From Hyaloscypha bicolor E (taxonomy: Eukaryota; Ascomycota; Leotiomycetes; Helotiales; Hyaloscyphaceae): 64,000 bases of DNA. The translations under genes were made by a program, and so were the position numbers. Under the pieces are notes generated by a model that saw nothing but the letters and a program-made list of their open reading frames with translations, had not been told where the DNA came from and made no database searches. This document shows, in pieces, positions 1-64,000 of this stretch; the first letter of the stretch is position 1; each line of letters opens with the position of its first letter. The stretch is from assembly GCF_002865645.1 (NCBI RefSeq), contig NW_020194684.1:6115952-6179951 (forward strand), in the 5' to 3' direction.

Positions 1-1195
1 TCCAGCTCTGCCCAGTAGGTCTCAAAAATCCGGGCACGCCCAAACACTTGGAGGGCCTGGGTCGAAATCCGATGGGCAACACCTCGCAAGTTGATTTATC
101 CTTGCTATATTTAGCCTGTCTCTCCATATGGGCGCCGACAGCCATCAAGCAGCCCAGCCCACCTTCATGCGCTTTTCTTCGAAAGCTCTAGAGGCGCGAC
201 TCGCCGGCTGGTCAATAAGCCAAGCCAACCCGGCTTATCAGCCAGCCCATATATAAGCTAGTTTATTAAGCCATTCGGTCGGGCCTTAAATTATTATATA
301 AGTCAATCAACTAAAAATATACTAGTAAGCGACTGATCAGCTAAGTCTTACTAATTTTGTGATTTTGGGGTCCTTTAAATATCTGTTTGGGGGGGGGCGG
401 CGGGGGGAGAGGAGGGGAGGGGGGTTGGGGTAATTAGGTAATTATAGCCTTAATTACTAAGCCTTAAAGCCCTGGAAATCTCATTAGCTCGCATACTAAA
501 CGCCTTGATCAATATCAAAATGGCACCCCGCATCTACCCCCACCAGTCGAGCGTCTCGTAATCTCTCAATTGGACCTTCTAAATCGCCATTAAATCTTCT
601 GAATGCCTTTATATGATAGGCAGTGTGCCTACGGAGCAAAAGAAGGACGTATGAGATCGGTGTAATCGACTGGTTATGGAGTACTGGAAAGCACGAGAGT
701 CTAAATGGCCTCATCTTGCTAGAATAGCCTACGATTTTCTTGGTATTCTAACTATGTGCTCTGAGCGCGAGCGAGTATTTTCGTCTTGTGCAAATCTAAC
801 TACTCCTGAGAGTTCTGGACTATTAGGTAAGAGCTTATGGCATTACGAATGCTTAAAAAACTGGCAGAGGAGGGGGCAAGTATAATGGAAACGTTTGGGG
901 ATGCTATTATTTTGAAGCTAGTTTAATTTAATTTTATGAGATTTATATCTTCAACTGATCAGTAGCTGATTAGTAGAATCAGCTAAGTCAGTCAGCTGAT
1001 CCACCTCCTATGAGCCAATCAGCTGTCAAAATACCTTAGCTGATGGCTGGCTGACTGACTTATTGACCTGCGTGATTGCTGAAGCTGCAGGAGAAATTGC
1101 AATAGCCCATGTCACATGACCCACCCGATTTCGTCTCCCATTGTACAGCTCTGTCCTCAGTCAACTAATGACAGAAGTCAAGAAAGGGATGGGAA
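1..1195. repeat. AT-rich repeat-derived DNA with G-rich run
   Basis: No intact gene is visible. The stretch is AT-rich, has many stops in all frames, contains a G-rich strand run at about 389-430, and several short direct and inverted copies of a TCAGCTGAT-like word around 940-1050. The only recognisable coding remnant is the hAT transposase tail listed separately. It looks like decayed transposon DNA. Confidence 0.6.
676..885 (+). pseudogene. hAT-family transposase C-terminal fragment
   Basis: A 69-residue open stretch reads EYWKARESKWPHLARIAYDF followed by a variant of the hAT dimerisation signature (CSERERVFSSCANL) and an L-x-x-L-x-H-x-E-C-L-K-x-W end. This order matches the C-terminal dimerisation region (Dimer_Tnp_hAT) of fungal hAT transposases. 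The rest of the transposase is absent: upstream DNA is stop-rich. It is a relic of a DNA transposon, not a functional gene. Confidence 0.75.
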
Positions 1196-1227
1196 ATGCC
1201 TGGTAAGAAAAGCAGCAAGAGCAGTCC

Positions 1228-3245
1228 TCAAAGTGGCACCTCTTTAACCTCCTTGACTTCGCCAACCTCCTTAACTTGGCCCGTCACCTCCTTTGCCCTC
1301 CGTCGCAATTCAGCAAGCACTTCCTCCAGTTTATCAATTGTACTGTCTTCCTCAAGAACAATCTTCAAGTTCCTCTTTCGACCTCGAAGCTCAATACCCT
1401 CGGATTCCTCTGCATCGTTCTCGGGATTTGCGTTTTTGTCTTCATATCTCTTGCTTTGGCTCTGCTCGGATAAGACGAATCGTTCAAAGAAGTCCAAGGC
1501 CAGATCCAGATCACATTCTTCCTCCCTGAGATACCTCAAAATTGCTTGTTCTGGCAGTTGAGTGAGTGATCTGGCACTGATCTCTGTGCCTGATTGCGCA
1601 TGAGTATTTCCAGAACGAATGAGCTTTACCAATGTCAATAACTTGCTTCCAGCATTCGCTTTGCCGGCATCTGAATCCAAGTCGGCATCGATGTAAGATG
1701 GAAGCACTTCCAGAGAGCGTATGACCCCTCGAGCGATAAGCTTTTGCGTCCGACTCCTTAAAATCTCATATTGGGATGCGAATGAAGGTGGGTCAACGGA
1801 CCGCTTAAGACCGCATCTGTCCACGAAAGCCGAATCCAAGGACTCGAGCATATTGGAAGTGCAGAGGAAGATAAGGTTTGGGTAGCTTCTCGTCCGATCC
1901 AAGCCCGTCAGCAGAGCGTTGGTGGCCCTCAATGAGTCTTGTGATTCCGATCGCATCATGACAGCCTGTCGAGAGCTTGCGATACTTTCGACCTCGTCGA
2001 TTAGAACGCAGATGAATCTCTCAGGGTCTTCTTGACACATGTGTGAGATCTTCATGAAGATCTTGTCGACCTAGACATCCCGAATCAGTATTTCATTGTT
2101 GCTGAATTCAATTGTCCCAAAAACCCTTTGAACATTTTGAAGACGTGGGACTTGGATGGCCCACGAGTTGTTGAAAGTCCAATTCCAGTCTCTCCAAAAT
2201 GTCCTGCAAGTTTTTGAACAACCAATTGGGGTAGTGAATGATTGTACGTACTTGCTTGGCACTCTCGCTGTAATATTTGGACATCAGGGCTGCCGTCTTT
2301 ATCTGGATAAGTTCCGTCTTTTTGTAAGTCGAACTCAGCCGGATGGAGATCTTCTGCGCGAGCCCTTGGCATAAAGATGTTTTCCCTGTCCCAGGTGGTC
2401 CATAGAGCAGGATGAGTGGGTTCATTTCACCGCCACTGCCATCAAAACGCTGAGAGAATCGAACTACAGCATGTCAGAATCTAAGCTTCCCTCGCACTCG
2501 CTACACGAGTAAACCTACGTATATTCGTCATCATCCATATGAGATCTCCTTTGATATCGTCTTCGAACACAAGCCTGGGCCGGAAATCAGTTTGCATGGC
2601 TCAATTATTAATATTAATTTTTCGGATCTGATCGGTACATCGATGTCGGTAAACTTACTCATCCCATTTGCCTTCGAACAATCCATGCGGCATTTGTGTG
2701 ATTTCTGCTTCAGGAAAGTCTTTATCCTCTGCAAGTGACCGCGGGGTGTGGTGCAATGCGTACACGTGGACCTTGATCCTGATGCTGCTGGAATTGAAGC
2801 AACCCTCGAGTGTCTCGGGGCCAAGGTACTCGACGACCTTTAATGATTGCAGTCCAGATTTGGAGCACTGGTAGAATGGACCCAATTTCCTCTCGGCAGC
2901 TGTCAAGAAGTTAGCATAGCACATCTGTGAAGTTTGATTGCGTCCCTCTTTCGTGGGCTAGAATATCCTCCAGCAATTCGAAGGTCGCATTTGAAGAAGA
3001 TAACTGTTTTTCCAAGTCCTCTCGTAACTAGCCAGTGGTCAGAGTTACATTGCACGTAGGGGAAGATGAACAATAGCATCTCTTACCTTTGAGACCGAGA
3101 TCTCCAGCTGAGGATCGCTCACCACGTCGTCTCGAATCCTAGCCTCAATGAAGAGGGTTCCTTGAATTGTTGAAACATCCTGCTTGCCAACCATGACATA
3201 GCCTCCTTCCAAAGGCTGCTTCCCATCATCTGATTTCTCCTCCAT
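1228..3245 (-). CDS. PCH2: Pachytene checkpoint AAA+ ATPase Pch2/TRIP13
   Basis: Meiotic AAA+ remodeller that acts on HORMA-domain proteins of the chromosome axis. Read on the minus strand, exon 1 begins at the ATG at 3245 and runs to 3087. Later exons give WDE-LVFEDDIKGDLIWMMTNI, then a Walker A GPPGTGKTS (about 2400-2375), the word KYYSESAKQ joined across an intron (2250 to 2073) to VDKIFMKI, a Walker B block VLIDEVES and the sensor-1 strand LIFLCTSN. This order and spacing are specific to Pch2/TRIP13. The C-terminus ends in a low-complexity E/K/V tail. The join between exons 2 and 3 near 2900-2940 is not resolved with a GT donor. It is divergent from the RSN1-like gene, with 216 bp between the two start codons. 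Confidence 0.88.
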
Positions 3246-3461
3246 CTTGCGCCTGAAAGTGCCTCGAATCTCTCGAACACTTGGAGGGGGAGGCCGTTGA
3301 TGTAAAGAGAAGAGAGGTGCGGATGCAGTAAATCAACAAGGATTTTATGCAGGCGCTCGCTTATGCAGGTGAAGCGTCATCGTTGGGAGCTGAGTGCACG
3401 AAACCAACTCTTGAGCTTCTCGACTCCATGAACTCCGATAAAACATCAACAATCAGGCGAC

Positions 3462-6169
3462 ATGGATGGTCTCTCCATCGCGAAGAATCGTACATGTACG
3501 CACGTTGATCCGACAAATCCAAAGGCCAACGGACAGCAGAACCAAATCTATGTTCAGCTTGTCCTGTCGTTGGCCCTGGGCCTTTCAGCCTTCTTCGGAT
3601 TCTGCGTAAGTCTTCACACGACCTGAACGGCCTGAGCAGGGTCCTGACTTTGACAGTTTCTTCGCCCACGATGGAAAAGCTTATACGCTGCGCGGAAGAG
3701 GCAGAGCGAATCTGCAGCAAGTCTACCTGAGCTCCCCGATACCTTCTTTGGATGGATGCCCGTATTGTACAAAGTGACGGAACAACAAGTCCTAGACTCC
3801 GCAGGCCTCGATGCTTATGTGGTGAGTCTGGCAGATGTATATACTGAAAATATGCCAGGGTCTGACTGGAGATAGTTTCTGGCTTTCTTTAAGATGTCAA
3901 TGAAGCTCTTTGGGGTAATGTTCCTGGTCACCTGCGCAATACTTGCGCCAATCAATTACAAGTTCGACTATCTCCCAACTCCAGGAGACAGCACCGATCC
4001 CCGAAACCCACCCGAGTTGTTTTCGAATAACCCTTTGTGGGGCAGTTGGAGCGTCGCAGCAGACACTGTTGTCCTGGCCAGCGATGGTAAGACGGAACTC
4101 CCGAAGACTGACTATCTTTGGGCCTACCTTGTGTTTACCTACTTCTTCACGGGTCTGGCGATTTATTTCATGACATCTGAAACCCAGCGCATAATAAAGG
4201 TTCGACAGGAATACCTTGGAAGCCAGTCAACCATAACGGATCGGACAATCAAGCTCTCTGCTATCCCACCTGAACTTCGGTCCAAGGAGAAGATCAAGGA
4301 CTTCTTGGAGAAGCTCCAAATTGGAAAGGTGGAGAGTGTAACTATTTGCTGTAATTGGAAAGGGCTTGATGATATGATGGATAAGAGAGCCCACCTTGTT
4401 CGAAAAATTGAAGAAGCGTGGACCGTACACCTCGGACGCAGCAAGACTGCAGCTCTTGAGCCAGTGCAAGCTCGACGTTCAGGAATACTTGATGAGGATG
4501 AGCAACACGAGAGCCAGGAAAATAATACCTTGTTAGGTAGGGCCCATGTCACGGCATATGAGAAGCCCCGCCCAACGACCAGGATATGGTATGGTTTTCT
4601 CCATTTACAGAATCGCAAGGTGGATGCCATTGATTACTACGAAGAACAACTGCGGAAACTCGACGAAAAGATCTCCATGGCACGAAAGAAAGAATATACG
4701 CCAACGTCTCTGGCATTTGTTACAATGGACTCCATTCCCGCTTGCCAGATGGCTGTGCAAGCACTTCTTGACCCATCACCCCTGCAGCTTCTTGCCAGAC
4801 TGGCTCCAGCACCCTCTGATGTTGTTTGGTCGAACACATATCTACCTCGCTCGAGCCGTATGATTCGGGCCTGGACGATTACTCTTTTCATCATTGTACT
4901 CACAATCTTCTGGCTTATTCCGGTCGCGGGTCTGGCTGGGCTGCTCGACCTGTGTTCCATTGAGCAGGTGTGGCCTGGGCTTGCCAATCTCCTGTCCAGG
5001 CACGAGATCCTTAAAGCCCTTGTGCAGACTGGCTTACCCACCCTTGTCGTCTCCCTGCTCAACATCGCCGTTCCATTTCTATACGACTACCTTGCCAACA
5101 TGCAAGGGATGATCTCACAGGGCGACGTGGAGCTGTCCGTGATCTCTAAGAACTTTTTCTTCACCTTTTTCAACGTCTTCCTTGTTTTTACAGCGTTCGG
5201 AACTGCAAGCAAATTCTGGGGGGAGCTTCAAGATTCGTTGAAAGACACTACTAGACTTGCATATAACCTTGCTCGCGCTGTAAAAGGTCTCGCTGTCTTC
5301 TACATCAACTTCATTCTCCTTCAAGGCGTCGGTCTCCTCCCGTTTAGGCTGTTGGAATTTGGTAGCGTGTCGCTCTACCCGATTCTGCGCATGGGAGCCA
5401 AAACCCCGCGGGACTATGCCGAGCTTGTCCAACCGCCAATCTTCAAATACGGCTTCTACCTCCCGTCTGCCATACTCATTTACATACTGTGCATCGTGTA
5501 CAGTATCCTCCCGGCAGGATATATGGTCCTATTTTTTGGGCTGATTTATTTCGTGTTCGGGTACTACACATACAAGTATCAGTTGCTATACGCGATGGAC
5601 CACCCACAGCATGCAACCGGAAAAGCATGGCCCATGGTATGCTATCGCATTCTCGTTGGCTTGGGCGTCTTCCAGCTTGTGATGGCTGGCGTCATTGCCT
5701 TGTCAAATGCGTTCGTTCCTGCTGGACTGGTGGTTCCGTTGATTCCCTTCACGCTCTGGTATAGCTATTATTTCGGACGAACGTATGAGCCGCTGATGAA
5801 TTTCATCGCTTTGAGGTCTATTCGGCGCGAAAGTGACGCAAGCATCAATATTGCTGGCGAGACTGTTGGACTCGATATGACAGGTGCGCGGATCCGAAGG
5901 AGGCAAAGCACTGTGGATGAAGAAAGGGAAAAGTTTTCGAAGTTCATTAATCCAACCCTCACTGTCCCGTAAGTTCTTTAGACCTTCATCTCCAATGCAA
6001 ACGGCTTGTCTAACCCCTTTGAAGCCTAGAGAAGCCCTGGATCAATGCGGAATCGACTTTTAATGGCGACGCACCGCAGACGGACCTGGAACACGAAGAG
6101 AGTACTGCAAGCTCTTTGAGTTTAGGCGATACACATATATGGCGCGATAACGGAGATGCGAATGTATAA
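3462..6169 (+). CDS. RSN1/PHM7 (OSCA/TMEM63, CSC1-like) membrane channel
   Basis: Four exons (3462-3605, 3657-3821, 3876-5968, 6025-6169) join in frame to 848 residues. The family forms calcium-permeable, osmotically or mechanically gated channels or related phospholipid-scrambling membrane proteins. Exon 1 carries the first membrane helix (QIYVQLVLSLALGLSAFFGF), exon 2 the FLRPRW box typical after it, and exon 3 two more helices, a charged cytosolic domain (about residues 200-390, PHM7_cyt), and the seven-helix core starting near WTITLFIIVLTIFWLIPVAG. The C-terminus needs the last intron: the open frame stops at 5972, but splicing to 6025 restores NPTLTVPLEKPWI, the conserved C-terminal motif. 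Helices are long and hydrophobic with no internal stop, so the gene looks intact. Which substrate or stimulus this paralog uses cannot be told. Confidence 0.9.
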
Positions 6170-6516
6170 CGCCAATTCAGTGCATTCATAACAAGGAAAT
6201 CATTATAGGCGTTAGGAAGATTTTGCATAGCAACGAGGGAGTACCGCACCTTCTTTCACTGGTTCCTTCTACATTTTGTAACAGCAATATACCCAAATTG
6301 TTCCTTCCCAAAGTACTCTCCTCAAACTTTTCTTCCCGACCTTTTGGCTGTCTTGGTTCTCAATTTTCGTCTTGCACCTTTTCAGCGATACTGCCCCTTC
6401 TATCCTGCAGCCATTCTCGGGGCTTGGGAACCCTCTATTCTTTCTCTCAGACTGTATCCCTTTCGTTTTCTTTCATCCAACCTTCTGGTAACAGCATACT
6501 ATTGAGAGACATCGAG

Positions 6517-9500
6517 ATGACCGTGGTTTCCTATCATTCAACTCTTATCAGCGACTTCGCCTCCCAGGAGGAGGCTGCCGACAAAACGTCTTCCCAGATA
6601 TTTCTATCTAGGGGCGTTGCCGGTGCAGAAGTTGAACAAGCAACTCCAGCTCCAGCGCCCCGATCACCCTCCCCAACCTTCGTGATGTCCGTTTTTGAGT
6701 CTGAGTCAAGACATGTGATGAATCTCGGGAACGCGGCTGCTAAGGTCAAATCGACTGTCATGGCTAGTGATTCAACTCGCGCGGGCCAGTCTCGGCTGCA
6801 TCAAGACTGTGTTAAAGGGAAGCACCATGTTGCATCTGGTGAGAATATTTTGCTAACTGGCGTAGAAGCCGCTGCGGGCAATCGCAGAATGTCCGACGAT
6901 CATCCAACAACACTCATGAGATCTCTGGAAAGTACTGTTGAACGGATAGAGGATACACCGGAGGACGGTTTTACAAAAAGTGCTGACAGGGGAAAGGGCA
7001 AAGAGGTTGATCGAGGCAGGACGCTGGAGCGGGGCTCAAGATACCCGAATCCTCTCGAAAAAGCCGAATCCAGACCCCGCAAGTACGATCCTACCATTGA
7101 ACTTGATGTGCAGGCAATCGAAAAACGACAAATAAGCCGCAGCAGTACGTTCTCGAATTTCGAAGATCCCAAGGATCCATGTGCTATCTTGGAGGACAAT
7201 TTGCTCGAACCTTGCCCGCGTCTTTCAATTCGTAACTCGGTTTCGGAGGTTCTCAGTGCCTCAGAGAGCTCAGATTCTCTTCCGGGTGGTTTGATCCATG
7301 GTAACACATGGAGCTTTTTCGAAACGCCAGGCCTCAATCATCCACGCCCGGCTCGGACTCTCACCACTGTCTTTAGTGACTGCCATCCTGTCTATCCCGC
7401 GCCTGTTTTGCCTCCCGAGAGCCTTCCAAAGAGTCGTCCAGACATTGACCAACTCGAAAATATAGCCACCTCATCATCTACGCCTCTATGGTCGACCTCA
7501 GAAGGAACCCCAAATTTAAGAGCAGTTGATCTGAGTCAAGCATCTCGACTACCCACGGAGATTCTTCAGCAGATATTCTATAACCTGGCACCTGCAGACT
7601 TCAATTCTGCTAGACATTCGTGTCGATCATGGTTAATCAAAAGTCTCAATCGCTCACTGCTTGAGACAATGTTGAAGCGAGCAGGATTCTCAAATCGAAT
7701 CGTCCCGCCCACGGTAGATCAACATGATGATGCCGGAGATGGTATCAGTATCGAGTGGTCGATGAGCAAGACACTTGCCCTAGAATGTGCACTCGGTCCA
7801 GACTGGACTGGTAATGGCCTTGCAAGAGATTGCACATCGGAATCATCAGACTCTGCCTTCGTGGAGGTATGCACTCCCCCCTATTTCCCTCGCCTAAAAG
7901 TCCCACGATCTGTGGGTCACTGAGAATTCTTTTCCTTCAGTGCGGGCTTTCGCGGCTTCATACATCTCTTGCCCCAGCAGCTGCGATGCATCAAAAATTC
8001 TCGGCCCATGGTATCTAACTTCCATGCAGACTTCCAGGGTTGACTTCACCGAAGTCGCGGTAGACTATCCAGGACAGCCACTTTCGGTTGGAACGATCTT
8101 TACCATCAGCAGCTGTAGCAGATTCTTGATGGTTGCCAATGGCTGCTTGGTTTACCTGTACGAACTGAACCGCTCGCACAAAATTACCGCAGGTGAGTCG
8201 ATTATTAGTGCTGGTGCATTGCGTCCAGTGACGAGTATCATCTGCCCTCATCGGGTCCTTGCATGCAGCATGGACACTTCCTCCAACAGATATGCAGTTG
8301 CCATTCTCCTTGATGGTCGTATGGGGCTCGTCTGCGACATCAATACCTCCTGGGCATCATCTCCTGCTCCCGCTACTGGGCCAGGAACGAATGCCAACTC
8401 CGTAAATGTCCAGAGTCCAGATAGATCTTCCGAGACTGGAGTCCGCGGAACATCTTTCTTAGACAGGGTATCGCTCAGAACCTCCGCTTGGACGGCCAAC
8501 CCAAACCATCAGGTAGGTAGAAAATGTGCCAGCTCTCTAGGAACAATAATCATCGAGGGATTGCTGACCCTTTTTGCAGAGCAAGGAACCACCGTTTGTC
8601 TTTCCTGGGATCGCAACTACGGGTCCAAATTTTGCTCCCGTGAATCGATCTGACTGGCAGGATGTGTTCAGTGATGATATACCGGACCACACTCGTACAG
8701 CTGGACCAAGTTCACGGCATGGATCACTTCCCCGTGCACATGCCATCAGTCCTGAGGGTGAAATGGAGCATTCTTTCGCGTCTGATCAAGACCGACAGCC
8801 AAATTTCATGCCTATCGAAAATGGGCCGCGTTCGCTTTATCGCAATCTATGTTCTGACGATGATCCTCCACGCTCGGTAGCAATATGTCCCCAACGGCGT
8901 TGCGTTGCTTTTGGCTGTTCCTCTGGGATTGAATTGCACTGGGTAGATGCGCTTACTGGACAGGACCTCAATAGATGGTTTCCGCTTACAGCGCCAAGCG
9001 ATTTCTTGTTCTTTCTGCCGCCAAGAAAGAGCATTGATTCAGCAAAAAAGTTGAGGCTGATTAGCAGTGCTGCAAGACCGGGCGAAAGACCAGCAATTGT
9101 GGAAAGACCATTTGGTACCCGCACCAAAAGCAGTCCGTTTTGGGAGAGATTTCCAGTGGTGCTGGGACAGTTCGACAATAGTTCAGACGCAGACCTGATC
9201 CAAGGCTCTCTCTCAAGACTCAGAGGAGACGCCGGCAGAAGCTCGTTGACAGGACGTATGGATTGTTCTGATCACTACCGCGCGATCCCGCTCAGCGATG
9301 GATACCACATCCTGTTCACAGATCCCAGTACTGGATTGCTGTGTCTTGGCAGTGACGCACCTGTTGGCGGACCCACCAAATTGCTCCGGAAGATATGGTT
9401 CCAAGGTCCGAAAGGGGAGGGCAGTCCTCTTACTTACGCGGCTGGTGCGAACTTGAGCTGTGGGGTCCGAATTGTTGCTGCATTCGGCAATGGGACAGAG

Positions 9501-10244
9501 CAAGCTATCTGGTTATTTTCTGTCCCAAGGGACGTCTTTGCCACCAACCAAGGTGGCCAATCCCCATTGAGTGCCTCTTCTTACTTGAGATCCAAGTCCG
9601 GCCAGGAGAACTCAAACTCGGAATGGATCAACTGGTGGCCAGATGATGGGCTGCAGGAATGGCTCAACTACGCACGAGATCCGGTAGCTGGTATTCTGCC
9701 TCGAAGTGTATGGCCGGTCAAAGTTCGTGGTCAACAGATTGGCACTTGCAGTGGTTTAGTCGATCTTACAATTGACTCAGGTCCCGACATGACCATCTGG
9801 GCTTTCAGTAAGCACGGTATAGCAACTGTGTGGAATATCGATGTTGGGAGAAACGAGGCCGTCAAAAGACAATGCGTTATGAGGGATGGTACTGTTCGAG
9901 AGATTGACAGTGACGGCGACGTCGAGATGATAGATGCTCGATCTCCATCTCCTGACATTCTTAAACATCCCAAGCCACTCACCCAAGCGTCTTATGATGG
10001 GGCGGCATTTTCTCCGACTATGCAAGCCAATCCAGTCTATGATTCAGAAGGGCATTTGCTGATGGACGAGATGACTCAATCACCACAATTTGATGACGAG
10101 GACATAGAGCCCGCGGACCAAGAAATAGTAGCAGACGTTTGGTGCCATGGGGATGGATGGACCAACAGATTGTTCCGAAGACCTGTGGTAGATTTGGTGG
10201 AAGAGGTAACTGGTGTATCTAGAATTGACGTGGAGATTCGATGA
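6517..10244 (+). CDS. Large F-box protein
   Basis: Three exons (6517-7866, 7925-8512, 8580-10244) give 1200 residues. The first 340 residues are low-complexity, rich in Ser, Pro, Glu and basic clusters. An F-box follows (SRLPTEILQQIFYNLAPAD then R-H-S-C-R-S-W), at about residues 342-385, implying a Skp1-binding subunit of an SCF ubiquitin ligase. The C-terminal 750 residues contain spaced W- and D-rich strands (for example VAICPQRRCVAFGCSSGIEL and MTIWAFSKHGIATVWNIDVG) that resemble a diverged beta-propeller. The start at 6517 is preferred because the in-frame stretch before it is pyrimidine-rich leader-like DNA. The exon 1-2 join is ambiguous: a donor at 7867 with acceptor at 7924 is used here, giving FVE-NSFPSVRAF. 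A conserved fungal architecture; substrate unknown. Confidence 0.78.
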
Positions 10245-10810
10245 AAGAATGGATGATCGGGTTGGGGTCAGATCGCACCAGAGGTTGCAGAGAGAAACCT
10301 AAACTCTTCTTTTCATTAGAATCAATTGTGCCAGCCCTCTTCGAACATTTCCCTCCACCTTCGCCCCTTTAAAATTCTTATACCTCGCCTAACACCCCTT
10401 TTCCAGATCCCTGTAAATCAGGCCTCGACTTGGAATAGTGGGCTTTGGCGCCGCCCCCTGAACGCCACCCGAAGCGAGTCGCCTTGCCTTGATTTCTCCA
10501 TCAAAACACCAAGGAATCCCCGTTCGTTTGGCACCACTTCACTCGTCATCATGTGCCCAACCACCAGCAGCCCAATATTTCCTTCTGCCGTCGCCGCCGG
10601 ATCGGCGTCTCTGGTGCAACATGCGCTGGCACGTACTTATACGCCTGCTTCCGCAGTCTCTCTGTCGCGAATCGATTTAGGTTGTTCGTTTGGCGATTAA
10701 GCAAATTTTACACACGATTGGAAGCAAGAGAGGAATTTCCTGAGGGAGGAAAATCTTGGCACACGACGGGACGAAACTCCTCTGAATAGACAGGAGGAGA
10801 GCAAAGCAAC
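10245..10810. other. Intergenic stretch, probable leader of the next gene
   Basis: About 560 bp with no convincing coding pattern. A 124-codon open frame at 10326-10700 has a Ser/Pro/Leu-rich composition with no recognisable domain and is more likely CT-rich 5' leader of the gene starting at 10811. Confidence 0.4.
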
Positions 10811-11497
10811 ATGTGTCTCTTTAGCAGTACGTGCCTCTGCCTCTGCCTCTGCCACTATTCCAGCGCATCAGGAACTGGAAGCTAACGCCCAGCAGCAAGA
10901 CCAAAATGGGAAGAAGAAGTCGTCTTCGCCAACCGCCCTAGCAAACGCCGCAGTCGAGTCGTCGAAGAAACCATAGTCCGCCGTTCTTCTCCCCATCCCG
11001 CACAATTCATACAAGCCCCTCGAACCTCAACACCTATTATCCGTATCGGGACCCCGCCTCAAGTCGTGAGAGTTCCTGCCCCGCCTCCTGTGCCGAGGAT
11101 TGAATTGGTGGAGGTGGAGGAGGAGAAGAGGAGGGGCAGTCCGCGCGCGAGCAGGGCGAGCGTGAGTGTTAGTAATGCGAATACGAAGAAGAGCAGACAC
11201 GGGAGTCGAGGCGGGGAGGAAGTGTACATCGAGCGGGAAAGGGTGAGGGAACGGATTGATCCTGGCCCGGAACCGAGGAGGAGTGTGGAGATGGCGCCTG
11301 CTTATAGATATGTGGAGGGTGCTGGGGCCCCGCCCAGGGCGAGCGACAGGTATATTGAGGAGGAGGGGATGAGGCGGAGTAGGAGTATTACTTATGAGAC
11401 GAACCCGAGGATGTCGGCGAGGACTATGGAGAGGGAGAGGGAGAGGGTGGTTGTCGAGGATGGGGGAAGGAGGAGGGAGTACTATCGACGGCCATAA
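10811..11497 (+). CDS. Small charged protein, unknown function
   Basis: A 16-nt first coding exon (ATG at 10811) and a second exon 10896-11497 join to 205 residues beginning MCLFSTRPKWEEEVVFANRP. The sequence is highly charged and probably disordered: a basic KRRSR patch, a Pro-rich centre (RVPAPPPVPRIELVEVEEEK), Arg/Ser/Glu-rich segments and an RRREYYRRP end. No transmembrane segment or signal peptide is seen. The conserved short N-terminus MCLF plus the arginine-rich tail is a pattern found in many filamentous fungi without an assigned role. The exon join is inferred from a GTACGT donor and a CAGCAG acceptor. Confidence 0.65.
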
Positions 11498-12115
11498 GGG
11501 GTGTTTTTGTGAGAGATGGGATATTGTTAATATGTGGTTGTCTACACATTTATTCGGAGCCAGTGTTCGTGGATGTAGGAGAAAGTACCGTCGGGAGACC
11601 GTGATATGGTTTGGAGCGGGAGGTGCATATATTATCATAGTGTGGTTGTCTGCATACTTTTTGGGAGACAGCGATTGTTTTGCATCAGTATAGATCGCGG
11701 TCATGTTCATTTCCGTTGATATTTCTCAAGTCTCACTATTTCTCTTTGCGTTCATTTTCTCTTCTGCTTTTACAGCTGGACTTAAACTGCTCCCTTTCGT
11801 TTCTTCTCCATACGTCTCCCGAATCAGTTGAGGAGGCGATGATATTGAACCGTGATCGACATCGTCCGAGCCTACTTCCAGACGCCCGAGACAGAAATTA
11901 TTTCGGGAGGCAGCTGGATCTTGGGAATAAGGCTGCCACACTCCGACATCACGGATTTAGAGAGTCGTGGTTGGGACAATGCTTCGGAGTTGGGCACGAA
12001 TGGAATGCATGTGCAGGGGTTCGAGATTGGAAAGATGCAGGGCGCATCCAGAGCGTTCCATTTACTGATCAATACTTCAAACGGCCAACATTCGAAGTCC
12101 AAACATCACTAGGGA
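11498..12115. other. Intergenic, with a short direct repeat
   Basis: No convincing gene. A word close to TGTGGTTGTCTACACATT occurs near 11532 and again, diverged, near 11641, giving a direct repeat about 109 bp apart in the 3' flank of the preceding gene. Confidence 0.4.
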
Positions 12116-12666
12116 CAGTCCCTACGAATTGATGCTCGGGAAAACTGACCAGCTGCTGATTCACGTGAGTCTGCTGGATCCAGTCTCAGAGTCACTCACC
12201 ACCTCATCTATCAATGTTCACTGACCATGATTGGTGGTGTCACCATCAGGAGTTGGACGTTGGATATGTGACATGCAACGAGAAAAGCAAGACCGATCAA
12301 ATACCGGTTGAACTCCGAGTTCTCGCCGACAAGCTCCTTATTCCGTCTCTCCAGAGCGTCGGGATCAATGAACCCGAAATACTGCGGAATAAAATTCAAG
12401 ACTACGAGTACCAGTACGAGATACTTGCCATATTTTTATGAGAAGGCGGGGTCGGATAGTCAGTTGAGGAACCTGGTTGTGAGTTGGTGTGCGTTCAACA
12501 TGGCCGGTTCGAGGTTTGAGGGGAAGCCGGACCATTCCCGCAGAAGATGTTATTAGACTCGGCGAAGGTTTTGGTAGAGAACATGCCAGAGAATGCTAAG
12601 GAGAGGATTTCTGGAGAGAAAGATATGGCGGATTATGAAGTCGAGGAGCCAGGTGAGGCAGCGTAG
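12116..12666 (+). pseudogene. Decayed BTB/POZ-domain paralog
   Basis: Pieces of the local BTB family occur in order but in different frames: SPYELMLGKTDQLLIH near 12117, then VELRVLADKLLIPSLQS (12308-12358, frame 1), YLPYFYEKAGSDSQLRNLVV (about 12425, frame 2), and FPQKMLLDSAKVLVENMPEN from 12535 (frame 1 again). At least two frame changes and a missing core (the HYSPVLKAAFNS block) separate them. A single functional product cannot be read. It lies just upstream of the intact and near-intact copies on the same strand. Confidence 0.7.
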
Positions 12667-12971
12667 TGGTGAGTGAAGCGTGTAGGCTTTTCTGCTGGGC
12701 GCAGTCGGAACAGGTACAGTATTCGGCGTTTGGATAGCAATTAAATTTTAATTTTGAGTCGCTTCAACCAATTGTGCAAGTGCCTCGATTGTTCTCCTAA
12801 ATTTCTCATCTCAATTTTTTACTTATGTAAATTTATTCTGTTTGGCTTATTCACCGCATATCCTCTCCACATCCCCCATTGAAAGCACCCCCCTTTGCAT
12901 TCTATTACGTTGCTCCAGAACATCCTCGACGTCGAGAGTCAACATACCATCTCCCAACAACGTACTCCAAG

Positions 12972-13896
12972 ATGTCAGACTCTAGCTCCGACTCAAGCTG
13001 GCCTTCCCTTGCCTGGTCCAACATACCAATCGATCGGTACAAGCCTGACCCCCCAAGAAAGAAGGGGCCCACCTTTTGGTAAGCATTATCGTCTTGTCGA
13101 TCGACTTTGAAGCTAACGGACCCAGGAATTCGCACCAACTGGTCACTCTGTTTGCAGGGCAGAATAAAGAGGCCAAGTCTTTCCTCATTCACAAAGACTT
13201 CGCCTGCCACTATTCCCCAGTCCTAAAAGCAGCACTTAATAGCAACTTCATCGAAGGCCAGACTCAGAGCTATCGAATGGAAGAGGACAACCACGAGGCC
13301 GTTCATCTGCTAATCCATTGTAAGTGCTAGAAGACCCATCTACTATTTCAATTATCTCATGACTTTCTCGTGGTGCAATGTTTCTGCTCTCGAAACAATC
13401 TTTGTCCCGCAATTGCTAACTTTCTTATTCGTCAGGGTTCTACACGCAGGTCCTGGATACTCAACAGCCAAAAGAACGATTAACCGGAAAGCCAAAAGAC
13501 AACGAAGACCTCGCCTTGATCCAGCTCTGGATTCTGGCAGACAAGCTCCTCATCCCAGAACTTCAAAATCTAGTTACTGGCAGGATCGATTCTATTCGCC
13601 GGATCACTCAAGCTATTCCCACTGGCTGCCTTCAATCCGTGTACAAGGATACCTCTGCAGGAAGTCCGCTTCGTCGTTGGTTTGTCCATCAATGCGCTGC
13701 TCAGGGGAGCCGGATTGGTTTACCGAGCACCCTGAAGACTTCCCGCATGAGATGCTCATCGATTTTGCGGCTGTGTGGAGCAGGAAGATGCAGGAGGCAA
13801 CGAAATTCGGACTTATGGAGGAGACTAATATCACTGATTTCGAGGTTGAGAATCCAGAGTAATGGAGACCTTGGGCAGGAAAGATGGTGTACTTGA
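12972..13896 (+). pseudogene. BTB/POZ-domain protein gene with C-terminal frameshift
   Basis: Exons 12972-13078, 13126-13319 and 13436 onward join cleanly. The product has the BTB core: LVTLFAG, then IHKDFACHYSPVLKAALNSN, then a FYTQVLD helix and LWILADKLLIPELQNLV. After SPLRRWFVHQCAAQG the family continues with a WxxxxPEDFPHEML block. Here that block is present (13710-13862) but one frame away, so the reading frame runs into unrelated sequence and stops at 13896. The simplest cause is a one-base loss near 13700. As read, the protein keeps the BTB fold but has a foreign 60-residue tail. It could also be a sequencing error, or a young pseudogene. Paralogs flank it on both sides. Confidence 0.72.
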
Positions 13897-14365
13897 GAAA
13901 ACTTTACATTTCTATCTAGCTCAACGCTATTATCTCGAGGCATCGGGAAGATGGAGTTGGTGTTTGTCTGTGTTTCCTAGCGGTGTGCCAGTTTGTACTT
14001 CATGTGGTAGATAGTCGTGAGCCACGAGGTATTTGGGCAAATGAAGTCTTTTTCGATTATGGAACTCTCCGTAAATGTGTTCTTGAAAACTTGATCTTCG
14101 TCCACGACGCGTTGGGTGTCTTTCTACCCTGGGTAATCGGCACACTCGCCTTTTGATGCTACTAGCAAATAGCAATTCGGATTCACCTTAAATAACCCAT
14201 ACGACTTCGACCTTCGCCTGACACCTTATTTACACATATTCACCTTGGTACCTCGGTCGCCTCCTTCCATTATAAATCTCGTTGATCCTTCCACCACAAT
14301 CCATATCCTATCCTAGCTACCCACCTTCGAGGATCTCTGAACCATCAAACCTCGATCACGGAACC

Positions 14366-15122
14366 ATGGCCGGCACTGCAACCTCTTCCTCTGCTCGTCC
14401 TGCAGGCAGTCCAAAGACTAAGAAAAACCCATCCCTCGAGTAAGATATTTGCCTTATCCATGGGACCTTCGATCTAACTTGCATGCAGGAATCCGTTTGC
14501 CCTGGTGACACTCTATGCTGGCAATGAAGAAAATGCCAAACCCTTCAAGTTGCACACAGATTTTGCCTGCCATTATTCCCCCGTATTCAAAGCAGCGTTC
14601 AACAGCGGCTTCACCGAAGGGCAATATCAAGAATATCGACTGGATGTGGAGGAGGAGGAAGTTGTCCGCCTCCTAGTCGAGTGGTTCTATACGCAAGCCT
14701 TGAATACTCGCCAGCCGGAAGAGAAGTTGGACGATGCGGCGACCATGGAGGAAGACCTCATTCTAGCCAAACTTTGCGTGCTTGCGGATAAACTCCTACT
14801 GCCTCAAATGCAGAATCAAGTTTTAGACAGAGTACAAGAGATCCGCAACGCGGCTGGGCGAATACCTACAGAATGTTTACATTACGTCTACAACAACACG
14901 CCGCCGGGAAGCCCTCTACGTCGGTGGTATGTGTATGAATGTGCTTCGTGGCTTGATAGAAATTGGTTGGCGGATCACACTGATCAACTTCCACACGAGA
15001 TGCTTATTGAACTCACCATATTCTTTTGCTCTTACGTCAATGATCTGCCAAATCCACTGCTGGCTGATTTGAGGAATCTCCATTCGGTGGCTGACTTCCA
15101 CGTCAAGATTCCCAATAATTGA
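14366..15122 (+). CDS. BTB/POZ-domain protein
   Basis: Two exons (14366-14439, 14489-15122) give 235 residues. A short Ser/Ala-rich N-terminus is followed by the BTB core: FALVTLYAGNEENAKPFKLH, FACHYSPVFKAAFNSGFTEG, the EWFYTQAL helix, and LCVLADKLLLPQMQNQVLD; the C-terminal BACK-like part has SPLRRWYVYECAS and LPHEMLIELTIFF. BTB domains dimerise and often bind Cullin-3, but this short fungal class has no known partner. The intron position, inside the codon before the core, is shared with the neighbouring paralogs, which supports tandem duplication. All key blocks are present, so this copy appears intact. Confidence 0.85.
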
Positions 15123-16708
15123 CTGATCTCGGCACAAGGTCAGTGTGCTTCGACACAACTCTCGGTTTGGCAGGATGTGGCTTAGGCAGTTTCAGGGTAC
15201 CATTTCAATGATAAAGGATGAAGACCATATATCGGGCATTGCTTAGGATTGTTTCGATGGTCTCGGAGGCAGGGGTGCTTTACCTTGTGCTTCATGTGGC
15301 AAGCACTTGCAAATTAGTGGTATTTCAAGCAAATAAATATGCTTTTTAAGCATAAAACTCTCTGAACTTCTAATGAATTTGATTGTTAGCCCATGTTTTA
15401 TTCCATTCAATGGTTCGTTTATCGCTATACTTTCCGTCTTGACTCGAAAGCCTTCCTTAAATATCCTGGCTATTATTCTCGGCAGATACTTCTCGAGGCT
15501 ATTACCACTCTTTCTATATAGTCCAAGGCAAAGACTCGGCCAAAGACAAAGACGGAAAATTATAAGGTTGAGATCCCGGATTAATAAGCGCCCAGGGCAA
15601 CAGAAGGCATTAGTCAGTCATTATTTGGTACAGGTAATAGCTTTAAGATATACAGACCAATCGAATTATAGGAAAGGGAAAGGTCGAGGTTAAGGGCGAT
15701 TTACTAGAGAATCTAATATAATGTCCTATCTCGGAAGGGATATTAACCTACCTATTATAATTATCTAAGATATACGTTAATTCTTTACCAGGAGGGAAAT
15801 AGTTATCTGAGAGGGTTTCTACTATTTATACCTTTCTCTCCACAGAATTTACAAGCACTTGTACTGGGGGCTTTTCTTTTTTAAAATAATACAAACATGA
15901 ATACCAATTTGCTTTATCATGATATTGAAGTCTTGAAGTCTTGAAGTTTTGCTCAAAGAGTTTCCTCAGCATTATGCATTCTCCTTGCAACGTGCTCACA
16001 GACAAGCATACTCGCGAATCGCATCTAGACCATGGACCCTTGTCCCGGTACCAATGCTCAAGGAAACGATAGCTGTGGCGGCCTATATTCCCCAGCCGGC
16101 TGGTTGTTCTCATGACTGTACGAAGTACTATAATAACGTCTTGTGATTTTGACCGAGGATGATAGCTTGAGACGCCACTTCACTTTTGAATAAGCATATA
16201 AAGTTGTCAGATCCCCAGGATTCTCGAGAATGTGTTGAGTGGGTTGATCAATTGGTGGTGTAAACTCACCTTGAAGCTATTGCACCGCCAACACTTCAAC
16301 AATACAGCGTTTTTACAAGACCATTTTCTTTCCAAGTAAATGCAATTAGATCCCCGAATAGCTAGCAGAAGTACTGGTTATTTTTGTTTTGATTTGTTAG
16401 TTCGCTGTCCACGTTTATCTACGTCTTTCGGGGAGGTGCTGAACGCGAAGGGCGGGAGACGCTTTCAGTTTCTTCGTGGTTGTAAATTCACTCTGATGCG
16501 AGGCTAAAGCTTGGCGTAACTTCCAGTTTCGAAGTCATCTTTCCTTTCCTACTACAACTCGTCAAAACTCAGAGCTCTTCTGGAAAATCAACCTTCCCTG
16601 GCAATAGAAGGCAACGCTGATCTTATCAATTGGCCGCGTCAGTAATCCCTCCAAGGACAAGTGATCCCCGACAATAGCTGCTGACTCTTGCTGGGCAGGC
16701 ACGAAAAG
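15123..16708. repeat. Gene-poor, AT-rich stretch with repeat-like DNA
   Basis: No gene is recognised. The part from about 15370 to 15900 is AT-rich with TA-rich words and blocks such as a repeated CGGCCAAAGACAAAGACGG-like motif, as seen in point-mutated fungal repeats. A 95-codon minus-strand frame at 15826-16113 has no recognisable domain. The last 250 bp are probably promoter for the BTB gene starting at 16709. Confidence 0.45.
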
Positions 16709-17494
16709 ATGGCGACCGCAAGCTCAGGGTCTGGTGCTCTCACCCAGTCGCCTTCCCCTTCCACATCGACGGCCGATACAAGCACCAACAATGAAGATGT
16801 GAATAGAGACCCAAACTTCTCGTACGTTCTTCAAACTTGAATTGAGTCTGACAATTTGTTAACAAGCGGCAGAAACATGGACGAAGTGGTGACTCTTATT
16901 GCAGAACCGCATCACCGAGAACTGGACACCAAGAACAAGTTCATTGTGCACAAAAGTTTTGCTTGCCACTATTCTCCTGTCTTAAAGGATTTCTTCGACA
17001 ACGAGAACGTGGACCGCCGGCTTCGCAAATATCACCTTCGCGGTACTAGCTCTAATACCGCCCAGCTCCTATTACAATGGATCTACACACAGAAGGTAGA
17101 TATTGGAAAAATCGCTGAGCGGCCCGAAGGAGAGGCCAAGAGCCAAAGTTTGGTTTTTCTTTGGGTGCTGGCTGAGAACCTTCAAATCCCTCGATTACAA
17201 AACGCTGTTATACGCGAGCTGCAGGCATTGAGAGACCGCGGTGAACCAGTTCCCACCCTCTCTCTGAAGCACGTGTATGAGAATTTTCCACGAGCCAACC
17301 CACTTCGCCGATTGCTTCTCCATCAATGTGCTGGCGGTCTTAGCAAGTGGTACACCGACAATCCAGAGCAATTCCCAAAGGATATGTTACTCGAGTTGAC
17401 TGTTTATCTCAGCAAAGCAGTGCAGTCAGGTACGAGTGCCAAAGATCTGAGGGAGAACACAAATCTTTCCGACTACTTTGTTCCAGAAGCTTGA
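16709..17494 (+). CDS. BTB/POZ-domain protein
   Basis: Exons 16709-16821 and 16867-17494 give 246 residues. The N-terminal 35 residues are Ser/Thr-rich. The BTB core reads VVTLIAEPHHRELDTKNKF, then IVHKSFACHYSPVLKDFF, a QWIYTQKVDIG helix and LWVLAENLQIPRLQNAV; the C-terminal part has NPLRRLLLHQCAGGL and FPKDMLLELTVYL. It is more diverged from the 14.4-kb copy in the segment after the HYSPVLK word. The intron phase and position match the paralogs. No lesions are seen. Confidence 0.85.
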
Positions 17495-18043
17495 ACTAAG
17501 GGTAAGCTGAGTCCCTGAATAAATTTGAAGGAGGCTAACAAGTAGAAAAAGTTCACTCGTCAATTTGGCTTACAGGGGGTGAGTAGCGAAGTTGCGGGGG
17601 TTCACCGATGTAAGAGAAGATTCTCCAAGATGCTTCTCTGATTAGATTGACTGGATCATGCATGATGGTTCGGGATTTGGGAGATGCCTTGTAAAATAGC
17701 AAGAAAAGCATACTGGGAAAGACTAAATCGCAAAATGAACCAAGTAATTGCATTTCCTCTTCATCAAAGTGACGGTGATAAATTGAACCCAATTTCTCGA
17801 AGATCGTGAAACTGAACTTTTGGTGTACCTGCAAATCCACTGTTGATACAACTTCTTACCGGATTTAAAAGGCCTTGATCTCAGCTCCTCGACTCGAACC
17901 TCCTTCTTTCCTTCAACATCAGCCACGCCGACAAGCAACCTAACAACAACATCTTATTGTTGAGAAAATCTGGTAAGATTACTTTAAGACTCTTCTGCTC
18001 TTCTACTCGGAAGTTGACAGTGCCTCAGTGCAGATCAGACAAG
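17495..18043. other. Intergenic, nothing recognised
   Basis: About 550 bp between two members of the BTB cluster. Short minus-strand frames exist but none resembles a protein family. Confidence 0.4.
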
Positions 18044-18440
18044 ATGGCGAGCACGCAGACTCCAGCGGCAGCGCCTTCACCTTTGACACTAACATCCACC
18101 AACACCGCGGCACAGAAGAAACCAAAAACGAAAGTACCAAGTCTTACGTACATATTTAAGTTTAGTTCCTAGCCTGTGAAAGTACGAAGAGGATCTTTTC
18201 CCGATCGTTCACTCTTCGTTCGAAAAGGGGAATGGAAATGATGGCTGAACACTTTTGGTACTAGGAAGCCTGCCGAGCTGGTTACACTCTCTGCTGTCAA
18301 GAGTGATGAAAAGTTCATTGCCCATAAAGAATTCGCCTGCTACTACACTACTCCCCAGTCCTCAAGGCGGCGTTCAACAGCAACTTCATCGAAGGCCAAA
18401 TATATAAGAAATCGAACATGAACCGAAGAGGAAACTTAAC
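18044..18440 (+). pseudogene. Truncated BTB/POZ paralog
   Basis: An ATG at 18044 opens a Ser/Thr/Ala-rich N-terminus ending KKPKTKVPSLT at an intron donor-like GTACAT, as in the paralogs. After the presumed intron the core resumes with KPAELVTLSAVKSDEKFIAH and KEFACYY, then a small duplication in an ACTACACTACT tract shifts the frame, so the expected SPVLKAAFNSNFIEGQ is readable only in another frame (about 18353-18400). Nothing of the C-terminal half is found downstream. It is a broken fifth member of the local cluster. Confidence 0.75.
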
Positions 18441-18849
18441 TTAACATCGATTCGTCAATTCCACAATACATTGGACTTGATCTTCGCAAATGCTAGGCTT
18501 GTAAAAGTCCTTCCTTGCTCTGCGCCGTCAAATGCAACAATTCATGTCAAGGTATCTATACCCATCATTAGCGAGGCGGAGCTCAGGAAACATCAGGCTG
18601 AATAGAGGTTAATTCCAACGTGAACGGAACAAAAGGCCAAGGTCTCCTTTCCAACATGAAATTCATTAATTGTACAGCGAGTAACAAGTTGGAATTGTGC
18701 CACAATCTAAATTATTTCATGAAACGTCTATACATGGACGGGGATTGCATTGCGACGGCTGCAAAGAATGGTCTTCAGACGTCGATCACTTGAAATTTTA
18801 TTCTGACAGCAACTCGATTGACTTCTTTCACAAATCAAACAGTGGAAGT

Positions 18850-19405
18850 ATGCCTCGACTCAATCTTCAATGCCTTGTCTTGCTCGGACTCTCACTCAGG
18901 TAGGTGGTGTTCAATTTCAATGCCAGCAAAAAACTAACCCAGCAAATCACTCCCATCCTCTCCGCCGCACCACCCTTCAAAATCCTAGTCGAAACACCCG
19001 GCCTCCCCTCCTTCGTCGCCAAATGGCTCACCGTAAACGGGACGACCAGCTTTCCCGAATCCGCAGGCCCAATCTGCTACCTCTGACAACAGCCAGCTCT
19101 TCATCGGGGATCCAAGCCATCCTGTTGCTGTGAAGGTTAACCGGACATCTAATTCTGTGCTGGTTGCTGGGAACACGGCGGTGCAGGGAAAGACCACAGG
19201 CCCGTTGGTGCAGAGTGTGGGGTGGGTGATGACGGGGTGGAGTGTGGATAATGAGAAGTTGAGCTTGGGGTGGACAGTGGCGGGGATGGGGAATGCGAGT
19301 TTTGTTTATTCGAATTCGAACGTTTGGGCGGTTTTTGGGGATGTTGGTGCGGACAATGTTAGTGAGATGAGATATCATGCGAATCTGGTTCCTAGTTTTT
19401 CTTAG
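18850..19405 (+). pseudogene. Broken secreted-protein gene
   Basis: An ATG at 18850 starts a signal-peptide-like segment MPRLNLQCLVLLGLSLR that is cut by an in-frame TAG at 18901-18903. The same frame then continues as VVFNFNASKKLTQQITPILS and on to GPICYL, where it ends at TGA 19084. One base further the coding signal resumes (SDNSQLFIGDPSHPVAVKVN) and stays open to 19405, ending in a Trp/Gly/Val-rich region (WVMTGWSVDNEKLSLGWTVA). One nonsense change and one single-base shift therefore separate it from a protein of about 180 residues. An intron cannot remove the TAG without becoming about 27 nt long. The family is not recognised. Confidence 0.6.
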
Positions 19406-19610
19406 GACAAGGGACCTGCTGGAGGTTGAGTTGCGAGGGGCTGCAGTGATTTGATGATCAAGATAGGAGCAAACTTGCATAGACTATATGTCCCGACTTC
19501 TCTCGAGCACTTGAGCTTCCATGCGATCCAATAAACTAGGAAGGAGAGGAGTAATCATCTGAAACTCTTTCACTTCCTCGAGAAGGGTTTGATTCTTGTC
19601 TATTAAGAGT

Positions 19611-20929
19611 CTATGACTGTGATTTGATCATGAAGATCTGCGCGGTTTTAGTTCTCGGAAGAAATGATACGAAGGGAAATTTTACCTGATTCAATGACGC
19701 CACATCCATATGCGCCAGCCGTTTCTGAGCAATGTTTCGTGCTCTAACGGCGTGTCTACCCTGCATCATAGGCGTAGAGCGACCACTAGACTCGACTGTA
19801 AGAGGTGTTGAAGGGGTGCTGTCCTTGGTCGAAGTCTGAGTAGATTCCGCAGATTCAGCATCGTTCTCAGCCTCTTTGGCCTTGTCTCGTTTCGACTTCT
19901 TCTTTCTCTTTGACTCCTTTTCGGCCATCTCCACATCAGAAGTTGCCTTCTCTTTCTTCTCTTTCTTTTCCTTCTTCCGCTTCTTGATCTCGATATCGTC
20001 CTCACTTTCCTCCGACACCCGCTGCTTTCGGTCCTTCTTGGACTTCTTTTTCGAGATCTTCACCTCCCCCATTGCCGCAGCAACTTCTTCAGCACCGTCA
20101 AGAGTAGTTGATGACTTCCGCCTCCTCTTCGATTTCTTGACTTTGATAGCCACAACCTCGGCGTCGGTCTCCAGCACCTCTATTTTCCGCTTTTTGGATT
20201 TTCGGGGCTGGGGCTCTACCACAGCAGCTTCATTGTCTGATTTCGATGAAGAACAATCAGTTGAGTCGTCAATACTTCCTGCGGCAAGCCTCCGTATCCT
20301 CTCCGCCTCCGAATCAATCAAGTGTTGAATCTTATCACCCTAGTAATGAGTGTCAGCAATTGCCCGATACAGATTGATTTGGGCAAACTGGGATATTGTC
20401 TTGGGAGAATTCTATGAGACCATTTAGAATAGGAAAGGGTTATCTCCTAACACTTACAATCAGAAAGCCCCCAGGGACGAAACGAATACTCCCCCATCTC
20501 CGCTCCGTATAAATCGCCCTCTTCAAATCTTCCCTCGATTTCTGCTCTCTCTCCAATTCTTCCTCGTCTTTCCCGTTCAATCGCCCTAGTAAATTTGTGA
20601 ACGCATCAAGGCCTGTGCATTCTCCATGGCCTACACCGCTTCCAATCTTCGCCCCAAGGCCGAGATTATCGTCCTTGACGGAGACTCGGATATGTGATGC
20701 GTTGGCAGCGGTGTGGAATTCAGCGTGGGCAGCATTCTTGGCTCCGAGGTAGTCGCCTGGCTGCCAGCCTTGGGAGGTCATAATCTTGAGGCCGAAGGAT
20801 TCGGTGTCGTTGGTCCATTTTGTGTTATTTGGATCGTGGGACAATTTCATTCGCCTGCAGATTTCTTGTTAGCATTATATTGAACCAAGGATCATGGGAG
20901 AATTACTTCTTGGGCGCTGCGAGTCCCAT
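19611..20929 (-). CDS. PXR1: PXR1/PinX1-like G-patch nucleolar protein
   Basis: Four exons (20929-20907, 20854-20458, 20339-19686, 19637-19611) give 366 residues. The start MGLAAPKKRMKLSHDPNNTK is the conserved beginning of PinX1/Pxr1. The G-patch follows (FGLKIMTSQGWQPGDYLGAK, then SHIRVSVKDDNLGLGAK), and then the GLDAFTNLLGRLNGK box. The C-terminal half is a Lys/Glu/Ser-rich nucleolar-type tail with long KKRKKEKKEKKEK runs. The last 27-nt exon restores the family C-terminus SLN-x-IFMIK, which is missed without splicing. The protein acts in rRNA and snoRNA maturation with the helicase Prp43, and PinX1 also inhibits telomerase. It is divergent from the coiled-coil gene at 21178 (248 bp apart). 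Confidence 0.92.
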
Positions 20930-21177
20930 CTTTGCTTGTGGTGGAAAGCAGAGCGGGAGATTCGTTATCGTGAAAAAAGTTCTGGGGGTCGGAAATCTTG
21001 GTGGAGTCGATTTTGCCCCCGACTACGCTAGTGTGTGATTGGTCAAAATTTCACTTCCCAGACCCTCGACTTTCTTCTATTAGCACGAAACACGAAACAA
21101 TCCGTTGGATTCTACCTTGTTTGAACCGGAGGAGAAGCCTGTTTGTACTCTCGAGAAGTCACGTCCGCGTTCTGACA

Positions 21178-21722
21178 ATGGCGTCACGTGAAGCTCGCAA
21201 AAGCCAGCCGACAGCTCAAGCATCTGAGTCCGAGGAGGAGAACTCGCAGCAAAGCTCCCAGGAAGCCGACATGCAGGTGCTGAAAGCTGCTCGGAATGTC
21301 GTCTCAACTGTGAGGATTCCTCGGATATAGTTCTGGAGCAAATATACTGACTTGAATCTAGATGAAGAATCGTCGCGAGTCCAAGCGGAAAGCCATCGAA
21401 GGAGATTTGAAGAAACGCGTAGCAGACATCAGTGCCAAGCTTGATGCTCATTTCGAGTCTAGGAAAAACAGAGTGTAAGTGATGCTTGCCACCTTCCTCT
21501 CAACCAGTTTGCAAGCTGACTCTCCCTAATAGTACCAAGCTTCAGAATGCTCAATGGGCTAGACTCGACGCTCTGAACAAGAAACGAGAAGCTATCGAGG
21601 CTCAGATTCTCAACAGCATGAAGGCAATTGAGCTTCAGACTACAAACATCTCGTCTGAACTCGCAGCCACGTATGATGGTCGCGTCGAAGAGATTGAAGA
21701 TGGCGCTTCTCCAAGAAGCTAA
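21178..21722 (+). CDS. Small coiled-coil protein, unknown function
   Basis: Exons 21178-21309, 21362-21474 and 21533-21722 join to 144 residues. The first 40 residues are acidic and polar (SESEEENSQQSSQEADMQVL). The remainder is helical and charged with heptad-like spacing (RRESKRKAIEGDLKKRVADI, then KLQNAQWARLDALNKKREAI), ending in an acidic EEIEDG tail. This suggests a small coiled-coil subunit of a larger complex. No family can be assigned. It shares a 248-bp divergent promoter region with PXR1. Confidence 0.7.
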
Positions 21723-22041
21723 GGGTCTAACAGGTGAGTGCTGAACTCTTACGTATGCTTGATCAAGGACTAACTTGAGGAACAGAAAGGACGAAAATAT
21801 TGCTACATAGATTTGCTATACACATACCATTGTACCACTCACCTGCAAGGCGTTAGGAAGGATTTGGCGGAGATACCTCTGGGAGTTCATTTTGCAAACA
21901 TTAGCACACATTATACACACCGTATATACCTCTGTCCGGGGACCATGCATAAGCCGTGAATTCCTTAATCCGACATTTCCATTCCATGAAGTTGTTGACC
22001 AAACGCCATCAATGCCAATTGTGCCCGTCCGTACTCGTACA

Positions 22042-22802
22042 TTAAAACCCTCTTTCCGGCCTCGACCATCCAGCCAGTTTCCCCAGCTCCCCAATCCCGT
22101 CTCTAATCGTATCAACCACCACCTTGACCATTCCTTGCCTCTTATTCTTCCCTTGTGCCGCCGACCCAGGCATGCCGGGCTCCTCACTACCCATCGTTGG
22201 TAACACGTTATCGCTTGCAGAAAGGGAGACGAAGAGGGAGAATGGGACCAGCCACACGCAGAGCCCAAAGTATGATGCAATTTCCGTGAACGTAGGGAGA
22301 CTGGAGGGGTCGTATCGGGACGCGGGGTAGGACATAAGTGTCGAGGTGGAGAAGTGTGTGAACCAGACCCAGTGATTTAGCAGCACGAGACCTGTATCTT
22401 CCATCAGCATTCAAGCTTGCTTGCAGGTGGGAGAAGCCCGTACCGCAAGATGTTACAAACAGGGGGTCGGAGAGCTTGACAATTGGGAATCGCCGCATGT
22501 TGCCAAGGTATACGACATGAGACACGATGCTCAGGAGTGACAGCCAGAACGGGAAGCCATCTATGAGGCAGAGCAGAACTTGGATTGAGATCACGGCGTA
22601 TATGAGGCGTGTGAGGAATTTCTTAGCAAACACGGTATGTTCTTCGACGAGTTCGGAGAGGTAATAGAGTCCCGATGCTGTTAAATCTGTAAGCATCCGG
22701 CATCCATCTCCTTGGACTCAAAGGGGATGTACCTATGGCGAGGGTCAGGAACCCAAAGCCCAGCGCGAGACCTATATACCCGACGAGTGGTAGGATCCAC
22801 AT
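22042..22802 (-). CDS. SVP26: Svp26/Erv26/TEX261 ER-Golgi cargo receptor
   Basis: Exons 22802-22733, 22677-22444 and 22391-22042 give 217 residues. The family (four membrane spans) packages Golgi mannosyltransferases and alkaline phosphatase into COPII vesicles. Diagnostic is the segment across intron 1, AIASGLYYLSELVEEHTVFA, followed by hydrophobic helices (LIYAVISIQVLLCLIDGFPF, then WLSLLSIVSHVVYL), the NMRRFP motif, FSTSTLMSYPASRY and a final helix FGLCVWLVPFSLFVSLSA. The tail is basic and cytosolic. Start codon 22802 lies 304 bp from that of BUD23 on the other strand. Confidence 0.9.
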
Positions 22803-23106
22803 CTTGTTCAACGAGTTTGCTATGAGACTTGCATGTCTGAGAGAAGTGGTATTGTTGAAAGATCGACTGGAACGCAGCCAGGGGGACGTGGGACGTGTTC
22901 TGATCTCCCCAGACTTTCACGCGGCCGCGAATGCCGAGCCCACCAAAAAGTTTCACCGAAAAGAGTGGTTTGCGATGACATGCTATGAAAAAGATTCTAG
23001 ACTCGACGCGCAAGAGTTGCAAGTACAAAGATACATCTAAAAACTTGCTGGGAATCGCATGAAGTAGTCTTGGTCCATCTGCTTCGGCAGATTTTAACCC
23101 GCCATC

Positions 23107-24002
23107 ATGTCTCGTCCAGAAGACACCCTGTGAGCAACCCCTCCATCTTGAAGAAGAATGCGACTGACAAAGTCTTCAGTCCCCCAGATCTCCATTATAA
23201 TGACACAGAAGCAAGGAAATACACCACCTCTTCTCGAATACAAAACATTCAGGCTTCCATGACCAACCGCGCCCTCGAGCTCCTCGCCCTCTCCTGCCCC
23301 TCCGTCATCCTCGATGTCGGCTGCGGTTCTGGCCTCTCAGGCGAAATTCTCTCTTCTATCGACCCTTCAGAAGGCGGTCCTCATGTATGGGTTGGAATGG
23401 ATATATCAGCGTCTATGCTCGATGTCGCTCTTCAACGAGACGTGGAGGGCGATCTGATGCTCGCAGATATTGGACAAGGAGTCCCCTTCCGAGCTGGTAG
23501 TTTCGATGCAGCGATTTCGATAAGTGCGATACAATGGCTTTGTAATGCAGAGAGCAGTGAGGTTTCATCGGCGGGGAGGCTATCGAGATTCTTTAACGGG
23601 TTGTATGCCAGTTTGAAGAGAGGGGGACGAGCGGTTTGTCAGTTCTATCCGAAGAATGAGCAACAGAGGACGATGATCAGCGGCGCAGCGATCAAGGCTG
23701 GATTTGGAGCGGGTATCTTGGAGGATGATCCTGGAACGAAGAATAGCAAGCTCTATTTGGTGTTGACGGTTGGTGGCTCCGCTGATGAGGGAACTGGTGG
23801 GGATATCACTGGGGTGGTGAAGGGGATGGAGGGTGTGGATGTTCTGGATGCGAGGAAGAAGCACAGAGAGAAGGGGAGAAGAGATATCAAGAAAGGAAGC
23901 AAAGCGTGGATCTTGAGCAAGAAAGAGCAGATGGAACGGAAAGGAAAAGTGGTGAAGAATTCCTCGAAATACACTGGACGGAAAAGACATATCACGTTCT
24001 AG
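23107..24002 (+). CDS. BUD23: 18S rRNA (guanine-N7) methyltransferase Bud23
   Basis: A 23-nt first exon (23107-23129) and exon 23180-24002 give 281 residues. The N-terminus MSRPEDTLPPDLHYNDTEAR is the Bud23 signature. The SAM-binding motif I reads VILDVGCGSGLSGE, motif II VGMDISASML, and motif IV-like FDAAISISAIQWLCNA. The C-terminal part has the family's nucleolar tail: RKKHREKGRRDIKKGSKAWI and SKYTGRKR. Bud23 with Trm112 methylates a single G of 18S rRNA during 40S maturation. All core elements are present. Confidence 0.93.
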
Positions 24003-24330
24003 AAGATGGGATAAGTAGAGCTGCATTGCATGGCGTACAGTGGAGTAATTGATTTTGATACCAAGACCGGGAGCTTCAGCGAAGTTTCTGTGCATGAGCT
24101 TAAGCCTTTGTTGTACAAGACCCTGTTTGAGCCTGCCAGGACTTGAATCTTGTTGAAACAGCAATGGCAGCAGCTATAAAAAGTCTGCCACCCTGACATG
24201 GTTCAGAGAAGCATTATTCTTCCTCAGTCATTTGGAATAATCTGCGAACCTACAAGCAAAGCAAAATCGCCAAATTTCCCAGATCAGCGAATTCTTCCCG
24301 CAACCACTCCATTTTAGCAAGTCATCCAGC

Positions 24331-24576
24331 GTGCGTTTGACCATCTTTGACCCTCTTCTCGCAACCGCAGCAACTCTAGCACTTGTTTGTCCCATCGCCT
24401 ACGGCATATGTTAAGTAGGCTGTGCCAAGCTCGGCGTTACTTGCTACTCTGTCGCTGGCTACACTTTTGGCCTCGTCACCGCGATCATGGCTCCAGCAGC
24501 AATTCTTGCTTGCAGCGCAGCACAGGGCACCTGTTACGCCGCATGTGCTGTCGCTGCTTCTGCACCGGTTCCTTAA
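24331..24576 (+). pseudogene. Relic of a small Cys-rich secreted protein
   Basis: Frame 1 reads VRLTIFDPLLATAATLALVC then PIAYGIC, stop (TAA 24412-24414), then VGCAKLGVTCYSVAGYTFGL and a C-x6-C-x3-C ending APVP (stop 24574-24576). The composition and Cys spacing (CSAAQGTCYAAC) match a widespread class of short fungal secreted proteins of unknown function. The expected Met position holds GTG, and the TAA stands where a Gln codon (CAA) would fit. It therefore looks like a gene with a lost start and one nonsense change. Confidence 0.5.
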
Positions 24577-25675
24577 ATCTACACAATATCGGAGACTTCA
24601 GTATGGAGGCTAAGGTGGATCTCGGACCGGGAGGCATTCTGTCTGTGGGCTGACCCTGCAGTAGAGGATGGCGTTTCCTTTCTTGCCCTCATCTCCGATA
24701 TATGAGACTTCTAGCTAGGTGCAGCTGTAGTAGCTTTCATCGGAATTGAGAAGTCATTGCATGGAAATGTCTCCCTAAATGCTATGTTGTCGCGTTTTGA
24801 GCAAACGCTGCCTGGAGCTTCACATACTAGACTCTCAGGATCGCTTCTTCCTGATAACGATGTGTTGCCTATCTACTTTCTATCGCAAAGCGGCAAAACG
24901 TTCTCGTCAGTCTCTTTCAATCTTGGCATCTCAATAATTTGCGCATGATCACTCTCATGTGCTCGAGTCGGCAACTCCTGAGATCCTGCAAAAGGGGGTC
25001 GACCACACGCAAAACCAATTCGATGGAACGACTGCTTTCTGATTTTCATTGAATCCGGGGCATGCAAACATTGCAATTCATCTCCTGCAGAATGCAAAAT
25101 GGATGGGCTGCTTGGGGGTTGTAATAAATCGGTGTTGCAACATTACCCCTATTCATGTCGCTCACCCCTTTTCCATCACCGGCATATCACGCGCAAAAAT
25201 CGTTACCGCAGCAGCTCTCATCTCTCGAGGCATGCACTTCGCTTTCATTGGTCGAAAAAATCCAACCTCCCCATTTTCGATTTTGGTGTGGTGACGTCGA
25301 TTTCTCATATTCACTCAGGGGAAAAGGTGAAGCGGTGTTGACATCCACGCAAAAAGGGGTGGCTGGTCCAATCGGATTATCAACGCATCACAATAGCCTC
25401 CTTAGCTTCCCCTAAGCTATTGTTCAGTTTGGAGTGTTTGCAGTGCATTGGAAAAAAGTATTTAAGGGCAGGTTTTCCTTCCGATCCTTCCTTTCTTCTT
25501 TCCTTTACAACTTTTCCGCAACGCACCGTCAACCCACAACTTCACACTCAACCCAGACAACCCATACAACTTCATTCAAGTCTTCATCACACTTCTTCTA
25601 TTGAACATTACCTTCACACACACACTCATACACATTTCAGGACCGAGCTCAGATAGCTGAGACAAGGTCGTCAAG
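24577..25675. other. Intergenic; promoter and CT/CA-rich leader of next gene
   Basis: About 1.1 kb without a recognisable gene. The last 200 bp become rich in CTTCC, CACAC and TTCACA words, typical of highly expressed fungal promoters and leaders. A TATTTAA word occurs at about 25459. Confidence 0.4.
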
Positions 25676-26905
25676 ATGTCTACCAACCCAACTTACCCTG
25701 TCGATCCGCGCGAGATGCTGAAGAACTCCACCCTCGGTGTCAAGGTTTGCGCTTCTTTGATGAATATCTGTGGTGTGAGTTTTCCCTTTTCCAATCCCTC
25801 GCACATCAATTGACACCGAACAGCACCTCGAGTACTTGCAAAAGCAGGGTTTCTATTCTGAGCAGCAACGCGAATTTCTCGACCGCGCTGTGCTCAAGTT
25901 CCCTAATACTGAGACCCTCGTTGATAGCTTCTTCAAGAGTACCCTTCAACTCCAGAGTATTGGATTCACTTTCGTCGATACTCCCAAGGGTCCCAAGGTC
26001 ACCTTTGAGGAACCCGTTGCTGTCCCTTCCTCCGTGTCTTGCTCTGAGGAGGTTTCTATTAAGGTTGAGGATGATTCAAATGTCAGTCGTTACAAAATCT
26101 GGGTCCTGGAGCAGTGGAGATGCTTACAAATCCACAGGCTGCCACCGATGCCGCCGATTTCACCGAGACTGAGGATGATGCAAAGGTCAGTCCAATGTCT
26201 TGGTCTTGGAAGAATGGAGGTGCTAACACAGTTACAGGCTGCCAGCAACGCCGAGGAATCCACCGATGGTGATGACAATGCAAAGGTCAGTATAATCTCT
26301 GGGTCCTAGATCAGTGAGCTAATAAGACTACAGACCACTCTTCTGCCTGATGGCTGTCAGCTTCATATGTCCATGTGGGCTCCAGAGAACTACAAGAAGC
26401 GTATTGCAATGGCCGCCAAGCCTGTTGCCGTTGTCGCCAAGCCTGCTCATGTTGTCACCAAGCCTGCTCATGTTGTCACCAAGCCTGTCCCTGTTGTCGC
26501 CAAGTCTGTCCCGGTTGCTGCTAAGGTAGTCAAGTTCGCTCAGAACGCCAGTCGGAACGGTATCAAGATCAGCCCAGCAACCTGCCCTACCAAGGCACGC
26601 TGCTACTCTCCCGACGAGTTGCTGCATCTGCGATCCTCTCTTCCCGCTATCAATGGTGTTGCCAGCAAGTTCAAGAACAGCCCTCACATCGGTATGGTTT
26701 TCAAATAAATTCATCAAAGTCGGCTGCTAACTCGTGTACAGCTCGTATGGAAACCGCCATTTCCTATACCGAAAAGAAGGCCCGAGGCCATGAAGAAGTC
26801 GCTGTCAGTCATGATTCTAAGGCAGGGGCTTTCATTCGTAGCGGAGCTGTGGATTTCAAGTCCCGATCATCACTTCAGTGGCTTTGGGGTGTGTGCTCCA
26901 ACTAA
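25676..26905 (+). CDS. Unknown protein with duplicated mini-exons and K-P repeats
   Basis: Six exons (25676-25744, 25824-26081, 26138-26185, 26238-26285, 26334-26691, 26742-26905) give 314 residues. Exons 3 and 4 are both exactly 48 nt, both start GCTGCC and end GATGATGCAAAG-like, and their starts are 100 bp apart, so an exon plus its intron was duplicated; they encode acidic peptides AATDAADFTETEDDAK and AASNAEESTDGDDNAK. Exon 5 has a tandem repeat of the type VVxKPxH (KPVAVVAKPAHVVTKPAHVV). The N-terminal 110 residues (MSTNPTYPVDPREML and YLQKQGFYSEQQREFLDRAV) look folded. No known family is recognised. Leader sequence and codon choice suggest good expression. Confidence 0.65.
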
Positions 26906-27512
26906 GCGGCTGGATGGTCGGTGGTCTGAATCGTTTGAGTGCGTGCAGTCAATGATTGGCTGAAACGGAGATCCACATTGAGGGCCGAGAAATGGAGCTT
27001 TTATTTCCTTTTGCTTCTCTAAATTGTACTTGAGGGTGGTATTATAATCATTGGCAAAACGCATTCGGGTACCAACAAGGTGGATTGGGAATGTGTGCAG
27101 TCAATAATTGGCGATATGGAGATCCAACTTGGGATCGAGGCTTGTCTTTTTGCTCCTTTGATTTGTATTTGAGCTTGGGTTTATAAGGACTGAAAAGCGT
27201 ATCTGGGGTATTCGGAAAGTGTAAATAGAACAAGCACAGACTTGAGATGCTGACAACTAGCACAACAAGAAATGAAATGATTGTATTAAATTCCTCCTTC
27301 CCCGTGCCTAGAGTCAACTTGGCTTCCAACTTGACGTGAATTTTGAACTATGAATTCTCCCGTTTGGGCAAGAAGTCAACAACTGGCGCTCGCTTATTTC
27401 CTACAAGCAAGCAACCTTCCTTTCACTCGAACGCGACACCAGGAACAATCCCCTGGGAGTATCACATCGAACATAACCATCGCCGTTCGCGTGCCCGCGT
27501 GTACAATCAAAC
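26906..27512. repeat. Intergenic with a diverged direct duplication
   Basis: Two related segments, about 26940-27065 and 27093-27215, share the words GTGCAGTCAATNATTGGC, GGAGATCCA and TTGTANTTGAG in the same order. A minus-strand 93-codon frame with one hydrophobic segment (27048-27329) overlaps this duplication and is not called as a gene. Confidence 0.5.
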
Positions 27513-30069
27513 ATGGAGCAAGAACAAGAAATCCTCCAGCAACCCCTGTCGAACGTGATCAACGCATCGGTCATCTCCGCCTTTCTCTCCAGCGACCGTT
27601 CACACATCTCAATCTTCGACACCCTGCTCGGATGTCGCATTACGGGCGTCGACTCCGAGATTCGTACCGAATACGAGAATGGTAAGGTCGTTCGCTTCCC
27701 CGTCTTGACCCTTTGCCTTGACGGCCTTGATCGCTTGCTCGAGAAGCATGAGCTGGCGAGGCAGATGCTGCAAGAAAAGATCAATGCTGAAGGAGGACGA
27801 CCTGGCGTCTATGGAAAGCTTGTACAGAGTTTGCCGATCGCTCGGACAGGTTTCTTGTGTGCTGGACAGGGGGGTGGAGATGAGCTTGTTGCGCTGAAGG
27901 AGAAGATGAAGGTTGACAATGCCGAGGATCTTGCTAAGCTGAAGGACCAATTGGAGGCTGAGTACGCTGAGAAGAAGGCGCAACTAAATGCTGTGAATGC
28001 TCGAGAACCTGCCAACTTGGAGCAGACACAAGACATAGGTAGGTCAGGGTGAGAACATTCCTCCTACATTACCATACATCCAAGCTTCTTCAGAGATCGC
28101 CTCAGTGTCCCAATGCCATCGGAACAATCTGTGAAGCAGATGCTGACATACCCCTCGCTCTAGAAGCCGCAACGGACAAATTCGCAAAACTTAAGGAGCA
28201 AGTAGACGCTCAAGCTGCCGCCGAACTTAAAAGGTACAAGGAAGATGCGTATAATGAGGCAATGAAGGCTGCAACAGCGGTAATGAACGCCGAGTTCGAG
28301 AGAAGCGACAAGATTCGGGAGAAGGAAGCTGCCAAGGAGCTCGCCAAGTTGAAGAAGGGTTTGGAGACCAAAGCCGTCAAGGAGTTAGCCAATTTGAAGG
28401 CAGAGCTCAGAAATAACGCTACTGGTGAGATTCAACGATTACGTGGCGGAACAATCGCCAAGAATAACAACGCCTTGGAACATCAACAGGCACAGCACAA
28501 CAAGAACTACAAGAACCGCATGAAGGAGAACAGGGCGAATTTCAAAGAGTTTATGGACAAGTGGTCCGTTAATGTCGAGCTTGAAGACAAGAGCTGTGCA
28601 AATCTCACTTATAGTGCAGCTGCCAAGCTCCTAGCCCAAAACCCTAAAGTATTCAACCAGTACAAGGAACTTCTCGTCAAAGCGTTGAAGAAATACAAGC
28701 AGGAGTTGAAGGAACAATATCAAAACCATCTCAATGACATCGAGTTAGAGTGTCGACGGTGGTTGAAAGCCAATGCTGGGAGTGGCGTGAGAGTGGAGGT
28801 CATGGATGGACTTCAGAACACTTTGTTCCAAGCAAGAGGCTACGACCATCCAATTATAAAAGGGGGCAAGGAGAAAATCGAGAATCCGGGTGTACACATG
28901 AGCCAGGAAGACTTGAAGCAAACAAATCAGGCGATGATTGTGGAGTTTGAGGCACATAACCAGAAGGACGTTTCGGAAAGGGGTCTGCGACTGCAACCTG
29001 TAGTGTTCCAGACGGAGAATTTACAGCGAGCGGTCGAGGTACGTGTGTTTTCGACTGATTGTCTCATGAGTTCCGGAACATAAAACCCTTGATGAAGTAA
29101 TACTGATTACTTGAGCAGGAAAACGAAAATTCGGGATTTCATAAGATGATGGCTATTATCGACAGCTACTCCGATAACTTGGTTGCAGAAAGGACTTTCC
29201 TGGGCACACCGTTGAAGGAGATCCAACCAAAGACTCAACAAGTCAACCACCCCCGAAAATTCAGTAACGGTGTCGGACAACTGGGGGTGCAACCAAAGTT
29301 GGGGGAACTGGCAGTCAGCGGGCCCGATGTAAGAAGTGCTGCCAAGGAGCACGTCCCGATGCCCACCAATAGCGGAGGACGTGGTGGTATGAGAGGCAAT
29401 GGTGAGGATGTTGAGCAGGTGCTACACCCAAAGAATATCAATAGCAGTCTCGGTGGGACGCATTCACTCCAGCTACAGCCTGCAGCCGGATGGTATGCTG
29501 CCAACAAGAACCGTCCTACGTACACCATGCCCAGCAATCCGATCAACATCAATTTCCATGATGATGGCGACGTATATGCACGAGCTGTGAAGGAGAAATA
29601 TTCAAGCCCCAAACTGATAATTACTGCGATTCGTCCTTGCGAACCAAGCGGAACCATTCCTAATGTTCCATCGCTTGCAAAGAGCGACGGAGCCCAGATG
29701 AAGCCAACGGATATTCCACGTGTTAACCAAACAATCAAGATGGAAGCTGAAGAGCCAACTCGTCAACAGCCATTCAGACAATCGGCACCGATCTTCGCCC
29801 GTGAGTCTCGTAGACTACTGACTGAGGCAAACGATCGTTCGACGATAGCAGACATGGAGTCACATATCGAAACTTTATGGCAAGAACAGCCCCTCGCTTC
29901 TCAGCCCTCCCGCACGAAGCAGGAGATGTTTGATACAGTGTTCTATGGCAAGACGGTCACCGAGATCTACGAGATCCTAGGAAAGCGCAAGAGATCTGCA
30001 AACAACGAGGGAACTGAGGACCGGCCCCTGCACAAGAAGGTTGATCAGCACGGCTTTATGAAGCAATGA
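27513..30069 (+). CDS. Large coiled-coil protein, unknown function
   Basis: Three exons (27513-28048, 28096-29038, 29119-30069) give 809 residues. The N-terminal 120 residues look globular (SVISAFLSSDRSHISIFDTL). A long charged coiled coil follows from about residue 125 to 330 (DLAKLKDQLEAEYAEKKAQL; EKEAAKELAKLKKGLETKAV). The centre has a basic, helical part (KALKKYKQELKEQYQNHLND). The last 300 residues are polar and probably disordered, with a KRKR-type basic motif near the end. No enzymatic motif, membrane span or signal peptide is present. The first intron boundary (GTGAGA donor, acceptor at 28095) was chosen because it keeps the frame. A structural or nuclear role is a guess. Confidence 0.65.
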
Positions 30070-30405
30070 TTACGATCGTTGCAAGGTACAAGTGGTGCTG
30101 GATACGGGAATGAGCATTTTGAAGTTACAGTTCTACTTGTGGTGGGACAGTCCTGCTGACCATTTGTGCAAAAGGGAAGATTGAGCAAATTGCTATGGAG
30201 TTTATGCTTCTCGAATTGAGGTGGGCATTTGAGGATTGAGACTTCAATATGTTACTTGCTGGCTTGGACGGGGTTGCCGTATGGTGTATGAAACGAATTG
30301 CAATGGCACGAGGTGTTAAGTAGAAAACAGGAATGCACCTTGCTTATGCATACTAAAGTACAGCCGGTCGAGTCTACGTCCCCTTTATACAATTGAGATC
30401 CGCTT
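30070..30405. other. 3' flank, nothing recognised
   Basis: About 340 bp between two convergent genes (the coiled-coil gene and IDH1). No coding signal is seen; it probably holds both 3' UTRs. Confidence 0.4.
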
Positions 30406-31741
30406 TTAAGTCGCAGCCTCCATCTTATCCAGAACCGCTCTTGTGAACTGGTGTGTGCTGCTTTCTCCCCCCATATCCCGAGTGCGAACATTGCTGTAAA
30501 GCTGTGAGTCTGAGTTCAAAATTTGGAGAGAGCAGAAAATTTACCCATCGCTGATAACATCGTACACAGCCTTGGAAATGCGGTTAGCATGCTCATCAAG
30601 ACCGAGATGTCTCAGAAGCATAGACCCGGAGAGGATCATCGCTGTGGGGTTGGCCTGGTCCTTGCCCTTGATATCAAGACCAACGTGACGGCACCCAGGC
30701 TCAAAGACAGCTACATCGCGGCCCATGTTGCAGCCCGGAACGATACCCGGACCTCCAACAAGCGCAGCTCCGACATTGGACAATATTCCTCCGTATAAAT
30801 TAGGCATGACCATAACGTCGAACTGCTGCGGCCGCGAGACACACTGCATGGACGCGTTGTCCACAATCATGTCGTTTGTCTCGAGAGTTGGGTATTCCTT
30901 CGCAACAGCATTGAAAGTGTTTCGGAACAGACCGTCTGCGAGCTTCATGATGTTGGCCTTGTGGATACAGGTGACCTTCTTGCGGTTATTTGCCAGCGCG
31001 AAGCTGAATGCGAACTTGGCAATGCGTTCTGACTTTGCGCGGGTGATGATCTTGAGTGATTCGACGACGCCTGAGACTGATTGGTGCTCGAGGCCAGAGT
31101 ACTCGCCCTCGGTGTTCTCTCGAATAAGGCAGAAATCGACGTTATCGTGGCGGGTCTTGTAGCCGGGGATGTTCTTGATAAGGACTACTGACGCATAGAT
31201 ATCGAGCTCTTGTCGCATGGCTACATTGAAAGACTGGTGGCCGGAACGCTCGATAGGTGTGTGCAGAATTCCTTTCAGCCCAAGCTTGTTTCGCTTCAAT
31301 GAGGCAATTGATTCCCGGAATAGCTCCTCGCTGTGCTTGTCTCCCGACTCGACACCCGACACATCGACTTGCTCCCATTCAACTGGCACATTGTCCGCCT
31401 TGAAAATTGTCTTCACTGATTCTGCGACTTCGGCTCCAATACCATCGCCAGGGATTAGAGTGACCGTGTATTTCCCGCCATATTTCGTTGGCTTGAAGAT
31501 GTCGGATTGAACCGTGGCAAAGGTGCGAAGGCTCTGTGAAGAGAGTCAAGTCAGCAACGGCTCCTTGCGCAAGGATTTCCAAGTGGGGAGTATACCTGCG
31601 CGGATCGGGAGGAAGCTTGTGCGGTTCGGAGAAGGCTCTGATAAGATAAAGAAGCTGCAGTTAGCTACGGTTTCGTGCCATTGAAGCTTTTACCGGTGGG
31701 TATCATACTTGCGCCGACCGGGCAGAGCTGCGCGACAGCAT
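30406..31741 (-). CDS. IDH1: NAD-dependent isocitrate dehydrogenase subunit 1, mitochondrial
   Basis: Four exons (31741-31709, 31637-31596, 31533-30545, 30493-30406) give 383 residues. This TCA-cycle subunit carries the regulatory site of the Idh1/Idh2 complex in the mitochondrial matrix. The presequence is rich in Arg and Ser and lacks acids (MLSRSSARSAQSLLRTAQAS). The fold starts with YTVTLIPGDGIGAEVAES; then come LIRENTEGEYSGLEHQSVSG, KANIMKLADGLF, and VMPNLYGGILSNVGAALVGG, all family hallmarks; the end is THQFTRAVLDKMEAAT. The 42-nt exon 2 encodes only presequence and resembles the end of exon 1. No lesions are seen. Confidence 0.95.
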
Positions 31742-34559
31742 CTTGAAGAGTAGGGCGAGAGGTCGTAGGTGTGAAGAGAGCAGAGGAGGGAGATCGGAGG
31801 AAAAAGGAACCCTTGGAGTTGGAGTTGTTTCGTTCCCGCCGCCTTGCCGCTTTGGGAATCGACCGGTGAAATCGGCATCTGGCGAATGCGAACTTTTCAC
31901 TCCTCCTAACAACTGTCAAAGGCTCATCTTATTCAAGGGAGACCATCAGTGCATCCTTTCACCGATTTGATTGCGAATTTCTTCCTTTTGCTTATGGATG
32001 ATGTCTGCCCTACGGGAAAGTCTTCTCCCAGTGGCCGCTGCACAACTCTATGCCCCACCCTCACTTCCTTCGCACTGAATGATTGTTGCTGCAGAAGCAT
32101 CTCATTGGAAAGATCAAAGCTTCCTTGTGAGATCGCAATTATTTTTCCTGAGTTCGATTCTGTCCCTAACTCAGTAGCCATGTTCCAGAATCACATCTGC
32201 TCAGCTGACAAAAGGTCGCAGCTTTTCTTCAATTGGAAAATTAAGGGTCTGCAAGTTGTCACCAGACTTTTCCGTGGTATTTATCTTGTGGAATTCTGGA
32301 GCAGCACATGCACATCTCTGCTGTGTGTTCTTTGGGAAAGCGAAAGAAAGAATCGGGAGGGATGAATTTGGAAGCCCTCTCCACCCCTCCCAATAGATAT
32401 ACGTACATAGAGACAAAAGGCTCTAAACTTGCCAAAGATACAGTCCTCATTTTCTAGATGGATATCAGAGCTACGACTGTTGGAACAAGCGCACTGATTG
32501 AGGACCTGTCTCAATCCCGGGATCATATGTCCCTCGTGTCACCAAGCTTCCGAAAGTTTCCTCAGTGATGAAAATATGCTTTAATCAAGGATGCACTGAT
32601 GTTGAACGGGAAAACAATAGTCCACCTAGATATATGTGCAAAACTTCATGTCCTGCAGTACCAAATATGGGAGAAAGAGCTGCAGTTGGCATAATAATCA
32701 GAGGGAAAGCAAGTTGCACTTCAATTTCATGCAAGGACGATGGTCAAAGAAAGTGAGAAACATCAGAATACTTCGAGGTCAAGAATGTTACATCAGAGCT
32801 TAGACTTTGCAAAAACAAGTGTTTCTGCGCGTCATGTATTTTTGCCTTGGATTTCGAGAGAGAGTCTTTTGCTAGCATGACTTTGCCTCATGAAGTTTCA
32901 GAGAATCAGGTGTTCTGAGGAGTTTGAAACCGGTCAAAGTGCGCAGTTCGGGGTGGGGAGTCAAGATGCCCTCTTGCTAGGGAGTCAACGAAAAGAAAGG
33001 TCACGTACAAAGAAGGAGAGCGCTTTCTAAACCTCGATTTCAATCACGGATACTTGCGCCCGAAGTCGATGCGGAAACCAGGAATTAGTTGCTCCGGTCC
33101 TGGTTGTACAATGGCTACGTGGATACTTTTGAATCGATTTGACTTGTCTTTGAAACAAAGTTGAAAAGCTACACTTGCACAGAAGAATTTGGGAGCGCAA
33201 GAAGCCTTGGAAGAAGGAGTTCCGATTGGACAGAACATCCGTGTTGACACCTTGTTGTGTACCTTGTGTTTTCTGAGATAACTCTATCAGCAAACTGCTC
33301 CTTCCAAGCTCTGAGGATGTAGTCCTCAGAGTGACGGACCGATGCCTGTGACAGTCGCCAGTTATGCGCCAAAAGATTGCTCCCTCGAAAGCCATTCAGC
33401 AGCGATCACTCAACGCTGTCAACACAGATTTGTCGGAGGCAGCGAATGCATTTCAAATCGGAGAATAATCTTAGCGTCTTTGTTTTGATTGCCGTTTTGG
33501 TGCAGGATCCTTTGAGGTGGCAGATTCAGCAATCCCAGCTGCTCGATACATCGGAAACGAATGGGTTCACGGCCAGCAGCCATTTCCTTTGTTAATTCTC
33601 TCCCCGAAAAAGTCGAGTTTGGGCCAATCAATTGATTCCCTTGTTGTCATGGCCAGGCCCCCGGGGCCCGAGTTTCTTCAAGGAAATCTCGCTTAGCTTA
33701 AATTAACCGAATCCGGAACTGAATACAGAGGGGTATAGAATAGAGCACAGCGAAATCGTCGGGAGGCGAGAATACTATCTTATTTGCATCAGTTGATTCT
33801 TTGTTGGATATGGCGGTCATCCCGAGAAAGTCCTTGGATGATATGTTGGCTTCGGGGCTTGAACAAACAAGATTTGAGACCGCTTATTGAAACTCGGTGG
33901 AGAGAAACCTCCCAACATTCGAATCTAGAGTACGCCGCGCGGAAGATTATCGTAAAGAGTACAAGGTCTCGGTTGGCTGTGGTTTGCTGCTTGACCAGTA
34001 CCGGAGAAGTATCATCCGGGGAGAAATTTTTCTTTCGTGGATGCGACGGCTCAATAGCAGCCTCAATGGATAGCTTCTCCCGCCTCCACCCGCATGTTCA
34101 AAGGAACTTATCTTGGCGATGTTGGCTTGAACCTCAATATGTTGTACATTTGAGTATTTGTATTTAAGCATGTCATTTGTTTTCTTTGTTTTTGGCTCTC
34201 TGCGAGGACTCGATTTCCCTTCTTGGTCTCAAAATCATGCCAATCGGAAGAGGCCATATCAACATTCATTGTTAAAACCCTAAATCCTTAATCAATTGAC
34301 CCGACTCTACCCATCTTGCCATTGTGCGTCCTTTGCTGCTCGCCATCTCTCCTACTGTTGTTTACGAGACACGATAGGAATATAAAGTGCAGGCTTTCTG
34401 TCTATCTTATAATCATTCCCTCCCTCTTTCCTTACCTCAAAATCCAATCATATAAACACGGTCTACAACAGACACACAAAACACCATTCGAACATCCCCT
34501 TACAGGAGTATCAACCACACGAACCACAAACATCTCACCAAACCCCAAAATCAACAACC
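31742..34559. other. Long intergenic region
   Basis: About 2.8 kb with no convincing gene on either strand. The first 200 bp should hold the IDH1 leader and promoter. Overlapping frames of 70-140 codons (for example 31949-32365 plus and 31933-32181 minus) have no recognisable domain and oppose each other. The last 300 bp, with TATAAA words at 34381 and 34452 and C/A-rich leader, belong to the pheromone gene. Confidence 0.45.
34381..34387 (+). promoter_or_regulatory. Candidate TATA box of the pheromone gene
   Basis: TATAAAG lies 180 bp before the pheromone precursor ATG, in front of a C/A-rich leader. A second TATAAAC lies at 34452. Position is compatible with a promoter but not proof. Confidence 0.3.
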
Positions 34560-35366
34560 ATGCAGTTGACCAACGCACTCTGCGTGCTCATCCTCGCGGT
34601 CACTGTATCCTCTACCGCCCTTCCTAACGCTCAACCAGCCGCTGCTGCCATTGTAGAACCCCGTTGTGGAGCTCGCGGACAGCCCTGTGGCAAGGCCAAG
34701 CGTGAGGCAGCGCCAGAACCAGCTCCAAGATGTGGAGCTCGCGGACAACCCTGTGGCAAGGCCAAGCGTGAGGCAGCACCGGAACCAGAAGCGGCCCCAA
34801 GATGTGGAGCTCGAGGGCAGCCTTGCGGTAAAGCAAAGCGCGAAGCTGAAGCTGCTCCAAGATGTGGAGCTCGAGGACAACCTTGCGGCAAAGTCAAGCG
34901 TGCTGCTGAGGCATTCGCCGAAGCTATTGCTGAACCCACTGCTGAGCCGCAAGAGGACAGTGTCTACGCTAGACATGCCCTACAACTCACTCGAGACCTC
35001 GCCTCCGTTGTCGCCGAGACTCAAGATGATGCCGAAGCATTCTGGACCACCCTCAGCCTCCCAGAAGACGGCGAATCCGAGGTCGACAAACGAGACGCTC
35101 TTGCGCGATGTGGAGCAAGAGGTCAACCCTGTGGAAAGGCCAAGCGTGATGCTGAGGCCGAAGCCGACCCAGAGGCCGAAGCACGATGCGGAGCCCGCGG
35201 CCAACCCTGTGGCAAGCTTAGACGTGCTGCCGAAGCAATTGCCGAAGCTGTCGCAGTCTCAGAGCCAGAGGCCAGATGCGGAGCGAGAGGACAACCTTGT
35301 GGCAAGGCCAAGAGAGATGCTCTTGCCTTGGCCCACGCAGCAGACATCGTTCTCTCAGCTCTCTAA
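34560..35366 (+). CDS. Alpha-factor-like peptide pheromone precursor, seven repeats
   Basis: A single 268-residue frame. A signal peptide (MQLTNALCVLILAVTVSSTA) is followed by seven copies of CGARGQPCGK ending in KR or RR, four before and three after a 75-residue acidic spacer. Each copy is preceded by Glu-Ala, Ala-Pro or Glu-Pro dipeptides. This is the design of ascomycete alpha-type pheromone precursors: Kex2 cuts after KR, Kex1 trims, and a Ste13-like dipeptidyl peptidase removes X-Ala/X-Pro. The core with C-x6-C and GQPC resembles other filamentous ascomycete pheromones, but the residue before the first Cys is Arg in all seven copies where Trp is usual. The peptide would be secreted and read by a Ste2-type receptor. 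All copies of the core are identical. Confidence 0.9.
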   Translation: MQLTNALCVLILAVTVSSTALPNAQPAAAAIVEPRCGARGQPCGKAKREAAPEPAPRCGARGQPCGKAKREAAPEPEAAPRCGARGQPCGKAKREAEAAPRCGARGQPCGKVKRAAEAFAEAIAEPTAEPQEDSVYARHALQLTRDLASVVAETQDDAEAFWTTLSLPEDGESEVDKRDALARCGARGQPCGKAKRDAEAEADPEAEARCGARGQPCGKLRRAAEAIAEAVAVSEPEARCGARGQPCGKAKRDALALAHAADIVLSAL

Positions 35367-35919
35367 GCGACCCAGCCATGGACTCAGCTTATCGATCCCC
35401 ATCGACCTTCACGCCGCCTGAATGCCTTTCCTTTAGGTCAAATTATCTGATTTGCAACAACACCATCCGGATTTCCCCCGCGCTCTATTACTTCGCTTCA
35501 CTCTCTTCTTTTCCTTAACAACATCTTTACATTTATGACAGCAGTCATGACTGCTGTTTGTTGGAACTATTTTACCCCCAAATTAGGGCTCTCTAAGAGC
35601 TCTTTGGAAGCCGGGATGGAATCGAGCGACGGCTTTTATAGCAATAAAAGTCTTGAACTCAACTTGCTCTTTCCTCTTTTGCATGTGACTTGTAACTTTA
35701 ATTCCTCCCAGTGTATAATAATGAAACATAAAGGGGATGGTACCAATTGGAAGGGGGGCATTCGTAGGCTCGTAGCTGATTAAACTGAACCTCGGGACAT
35801 TGAATTTCAGACCACAAAATTCAGGGACATTTGCGGCATTCAGATTTCATTGTACCTGCTTACCGTAGAATATTTGAAAGTACTTCAGTTTCATTGTCCT
35901 TATGTACGGAAATTTGAGA
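35367..35919. other. Intergenic, 3' flank of pheromone gene
   Basis: About 550 bp, AT-rich in its second half, without coding signal. Confidence 0.4.
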
Positions 35920-36982
35920 TCATTCCCTAATCGGCGTGAAGACCTTACTTTTGCTTTCACCAGTCTCCTCAAGGTAGTATTTCTTGGTTCCTGATTGATC
36001 GTCCTCCCTTGCAAACTCGAAAGACTTCCATTCGCAGTTCAAAAACATCCCTGTAGGGAACCAAGTCAGCAATGTCCCAAACCTTCTCTGTGCTTTGAAC
36101 TTTGAGATGACTTACTCTCCAACCCCAGCATCTTCTGCAAGAATGCCCCATGGCTCACCACCAGAATCTCGATGTTTTGGTGCGTAGCTCCACGGCTAAC
36201 CTCATAGCCCTTCCATTTCCCTCCAGTCTCCTTCAACGCCTCCTGACCAAGCTCCCACAACTCCTTCCTAACCCTCCTGGCTCTGATCCTCCGCTCGTCC
36301 TTACATTCTTTGTCATTCATCTCCCACCCTTCTGACACCAAACTCAGATCCGTAATTTGATTTGCGTTATGAAGTAAATGCTGGAGTTCTTGAAGACTAG
36401 TGCCAGTACTTGTAGGTCCGCTTCCATGCTCTCGCAGATCCGGATAAGCCACGACTTTCAGTCCTTGAGAGATGAGATCTTCGAAAGCTATTTGGGCGGT
36501 CTGGAGGGTCCTTGTGAGCGGCGAGCACAAGATATGCGTAATATTATTGGAGGGAATAAAGGTTTCCTTGAGGTTCAAAGCTTGCTTTACTCCAAGCTGA
36601 GTCAACTTCGGGTCAGTTATTATCCTTCGATCGGGATTCTCTCTCAGATTATGGTAGGCCTGGTACTTGTTAGTTTTTTTGTTTTTTTGTTCTGAGATCC
36701 GTGGAGTGGGGTGAGGCGGGGCCGTCGTACTTCTGCATGGCGAACGCAATGTATAATTACCTTCCCTGGTGTTGGAGATGGTTGCTGGGGTAGAATGATG
36801 GGGCAAGTTCTGGGATACTGAACGTAGAAGAGGGTTTGTTTGGTGATCTGCGGGGGTTCTTGAGCAAGTTGCTCCGCTTCTCTCGTCCTGTTGATGATCG
36901 CGGATGGTGACTTGTCAGCGGACAATTTCTCACATGCAGTCCCCATTGTCCCAATACTTCTTAGTTCAACATTCGCCACCAT
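35920..36982 (-). CDS. Histidine phosphatase (phosphoglycerate mutase-like) protein
   Basis: Exons 36982-36731, 36665-36116 and 36050-35920 give 310 residues. The catalytic RHA motif lies at the end of exon 1 (VIIHCVRHAE) and continues across the intron as YQAYHNLRENPD, like fungal PGM-family phosphatases (RHAxxxHN). Then follow LTQLGVKQALNL, the ILCSPLTRTLQTAQIAF block with the second catalytic Arg, PDLREHG, and the second His in IEILVVSHGAFLQKM. The N-terminal 70 residues before the RHA strand are unusual and the true start may lie further in. Substrate unknown. It has a related gene at 38.6-40.2 kb on the same strand. Confidence 0.85.
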
Positions 36983-38585
36983 AGATCCAAGAAGTTGTAG
37001 GTTCTTGCTCTAACTGGCAGTCTGTGTTTAGGTGGTTGTTCTGGGAGAGATCAATACGATGAGGGCGGAGGTGATTCGGGTGCAATTCTAGATCGGGGCC
37101 ATATAAGACTGCTTAAAACTTTGTGGTAGCGCCACTATATTATAAGAGCGGCGTTAGAAATTTAGAAGTGAGCGGTTGTCGTTGTGAATATGCTAACTTC
37201 TGCCGAGTCGGCAACGACGCCGGCGAACTTTGTGTGCTGTGCACAGAAAATTGATGGAAGCAACATGGCTTGCTTAAATGATGACTATAGTGGAATGACA
37301 GCACTTTTGCATTAGTAGTCCAGTGGGTTTCAAAAATATTGTTTCTCCCAGGTATGGTGGAACAATCAAAGAGTTCTGGTATGTATTGTTTAGAGCACGG
37401 AAAGGGCATTGAGCGTCTCCAGCTGCTAATTGTTCAGAGTTTTAAAGGAACAATCAAAGAGGTTTAGGTTTGCAAATTCTAAACTGTAGCAGAGAATTGA
37501 AGATCTCTGACTCTTGGCTATTCAGATTTATGGAGAAACAATGAGAAACCCCAGCTTTGAATATTCAGAGCCTATGAGGACAATTGGAGAGCCCTATGCC
37601 TCACCATTTCCACAGTTATTGAGGGATATTAATCTTCTGTTGGAAGCTCTATGCTATAGAGGAGTAATTGAGAAGCTCCGACTTTTGATGTCTAGAATCA
37701 TGGGGGGACAGTTGAAAAGCTCTCTCCTGAATGACCAGAGCCGTAAGGGTACAAGTAAACAGCTCTAGATGCTGAAGATTTGGTTCCATAAAGGAACGTT
37801 GAAAAATACCTGGGTCCTGAATGTTCAGAGCTCTGGGGGTACAATCAAAGAGTTCTGCACCAGGGTGTCCCAAGCTGGAGGGACAACTAAAGGGAGGTAC
37901 ATTTTAAAGGTTGGTGACACGAAGAAACAACCAAGCGTTTTAGCTGTCCAGTGTCAGAGCTACGACTCATTTCCTGCCCCACATAAAGCATTAAGATAAG
38001 GGGGATGTTTAATATCACGTGATCAAGTACAGCTCCCCAAACACTTCAACAGAACATGGGCAAATATGCGACTAGAAGGAAAATAGCGGCTTAATTAAGT
38101 TTTCCAAAAGCTAGACTTTGGATTTAATTGTTCCCAGACTAATTTTACAATGCCATCGAGTGTGTACCCTCTGTCAAACTGGTTGAAATACTGTGTCTCC
38201 ATGTTCTGGGAGCTCTTGAGTTGCTTATTCCCGTATTATCTGGAAAATTCTGTATAATCCTTTAATTGTTTGTTCCTGGAAGAGTTATACAATGCCATTT
38301 GATCTCTTGATTGTTCTTTGGCTAATTGTACAGTACAATTAGAATTTCATCCTTTTAGAATCCTTTACACACTCACGTTAGACAATATATTTGGAGAATG
38401 CCAGCCCCAGCAACCAGTAGTTCCCTTGTACCAAATACAGTTTGGACAATCCACCAATGAGGAAGTTTGAAGTGCCAAGTTGCACTTGAACATTCAAGAC
38501 GGACAGATCAGAAGCAGGACTTTTCATTGTCCCAGGGTATCATCATTACACTGTTGCCTTTGCATATCTACTCCATGTTCCAGAA
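36983..38585. repeat. AT-rich intergenic region with degenerate minisatellite
   Basis: About 1.6 kb. From about 37350 to 37890 a loosely repeated unit recurs, with a core like TTCAGAGC-x-x-x-GGNACAATCAAAGAGTTCTG; good copies lie at about 37356, 37447 and 37826, and weaker ones near 37528, 37571, 37700 and 37742. No protein is recognised in it. Confidence 0.5.
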
Positions 38586-40190
38586 TCAGTCTGACAAATC
38601 GCCGGCCGCAGCCTCCTCCTCAGCCTCTGTCATGCCCGTAACCACACCAGTCTTCCAACCATCCCGGTCTGCATTATGTGCCATATGAATCAGAGCACTT
38701 CTCGGACGAACTTGAACAGCAGTCGGAGCAGGAGTATCAACTACAGGAAAGGCACCTTGGTCAAAACCAAACACAACATTCCCTCCCTCACGTCCAAATC
38801 CAGAACTAACCCCCAAGGTATCAGCCACTTCTGCAGAAGTAATTAGAACCCTTTGACCCTTGAATGATACAGCCAGGCTCTTGCAATTACCCTCGTAGCG
38901 TGGATGTTGGCGAGGAATCGGGTGAGCTGGCCGGATTGCAAAGCCTGGGAGTTCTGGTCCGGAAACACCCTCCTTGAGTCCACCCTGATATTCCTTCGGC
39001 GGCTTCGATGTAGCGGGAGTGAAAGCTTGAAGATGAGCTTTCCCATTGTGTACGATCTCTTCGTAAGCATTGTGAGGTTTGATTCTGAAGTTGGCGAGAA
39101 GATCGTCGGGGATGAATTCGAAGGTACGGTACTCGGTATGCTCCCATGGTCTAGCCTTGCGTTGTGCATCTGTGGGGCTTGTCAGCATATTGCTATTTGA
39201 ATATCCGAAAAGCTGCGGGACATTGCTGGTAGAAGTCCCAGGAGCTGTTCGACATGTGGCTGGAAGGAGGGAAGGAAGGAAAGAGGAACTTACACGTAAG
39301 ATTGCCCATCAAACAGTTCAGTGACACGACATGTCCAATAATAGCGATTTCGCAATTACCCTCTTCGTTTGTTTCATGCTCAAGGAATTGCTTGCAGGAG
39401 ACATAAAGCCGATCTCGGCAAAACTCGGCCTGCTGTTCGAGATTGATATTGGTGCCATCTCGAAAGCTGGATCGCCAGTAATTAGGATATTTGCTGATAA
39501 CAGTCCAGTCGAGACCATGCTTTCTGAACTGCTTCTCGATAATATCGAACGGCAATGGTTGGTCGCAATTGAAAGAGGTAAATTCTTTGAAGTCGGGAGC
39601 GACGACGATTTCATGACCCGCTGTGCCAAAGGCATAGATCGCTGTCTGAATCGAGCGGCGAGACGGAGAGCAGACGATATGTGTAAGAAGTGGTGTTCTG
39701 GAAAAGCTTTTACCAAGATTTGCTGCTTGAAGTTTACCAGTCTTTGTGAGCTCCGGGTCATCCAAAGACAAGCGCTCCTCTTCGGTCATGTCATTGCTCA
39801 TGTCGTCATGGTCCGCTTGAGCATGGCGTATAAGATGAAAGATGATCTTTGGCGGTTTGGTGGGGACCTGGCTGCTAGGGGGTCGTTAGTATGGTATGCC
39901 TGGAAAGCAAAACAAAGGAGGTAATCGCGATAAAGATGGGAGCGAAGCGGGCATGTTTCTCAAGACTTCAGAGCGAAGTCAACATGCTTATCGTGAAAGA
40001 TGGGAGCGAAGCGGGCAAGCTTCTCAAGACTTCAGAGCGAAGTCGACGTGCTTCTCGTGAAAGATGGGAGCGAAGCGGACAGGGATTCTCAGGACTTCAG
40101 AGCGAAATCAAAGAGCCTCTCGTAATAAACTTACCGTTGAGTGGCAACCTTCTCTCCCTTTCCTCTCTTGAACATCTTTGGTAGCTGCAT
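38586..40190 (-). CDS. Histidine phosphatase (phosphoglycerate mutase-like) protein
   Basis: Exons 40190-40135, 39874-39294 and 39169-38586 give 406 residues. The catalytic RHA strand is IIFHLIRHAQADHDDM, then LTKTGKLQAANLGKSF, the THIVCSPSRRSIQTAIYAFG block, and a second His in CEIAIIGHVVSLNCLMG. After this the protein has a 190-residue C-terminal extension without a recognised domain (WEHTEYRTFEFIPDDL to EEEAAAGDLSD). RHAQADHD differs from the usual RHAxxxHN. Intron 1 (260 nt) is unusually long because it contains three copies of a 64-bp repeat. Enzymatic substrate is unknown. Confidence 0.83.
39935..40126. repeat. Three-copy 64-bp tandem repeat inside an intron
   Basis: Units start at 39935, 39999 and 40063, each beginning GATGGGAGCGAAGCGG and containing ACTTCAGAGCGAA. 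The spacing is exactly 64 bp twice. Copies 1 and 2 are nearly identical; copy 3 is more diverged. The array fills most of intron 1 of the phosphatase gene. Confidence 0.9.
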
Positions 40191-41948
40191 CGTGACGTGG
40201 TGGTGACGAGCAAGTGTTGAAGACGGGATGGGGTCAGAGTGAGGAGAAAATGCCCCAAAAGAAAGAGTTTTGGGTCCATCTTGCCGCTTTATTGTCGAAC
40301 AAGTTTTGACAAGTATGCAATGGTAGCCCCGGAGCAGTTTATAGAGTTGCTCCGCTGTTCTTGTTATCGATAAGTCATTGTGTGTGAAAAATTAGACAGC
40401 TGTTGACATTCACTTTCCATCGTCTCGCTTAATTAGGGGGCGGCCACCAGGCCAGATTTGATGGCTAGACTCGCAATAGGCTGAGAAAGTCGAGCTAATC
40501 CAATGCTCCAAGTCAAAGTTGGTCATTTATTTAAACTTGAGAGGGGAAGAAATTGATACCCAAGAACTTCTGAGATTCTTGAAAAGAGCAGGCTTTGAAT
40601 GTAAGATTACAATGATGCCTATGTATAGTACAATTGTTTGAACTTGACAGCAGTTGATACCCCGAGATATTTGGAGGGGAAAAAGGCTTTTAACTTACAA
40701 CAATGCATGCCGACATTTAGAAGTAAGTAATTGCAATGAAAAACTTGACTTGGAACAGTGACATAAGTTCCACTTTTCATGCCAACCGGGAGGCAGAGTA
40801 GATGAGATCACAACTCCTCGTCATCTGGTGTGAATTAAAAGATGAGAATGAATTGATTTAAAAACCTAAGCATGTATTTTTTGTATTTTTTGTGAATAGA
40901 CAATACAAAACATTAGAGCAAAGCGAAACCGATTCGACTTTGCAATATCAGATGACACCTAATTCTCAAGTCCCGTAGGTGTTATCTGAAGAAGGGAAGA
41001 GAAACATATGGGATATATCAAATATCCCAATTAAGGAAGAAAGACTTGAGATGAGATAAGTGAGTCTGTAACAATAAACTATGTCGTATATCACGAGCAT
41101 GCTCTCGCTCCAAAAAGAGAAAGCAGGGGAGGGACCAGGGGCGCCCGACAGAAAAAGTCGAGCTGCATCACTCATTTTCAATGTTCCATGCCAAGGTTCA
41201 GTATGGAGCTAGATTTGGAGGTTTGAGGAACATCAGATCTTGGAATTCTCAAGATACTCGAAGGAGGCAAATTTTGACACGCAGAGGACCCATGAGTAAT
41301 AGCATTCATGCATGGTCCCTCGAGAGCATTTCCATTCCATAATAAGGAACAGTGACGGTATGCCCCTCGGCTATGTGTGTGATGAATCGTAGCATTGTAG
41401 CAGTAGTAGGCCCCCCGGCCTGAGGGAAACGACGTGGTGATCAGTAGATTACCCGTGATGTGCTTGGCTCCGATTTGGGCTTGCGTTGGAGCCTTATTGT
41501 TGGATAAATTTCATCAATCGTGAAGGAGCTGAAATCCTGGATGCACTGGTACTCACCATCGCGAGAAGTACAAGGCCCTTCATCAAGTGTGCGTTCTTGT
41601 CTTCCGAACCCAACGAGAGGGAGACAGAAACGAAGCCGACTTGACTTGGTGACTTCAGATGGCGCCCAGCTGATTCCTCTTACTATCTGAAGTCAGCGGG
41701 GGTATTAGGCAGGAGCCATCTCAAGCTTGTGTGCTGCTTGTGCTTTGGGTGCCCTTACTCATCAAATCGCATAAGTTCTCGAATAGAGATATGGCGGAAT
41801 AGAATCTTCACAAAACAAGGCATCGAAGTAGGAACGAGCAAAACAAACGGCTTGGAATCATTGATCACGCATTCTCAGTCTTCTGAGCTCAAGGAAGCAG
41901 CAAATATGATGTAGGTGTTGATACAGGGTGCTTTTCACACATACGTGT
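40191..41948. other. Intergenic region, nothing recognised
   Basis: About 1.75 kb. The first half is AT-rich (40540-40960 especially). Short frames on both strands have no domain features. The final part is the 3' flank of the proteasome gene. Confidence 0.4.
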
Positions 41949-42969
41949 CTATTCCTCCATCTTGTCTTCCTCAGCTGGCTTATCATCCTCCTTCGTCTCT
42001 TCCTCGTCATCGTCGCCTTCTAATGCCTTCTTCGCTAATCTCTCGGCCTCCTCGAGAACCTCCCTTGGAACATCCTCATGTCTTCCCTTCGTAGGACCCT
42101 CCAGATTGCTGATCCAAGTCATCTCCAACTCGAACTCCTTGTCCTTATTGTCGGCATGTGCAACGTAGATGATTCTGGCCGCCTCCTTGACACCATCCTC
42201 CAGACTCAATTTGCCAGCCGCCAGGTCCAACTTCTCCAGCTCAGCCTTAGCGGTTTGACGTCCCTTTCCGGTAGCCGCGCCATAATATCCCCAGTATAAT
42301 CCACTAGGCTCAATCATGTAGAGACCTGGTCCACCGTATTTCTTGCCCTCAACCTTGCCCCCAGCACCAATAGAAGGTCCGCTACCAACTTGGCCATCAA
42401 CAGGAAGCTCGAGCTCGGAATCCCAGCCTCCTACAATAGCAGTGATGCCGAACGGTCGAACGGAAGAGTACAGGGTATATGCTTGAAGATATCCACCCAT
42501 TCGACTTGCTAGATCTGCGGTTGTGATGGGAGTCTTGTAGACCTTTCGCCAACTTGATGCTTCATCGCGTGCTCGAGAAATAAAGTGTCTCCCATCTGGA
42601 ACAAGGCCTGATGAAACCTAGATATAGTATTAGCATATACCCAAGGGTTTTGATTCCCATGCAACCATTGGCACTTACTGCACCCATATGTCTGTCGATC
42701 GTTGCAATACGTTTGTTTGCTCCCGGCTTCAACAACTTGCTGGAAATGACCTTCTCGACCGCAAGAACAACGCCATCTTTACACCGGATGCCAATGGAGG
42801 TACCACCGTTCTCTACCGCCTTGACTGCATACTCAACTTGGAAATTTCGGCCGTCTGGTGAGAAGACTGAGTTTGTGAGATCGTAACCCGTACCTATCGA
42901 AGTCTAAGGGGGTCAGCTTTGGAGATTCATAGCATTTGAAGCTGCGGGAGAGCATCTCAAGCTCACCAT
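41949..42969 (-). CDS. PRE10: 20S proteasome subunit alpha-7 (Pre10/PSMA3)
   Basis: The coding sequence appears as ATG alone in exon 1 (42969-42967), exon 2 42903-42679 and exon 3 42617-41949, total 298 residues. The N-terminus [20 protein letters not shown] and [20 protein letters not shown] is the proteasome alpha-subunit signature, and [20 protein letters not shown] with [20 protein letters not shown] identifies the alpha-7 (yeast Pre10) type. The C-terminus is a long acidic tail ([20 protein letters not shown]), also typical of this subunit. It forms part of the outer ring and gate of the 20S core. Confidence 0.95.
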
Positions 42970-44085
42970 GATGAATTTTGTGTGGTGGAGTGATTCGGAG
43001 CTTCAAGGTGGGAGGATGGAGTTGAGGTTGTGAAGATCTTTGGAGCTCTGTCGTGCCTGCAACACGGTCGAGAGCTTCAGGCACCTGAAGCCGCGTCGAA
43101 TACGCTAATTTCATTAGGCATCAACTTTTCCCTGAGGCAACAATACTACTGCACGTGACATTGGATATTTCCATTCCGGCTCTCGACTTTATTTTCGATA
43201 AGAACCGGATCGTAATCTTATATCCCTGCCAATATTAATATTGTGGGAGAGCATGACGAGCTGTAGGTTCCTGCCGAGCTCCTTTTGAGTTTGAGGGCAT
43301 ATACACTGAGAAGTATCGTTGAGCAAACACAACAAAGCCTAGGTTCCACACAATCCCAACTCATGATGCCGGTGAAAAGTCGTCAGACTGTCAGAACATC
43401 CTAAATGGGTCAGATGGCCCTCGTGGTTGCAGATTATTGGCAAGCAGGCGCTGATGGTGCAACGCTAGCATCCCAGCTGCCCAAATTTGTTTCAGGAGTG
43501 GCTTCACCGTCGTTGGGCCGCCCCGTCATCGCTTCCTTTGGGAGGGGTAGGTCAAGCCTTTCTTTGATATTTAACCTCATGCCCTCGTCTTTCTTCCTCC
43601 AACAACGACACCCGACTTCTTCAAAGCGACAAGTCTTGGCTTTCATGGCCAGTCGCTCAATACCGACTTCAATAATACTTACTTTCCGCGCCTGGCCTTC
43701 CTTTGATCCGCCAAACTCCAGGCACCCACTTTCGCTCCTTCTGGTCCAGGATCTCCGGTTTCGTTTCTCGCACTTCCTCTACCTCAAGTACATAGCATAG
43801 TGAATAAAAGCAAACTAGCAATTCTCTTGCACCTGTCCACAAAGCCTGCTCAGTCCGCTTCGAGTATTCTGTTGCACATTTACGCGCTCTGACTCCTAGG
43901 TTTTTCCTACCTCGCAGACAACCTACACTCCTTGTTCCCCTGAGGAACCCCTTCAGGCAGACTGGCTCTTTGCAGAGCTACACTTGATCATCTCGAGTAT
44001 ATTCGCAGCAAGGTATGCTGCACTCCTTTGAAAGGCCCAGCTCGCTGACATCTGTCTATAGCCGTTGACCTTGGAACTGCCAACG
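42970..44085. other. Intergenic, divergent promoter and leader region
   Basis: About 1.1 kb between the divergent PRE10 and the unknown gene at 44086. A 131-codon frame at 43405-43800 has a Ser/Leu/Phe-rich CT-leader composition and is not called as a gene. Confidence 0.4.
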
Positions 44086-45073
44086 ATGGCGACCCAAGAG
44101 GACCTGGCAGCAATGTTTGCTCGCAACCTCTCCCTCCAGAATCCCCCTCCATACGTTGCCCCCAAAGAGGAGCCAACTCCCGTCGAAGAGCAATACACCT
44201 ACTCGATTTCCCAGCACTACCACCACTCTGCACATCTCGCCCAACCACCCCCTTCTAGACCTGCCTCCGAGCCCCCTCAGACAGACCAACTCACTGTTGA
44301 GATCATATTAGCCAGACATGGCGTTGACGCGTCTACTCTATTCCCCTCCCAAATCGAACTCTTCAAGACCGCAGACACAGGCCAGCAGATGCGATTGATC
44401 GAGCTCTGGCGGATATGCCCTCCCGACTATGGCGGACACGCTCTGGCACAAGACCTCGGCAACTGGCCTTCAACCTCTTTCCAACAGGAAGAGGCGATGG
44501 CTAAGTTGAGATACGAGCGATTGATGCTAGAAGAGCGCATGTCTCGGACAGGCGGGGATCAGCAGAGCATGGACAGTGACACGATGAGTGATTCCAGCAA
44601 CACGACACCCTTGACACCGATTCAAGGAGGTGATGGACGCTGGATGACCAACAGCCATGTTGCAGAGCCGTACATGCAATCCGGCTATGAAGCCCTTGCT
44701 CAACGTGAGTACGAGGCTTCCGCTGGTCCGTCAAAGGATATCTATTCTCATTTTGGTAACTCAGTCGGTGGTAACTACAAACCCGCCACAGACCCCGTCT
44801 ACAACTCGGTCTCAGACATCCACCGATACTCCAATGTCGGCGGCGACTGGGAGAGACTTGTAGAGCAACGAAAACAAGCGATGGAGGATCAGTAGTAAGT
44901 CATCGGGGAGCAAGATATCTCTGGCTCTGGAGATTTCTGGGGCCCCAACTTTCACAATGAGAGGATTTACTGACTATCTTTCCAGCGGCGCATTTGATCA
45001 GCAATTCCACCATAACATCGGCGGTGTCACAGTGGGAGAATACCAAGGAGAAGATGAGGAGATGTGTAGATAA
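44086..45073 (+). CDS. Conserved fungal protein, unknown function
   Basis: Exons 44086-44894 and 44986-45073 give 298 residues beginning MATQEDLAAMFARNLSLQNP. The N-terminal 85 residues are Pro- and His-rich. A compact helical segment follows at about residues 75-160 (TVEIILARHGVDASTLFPSQ, LIELWRICPPDYGG). The rest is Ser/Thr/Gly-rich and disordered (SDTMSDSSNTTPLTPIQGGD), ending in DEEMCR. The pattern of a small helical module inside a disordered protein suggests a regulatory or adaptor role, but no family is recognised. Confidence 0.68.
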
Positions 45074-46578
45074 AACCATACATAGTAGATAGGCAGACAG
45101 ATTGCACATTAGAGTTTAGTTTTTTTTGTCATTCGCATTGAGGATGGGAAGGCATACTTCTGTTTCTAGCGCGGGAATGATGGATTATTCGTCAGGCATG
45201 GGATGGCATTCACGGCACAACAGATTGACGACTTCCCTTGGAAGGATTTGAGTGGATGCAGACGGGCAGGACGTTCTTAGGCATCTACTCTCTCTCTTCG
45301 TCTCATGTCTCCTCTCACATCTCTTGATTACAGCTGGCTGGTGTGGGTTGAGTCCAGCTTACTTGATACATCACATCTTCATGTTCGGAAAACGTTTCCG
45401 TGAGGTACGTACCTTCGACCCCGATATTCCCTCCCCAGCATTCCCCAGCATCTTCCCTCCCCTCTCCTCTTCCGATTGAGAGAGATATTTGGCGAGGTAC
45501 GTATGGAATACATCCTCCCTTCCCTCCCCTGGCCGCTCTCACTACTCATCTGAAAGCACTTCCCTGGCGACAGCAGCTCTCAACACTCGACCACAATGAA
45601 TCCTGGATCTGGATCTGGATCCGGATTTGTCCCTTCCCCATTTTCTTTTCTTTTCCTGTGTTATTGTGCAGATAATGAATGAATGAAGATTATTTTACAC
45701 CTACGCGTGCAAGTAATTGTTCTGTTTTGCTGTGAAGTTGAATGTTCCACGCACAAATGGGAGACCTCATCACACACATTATAGCCACGTGTCCCCTCCC
45801 TCTTCTCTTATACACCCAAACGGCTGCCTTAGCCACCCCTCTGGGGTTCCAAGCCTTGTTAGAGCTGTGCGGACAATCAAGTCCCCCCCAACCTCTCTTC
45901 AGTCGCGGGCAGGTGAAGATTAAATCAGGAAAGAATCTCTTTTTCAACAATGAAGTCCCCAGCCTAACCAATTGCTCTCAAATTCTTGGGTCCCATCACA
46001 ATAGCGTTGCGAAGGACCCGTGTAATGACATTGGCACTTGATAAGGTCAAGTAAGGTACGGGCCGAACAATAGGCCCCAAGCCTCAACATCAATGAGCCA
46101 ATCAAGGAGCCAATCATTGAGCCTGCAATGCTGTCGTAATATTGAAATCACAACTGGCAAGACACTTCAAACGATACATAAAATATTTCCTCGGTATCAT
46201 GAGAATTCGAAGACTTCCTCCATCCAAGCAACGAAATTTTTGTCCTCTCAACCCACACCAAATCCACCACCTCCTTTGAGCCAGTTGCAATAGCCAGAAC
46301 TCGAGCAAGACTGGATAACAGCACAGACAACAGCGGAACCTCTTGTTCATCCAGCAGAGGCCATTCTCCTGCAGGCACCAGTCGCTCTCCGGTAAAGGTT
46401 GCTCGAATGACTGTTCCCTTGTAAGTCGCCCATTCGTGACGAGTCGGTCGTCGTGACTGGTCGCTTATGATGTCGCAGGTTCTCTAGCCTAAACATTTTG
46501 GGTTAGATCGCTTCTCCCACAATTCATCTCTTTCCACACTCCTGGCTATCAACAACTCAACACTTCGAAACCTTGAGG
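45074..46578. other. Intergenic region, nothing recognised
   Basis: About 1.5 kb. CT-rich stretches (45430-45540), a GGATCT-rich short repeat at 45601-45625 and several short frames without domain features are present. Confidence 0.4.
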
Positions 46579-47295
46579 ATGCTAAACGTATCCACCGGAG
46601 GCAGACGTATATCCCCACGCATCTCCTGCTACTTCTGTAAGATTGCCTCTACCCATTCAGGCAGGGTGCAAATCCGTCGGCTCGAGGTTGAGCGCAAGTT
46701 TTTGGTCACACCAATTGCCGTCTCCTGTTTGCGTTCCAATAGCGGAGGCTCAAGGTTCAAGAAACACGAGAGCCTCGGAAAGCAGACTACGCAAGATACC
46801 TACTACGACCGAAACGGTTTGCTCTTTTCAAAAGGGGTTTATATTCGTCGGCGGAATGGGCATTGGGAGGCGAAGATCCGCACGGGCGGCGATTTCATCA
46901 ATTCAGCTTTCACGGAGGTCGATGGTAACAATGCAGTAAAGGAGGTCGTCGAACAGAACTTGACTGTCTCTGCAGATGGACTTAGCATCGAAGAAATGCT
47001 GGAGCCTTGCGCCGATTTTGTCACGGAACGAGAGTCCTGGATAATGGACGGCAGGTTCAAGGTTGACGTCGACACAACAGATTTTGGACATATGGTTGGA
47101 GAGGTGGAGTTGACAGGAACCCTCTGGTCTGCTAATGGTGAACATGGCGGGGAAGAGGAGGAAAGGGAAAAGTTGAAGCAAGAGATGGACCAAGACATCA
47201 AGGCATTCATGCAATCTTACCCACAAGTATTCCCTGCTGGACGGCCCCTTGGAAAACTGAGTGCCTACTTCCGCTGGATCAGAGGCAGAATGTGA
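46579..47295 (+). CDS. CYTH-domain triphosphatase (thiamine triphosphatase-like)
   Basis: A single exon encodes 238 residues, close to the 230 of animal thiamine triphosphatase. The CYTH signature ExExK is present as EVERKFLV at residues 36-43. Tunnel strands follow: DTYYDRNGLLFSKGVYIRRR, HWEAKIRTGG, then TERESWIMDGRFKVDVDTTD and VGEVELTG; the C-terminus KLSAYFRWIRGRM fits the family. CYTH enzymes hydrolyse tri- or polyphosphates (thiamine triphosphate, inorganic triphosphate) with Mg2+. The first 30 residues are basic and lack acids (GGRRISPRISCYFCKIAS), possibly a mitochondrial presequence. It converges on the viperin gene, with only 153 bp between stop codons. The natural substrate here is not known. 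Confidence 0.88.
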   Translation: MLNVSTGGRRISPRISCYFCKIASTHSGRVQIRRLEVERKFLVTPIAVSCLRSNSGGSRFKKHESLGKQTTQDTYYDRNGLLFSKGVYIRRRNGHWEAKIRTGGDFINSAFTEVDGNNAVKEVVEQNLTVSADGLSIEEMLEPCADFVTERESWIMDGRFKVDVDTTDFGHMVGEVELTGTLWSANGEHGGEEEEREKLKQEMDQDIKAFMQSYPQVFPAGRPLGKLSAYFRWIRGRM

Positions 47296-47448
47296 CTTCA
47301 TTATCTTCGATAGCTAACGGAGAGGGGTCCTCATTTACGTGGACGAAGATGCCGTGGAGGATATAGCTGGATAGTCTCAGTTGAATCCAGCCACGATGCA
47401 CCGTCCTATTGATCCGCTCCTTCTCGCCTGGCTACCACGAACGACCTC

Positions 47449-48585
47449 TCACCATTCAAATTCCTTTGCCTTGTTACTACTCGAGCCGCAACCCGCTTCG
47501 CTCACTTTAGTCCAATCATAAAATCCGCCTCTCTCCACGAACGCAGTCCGCTCCCACCTCACTTGTGTCATCGCCTTCCTCACGCCAACATCTAGGATAC
47601 TCTCACTCGCTTTCTCCTCCCCATCGCCTTTGTCCAGAAAGCGCATATACTCGTCCAAAATCAAATAACTCCCTCTCATTATCTCGTTGCTCTCCGGCAC
47701 GAAACATTTCAGGTGCTTGTGCCTGTCGCAGAACGCTTTCCACTGCTCGTTGCTTACGAGAAACGAACGTGCATCGCGCTTGCGCTGTTCATTATCGTTT
47801 TCGCCGGCGACGATCAGGCACTGGAAGACCTTCCATCGAAAGGGCTGAAACCGTGCAATCGGACAAGTCATATCTTCATCCCAGTTCAGGCTACATACAA
47901 CGGTATTGACTTTGAACTTGATGCCGAAGTGTCGACACCAACTGGCGACTTTCGTTAGTTGCTCCACGTTCTCTCCACTCCTGCCTCTTCCGATCTTGAT
48001 ATTTGTCTCTGGGTCGAACGAATCGCCTGGGTAACGGGGGAGTTAGTATTACTAGATTAAGATTGTTTCGGGAGAGGACATTGTCTTAGGAGAAAGCCAT
48101 GAAACAGCCCGTAATAGGAAAGGGTTTCTCCCCCAACACCTACAGGATATAGCAAGGATGTCAATGAACGCGGCGTTCTCGCGCAAGAACTTCTTGGTGA
48201 TCTTCGAGCCGTTCGACACGATACTTATACTTTCTATCCCTAGTTCCTCTTTCCCATAGCGGAGAAGTTCACGCATGAACATGGGATATAGGAAAGGCTC
48301 ACCGCCTGCGAAATTGAGCTTCTTCATCCCGGCCTCTTTCAAGAGCTTCATTCCGCACTTGGCCTTGTCCAGTGGGAGGATGCTGGAGGTCTTCTCGGTG
48401 TGGAAACAGAAGCCGCATTCATAATTGCACTTGCGGGAGAAGTGGTAGTTAACCGAGACTGGAGTTTCGGCTCCGCTCATTTGCTGAAGTTGATGGAAAT
48501 GGTATAAGAGGCAGGCAGCTATTATGCAAGAAGCTCCCGTGATACCAGTGACGATCGGACTGCTGAAGAGAATTGCAGACAGCAT
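47449..48585 (-). CDS. Viperin (RSAD2-like) radical SAM enzyme
   Basis: Exons 48585-48144 and 48026-47449 give 339 residues; human viperin has 361. Residues 4-30 are a hydrophobic N-terminal segment (likely membrane anchor). The [4Fe-4S] motif is CNYECGFC at 53-60 (CX3CX2C), followed by GGEP at 94-97 and VSNGS at 123-127. Exon 2 gives CDSFDPETN, RWKVFQC, VPESN, SYLILDEYMRFL and SILDVGV, all viperin-specific words, and the RGGFYDW end. Animal viperin converts CTP to the chain terminator ddhCTP; prokaryotic and fungal relatives act on CTP, UTP or GTP, and the substrate here is unknown. The intron splits the ISCDSFD motif. A short Ser-rich insertion precedes the final EFEW. No lesion is seen. 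It is head-to-head with the nucleotide kinase at 49545. Confidence 0.95.
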
Positions 48586-49544
48586 AATAAAGGTTAGGGT
48601 TGTTTTCTAGACCAATTTTCGAAGGGAATATTTTCAATTAATCAAGAATCCACTTGGTCAATCTCCTGGTCTGTCATTGAGTGACTGGTCTCTGTTGAGT
48701 GCTGGCTTGTACCGTGTGCATGGCTACTTTGGTGTGCCCAGTCATTCGAGTGCGCCTGGTTATAGGAGGTGTTGAAGTCTTGAGCTTGTTAAAGTGTGGG
48801 GCTATAGCAAGACAGTAATCCAGACGCAAGCCATGAAAAGGCTTGCTCCGCCCCCACAGACCCGTGCGGCTCGGCACACTTCTGGATTCGAAGCTCCTTA
48901 GTCTGTGTAACTTCACAAAGTTTGGAGAAACAAACTGCCACGTGGGCTGCTGATACATCCTCCTCAAAAAACCAAGCATCTCTCACCGAACACGTGCTCA
49001 CGAATCGGATTCTTGCCATGTTCCACATCTTGACGAACGTTATGCACGATACAGTAGATACAGTAAGAGCTCACGCCAATCTCCCGTTTCCATCACTAGT
49101 GCTGCGGGAGGCCTCCTGGAGGCCTCCAGTTGCTGTACCAGATCGAACGAAGATGAGACAATCGACTCATGTTCAAATGTGATAGGGAAGCGGATAGGTT
49201 GCCGCTGAATGACCAAACCGAACGGGCTCTTGAGGTGGTATGTCTGTCTGCAACGATCGTTCAATGCGGCTTTCTCATCGGGCGATTCGGCATCATCAGA
49301 TCACGGCAACCCAGTATATTGAAGCATCAATCATTATCTGATCTATTCAACCTTTAAACAAACAATGTCAGCTCCGCCGAGCCACATCAACCGAATCACA
49401 GTCCTCCCAGGATCGACGATCTTAAACCCCTCCATAATTCTAGTAACCTTGGGTGATCCAGCAAATGTACGGTGAGAAGGATCACATGCCCGCCACTGTG
49501 TATAAACTTTAGTCCACTTCAGGTATAGAAAGAGCTCAACAACC
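48586..49544. other. Shared intergenic region of viperin and kinase genes
   Basis: A 959-bp divergent spacer with no convincing coding sequence. It contains the palindromic elements listed at 49107-49129 and is the only place for both promoters. Confidence 0.5.
49107..49129. promoter_or_regulatory. Two palindromic GGAGGCCTCC elements
   Basis: GGAGGCCTCC occurs at 49107-49116 and again at 49118-49127; the second sits inside a perfect 14-bp palindrome CTGGAGGCCTCCAG (49116-49129). Such adjacent perfect palindromes in the middle of a divergent promoter region could be binding sites for a dimeric transcription factor. No specific factor is claimed. Confidence 0.35.
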
Positions 49545-50299
49545 ATGCACCGGCAGATCTCTGTCATCTTTATCCTCGGTAGGTTCTCTTAACCTCCTCC
49601 GCTAAGTATATTGAGCCTCAAGATTCTAAGTTCTCTCTAACAGGACCCCCTGGAGCGGGCAAAAGTACTCTAGGCGCACTTCTCACGGAGAACTTTCCCG
49701 TGCAACATATCTCGGTTGGCGACCTCCTACGGCGCATCATTAAGAATGATACTACCCATCCCCAAGCAGGAGCCCTCGCATCTATGCTAAACAAGCAGGA
49801 ACTCATTGATGCAAAGGTTCTGGTTCCTATCCTAAGGAACGCGCTAGAAGAGTTAGAGTCGCGAGAGCAGGGGAGGAAAGTAATGCTAGTGGATGGATTC
49901 CCGCGGAACTTGGCACAGCGGAGGGAGTTCGAAGAAGCGGTAAGCATGCTCGCGAGCAAGCTAGCAGCGGTGTTGTGTATATACTACTCTATGTCCTAAC
50001 GTAGTAAGCAGTTTGCAGAACCCATACTCGTTCTCTTCTTCAATTGTCCTAAAGAAATCGCAAAGCAGCGGTATCTTACGCGCAACTTGGAAGGGCGGGA
50101 GGCAGATAACGAGGCAATGTTCGAGAAAAGATATAAGGAGTATGTGCAAGAGAATGAGGAGATCGCTCGTGAATATCGGGAGAGGGGACTCTTAGTGGAG
50201 GTTGATACTGGTAATGGAATGGAGGAGTCGTGGGAGGAGCTCTTCACCAGACTAGGGAAGGACTCCAAATGGACGGATGTTATTGGAAAGAGTGTTTAG
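49545..50299 (+). CDS. UMP/CMP-kinase-like nucleoside monophosphate kinase
   Basis: Exons 49545-49578, 49644-49939 and 50012-50299 give 205 residues, the size of yeast Ura6. The P-loop GPPGAGKS is at residues 12-19, the NMP-binding helix reads ISVGDLLRR, the core motif DGFPRN at 95-100, and the lid and Arg-rich part NLEGREADNEAMFEKRYKEY at about 135-154 match adenylate/UMP-CMP kinases. The P-loop has Ser after Lys instead of the usual Gly, and the NMP domain is diverged, so it is probably not the housekeeping Ura6. The role expected is phosphorylation of a pyrimidine monophosphate. Its start lies 959 bp from that of viperin on the other strand, so they may be co-regulated. Confidence 0.88.
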
Positions 50300-50709
50300 A
50301 ACCGGGCGGGGATGAAGGTGGATTGAGCTTATAAACTAGATCCTTGATCATAGGCATCTTCTGACCCCCTTTTCAGTCATGTAATCATGCAGGGTGAACA
50401 ACAGCGAAGGAGGAGAGCATTTTGGCTAGTTCCAATGTCATAGAATACTTTCCTGCATTTCATTCTAAGTATCGGTACGTTTCCTGTATTGTCTCCTCGA
50501 TGTCGCAGTTCTCTGTGGTATATTTGCCTTCGATATCCAAGCCCAATGGTGCAGTGGTCAGCTCCGGATCTCTGGAGTACTCATCTGTATCTACCCCTCA
50601 GTTATTTGCTCCTCATTGCACACACTACTCCAATGTATCAGTTTCCTATTGCACCCTAGGACGCACCCTTAATGATGAGAAACTTTGGGAACATGATCTG
50701 GAGCCTCGT
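50300..50709. other. Intergenic, 3' flanks of two convergent genes
   Basis: About 400 bp without coding signal between the convergent kinase and BTB genes. Confidence 0.4.
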
Positions 50710-51423
50710 CTAGTCTTCCTTGACATGGAAGTCGGCCATGTGTATCGAGAACTTGGTTCCTTTCATGGTGACATCTCGAAACACGTAGCACATCTCTGAA
50801 AGCATCTCCTTTGGGAAAAGGCTCAGGGAGGTCCGAAACTCGTCTTTGTTCAAGGTCCAAACGCATTGGCTGATGAAGATTCGACGAAGAGGACTGTCGG
50901 CCACAGTATTGTCCCACACGTACTGGAAGATTGGGATGTGGATTGTATTTTCTATTGGGCGAAGTTCCTCGATCTTATCAATAGCGATATTCTGCAGTCG
51001 TGGCATCAGAAGCTTCCCCGCCAGAACCCACACGCGACACAAAGCAGGAACAGACTTGGTCTGTCCACCCAAATCTCCATCCAGTTTCTGAGTGTAAACC
51101 CATTGGCAGAACAAGCCAAAACCCTCTTCGGTAGTGTCTTCCAAGGTGTAGGTTTGTGTCTGGCCCTCAAGGAAGCTGCCAATAAAAGCTGCCTTGAGGA
51201 CCGGGGAGTAATCGCATGCGAGCTTCTTGTGAATGAAGAACGTCTTCTTTTGGGGTCCAATGATGAAGGTTACGGCCTCGCCCAGGTTGCTGAACTATCT
51301 TTAGAATCTAAAGTATGGAAAATCAACATAGACTTACCAGAAGTCTGGGAGCTTCGGCGCGGCAGGGGGCTTTGGGGTCGGCCTTCCGAAAGTTCCGAAA
51401 GGCCGCCTTTCGGAAGGCGGCAT
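50710..51423 (-). CDS. BTB/POZ-domain protein
   Basis: Exons 51423-51338 and 51289-50710 give 221 residues. The N-terminus is short and Pro/Arg-rich (MPPSERRPFGTFGRPTPKPP). The BTB core reads VTFIIGPQKKTFFIHKKLAC, then DYSPVLKAAFIGSFLEGQTQ, CQWVYTQKLDGDL and WVLAGKLLMPRLQNIAIDKI; the C-terminal half has SPLRRIFISQCV and FPKEMLSEMC. It is a dispersed relative of the 12-18 kb cluster and shares its intron position before the core. The first coding exon contains a perfect 12-bp inverted repeat. The gene appears intact. Confidence 0.82.
51381..51418. repeat. Perfect 12-bp inverted repeat in BTB exon 1
   Basis: GCCTTCCGAAAG (51381-51392) and its exact reverse complement CTTTCGGAAGGC (51407-51418) are separated by 14 bp that themselves repeat TTCCGAAAGGC. 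The element lies within the first 45 nt of coding sequence and could form a hairpin in the mRNA near the start codon. Confidence 0.8.
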
Positions 51424-52761
51424 CTTGTCACCCTTGATGCTAATGTCAGTTATTTTTCTAACAAAAATGGCTTCTTGAATAACTTACCTGAAGCGGTAGA
51501 ATGACTAACGATATTGTTCGGACTCAGAGGGGTAGAAGGCTCCGAGCAGATCGGGCTCCCATAAATATTATCGATAATTATTAATTACTAACTAATTAGC
51601 GCAATTATCTATTGATCGGTTATCGAACCTATCGGAGCACACAATGGTGGTCTGACCCTGAGTGCAGAGTCATAATACTGAAGCTCATGAAATAGAGGGA
51701 AGTGAGCCAGTCAAATGCTATGGATGAAGAGAGCTTTAAGCGATAAGAGACGAGCGCACTTGCGGGCCACCCTCAGTACGCACTCGCCAGAAGATGAGCC
51801 CCGGATTGAAGATGCTCCCTCTAGTTGAAAAGGACCTTATATTTCTCTCAACCAGTCCCGGCACGGGAGCACGTATGATTGAGGGAATCGGCAAATCTCT
51901 TTCACGAAGTACGAAGACAACGGCATACAGTATCGGGAATACAGGGCATTGAGAGACTTTTAGGCTCTCCGGCATTCAGATTAAGGTATGAAACTCGCTA
52001 TAAGGCCCTATATTTCCAGTCCCTTCCCCTAAAAGCAGCCTTTACGCCTTCGACAAGGGCTACCACACCTTTTCAGGGCCTCCCCTTGTAATTACAACTG
52101 AGTCTTCGCTAAGGAGGCTTATGTAGTAAATTTGTATGTAGAGGTACTTTCCTTTGCGAGAGGGGCCAGATAGTTAATGAGGGGTAAGGAACACCAAAAA
52201 AGTGGACCTTTTTAAAGTTCTTAAAAAAACTATAAAAAAATCTAAAAACTATTAAAGCGATGTTCCTAATTATAACGCTATACTTGCTTTTTTAATTAAA
52301 GGTAATAAGTATAATAAGAATCGTAGTTAAAAGGGATAGACAGGGGGGTCCTCGATTCTCGCTTAGAATCGATACTGGTATCGATAGTATTAATACCTTA
52401 CGATTCTGGTATCAATACGGATCAACACCCGAAATTAGGTATCATTGCCGAGCCTGGAGGGAGGAGGAGAGCTTTGCCTCGATGCGAACGAGAGGGAGAG
52501 ATTCTTGGTGAAGCTGGATGGTAAAGTAGCAGGAGGGAATTGTTCAAACTGCGACTCGTTCCTGCTTGCCCTCCTTCTATCTCCCCCCCTTTCTAAGCTT
52601 CCAATTCATTAGACATTCGAAGTTCTTGGTGGTGAGGTACAATGAAAGTTGAGAGTTATGCCATTTATGTAGTATATGGACATCTAGCTAGATCTCCGAT
52701 GCGACAGAAGGAGATTGAGAGCAACTTGCCTACAGATACAGCCATCACTCGAGCGTGCACT
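51424..52761. repeat. AT-rich, repeat-derived intergenic region
   Basis: About 1.3 kb. 51550-51640 and 52160-52440 are strongly AT-rich with stop codons in every frame, and 52340-52440 repeats a word like GATTCTNGTATCNATA. This looks like mutated transposon or repeat DNA separating the BTB gene from MSH4. No gene is seen. Confidence 0.5.
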
Positions 52762-55700
52762 TCAAGAAGTTTCTTCGGGTCCCCCATCCTCCTCACCCGT
52801 CCCCGCATCAGAGTCGCTGCTCTCAACATCATTTTCGATCTGGTCCATACGCCTAACAAACTCATCTTGAAGACGACGCAACCAACTTAGCAGAGACTTG
52901 CCTTCCATGGGACCACTCTCAGCCTGCTTCAAGGTCTCCTTCAAGCCCAGCACAAGTTTTCTCCTTCTTGCAAGTGCGAATGCTTTCGAAGACTTCTTCT
53001 TCGCTGCTGCTTGGGCATCGAGCATCTTCGAGACTTTCTCAGCGACTTCAAGGATTTGTGGTGGCAGATCAACGACCCGAGCAAGTGCAAGTCCATAGTG
53101 TTCCTCCTTCACAAAGCCTTCTCCAACCCTGTATAGCATTGTCATTGTATTATCTTCGCTCATGTCGACCGCAAGGTGGAGATTGACTACGCCGGGACGC
53201 TCGGACATAATCTGGGCTGCACAAGTTCAGCGGAAGCTCATGCAATAAAGTCAGCCACATACCAAGCTCTCTGAAGTGCGTCGCAAAGAAAACCAAAGCC
53301 TTGCTTTCGACAAGAGCTTCTGCAATGCTCAAAGCAATGGCAAGTCCATCTCGACTACTCGTGCCTCGGCCAAGTTCGTCAATAATTGCAAAACTGTGCT
53401 TGTCGATGTTTCTGTTAGGTAGAAGGTCAACTCTGTCTTGAAACTTCGGTAGAAAGAAAAGTCACCTCAGAATGAAAGCCATCTCTCTCATCTCGGATGC
53501 AAAAGTAGAAACGTTGGCTTCGATGCTGTCGTCCATGGAGACGCGGGCAAAGAGCTGGTGGATCAATGAAAAAGAAGCATACGCGGCTGGCACAAAGCTA
53601 CCAACTTGGGCCATCACAGTCATGAGAGCAACGGAACGGATGTAAGTGCTCTTGCCGCTCATGTTACAGCCGGTGATGATCTGAAGACGCGATTGCTGAG
53701 ATGCATAAATATCATTGGGGACGAACTTCTGCTGGTGAACCTAGAGCCATCGAGAATTAGCAAAGGGTCCTCTCCATCACTGGCATCTAACAAACCTTCT
53801 CTCGAACTGGATGACGACCAGACTTGATCCCAATACAATCTGTGAGCTCTGGTCTGCAATATTCGCTGCTTGTGGCCAAATGACCAAACGCTGCAAGCAC
53901 GTCTAGCAACGCAATGCTCTCGCAGACTTGGTACAGGCTCGGGATCTCCCCACGGAGATTCTCTATCAGTTCTTGGATGGTTTTATCACTCATCGAGACG
54001 ACTTCTAGATGAGAGTCCTGGATTCGTTGATTCAATTTCATAAGGTCCATTGTCTGACATTCAATAAAACCTTTCTTCTTGTACCGATTGATCAAGATGT
54101 TTGGGATTGCTCGACCGTCGAAATCACTTTCGTAAAGTCTCAGATAATAATGACGTGCATTCTCATATCGCGTCTCAGCCTGCATCTCAAATCGTTCTAT
54201 TTTTCAACAGTCAGTGTGAGCATGTGCGGTGTATGGTCTGACGGTTGAACTCACGGTTGATGTCAGTGACATGTTGGTGGACATCCTCAGTAGCCTCCTT
54301 GAATGTTTGACGGGCTACATCAAGAAGACCGCTGACACCGGACTGCAGACAGTCAGACTCTGCGAGTGAGAAGGAACGATTCTCGTACCTTCACAGCATA
54401 CGTTCTTTGGTTTCGCAGATCCAGAGGCGTCTTCTGGTAGGTAACATCCTCGTTGATGACTTGCTTGATGAGTTTCATTGTGGGATTAATGATATCGGGT
54501 CGACAATTCTCTCGGATCTTGACAAGCATTTCTGATTGAGCTCCTGCGAGGGCTTCGAATAATGGGCCGACAGACTGTACGAAACTCTTCAGCATCATTA
54601 CGTTGTTGATCGATTGTTCTGAGTATCGTATGTCCGGTTGAGTGGGAAGGACGATTAGCTGATCGAGTCAGTAGGTTTACGGCCAAGATGGAGAAGAGGC
54701 TTACACTGGTAAGCAGCTTTTCCACATCGTGAGTAGACTTAAGAGCTGAATTAAGTCAGCAGTAGTGCTTCTCAGAGGGGACATGGGATCGACCAAGCCG
54801 TGTCTGATAGAACATATCCTCCTTAATAGTAAAATCATGAACAGCATCGTATCGTTGATTGAGAACATCTTTCTGAGTAGATGGTTGAAGGATGTTGCTC
54901 CGAAGAAGCCGGCTCCCCATCGGTGTCAACGTCTCATTCATCACGCCAAACAAACAATCCTTCGACTTGGAATTCTGTATATTCTGGATCAACTCAAGAG
55001 ATTGAATCGTGGAGAGGTCAATCATCATTGTACCTTCGGATGGCTGGTATTTAATTCGGAGAGAGTGAAATGCGAAGGTCAAGGACATCGCCAGGTCAAT
55101 ATACTTGAGAGCCTGTGCAAAAATGAATATCAGATATGCAGAATAGAAACAGACGAAACCAGTCAGTGGGACATACTGCAGCAAAGCAGCATGTTGCGAA
55201 ATAATTTCCTCCAATTGCAACCTTGATTGCCTGAACATCTTCAGAGAAAGCAAATTGGTCAATAAATTCAAGTCCAGCTGTCTCAGACCAATACTTGCGA
55301 TCGATCGTAATGATTCTAGCTCCTGGAATATTCTCTTCAATCAATTGGTACATCTTGGATTTCGGGTTTGGCGGCCCCGCGGTTGAAATGATCAGGATTT
55401 CTGTGGGATCAAAAATCTGCAGCTTGTTAAGAGTTCTGACATAGAATTGACTGTCACAAATTTGACTGAGCACCGCTTCTCCAGTAGAAATATTCACAAA
55501 AGCAAGTCCGACAGTTGGGGATATGCCTCGAGCTTCACTGACTGCACAGATGATCTGTTGAGCGTCGCCACCACCAATGATGGAGCCAGCTCTTGATCGA
55601 CGACCGCTACTTGGGCGCGCTGTGCTTGGGCGAGTGATGCTAGGGCCTGCAGTACTCGGTCGACGGCCGTAAGTTGGCAGAGAAGCCGAGGTCGAGTATC

Positions 55701-55767
55701 CATTCTGGTCGGAAGTCCTGGACGTTGAAGCATAACTGTAAGAAGTGGAAGGCCTTGGCGTGGCCAT
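52762..55767 (-). CDS. MSH4: MutS homolog 4 (meiotic crossover factor)
   Basis: Msh4 pairs with Msh5 to stabilise meiotic recombination intermediates. The start is the ATG at 55767; a Ser/Thr/Arg-rich N-terminus of about 60 residues precedes the MutS connector (IICAVSEARGISPTVGLAFV). Many short introns break the gene. Core words in order: MMIDLSTIQSLELIQNIQNS, MGSRLLRSNILQP, the coiled clamp region, the Walker A GCNMSGKSTY (about 53680-53650), FARVSMDDSIEANVSTFASE, Walker B IDELGRGTSS (about 53380) and FFATHFRELA (about 53285). There is no N-terminal mismatch-recognition domain, consistent with MSH4. The C-terminus ends in an acidic EEDGGPEETS. It is divergent from RSA4 (327 bp). Confidence 0.93.
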
Positions 55768-56094
55768 TGTGTGCGGATGACGAAGAAGATGTTAGTCTTG
55801 AAGAATTAAAGGGTATATCAAGTCTCGCAGATCAAGTCTGGCGAAATCCAGATCCTGAGAGATGGGTATGAAGTTCGCAGCCTTGCGAAACGTTGGAGGT
55901 TCAGATGATGAAGGGGTTCTCCGCTTGGTGCACGGACCAACAAGGCTGAGAAAACTTCGGCGAAATTATTTTCGAACCTCTCGATGGCCCAAGAACTTTT
56001 GAGACATTGAGTCCTGGACAACGAAGATACTTCGAAAATCTTCAAAAGACTCAACGAAAATATTAAATCTGCCACCATAAGATTAGCAGAAGCT

Positions 56095-57886
56095 ATGGCC
56101 ACCATTCTTCCGCCCCCGAGTAAACGACAGCGCACCGAGGCGGCAGAAAGATCCCGGGCGCAGCAGGACGTTGAGGAGGTTCCGAGTGATGCAGGAAGTC
56201 TGCGACTACAGTTTTTTGATGAGACGACTGGGATACCAATCGGCCAAGGCCCTGTTTTGGTTCCAGTCGCAGATGCAACGCCCAAGAACCTCGAACTGCT
56301 ACTGAACACGCTGCAAGGCCATGTGATCTTCTCCCTCGCATGATTAGTAGAGGTGTCTCTGAAACTGACTACCTTTCAGGACTCTTCGGAATATATCCCA
56401 TATCGATTTACGCTTCCAGTCCCAACCAAAACAAGCTCGGATCCGATCACGACTGCGTTTCCCACAAACGTATGGAAGGCTCTGATAAATCCCGGTCTGA
56501 TCAGCACGGAAGAGGTCCAGAATATATCTGCAGCACCTCAGGCTGTATTTAGAGTACAGGCGGTGTCGAGATGTGCTTCGACAATTCCTGGGCATGGAGA
56601 AGCGATTCTTGCGACGCAGTTCTCGCCAAAGTCTTCGTCACGAATGGTCAGCGGCAGTGGAGACAATACGGCCAGGGTTTGGGATTGTGATACAGGAACT
56701 CCGGTACATACTTTGAAAGGACACACGAGTTGGGTTTTGGCGGTAAGCTGGTCACCAGATGATTCCAGAATAGCTACGGGCAGTATGGATAACACGGTTC
56801 GGATGTGGGATCCAAAAACCGGAAAGCAGTTGGGAAATCCGATGAAGGGCCACACGAAATGGGTCACGAGTCTTGCTTGGGAGCCATACCATATTCAAAA
56901 ACCCGGGGAGCCAAGACTAGCGTCTGCCTCGAAAGACGCGACTGTTAGGATATGGTCAACAAATCAACAGACAATTGAGATAGTATTGAGCGGGCACAAA
57001 GGATCGGTATCATGTGTGAAGTGGGGAGGAGTAGGTCTCATTTATACTGGTTCACATGACAAGACTGTGAAAGGTAATCAGCCTATTTCTTTGTCCCATG
57101 CCCCGAGCTCCCTATTTCCTGGCCGGGAGCATGAGACACGCTCCCGACTCTCTGACTCCCCCCCTCAAAGGAAACAAGTTGCTAATTCGTTGAAGTCTGG
57201 AATGCGAAAGACGGAACACTTGCTCACTCTCTCAACGCGCATGCTCACTGGGTCAACCACCTCGCATTGTCAACAGATTTTGTAATTCGAACAGCATTCC
57301 ATGATCATACTGGCAAGATTCCCGAGTCCGAAGAAGAAAAGGTCGAAAAGGCCAGAGAGAGATTCCTGAAAGCGGCAAAGATACAAGGCGAAGTTGTTGA
57401 AAGATTAGTCTCTGCGAGCGATGACTTCACAATGTATTTGTGGGAGCCTTCGAAAGGGACAAAGCCCGTAGCTCGAATGATGGGACATCAGAAACAAGTC
57501 AACCACGTTACCTTCTCGCCTGATTGCCTATTGGTAGCATCATCTTCCTTCGATAATCACACCAAGATTTGGAACGCAAGAGATGGGAAGTTTATCAATA
57601 CTTTGAGAGGTCATGTGGCGCCAGTATATCAGTGTGCTTTCAGTCCGGACTCGAGACTGTTAGTGACGGGAAGCAAAGATACGACGTTGAAGGTTTGGGA
57701 TATGCGGACACACAAATTATCTGTTGGTAAGTTTCTAGAAGTCGTCGTCGGGCTTGTCGTTCATTAACCATATTTGCAGATCTCCCGGGGCACAAGGACG
57801 AAGTTTACGCTGTAGATTGGAGTCCAGATGGGCAAAAGGTTGGTAGTGGAGGAAAAGATAAAGCTGTACGTATCTGGAGACATTAG
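56095..57886 (+). CDS. RSA4: Ribosome assembly WD40 protein Rsa4/Notchless
   Basis: Exons 56095-56322, 56380-57073, 57196-57726 and 57780-57886 give 519 residues, the family's usual length. The N-terminal ubiquitin-like NLE domain (residues about 35-110) reads RLQFFDETTGIPIG and IPYRFTLPVPTK. The beta-propeller follows with GH/WD repeats such as MVSGSGDNTARVWDCDTGTP, IATGSMDNTVRMWDPKTGKQ, ASASKDATVRIW, VASSSFDNHTKIWNARDGKF and VTGSKDTTLKVWDM. It binds Ytm1's partner AAA+ ATPase Rea1 through the NLE domain to mature the 60S subunit. The last repeat ends GKDKAVRIWRH. Confidence 0.95.
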
Positions 57887-58149
57887 TGCAATTTATATGG
57901 CACTCTTCAGCTCAGAATATGCTTGCAAGTTGCATGTCTTTCATTGATGCTATGCTCTGCTGCTCCAGCCATCCCGGTCTGGTAGCAAGGAAGCTTTCTC
58001 ATCTCCCCATCCGTCGACGAACAATCGCGCCCAACAGTTTTACTCCCATTATCGGCCACCTGGACCTTGATCTGGTGAGTGCTGCAGAATGTTAGCCCAC
58101 GATCACGCAATTGCGGAGTAGTGTAACATTACGTTATCTATCCTCAGGC

Positions 58150-58925
58150 ACCTCTGAATCAAGAGGTAGGACGAAATCCAATGCGTTCGAATCGGAGGCG
58201 TCCTCAGGCGGTTCAAAAGTTGTCTTGTATTTTTCCAGGCCATGAGGAGTTCGGAAGGAAATGCGGTGAGATTTGTGGAAATCTCGTACTTCATGCAGAA
58301 TAGGCAGGCGACTTCTGAAACCATGAACTGGCGGGGTAGACTATCAACGGCAGTATTCTCCTAGATATAGTGCAAAGTCATGACGGCAACGCCGCCGCAG
58401 GCCTCTCGAACCTCACTTAGCTTCGACACAACGAGGTTCTGGAGAGCAGGTATTGCCATCTTTCTGCAAGTACCCAGAGCTCAGCAAACTTCATATCCTC
58501 TCGTGCAATATCGTCAGCACTGTCTTCGCAGTCTTCGTCCTGGGCAAATTTCGAGTCAGCATCACTAAAGGGCAGGTCGAATGTCCCCCAATTCTCGGGA
58601 AACTTGGGAGGGATGTCCAGAAGTCGCGAGACATTAGATTGACAGAGACAGCAATCAAGAAATACGCATACCTCCTCTCCGCAATTCTTTAATCGATCAA
58701 GGCTCAACTTTGATGATGGATCCACTGTGTGAATAGTTGAAAGGTGTCAGGTGAGGCATCATCAAGACGGTACGTTTCGTTCGACCTTCAACAAATTTTC
58801 CATTGAACTCGGCGTTCAAGATCAGCGAATAATAGCGACATAATCCTTATGCAGGGTGAGCTTCTGCGGATTATCACCTGGACCGATCAGAAAGGTAACA
58901 ACGGCTGGATTTCTGTTGGATCATT
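58150..58925 (-). pseudogene. Decayed BTB/POZ paralog
   Basis: Reading the minus strand: NPAVVTFLIGPGDNPQKLTL then HKDYV, a frame change, YYSLILNAEFNGKFVEGRT, another frame change, YRLDDASPDTFQLFTQWIHH, later FAELWVLAERWQ, a frame change, IPALQNLVVSKLSEVREACG, an in-frame TAG at 58361-58363, then ENTAVDSLPRQFMVSEVA and FPSELLMAW. All blocks of the BTB family are in the right order, but three or more frameshifts and one stop break it. It is closest in design to the copy at 50.7 kb, which is on the same strand. Confidence 0.78.
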
Positions 58926-59006
58926 AGTAGGAGGGATTTTTCTGTTTTCAACATGGGGGATGAATAAGAGCATACGCAAAGCTTGGCTCGCGCTTTCTGC
59001 ACCTCT

Positions 59007-59149
59007 TTCGAATGTACCGTCATCGTCACAGATGTTTGAATAGACCTTCAGTTTCCCACGCTGCAATAGATGTTGTTGGAGTGTTCGTCGCGTGGGAAAC
59101 TGAAGGTCTATTCAAACATCTGTGACAATGACGGTACAGTACATTCGAA
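59007..59149. repeat. Near-perfect inverted repeat, arms of about 54 bp
   Basis: Arm 1 (59007-59060) and arm 2 (59091-59149) are reverse complements apart from one substitution and a 5-base AGTAC duplication in arm 2. The loop is about 30 bp. It lies just upstream of the BTB pseudogene. It could be a miniature transposon or the result of a fold-back repair event. Confidence 0.9.
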
Positions 59150-59672
59150 AAATTAGACTCGAAGGTGAATTTCGGACCCTATCACTCCTTAGATTCACCA
59201 CCAAATCCCAGAAATGATCTACGTTATAACATTGAGCTGCAATGTTGCGAACATCTGGGAAGAATCAAGCGGCTTCCGGAAGGGCTTTATAAGCGGCTCA
59301 TCCCGTCCCTCCCCTCAGAGTACATTTCTTCTATTTCCACAGCAGTCCATATTCCAATGCACCAGCTTTTACAATATGAAGTCATTCCGCCGCTCAGCAG
59401 TCTACATTGAAAGGAAATTTCTGGTAAGCCCTCATATGATCCATCTTTCCCGTCCCGTCAATGGAATCCCCCCTTCCTTTCAATCCATCATCAAATACTT
59501 CAACCCCAGCGCCTTCAACCTCCCTTATAGCAGTATCTATATAGCTCGACCACCGAACACTGAATTGAGATGTTTGGTCAAAGAGGTACCAAGAACTTCA
59601 GGCCTCGCAGAGTAAGTAAAATTTCCTCCAGCTTCTCCAAGCTCTTCACTTACAATTATACAGCGTAACCAG
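59150..59672. other. Intergenic; possible upstream exons of next gene
   Basis: An ATG at 59376 opens MKSFRRSAVYIERKFL followed by GTAAGC, which could be an exon of the next gene, but no frame-consistent join was found. Otherwise nothing is recognised. Confidence 0.35.
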
Positions 59673-60405
59673 ATGAATGCTCCGGTACAGCGCAACGATC
59701 TCCACGCCTCCGCCACCGATGATATGGAAATCGTCGACGATCAACAAGTGAGCCATCAACAATTGCTCTTCTCTGCTGAAGTGCGTAAAAAGTTGTTAAG
59801 ACGGAGACCTTACCAGCCATCTTCTTTGAGAAGACAGCACAATGTTGATAACACTGGTAATGCCCACGAGCAGCAGGACGTCGAATATACCGTTCTTCTC
59901 TCAGGAAGCGGGTTGAACATATTAGATGAAAGTAAACTAAGACGAGCTGTGAGTGCTCTTCTATATACCACTCAGAAGTCAAAGCTGACATGTCTCTCTA
60001 GCTCCGGACGAAATTCCCCCACATGATAAGAGCGCAATGGTGGTTTGACCTTCCCTTCCATGAGCAAGAGTCGATCAAAAGGAAGTACAACTTCAGTGGA
60101 CCTTTCGTTAAAATTCACTTCACCAACGAGGTAGAGCGCGAGAAGGCAAAGAAATCTACAAATTCCCATTTCCTCGGAGGGAAGGAGCTAAGGATACACA
60201 CTTACACTCCGAGGAGGCAAACATCAGTTGTACCTCCCAGCTCTCCTGAAGGTAAGCACCCTTCTTTATCCCGAAAACCGGAGAATATGTTGACACCTTT
60301 CCAGTGAGTAAAGACACCGATATTTCAGCCCTGGTGGAAAGATTTTCGTTCAATGAATACTCCAGCCAACTCGGCTCAATTCGCCAGCAAGACTCCTCCC
60401 ATTGA
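59673..60405 (+). CDS. Unknown small protein, possibly RRM-like fold
   Basis: Exons 59673-59948, 60002-60251 and 60305-60405 join in frame to 208 residues. The N-terminal 70 residues are polar. From about residue 72 the pattern VEYTVLLSGSGLNILDESKL, LRTKFPHMIRAQWWFDLPFH, FVKIHFTNEVEREKAKKSTN and LGGKELRIHTYTP has the beta-alpha-beta spacing of an RNA-recognition-like fold, but RNP motifs are not clear. The last exon is optional: without it the second exon would end 56 bases further with a stop at 60307. Start could lie in an upstream exon. Function unknown. Confidence 0.5.
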
Positions 60406-61098
60406 GAAATTTTCGAACGCTGAGAACGAAGGACTTGGAAGTGATGGATTAAAAGGTTCGAGCCTTTCAGGGCGTTTCGTTTTCCCAGTCCTGTGATAGA
60501 AGTTTCTGATGTTATGAGGTCTCACTTGTTTCCCTTCTCTTGGTGTGAATTTGAGGCTGTTGGGCAGCTTGGGCTTGGTTAGGGGAGGCCCATAGCTTTC
60601 AGCATTGCCTTCGCTTCGATTTCCTTTGTAATTGTGGTTCCGTTTTAAATAAATAAAGCTTCTGATGGCACCAAATATGTTGAATATTTCCTGTGCACCA
60701 GGGAAGTGAGGTGTGTAAAGCGTCCGTGTCTCTCTCTCTCTCTGCTCGAGGCAAGCCTTGAACAGAGTAGTTTCCCAGAGTCGGCGCACATATTTGGACG
60801 AAAATATCTTCATTCTTATGTGAACTGATGGCGAGATCTCACTGAGAATTGTACCAGTAGCTAGAAACTAATGACTAAGCTTGCTCCTGCTTAACCTGAA
60901 CTTCCTCGTTGGGGGTGCGGAAATTGTCAGCTCCACACGCTGCTGCTATGCTAAAAGATTGGTCACAATCACACAATTTCCATCACGAGACTAGTTAGTC
61001 GATGGGAGAACGCCTTTCTCTTCAAGTCTCCTTTCCACTCAAGAAGCCCCACTTTGAGCACTCTATGTATATCGTAACGATAATCACTTCATTACTTT
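60406..61098. other. Intergenic, nothing recognised
   Basis: About 700 bp. A CT microsatellite lies at about 60729-60742 and an AAATAAATAAA word at 60646. No coding signal is supported. Confidence 0.4.
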
Positions 61099-61122
61099 CT
61101 ACCATCCACCTTTTCGAGAATC

Positions 61123-61458
61123 ATGAGGCGGACAACGGCATGTCACAGAAGCAAGCCGAATTGCCCAGTCATCCAAGAACTTCGCGGACCTGCGAGTATC
61201 AAACTTCTTGAGAGAGTATTGCCGCAAGGCACAGCCGGCGTGACTATTATCGCAATAGACTTCGAATACCTTTCTCCCTCTATTTACGGTGGCTTCGCAA
61301 TTACAGAGATAGGGATCTCTACTCTTTCTATAGATGGCCGGCAAGCAATGGGTCAGCACCCAGAGGAACATCATCCATTCACGACGCCTGATTACGCCCA
61401 ACAAAGCATCCCGCCGAAATCTCACAATTTCAATTGGAGAATCCGAACGCATACTTAG
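61123..61458 (+). pseudogene. Fragment of a Gfd2/YDR514C-like nuclease gene
   Basis: The stretch LLERVLPQGTAGVTIIAIDF followed by EYLSPSIYGGFAITEIGIST resembles the first strand of the RNase H-like (DEDD exonuclease) domain found in fungal Gfd2-like proteins, where the Asp and Glu of the I-D-F-E word are catalytic. The frame stops at 61458 after about 110 codons; the rest of the nuclease domain (a second Asp and a C-terminal His/Asp) is not found downstream. This is therefore a truncated remnant rather than a working enzyme. Confidence 0.45.
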
Positions 61459-62168
61459 GAGAGACATACCCCAATTTCTGAAGCTATCGTCCCCACAGAT
61501 CCCCCACTTGTGAACCTCGCAAAGTTGTGCTTGTAGGCGACCGCATATCTGCGGGACTGGCCACCATGGAGTAGATCGGCAGCGATTTGAGAGACAAAAA
61601 TCTCTTCTCAATCGAGGGAATCCTCGAAACCATAACTATCTCCAAAGCCATAGGAGTACAATTATCTGGGCCGCTTTCGTTAGGAAATTTGCTGGGTTTT
61701 TTTTAGTAATTCCTTTCCAGAAGCGTTGCCTTCGCAATTCAGGAAATGACGTCCATTTTGCGCTCAGAATTCTCTTTATGCTGGCCTCCACGGCATTTCG
61801 GAAAATTAAACTGGGTGGTCTTTCAAGACCTTGAATCGACTATTTGAGAACTATTGCAGTGACTCCGATTGACTTCCATTCGCTGGCCCCTGATCAGGAG
61901 AGGAATGTCCGGACGGGAAGGCCAAAACAGTCAGCATCGCTCGCAGCGAATCAGGAACATGGGTTCAAGTTTTCCAGCAACTGGTTGGATGGCTTTGATG
62001 AGGGGAGTCTAGGAATGACGATATCTAGGATGGGTGTCGAAATCTAGCTGCGGGATGAAGCGAGGTCCCCCCTTTTTCGGTTTTTGTGGGTCCTAGCCTC
62101 AGGTTGCACAAGCCTTGGCGAGGCAGCTCCCGTGTCATCCCGAGAAATCTCGCTCACAACCTCCATCC
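61459..62168. other. Intergenic, nothing recognised
   Basis: About 700 bp. A 67-codon frame at 61844-62047 has no domain features. The part before 62169 is presumed promoter of the small membrane protein gene. Confidence 0.35.
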
Positions 62169-62600
62169 ATGAACATCAAAGACATCATCTCAACCACCAT
62201 CCCCAATAGCCATGCAAACACCAAGATGAGAGTCCCGCCAGAATCATACAGACTCTACAAGACGCTCTACGCTTTCGCTATCAACCGGCTATTTGAGACC
62301 TGGCCCGGCAAAATTTCCATGATGTGGCTGTTATTCTCTTCGGGGTATGGCTGCATGTGGGTGCTTCACAGGATGGGGGAGAAGGAGGAAATGAAAGAAT
62401 TGGAGACATTGAGGCAGGTGGAGGAGATTGAGAGGATGTTGGAGAAGGCGGGGAGATTGAGGGCTGCAGCAGCCAATTATAGGAAGGGGTTCGAGGAGAC
62501 GGAGAAGGACGAAAAGAAGTTGAGTGAGAGAGTGCGAGAGCTGGAGCGTTCGAGAGAGACTGAAAAGGAGACGAGGAAAGGGGGAGGCTGGTTCTCATGA
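62169..62600 (+). CDS. Small protein with one membrane span and coiled coil
   Basis: A single exon of 143 residues, start at ATG 62169 (MNIKDIISTTIPNSHANTKM). A hydrophobic segment near residues 48-65 (KISMMWLLFSSGYGCMWVLH) can span a membrane. After it comes a charged helix with heptads (EEMKELETLRQVEEIERMLE and KKLSERVRELERSRETEKET), ending GGGWFS. This arrangement suggests a tail-exposed membrane protein. No family is recognised. Confidence 0.6.
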   Translation: MNIKDIISTTIPNSHANTKMRVPPESYRLYKTLYAFAINRLFETWPGKISMMWLLFSSGYGCMWVLHRMGEKEEMKELETLRQVEEIERMLEKAGRLRAAAANYRKGFEETEKDEKKLSERVRELERSRETEKETRKGGGWFS

Positions 62601-62765
62601 CGCCGTTCCGTTTTCTGATGAAAGAAATTATGCCAGGAATTTGAGACGGAACGGGCCGCTGCAACATGCGAAGCTGCAAAGGAGCAAGACGAATAAAGAG
62701 TGAACATATGATAAAAACCGTAGTTGAATGAGACATAGCTGATGACATCGAGAGTAGAAGCCAAA

Positions 62766-63440
62766 TCAGGTGAAGTAGATGTGTGGTGTCCATAGCAAGA
62801 TGTTCTTGGCCAAGAAGTCCGGGTCAGCCCGTTTGTCACCATGGCTCTGCAATACCACTCCATCATGCGTTGGAATTACTAAAGTCGTCGCCAATGCTGG
62901 GACCCTCATCGCCAATTCAGGGACACTCTCATATCGACGAAGGTGGTCAGGAACGTTCCTGGCTTCCCCCGCTTCCTCTGGGGTGATTAAAGATGGCATA
63001 CCTCGCTGGAGACCAATTTTCACTCTTTGATTGAATGATCTGGCCAGCAGATGGGTGCAACCAGCAAGAAAGGCGTACCGCACAGGGTTGCTATCTTTTG
63101 GATCGGGGATGGCCTGGATAGCCCATCGGTGCTGCCGCCAGAAGGCCTCTAGAGCAGTTCGGTAGTCGAAGACCTTGTCGAGGATGATAAACTCGTACAG
63201 ACGGTAAAGTGCGTACAGCGACGAATCCTCGAAAACGCCCCGAGAAGCTGCAAACTTCCTGGCTGAGACTTTGGTCCAATACTCCGTCGGTGCTTGAAGG
63301 ATGGCTTGGGGAGGCGGCGGTGGGAAGGTTGGATATTCCTCCGGAGAGGGCACGTAGACCTCCCGATTCTCCGCTGGTTCGGCTTGATGGCGTCGCAGCC
63401 ATTGTCCGAGGCTAAACCACAATTTGGACGTGGTAGACAT
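62766..63440 (-). CDS. Conserved-looking unknown protein
   Basis: A single exon of 224 residues, start ATG at 63440. The N-terminus is basic (MSTTSKLWFSLGQWLRRHQA), followed by a Pro-rich segment (YPTFPPPPPQAIL), then a helical body with many aromatic residues (SLYALYRLYEFIILDKVFDY, RTALEAFWRQHRWAIQAIPD, VRYAFLAGCTHLLARSFNQR) and a beta-rich end (ATTLVIPTHDGVV). No catalytic motif or membrane span is evident. It converges on the small membrane protein gene. Coding character is supported by the long open frame and balanced amino-acid use. Confidence 0.6.
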   Translation of the reverse strand: MSTTSKLWFSLGQWLRRHQAEPAENREVYVPSPEEYPTFPPPPPQAILQAPTEYWTKVSARKFAASRGVFEDSSLYALYRLYEFIILDKVFDYRTALEAFWRQHRWAIQAIPDPKDSNPVRYAFLAGCTHLLARSFNQRVKIGLQRGMPSLITPEEAGEARNVPDHLRRYESVPELAMRVPALATTLVIPTHDGVVLQSHGDKRADPDFLAKNILLWTPHIYFT

Positions 63441-64000
63441 AGTGTAGATGATATTTCGACGACTTAGATATGCGTGGAGCACCTAAATACACTGGAGGAA
63501 GCTGGAACCATTCGTTGACGACGGTGTAACGGGACAGAATCCGATAGCTAAGGAAGGCGTTGATTTGGTTGATCGCGACATGTACGGAAAGTCGTAAGGA
63601 GCAGATGTGTCAGCGAACTTTTTCACTTACGACTTATGACTTATGACTTGGTAAGCACATGCCCACCCTACCAAAAATCGCAAATGCCCACACACTACGC
63701 CCCCTCTCTTTGAGCTTCGATTATTTACTCTCTCTTTAATTCTTATATATATATATATATAGAAGTACAGGGCTAGGAGAGAGGGGCAGGCGGGCATAGG
63801 GAGAGCAAGCGAGTGAAAAGTGAAAAGTGAGCTTTAAGACACATGAGTCGCGAGGAAAAGGAAGCCCTATAATTATAAGCTACTTATCGCTAAATTTTAG
63901 GGCCACGATTGCTAAATTATAGGCTATAGACACTAAAAATTTAGCGCTTAACTTTTTCATGGGGTCCCTTGCCTTGCCCCATCCCCCTCTCTTGCCTATA
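63441..64000. repeat. AT-rich end region with TA microsatellite
   Basis: A (TA)n run lies at 63744-63761. The last 150 bp repeat words such as CTAAATTTTAGGGCCACGAT and CTAAATTATAGG and are AT-rich, as in decayed repeats. GTGAAAAGTGAAAAGTGA is a short tandem repeat near 63812. No gene is seen. Confidence 0.5.

What the first reader, a model, noticed from the sequence alone, without database searches (positions are those of the whole stretch)
47449..50299. Fungal viperin head-to-head with a dedicated-looking nucleotide kinase
Seen: a full-length viperin (CX3CX2C at residues 53-60, GGEP, VPESN, SYLILDEYMRFL) and, 959 bp away in divergent orientation, a 205-residue kinase with GPPGAGKS, VGDLLR and DGFPRN. 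Known: vertebrate RSAD2 and CMPK2 are head-to-head neighbours and co-induced by interferon; prokaryotic viperins often sit beside nucleotide kinases; viperins make ddh-nucleotide chain terminators. CMPK2 belongs to the thymidylate-kinase family, whereas this kinase belongs to the adenylate/UMP-CMP kinase family. Inference: a convergently assembled ddhNTP antiviral (for example anti-mycovirus) module in a fungus, in which the kinase feeds or recycles the pyrimidine nucleotide.
Basis: partly seen in the sequence, partly recalled or inferred. Interest (0 to 1): 0.92.

Follow-up and report, generated by a model that had tools for sequence, protein, structure and literature searches.

The report
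Fungal viperin-kinase-triphosphatase gene cluster
A fungus carries a probable antiviral enzyme (viperin) beside a non-housekeeping nucleotide kinase and a triphosphate-cutting enzyme, and pieces of the same trio sit together in other fungi, which points to a small three-gene system for making and perhaps neutralising chain-terminating nucleotides.

Summary
In detail: a 339-residue viperin and a 205-residue adenylate-kinase-family enzyme start 959 bp apart in divergent orientation. The genome has a separate, canonical Ura6. Kinase and viperin homologs share contigs in other fungi: consecutive locus tags in three named genomes, one scaffold in a fourth, six unnamed contigs. The kinase is not CMPK2-like, falls below the UMP-CMP kinase cut-off, and lies in a fungal clade apart from Ura6.

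Its homologs share contigs with viperin and/or the kinase in several fungi; in Chlorociboria all three are consecutive. It has tyrosine where most distant fungal CYTHs have tryptophan, and a basic N-terminal extension. A degraded second viperin-kinase pair lies about 263 kb away.

Best reading: a ddh-nucleotide module with its own NMP kinase and a triphosphatase that limits the product, perhaps in mitochondria.

The parts
46579..47295 (+). CYTH (thiamine-triphosphatase-like) gene, 238 aa, one exon, convergent with viperin; basic N-terminal extension of 34 residues, core E36-x-E38-x-K40, Y88-x-R90-x-R92, E175-x-E177
   Evidence: Pfam PF01928 34.6 bits, cut-off 23.2; homologs; motifs; model and fold; only CYTH match in the genome
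47449..48026 (-). viperin exon 2
48027..48143 (-). viperin intron, a multi-copy introner-like element
   Evidence: splice sites; copies
48144..48585 (-). viperin exon 1: hydrophobic N-terminus and radical-SAM CX3CX2C
48586..49544 (.). 959-bp region between the two divergent starts, partly kept (75-77%) in a degraded second copy
49545..49578 (+). kinase exon 1
49644..49939 (+). kinase exon 2 (P-loop, GDLLR, DGFPRN)
50012..50299 (+). kinase exon 3 (lid and C-terminus)

Best explanation
The locus is a three-gene ddh-nucleotide module of Pezizomycotina. Viperin, probably membrane-held by its hydrophobic N-terminus, converts a pyrimidine NTP to the 3'-deoxy-3',4'-didehydro chain terminator. A dedicated, divergently transcribed ADK-family NMP kinase raises or recycles the nucleotide towards NDP. 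The CYTH enzyme removes the gamma-phosphate of (ddh)NTP, most plausibly as a brake or antidote, perhaps in mitochondria, where the single-subunit RNA polymerase would be at risk. Shown: gene structures, family membership, kept motifs, CYTH fold, separation of the kinase from Ura6, and (indirectly) physical linkage of pieces of the trio in several fungi. Inferred: all activities, substrates, location, co-regulation and antiviral role.
For: Sixteen contigs carry homologs of two or three of the families, eight of them in named genomes; Chlorociboria has CYTH, viperin and kinase at B7494_g4877/4878/4879; Xylogone has all three on one scaffold; one unnamed 5070-base contig has all three. All 12 viperins so linked fall with the window in one clade of 24 rows (98/94), and none of the 26 rows outside it is linked as far as the three lists show (50 rows). 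The kinase is extra to Ura6 and in a separate clade (100/100; 100/98) with catalytic residues kept. CYTH keeps ExExK, YxRxR and ExE, and its model fits thiamine triphosphatases best. A degraded second head-to-head pair exists. Passages of PMC11249213: viperin activity depends on CMPK2, and 15% of bacterial viperin genes lie next to a CMPK2-like kinase.
Against: Linkage elsewhere was inferred from equal contig lengths, shared sources and locus tags, not from DNA; orientation is unknown outside this genome. Trichothecium has viperin and kinase on different contigs; Hyaloscypha variabilis and Hyaloscypha sp. PMI_1271 have kinase and CYTH on different contigs. Named CYTHs of the same clade (Truncatella, Geoglossum, Venustampulla, Halenospora, Helicocarpus, Apiospora) and the Hymenoscyphus viperin showed no listed partner. 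Pseudogymnoascus VKM F-3557 has kinase and CYTH at consecutive tags with no viperin number between. The CYTH is the only one found in this genome and could be a housekeeping enzyme. The presequence signal is weak. Nothing biochemical was tested.
Confidence: 0.58

Rival explanations
1. Only viperin and kinase form a functional pair; the CYTH is the fungus's ordinary triphosphatase that happens to be their old neighbour.
For: It is the only CYTH match in the genome; several CYTHs of its clade show no listed viperin or kinase.
Against: CYTH shares contigs with viperin and/or kinase in 9 contigs, in two classes, and differs from most distant fungal CYTHs at the Trp-53 position.
Confidence: 0.24
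2. A small natural-product cluster: the trio makes a secreted ddh-nucleoside against competitors, with CYTH on the path from triphosphate to nucleoside and the kinase for re-entry.
For: Fungal 3'-deoxynucleoside clusters with a kinase and a phosphohydrolase exist (cordycepin; recalled).
Against: No exporter or other biosynthetic gene was found among the flanking ORFs scanned with Pfam, which gave proteasome and MutS domains or nothing (only some flanking ORFs of a spliced genome were scanned).
Confidence: 0.08
3. Thiamine triphosphate metabolism: an adenylate-kinase-like enzyme makes ThTP and the CYTH removes it, with viperin a neighbour for another reason.
For: A passage of PMC8615392 names cytosolic adenylate kinase as one source of ThTP; the CYTH has a ThTPase-type motif and fold.
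Against: Conserved linkage to viperin; Tyr in place of Trp at the thiazole-stacking position.
Confidence: 0.06
4. The linkage outside this genome is an artefact of matching contig lengths.
For: Two of 19 matches were clearly coincidental and one is doubtful.
Against: Seven named genomes have tags one or two numbers apart, with matching organism names on both proteins.
Confidence: 0.04

Closest known systems
Vertebrate RSAD2 (viperin)-CMPK2 pair
   Same: Viperin with a nucleoside monophosphate kinase as neighbour (orientation in vertebrates recalled; functional dependence in passages of PMC11249213)
   Different: Kinase here is ADK family (94.1 bits, cut-off 26.8) and misses the thymidylate-kinase cut-off (22 bits of 27); a CYTH triphosphatase is a third partner here
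Prokaryotic viperins with kinases (PADLOC pVip models)
   Same: Viperin homology (238 and 216 bits); kinase beside 15% of bacterial viperin genes
   Different: In six prokaryotic viperin-like loci no ADK or CYTH neighbour was seen, reading ORFs of 100 aa or more by eye, some with short flanks; a small sample
Viperins with solved structures (6b4c, 7n7i, 9dfu, 9dgw)
   Same: Same family over most of the protein (363-375 bits)
   Different: No kinase or CYTH partner in those records; that 6b4c is from Trichoderma virens and that the fungal enzyme uses UTP is recalled
25-kDa thiamine triphosphatase (CYTH family)
   Different: Tyr at the Trp-53 position, basic N-terminal extension, linkage to viperin

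Membership tests
Viperin | radical-SAM CX3CX2C motif | tested here: met
   C53, C57, C60
Viperin | NCBIfam NF038283 above cut-off | tested here: met
   255.5 bits, cut-off 180
Viperin, TIGR04278 type (model kind 'exception') | TIGR04278 above cut-off | tested here: not met
   385.4 bits, cut-off 450
Viperin | ddh-synthase activity | not testable with these tools
   needs an enzyme assay
CMPK2 (thymidylate-kinase family) | Pfam Thymidylate_kin PF02223 above cut-off | tested here: not met
   22 bits, cut-off 27; but the precomputed domain lists of two orthologs, P0123 and P0133, name PF02223 beside ADK
ADK-family NMP kinase | PF00406 above cut-off with P-loop, GDLLR, GFPR and lid arginines | tested here: met
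   94.1 bits, cut-off 26.8; invariant residues in 19 aligned rows
UMP-CMP kinase subfamily (Ura6) | TIGR01359 above cut-off | tested here: not met
   124.4 bits, cut-off 207.6; own Ura6 241.6; separate clade
CYTH / triphosphate tunnel enzymes | PF01928 above cut-off and ExExK | tested here: met
   34.6 bits, cut-off 23.2; E36, E38, K40
Thiamine triphosphatase | (W/Y)xRxR motif | tested here: met
   Y88, R90, R92; rule from passages of PMC8233210
Thiamine triphosphatase | Trp at position 53 as in the mouse enzyme | tested here: not met
   Tyr
Thiamine triphosphatase | specific hydrolysis of ThTP | not testable with these tools
   needs an assay
CyaB-type class IV adenylyl cyclase | HF motif before ExExK and second Glu of ExE replaced | tested here: not met
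   no HF before E36; E175 and E177 intact (rule)

The most novel reading that the evidence does not exclude
A three-gene fungal immune cassette in which viperin makes a chain-terminating ddhNTP, a purpose-evolved ADK-family kinase supplies or recycles its nucleotide, and a purpose-evolved CYTH triphosphatase, retuned at the stacking residue (Trp to Tyr) and sent to mitochondria, destroys the terminator where it would poison the mitochondrial RNA polymerase: a built-in antidote of a kind that I do not recall for any viperin system.
Probability: 0.27. Interest if true: 0.86.

Novelty: new variant of a known kind. Interest (0 to 1): 0.68.

Why it matters
Fungal defence against mycoviruses is known mainly as RNA interference (recalled). 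A conserved viperin cassette with its own kinase and a triphosphatase would be a defined enzymatic system to test, and would show that viperin has paired with a kinase of a different family than in vertebrates. The CYTH partner turns the question of how a cell that makes a chain terminator spares its own polymerases into an assay on one protein.

Tried and rejected
Kinase as the only Ura6: rejected; the genome holds a canonical Ura6 (L001 1420-2076) and long-lid adenylate kinases.

Horizontal transfer of the cluster between classes: suggested by Chaetothyriales and Trichothecium viperins lying among Leotiomycetes, but with named taxa alone the four Leotiomycetes form one group (support 42/66, neither shown nor rejected). 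Not claimed.

Mitochondrial targeting of CYTH: 33 of 44 scored extensions have no acidic residue and all have 3-9 basic ones, but the hydrophobic moment of the window extension is not above shuffles (p 0.20). Only suggestive.

Contig matching: of 19 shared lengths I dropped 902 (too short for both genes) and 68117 (Fusarium circinatum against the bacterium Mobilicoccus), and set 1199729 (Exophiala; 31% and 38% homologs) aside as doubtful. Only the best 120 hits of each search (of 2408, 608 and 133) are listed, and only the longest contig of each cluster is given, so counts are lower bounds and absences mean little.

A shared right end of three kinase remnants at window 50312 looked like a mobile-element boundary; the three share sequence beyond it with each other, so it is where the window copy diverges.

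Prokaryotes and viruses: of the 80 loci listed (136 confirmed), I took the first six, L023-L028, as viperins by identity and span (L028 partial); no ADK or CYTH neighbour was seen by eye. Two viral-contig scans found no relative.

Trees left rows out: viperin 50 rows (window, listed ranks 1-25 and chosen named ones, over 300 aa, plus P0049), kinase 47 rows (under 150 aa left out), CYTH 68 rows (under 195 aa left out, and beyond P0307 only chosen named ones).

Papers: ten searches. Listings only, except passages of PMC11249213, PMC8233210, PMC8615392, PMC4641920 and PMC10732462. None of the listed titles and abstract starts was on a fungal viperin-kinase or viperin-CYTH cluster; most subscription papers are not held. 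I recall that Shomar et al. [quoted passage not shown] only its reference line was seen) reports genetic linkage of eukaryotic viperins with nucleotide kinases; a version looked up by a DOI typed from recall was not held, so the kinase half may be in print.

Full report
What is there. On the minus strand, exons 48585-48144 and 48026-47449 encode a 339-residue viperin; on the plus strand, exons 49545-49578, 49644-49939 and 50012-50299 encode a 205-residue kinase. The start codons are 959 bp apart. It is a CYTH protein of 238 residues in one exon (Pfam PF01928, 34.6 bits, cut-off 23.2).

Families. The viperin passes NF038283 (255.5 bits, cut-off 180) but not TIGR04278 (385.4, cut-off 450); its best PDB matches by sequence are viperins. 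The kinase is ADK family (94.1 bits) and misses the thymidylate-kinase cut-off (22 of 27 bits), so it is not a CMPK2 homolog by this test, although the precomputed lists of two orthologs (P0123, P0133) name that domain as well. It is nearest to the UMP-CMP kinase model but well under its cut-off (124.4 of 207.6), while the genome's own Ura6 passes (241.6). In trees the cluster kinases and other fungal kinases (Aspergillus, Thermothielavioides, Sphaceloma, Echria and others) lie apart from the own Ura6 and from the adenylate kinases included (100/100 with 47 rows; 100/98 with 25 rows). P-loop Lys, GDLLR, GFPR and lid arginines are kept. Base specificity is not decided: the Asn of GFPRN varies among cluster kinases, while a Gln four residues on is invariant, also in Ura6.

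Second refutation, no conservation of the pair. I compared the 120 listed hits of each protein search (viperin, kinase, CYTH) by longest contig, source and name. Nineteen contig lengths are shared between lists. I dropped 902 and 68117 as coincidences and set 1199729 aside as doubtful. Sixteen remain, eight with organism names. Chlorociboria aeruginascens: CYTH, viperin and kinase at B7494_g4877, g4878, g4879. Chaetothyriales CBS 132003 and CBS 135597: kinase and viperin at consecutive tags (DV737_g4495/4496; DV738_g2028/2029). CBS 134920: viperin and CYTH (DV735_g4948/4949). Cudoniella (G7Y89_g8269/8271) and Pseudogymnoascus 05NY08 (VF21_09929/09931): kinase and CYTH two tags apart, the gene between not seen. 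Pseudogymnoascus VKM F-3557: kinase and CYTH at consecutive tags (V490_00332/00333), so no viperin number between. Xylogone: all three on one 3.95-Mb scaffold, distance unknown. The other eight contigs are unnamed; one of 5070 bases holds all three. Chlorociboria, Cudoniella, Xylogone and Pseudogymnoascus are Leotiomycetes and Chaetothyriales are Eurotiomycetes. Against: Trichothecium roseum (Sordariomycetes) has viperin and kinase on different contigs; Hyaloscypha variabilis and Hyaloscypha sp. PMI_1271 have kinase and CYTH on different contigs; Diaporthe citri and Monosporascus ibericus have other-clade viperins and distant CYTHs on different contigs; and several CYTHs of the near clade (Truncatella, Geoglossum, Venustampulla, Halenospora, Helicocarpus, Apiospora) and the Hymenoscyphus viperin showed no listed partner. 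Equal lengths and tags are indirect evidence, and orientation in those genomes is unknown.

Phylogeny. In the viperin tree (50 rows) all 12 linked viperins and the window fall in one clade of 24 rows (98/94); none of the 26 rows outside it is linked as far as the lists show. In the CYTH tree (68 rows) all nine CYTHs of the sixteen counted contigs fall in a clade of 57 rows (100/96), which also holds the partnerless ones named above; the doubtful Exophiala CYTH lies outside. Transfer of the cluster between classes is possible but not shown.

Second copies. At G000:C70:5898821-5900445, about 263 kb from the window pair, lies a degraded copy of the same head-to-head arrangement: viperin pieces of residues 1-81 and 95-123, a kinase that has lost an internal stretch, and an intervening region kept at 75-77%. 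Further kinase remnants lie on C27, C2, C22 and C51, each flagged with at least one stop codon. So the pair has been copied as a unit at least once in this lineage, and kinase copies decay.

How it most likely works. Viperin makes a ddh-pyrimidine triphosphate (family knowledge; a passage of PMC11249213 limits eukaryotic viperins to CTP or UTP derivatives). The kinase supplies or recycles the nucleotide. CYTH, a triphosphatase with an aromatic stacking residue, cuts (ddh)NTP as a brake or as a mitochondrial antidote. Shown here are genes, motifs, fold and linkage; all activities are inferred.

Known and new. Viperin-kinase partnership is known in vertebrates and for 15% of bacterial viperin genes, and I recall a report of kinase linkage in eukaryotes that I could not read. 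What none of my ten paper searches listed is an ADK-family kinase or a CYTH partner in a fungal viperin cluster. I file it as a new variant of a known kind.

Noticed in passing
window 48027-48143: The only intron of the viperin gene is a multi-copy, introner-like element: 35 of the 46 genome matches to the cluster region are copies of it at 76-98% identity (a lower bound), and five of five fetched copies are 117 bp with the same GT...AG ends.
   Followed up: partly
G000:C70:5898821-5900445 (L014): Degraded second head-to-head viperin-kinase pair about 263 kb from the window pair.
   Followed up: partly
G000 C27:222373, C2:1156300, C22:431976, C51:345084: Kinase-only remnants; on C27 a piece of the viperin-kinase intergenic region lies beside it.
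   Followed up: partly
G000:C76:9497-9729 (L115): 80% match to the viperin-kinase intergenic region, with no viperin, kinase or CYTH match in the fetched locus.
   Followed up: no
window 20391-20457: Weaker partial copy (74%, 68 bp) of the introner-like intron in the same window.
   Followed up: no
P0142, P0143, P0145, P0150, P0152, P0155, P0158: The kinase clade reaches Aspergillus, Sphaceloma, Thermothielavioides, Echria and Apiosordaria; whether these too sit beside viperins could not be seen.
   Followed up: no
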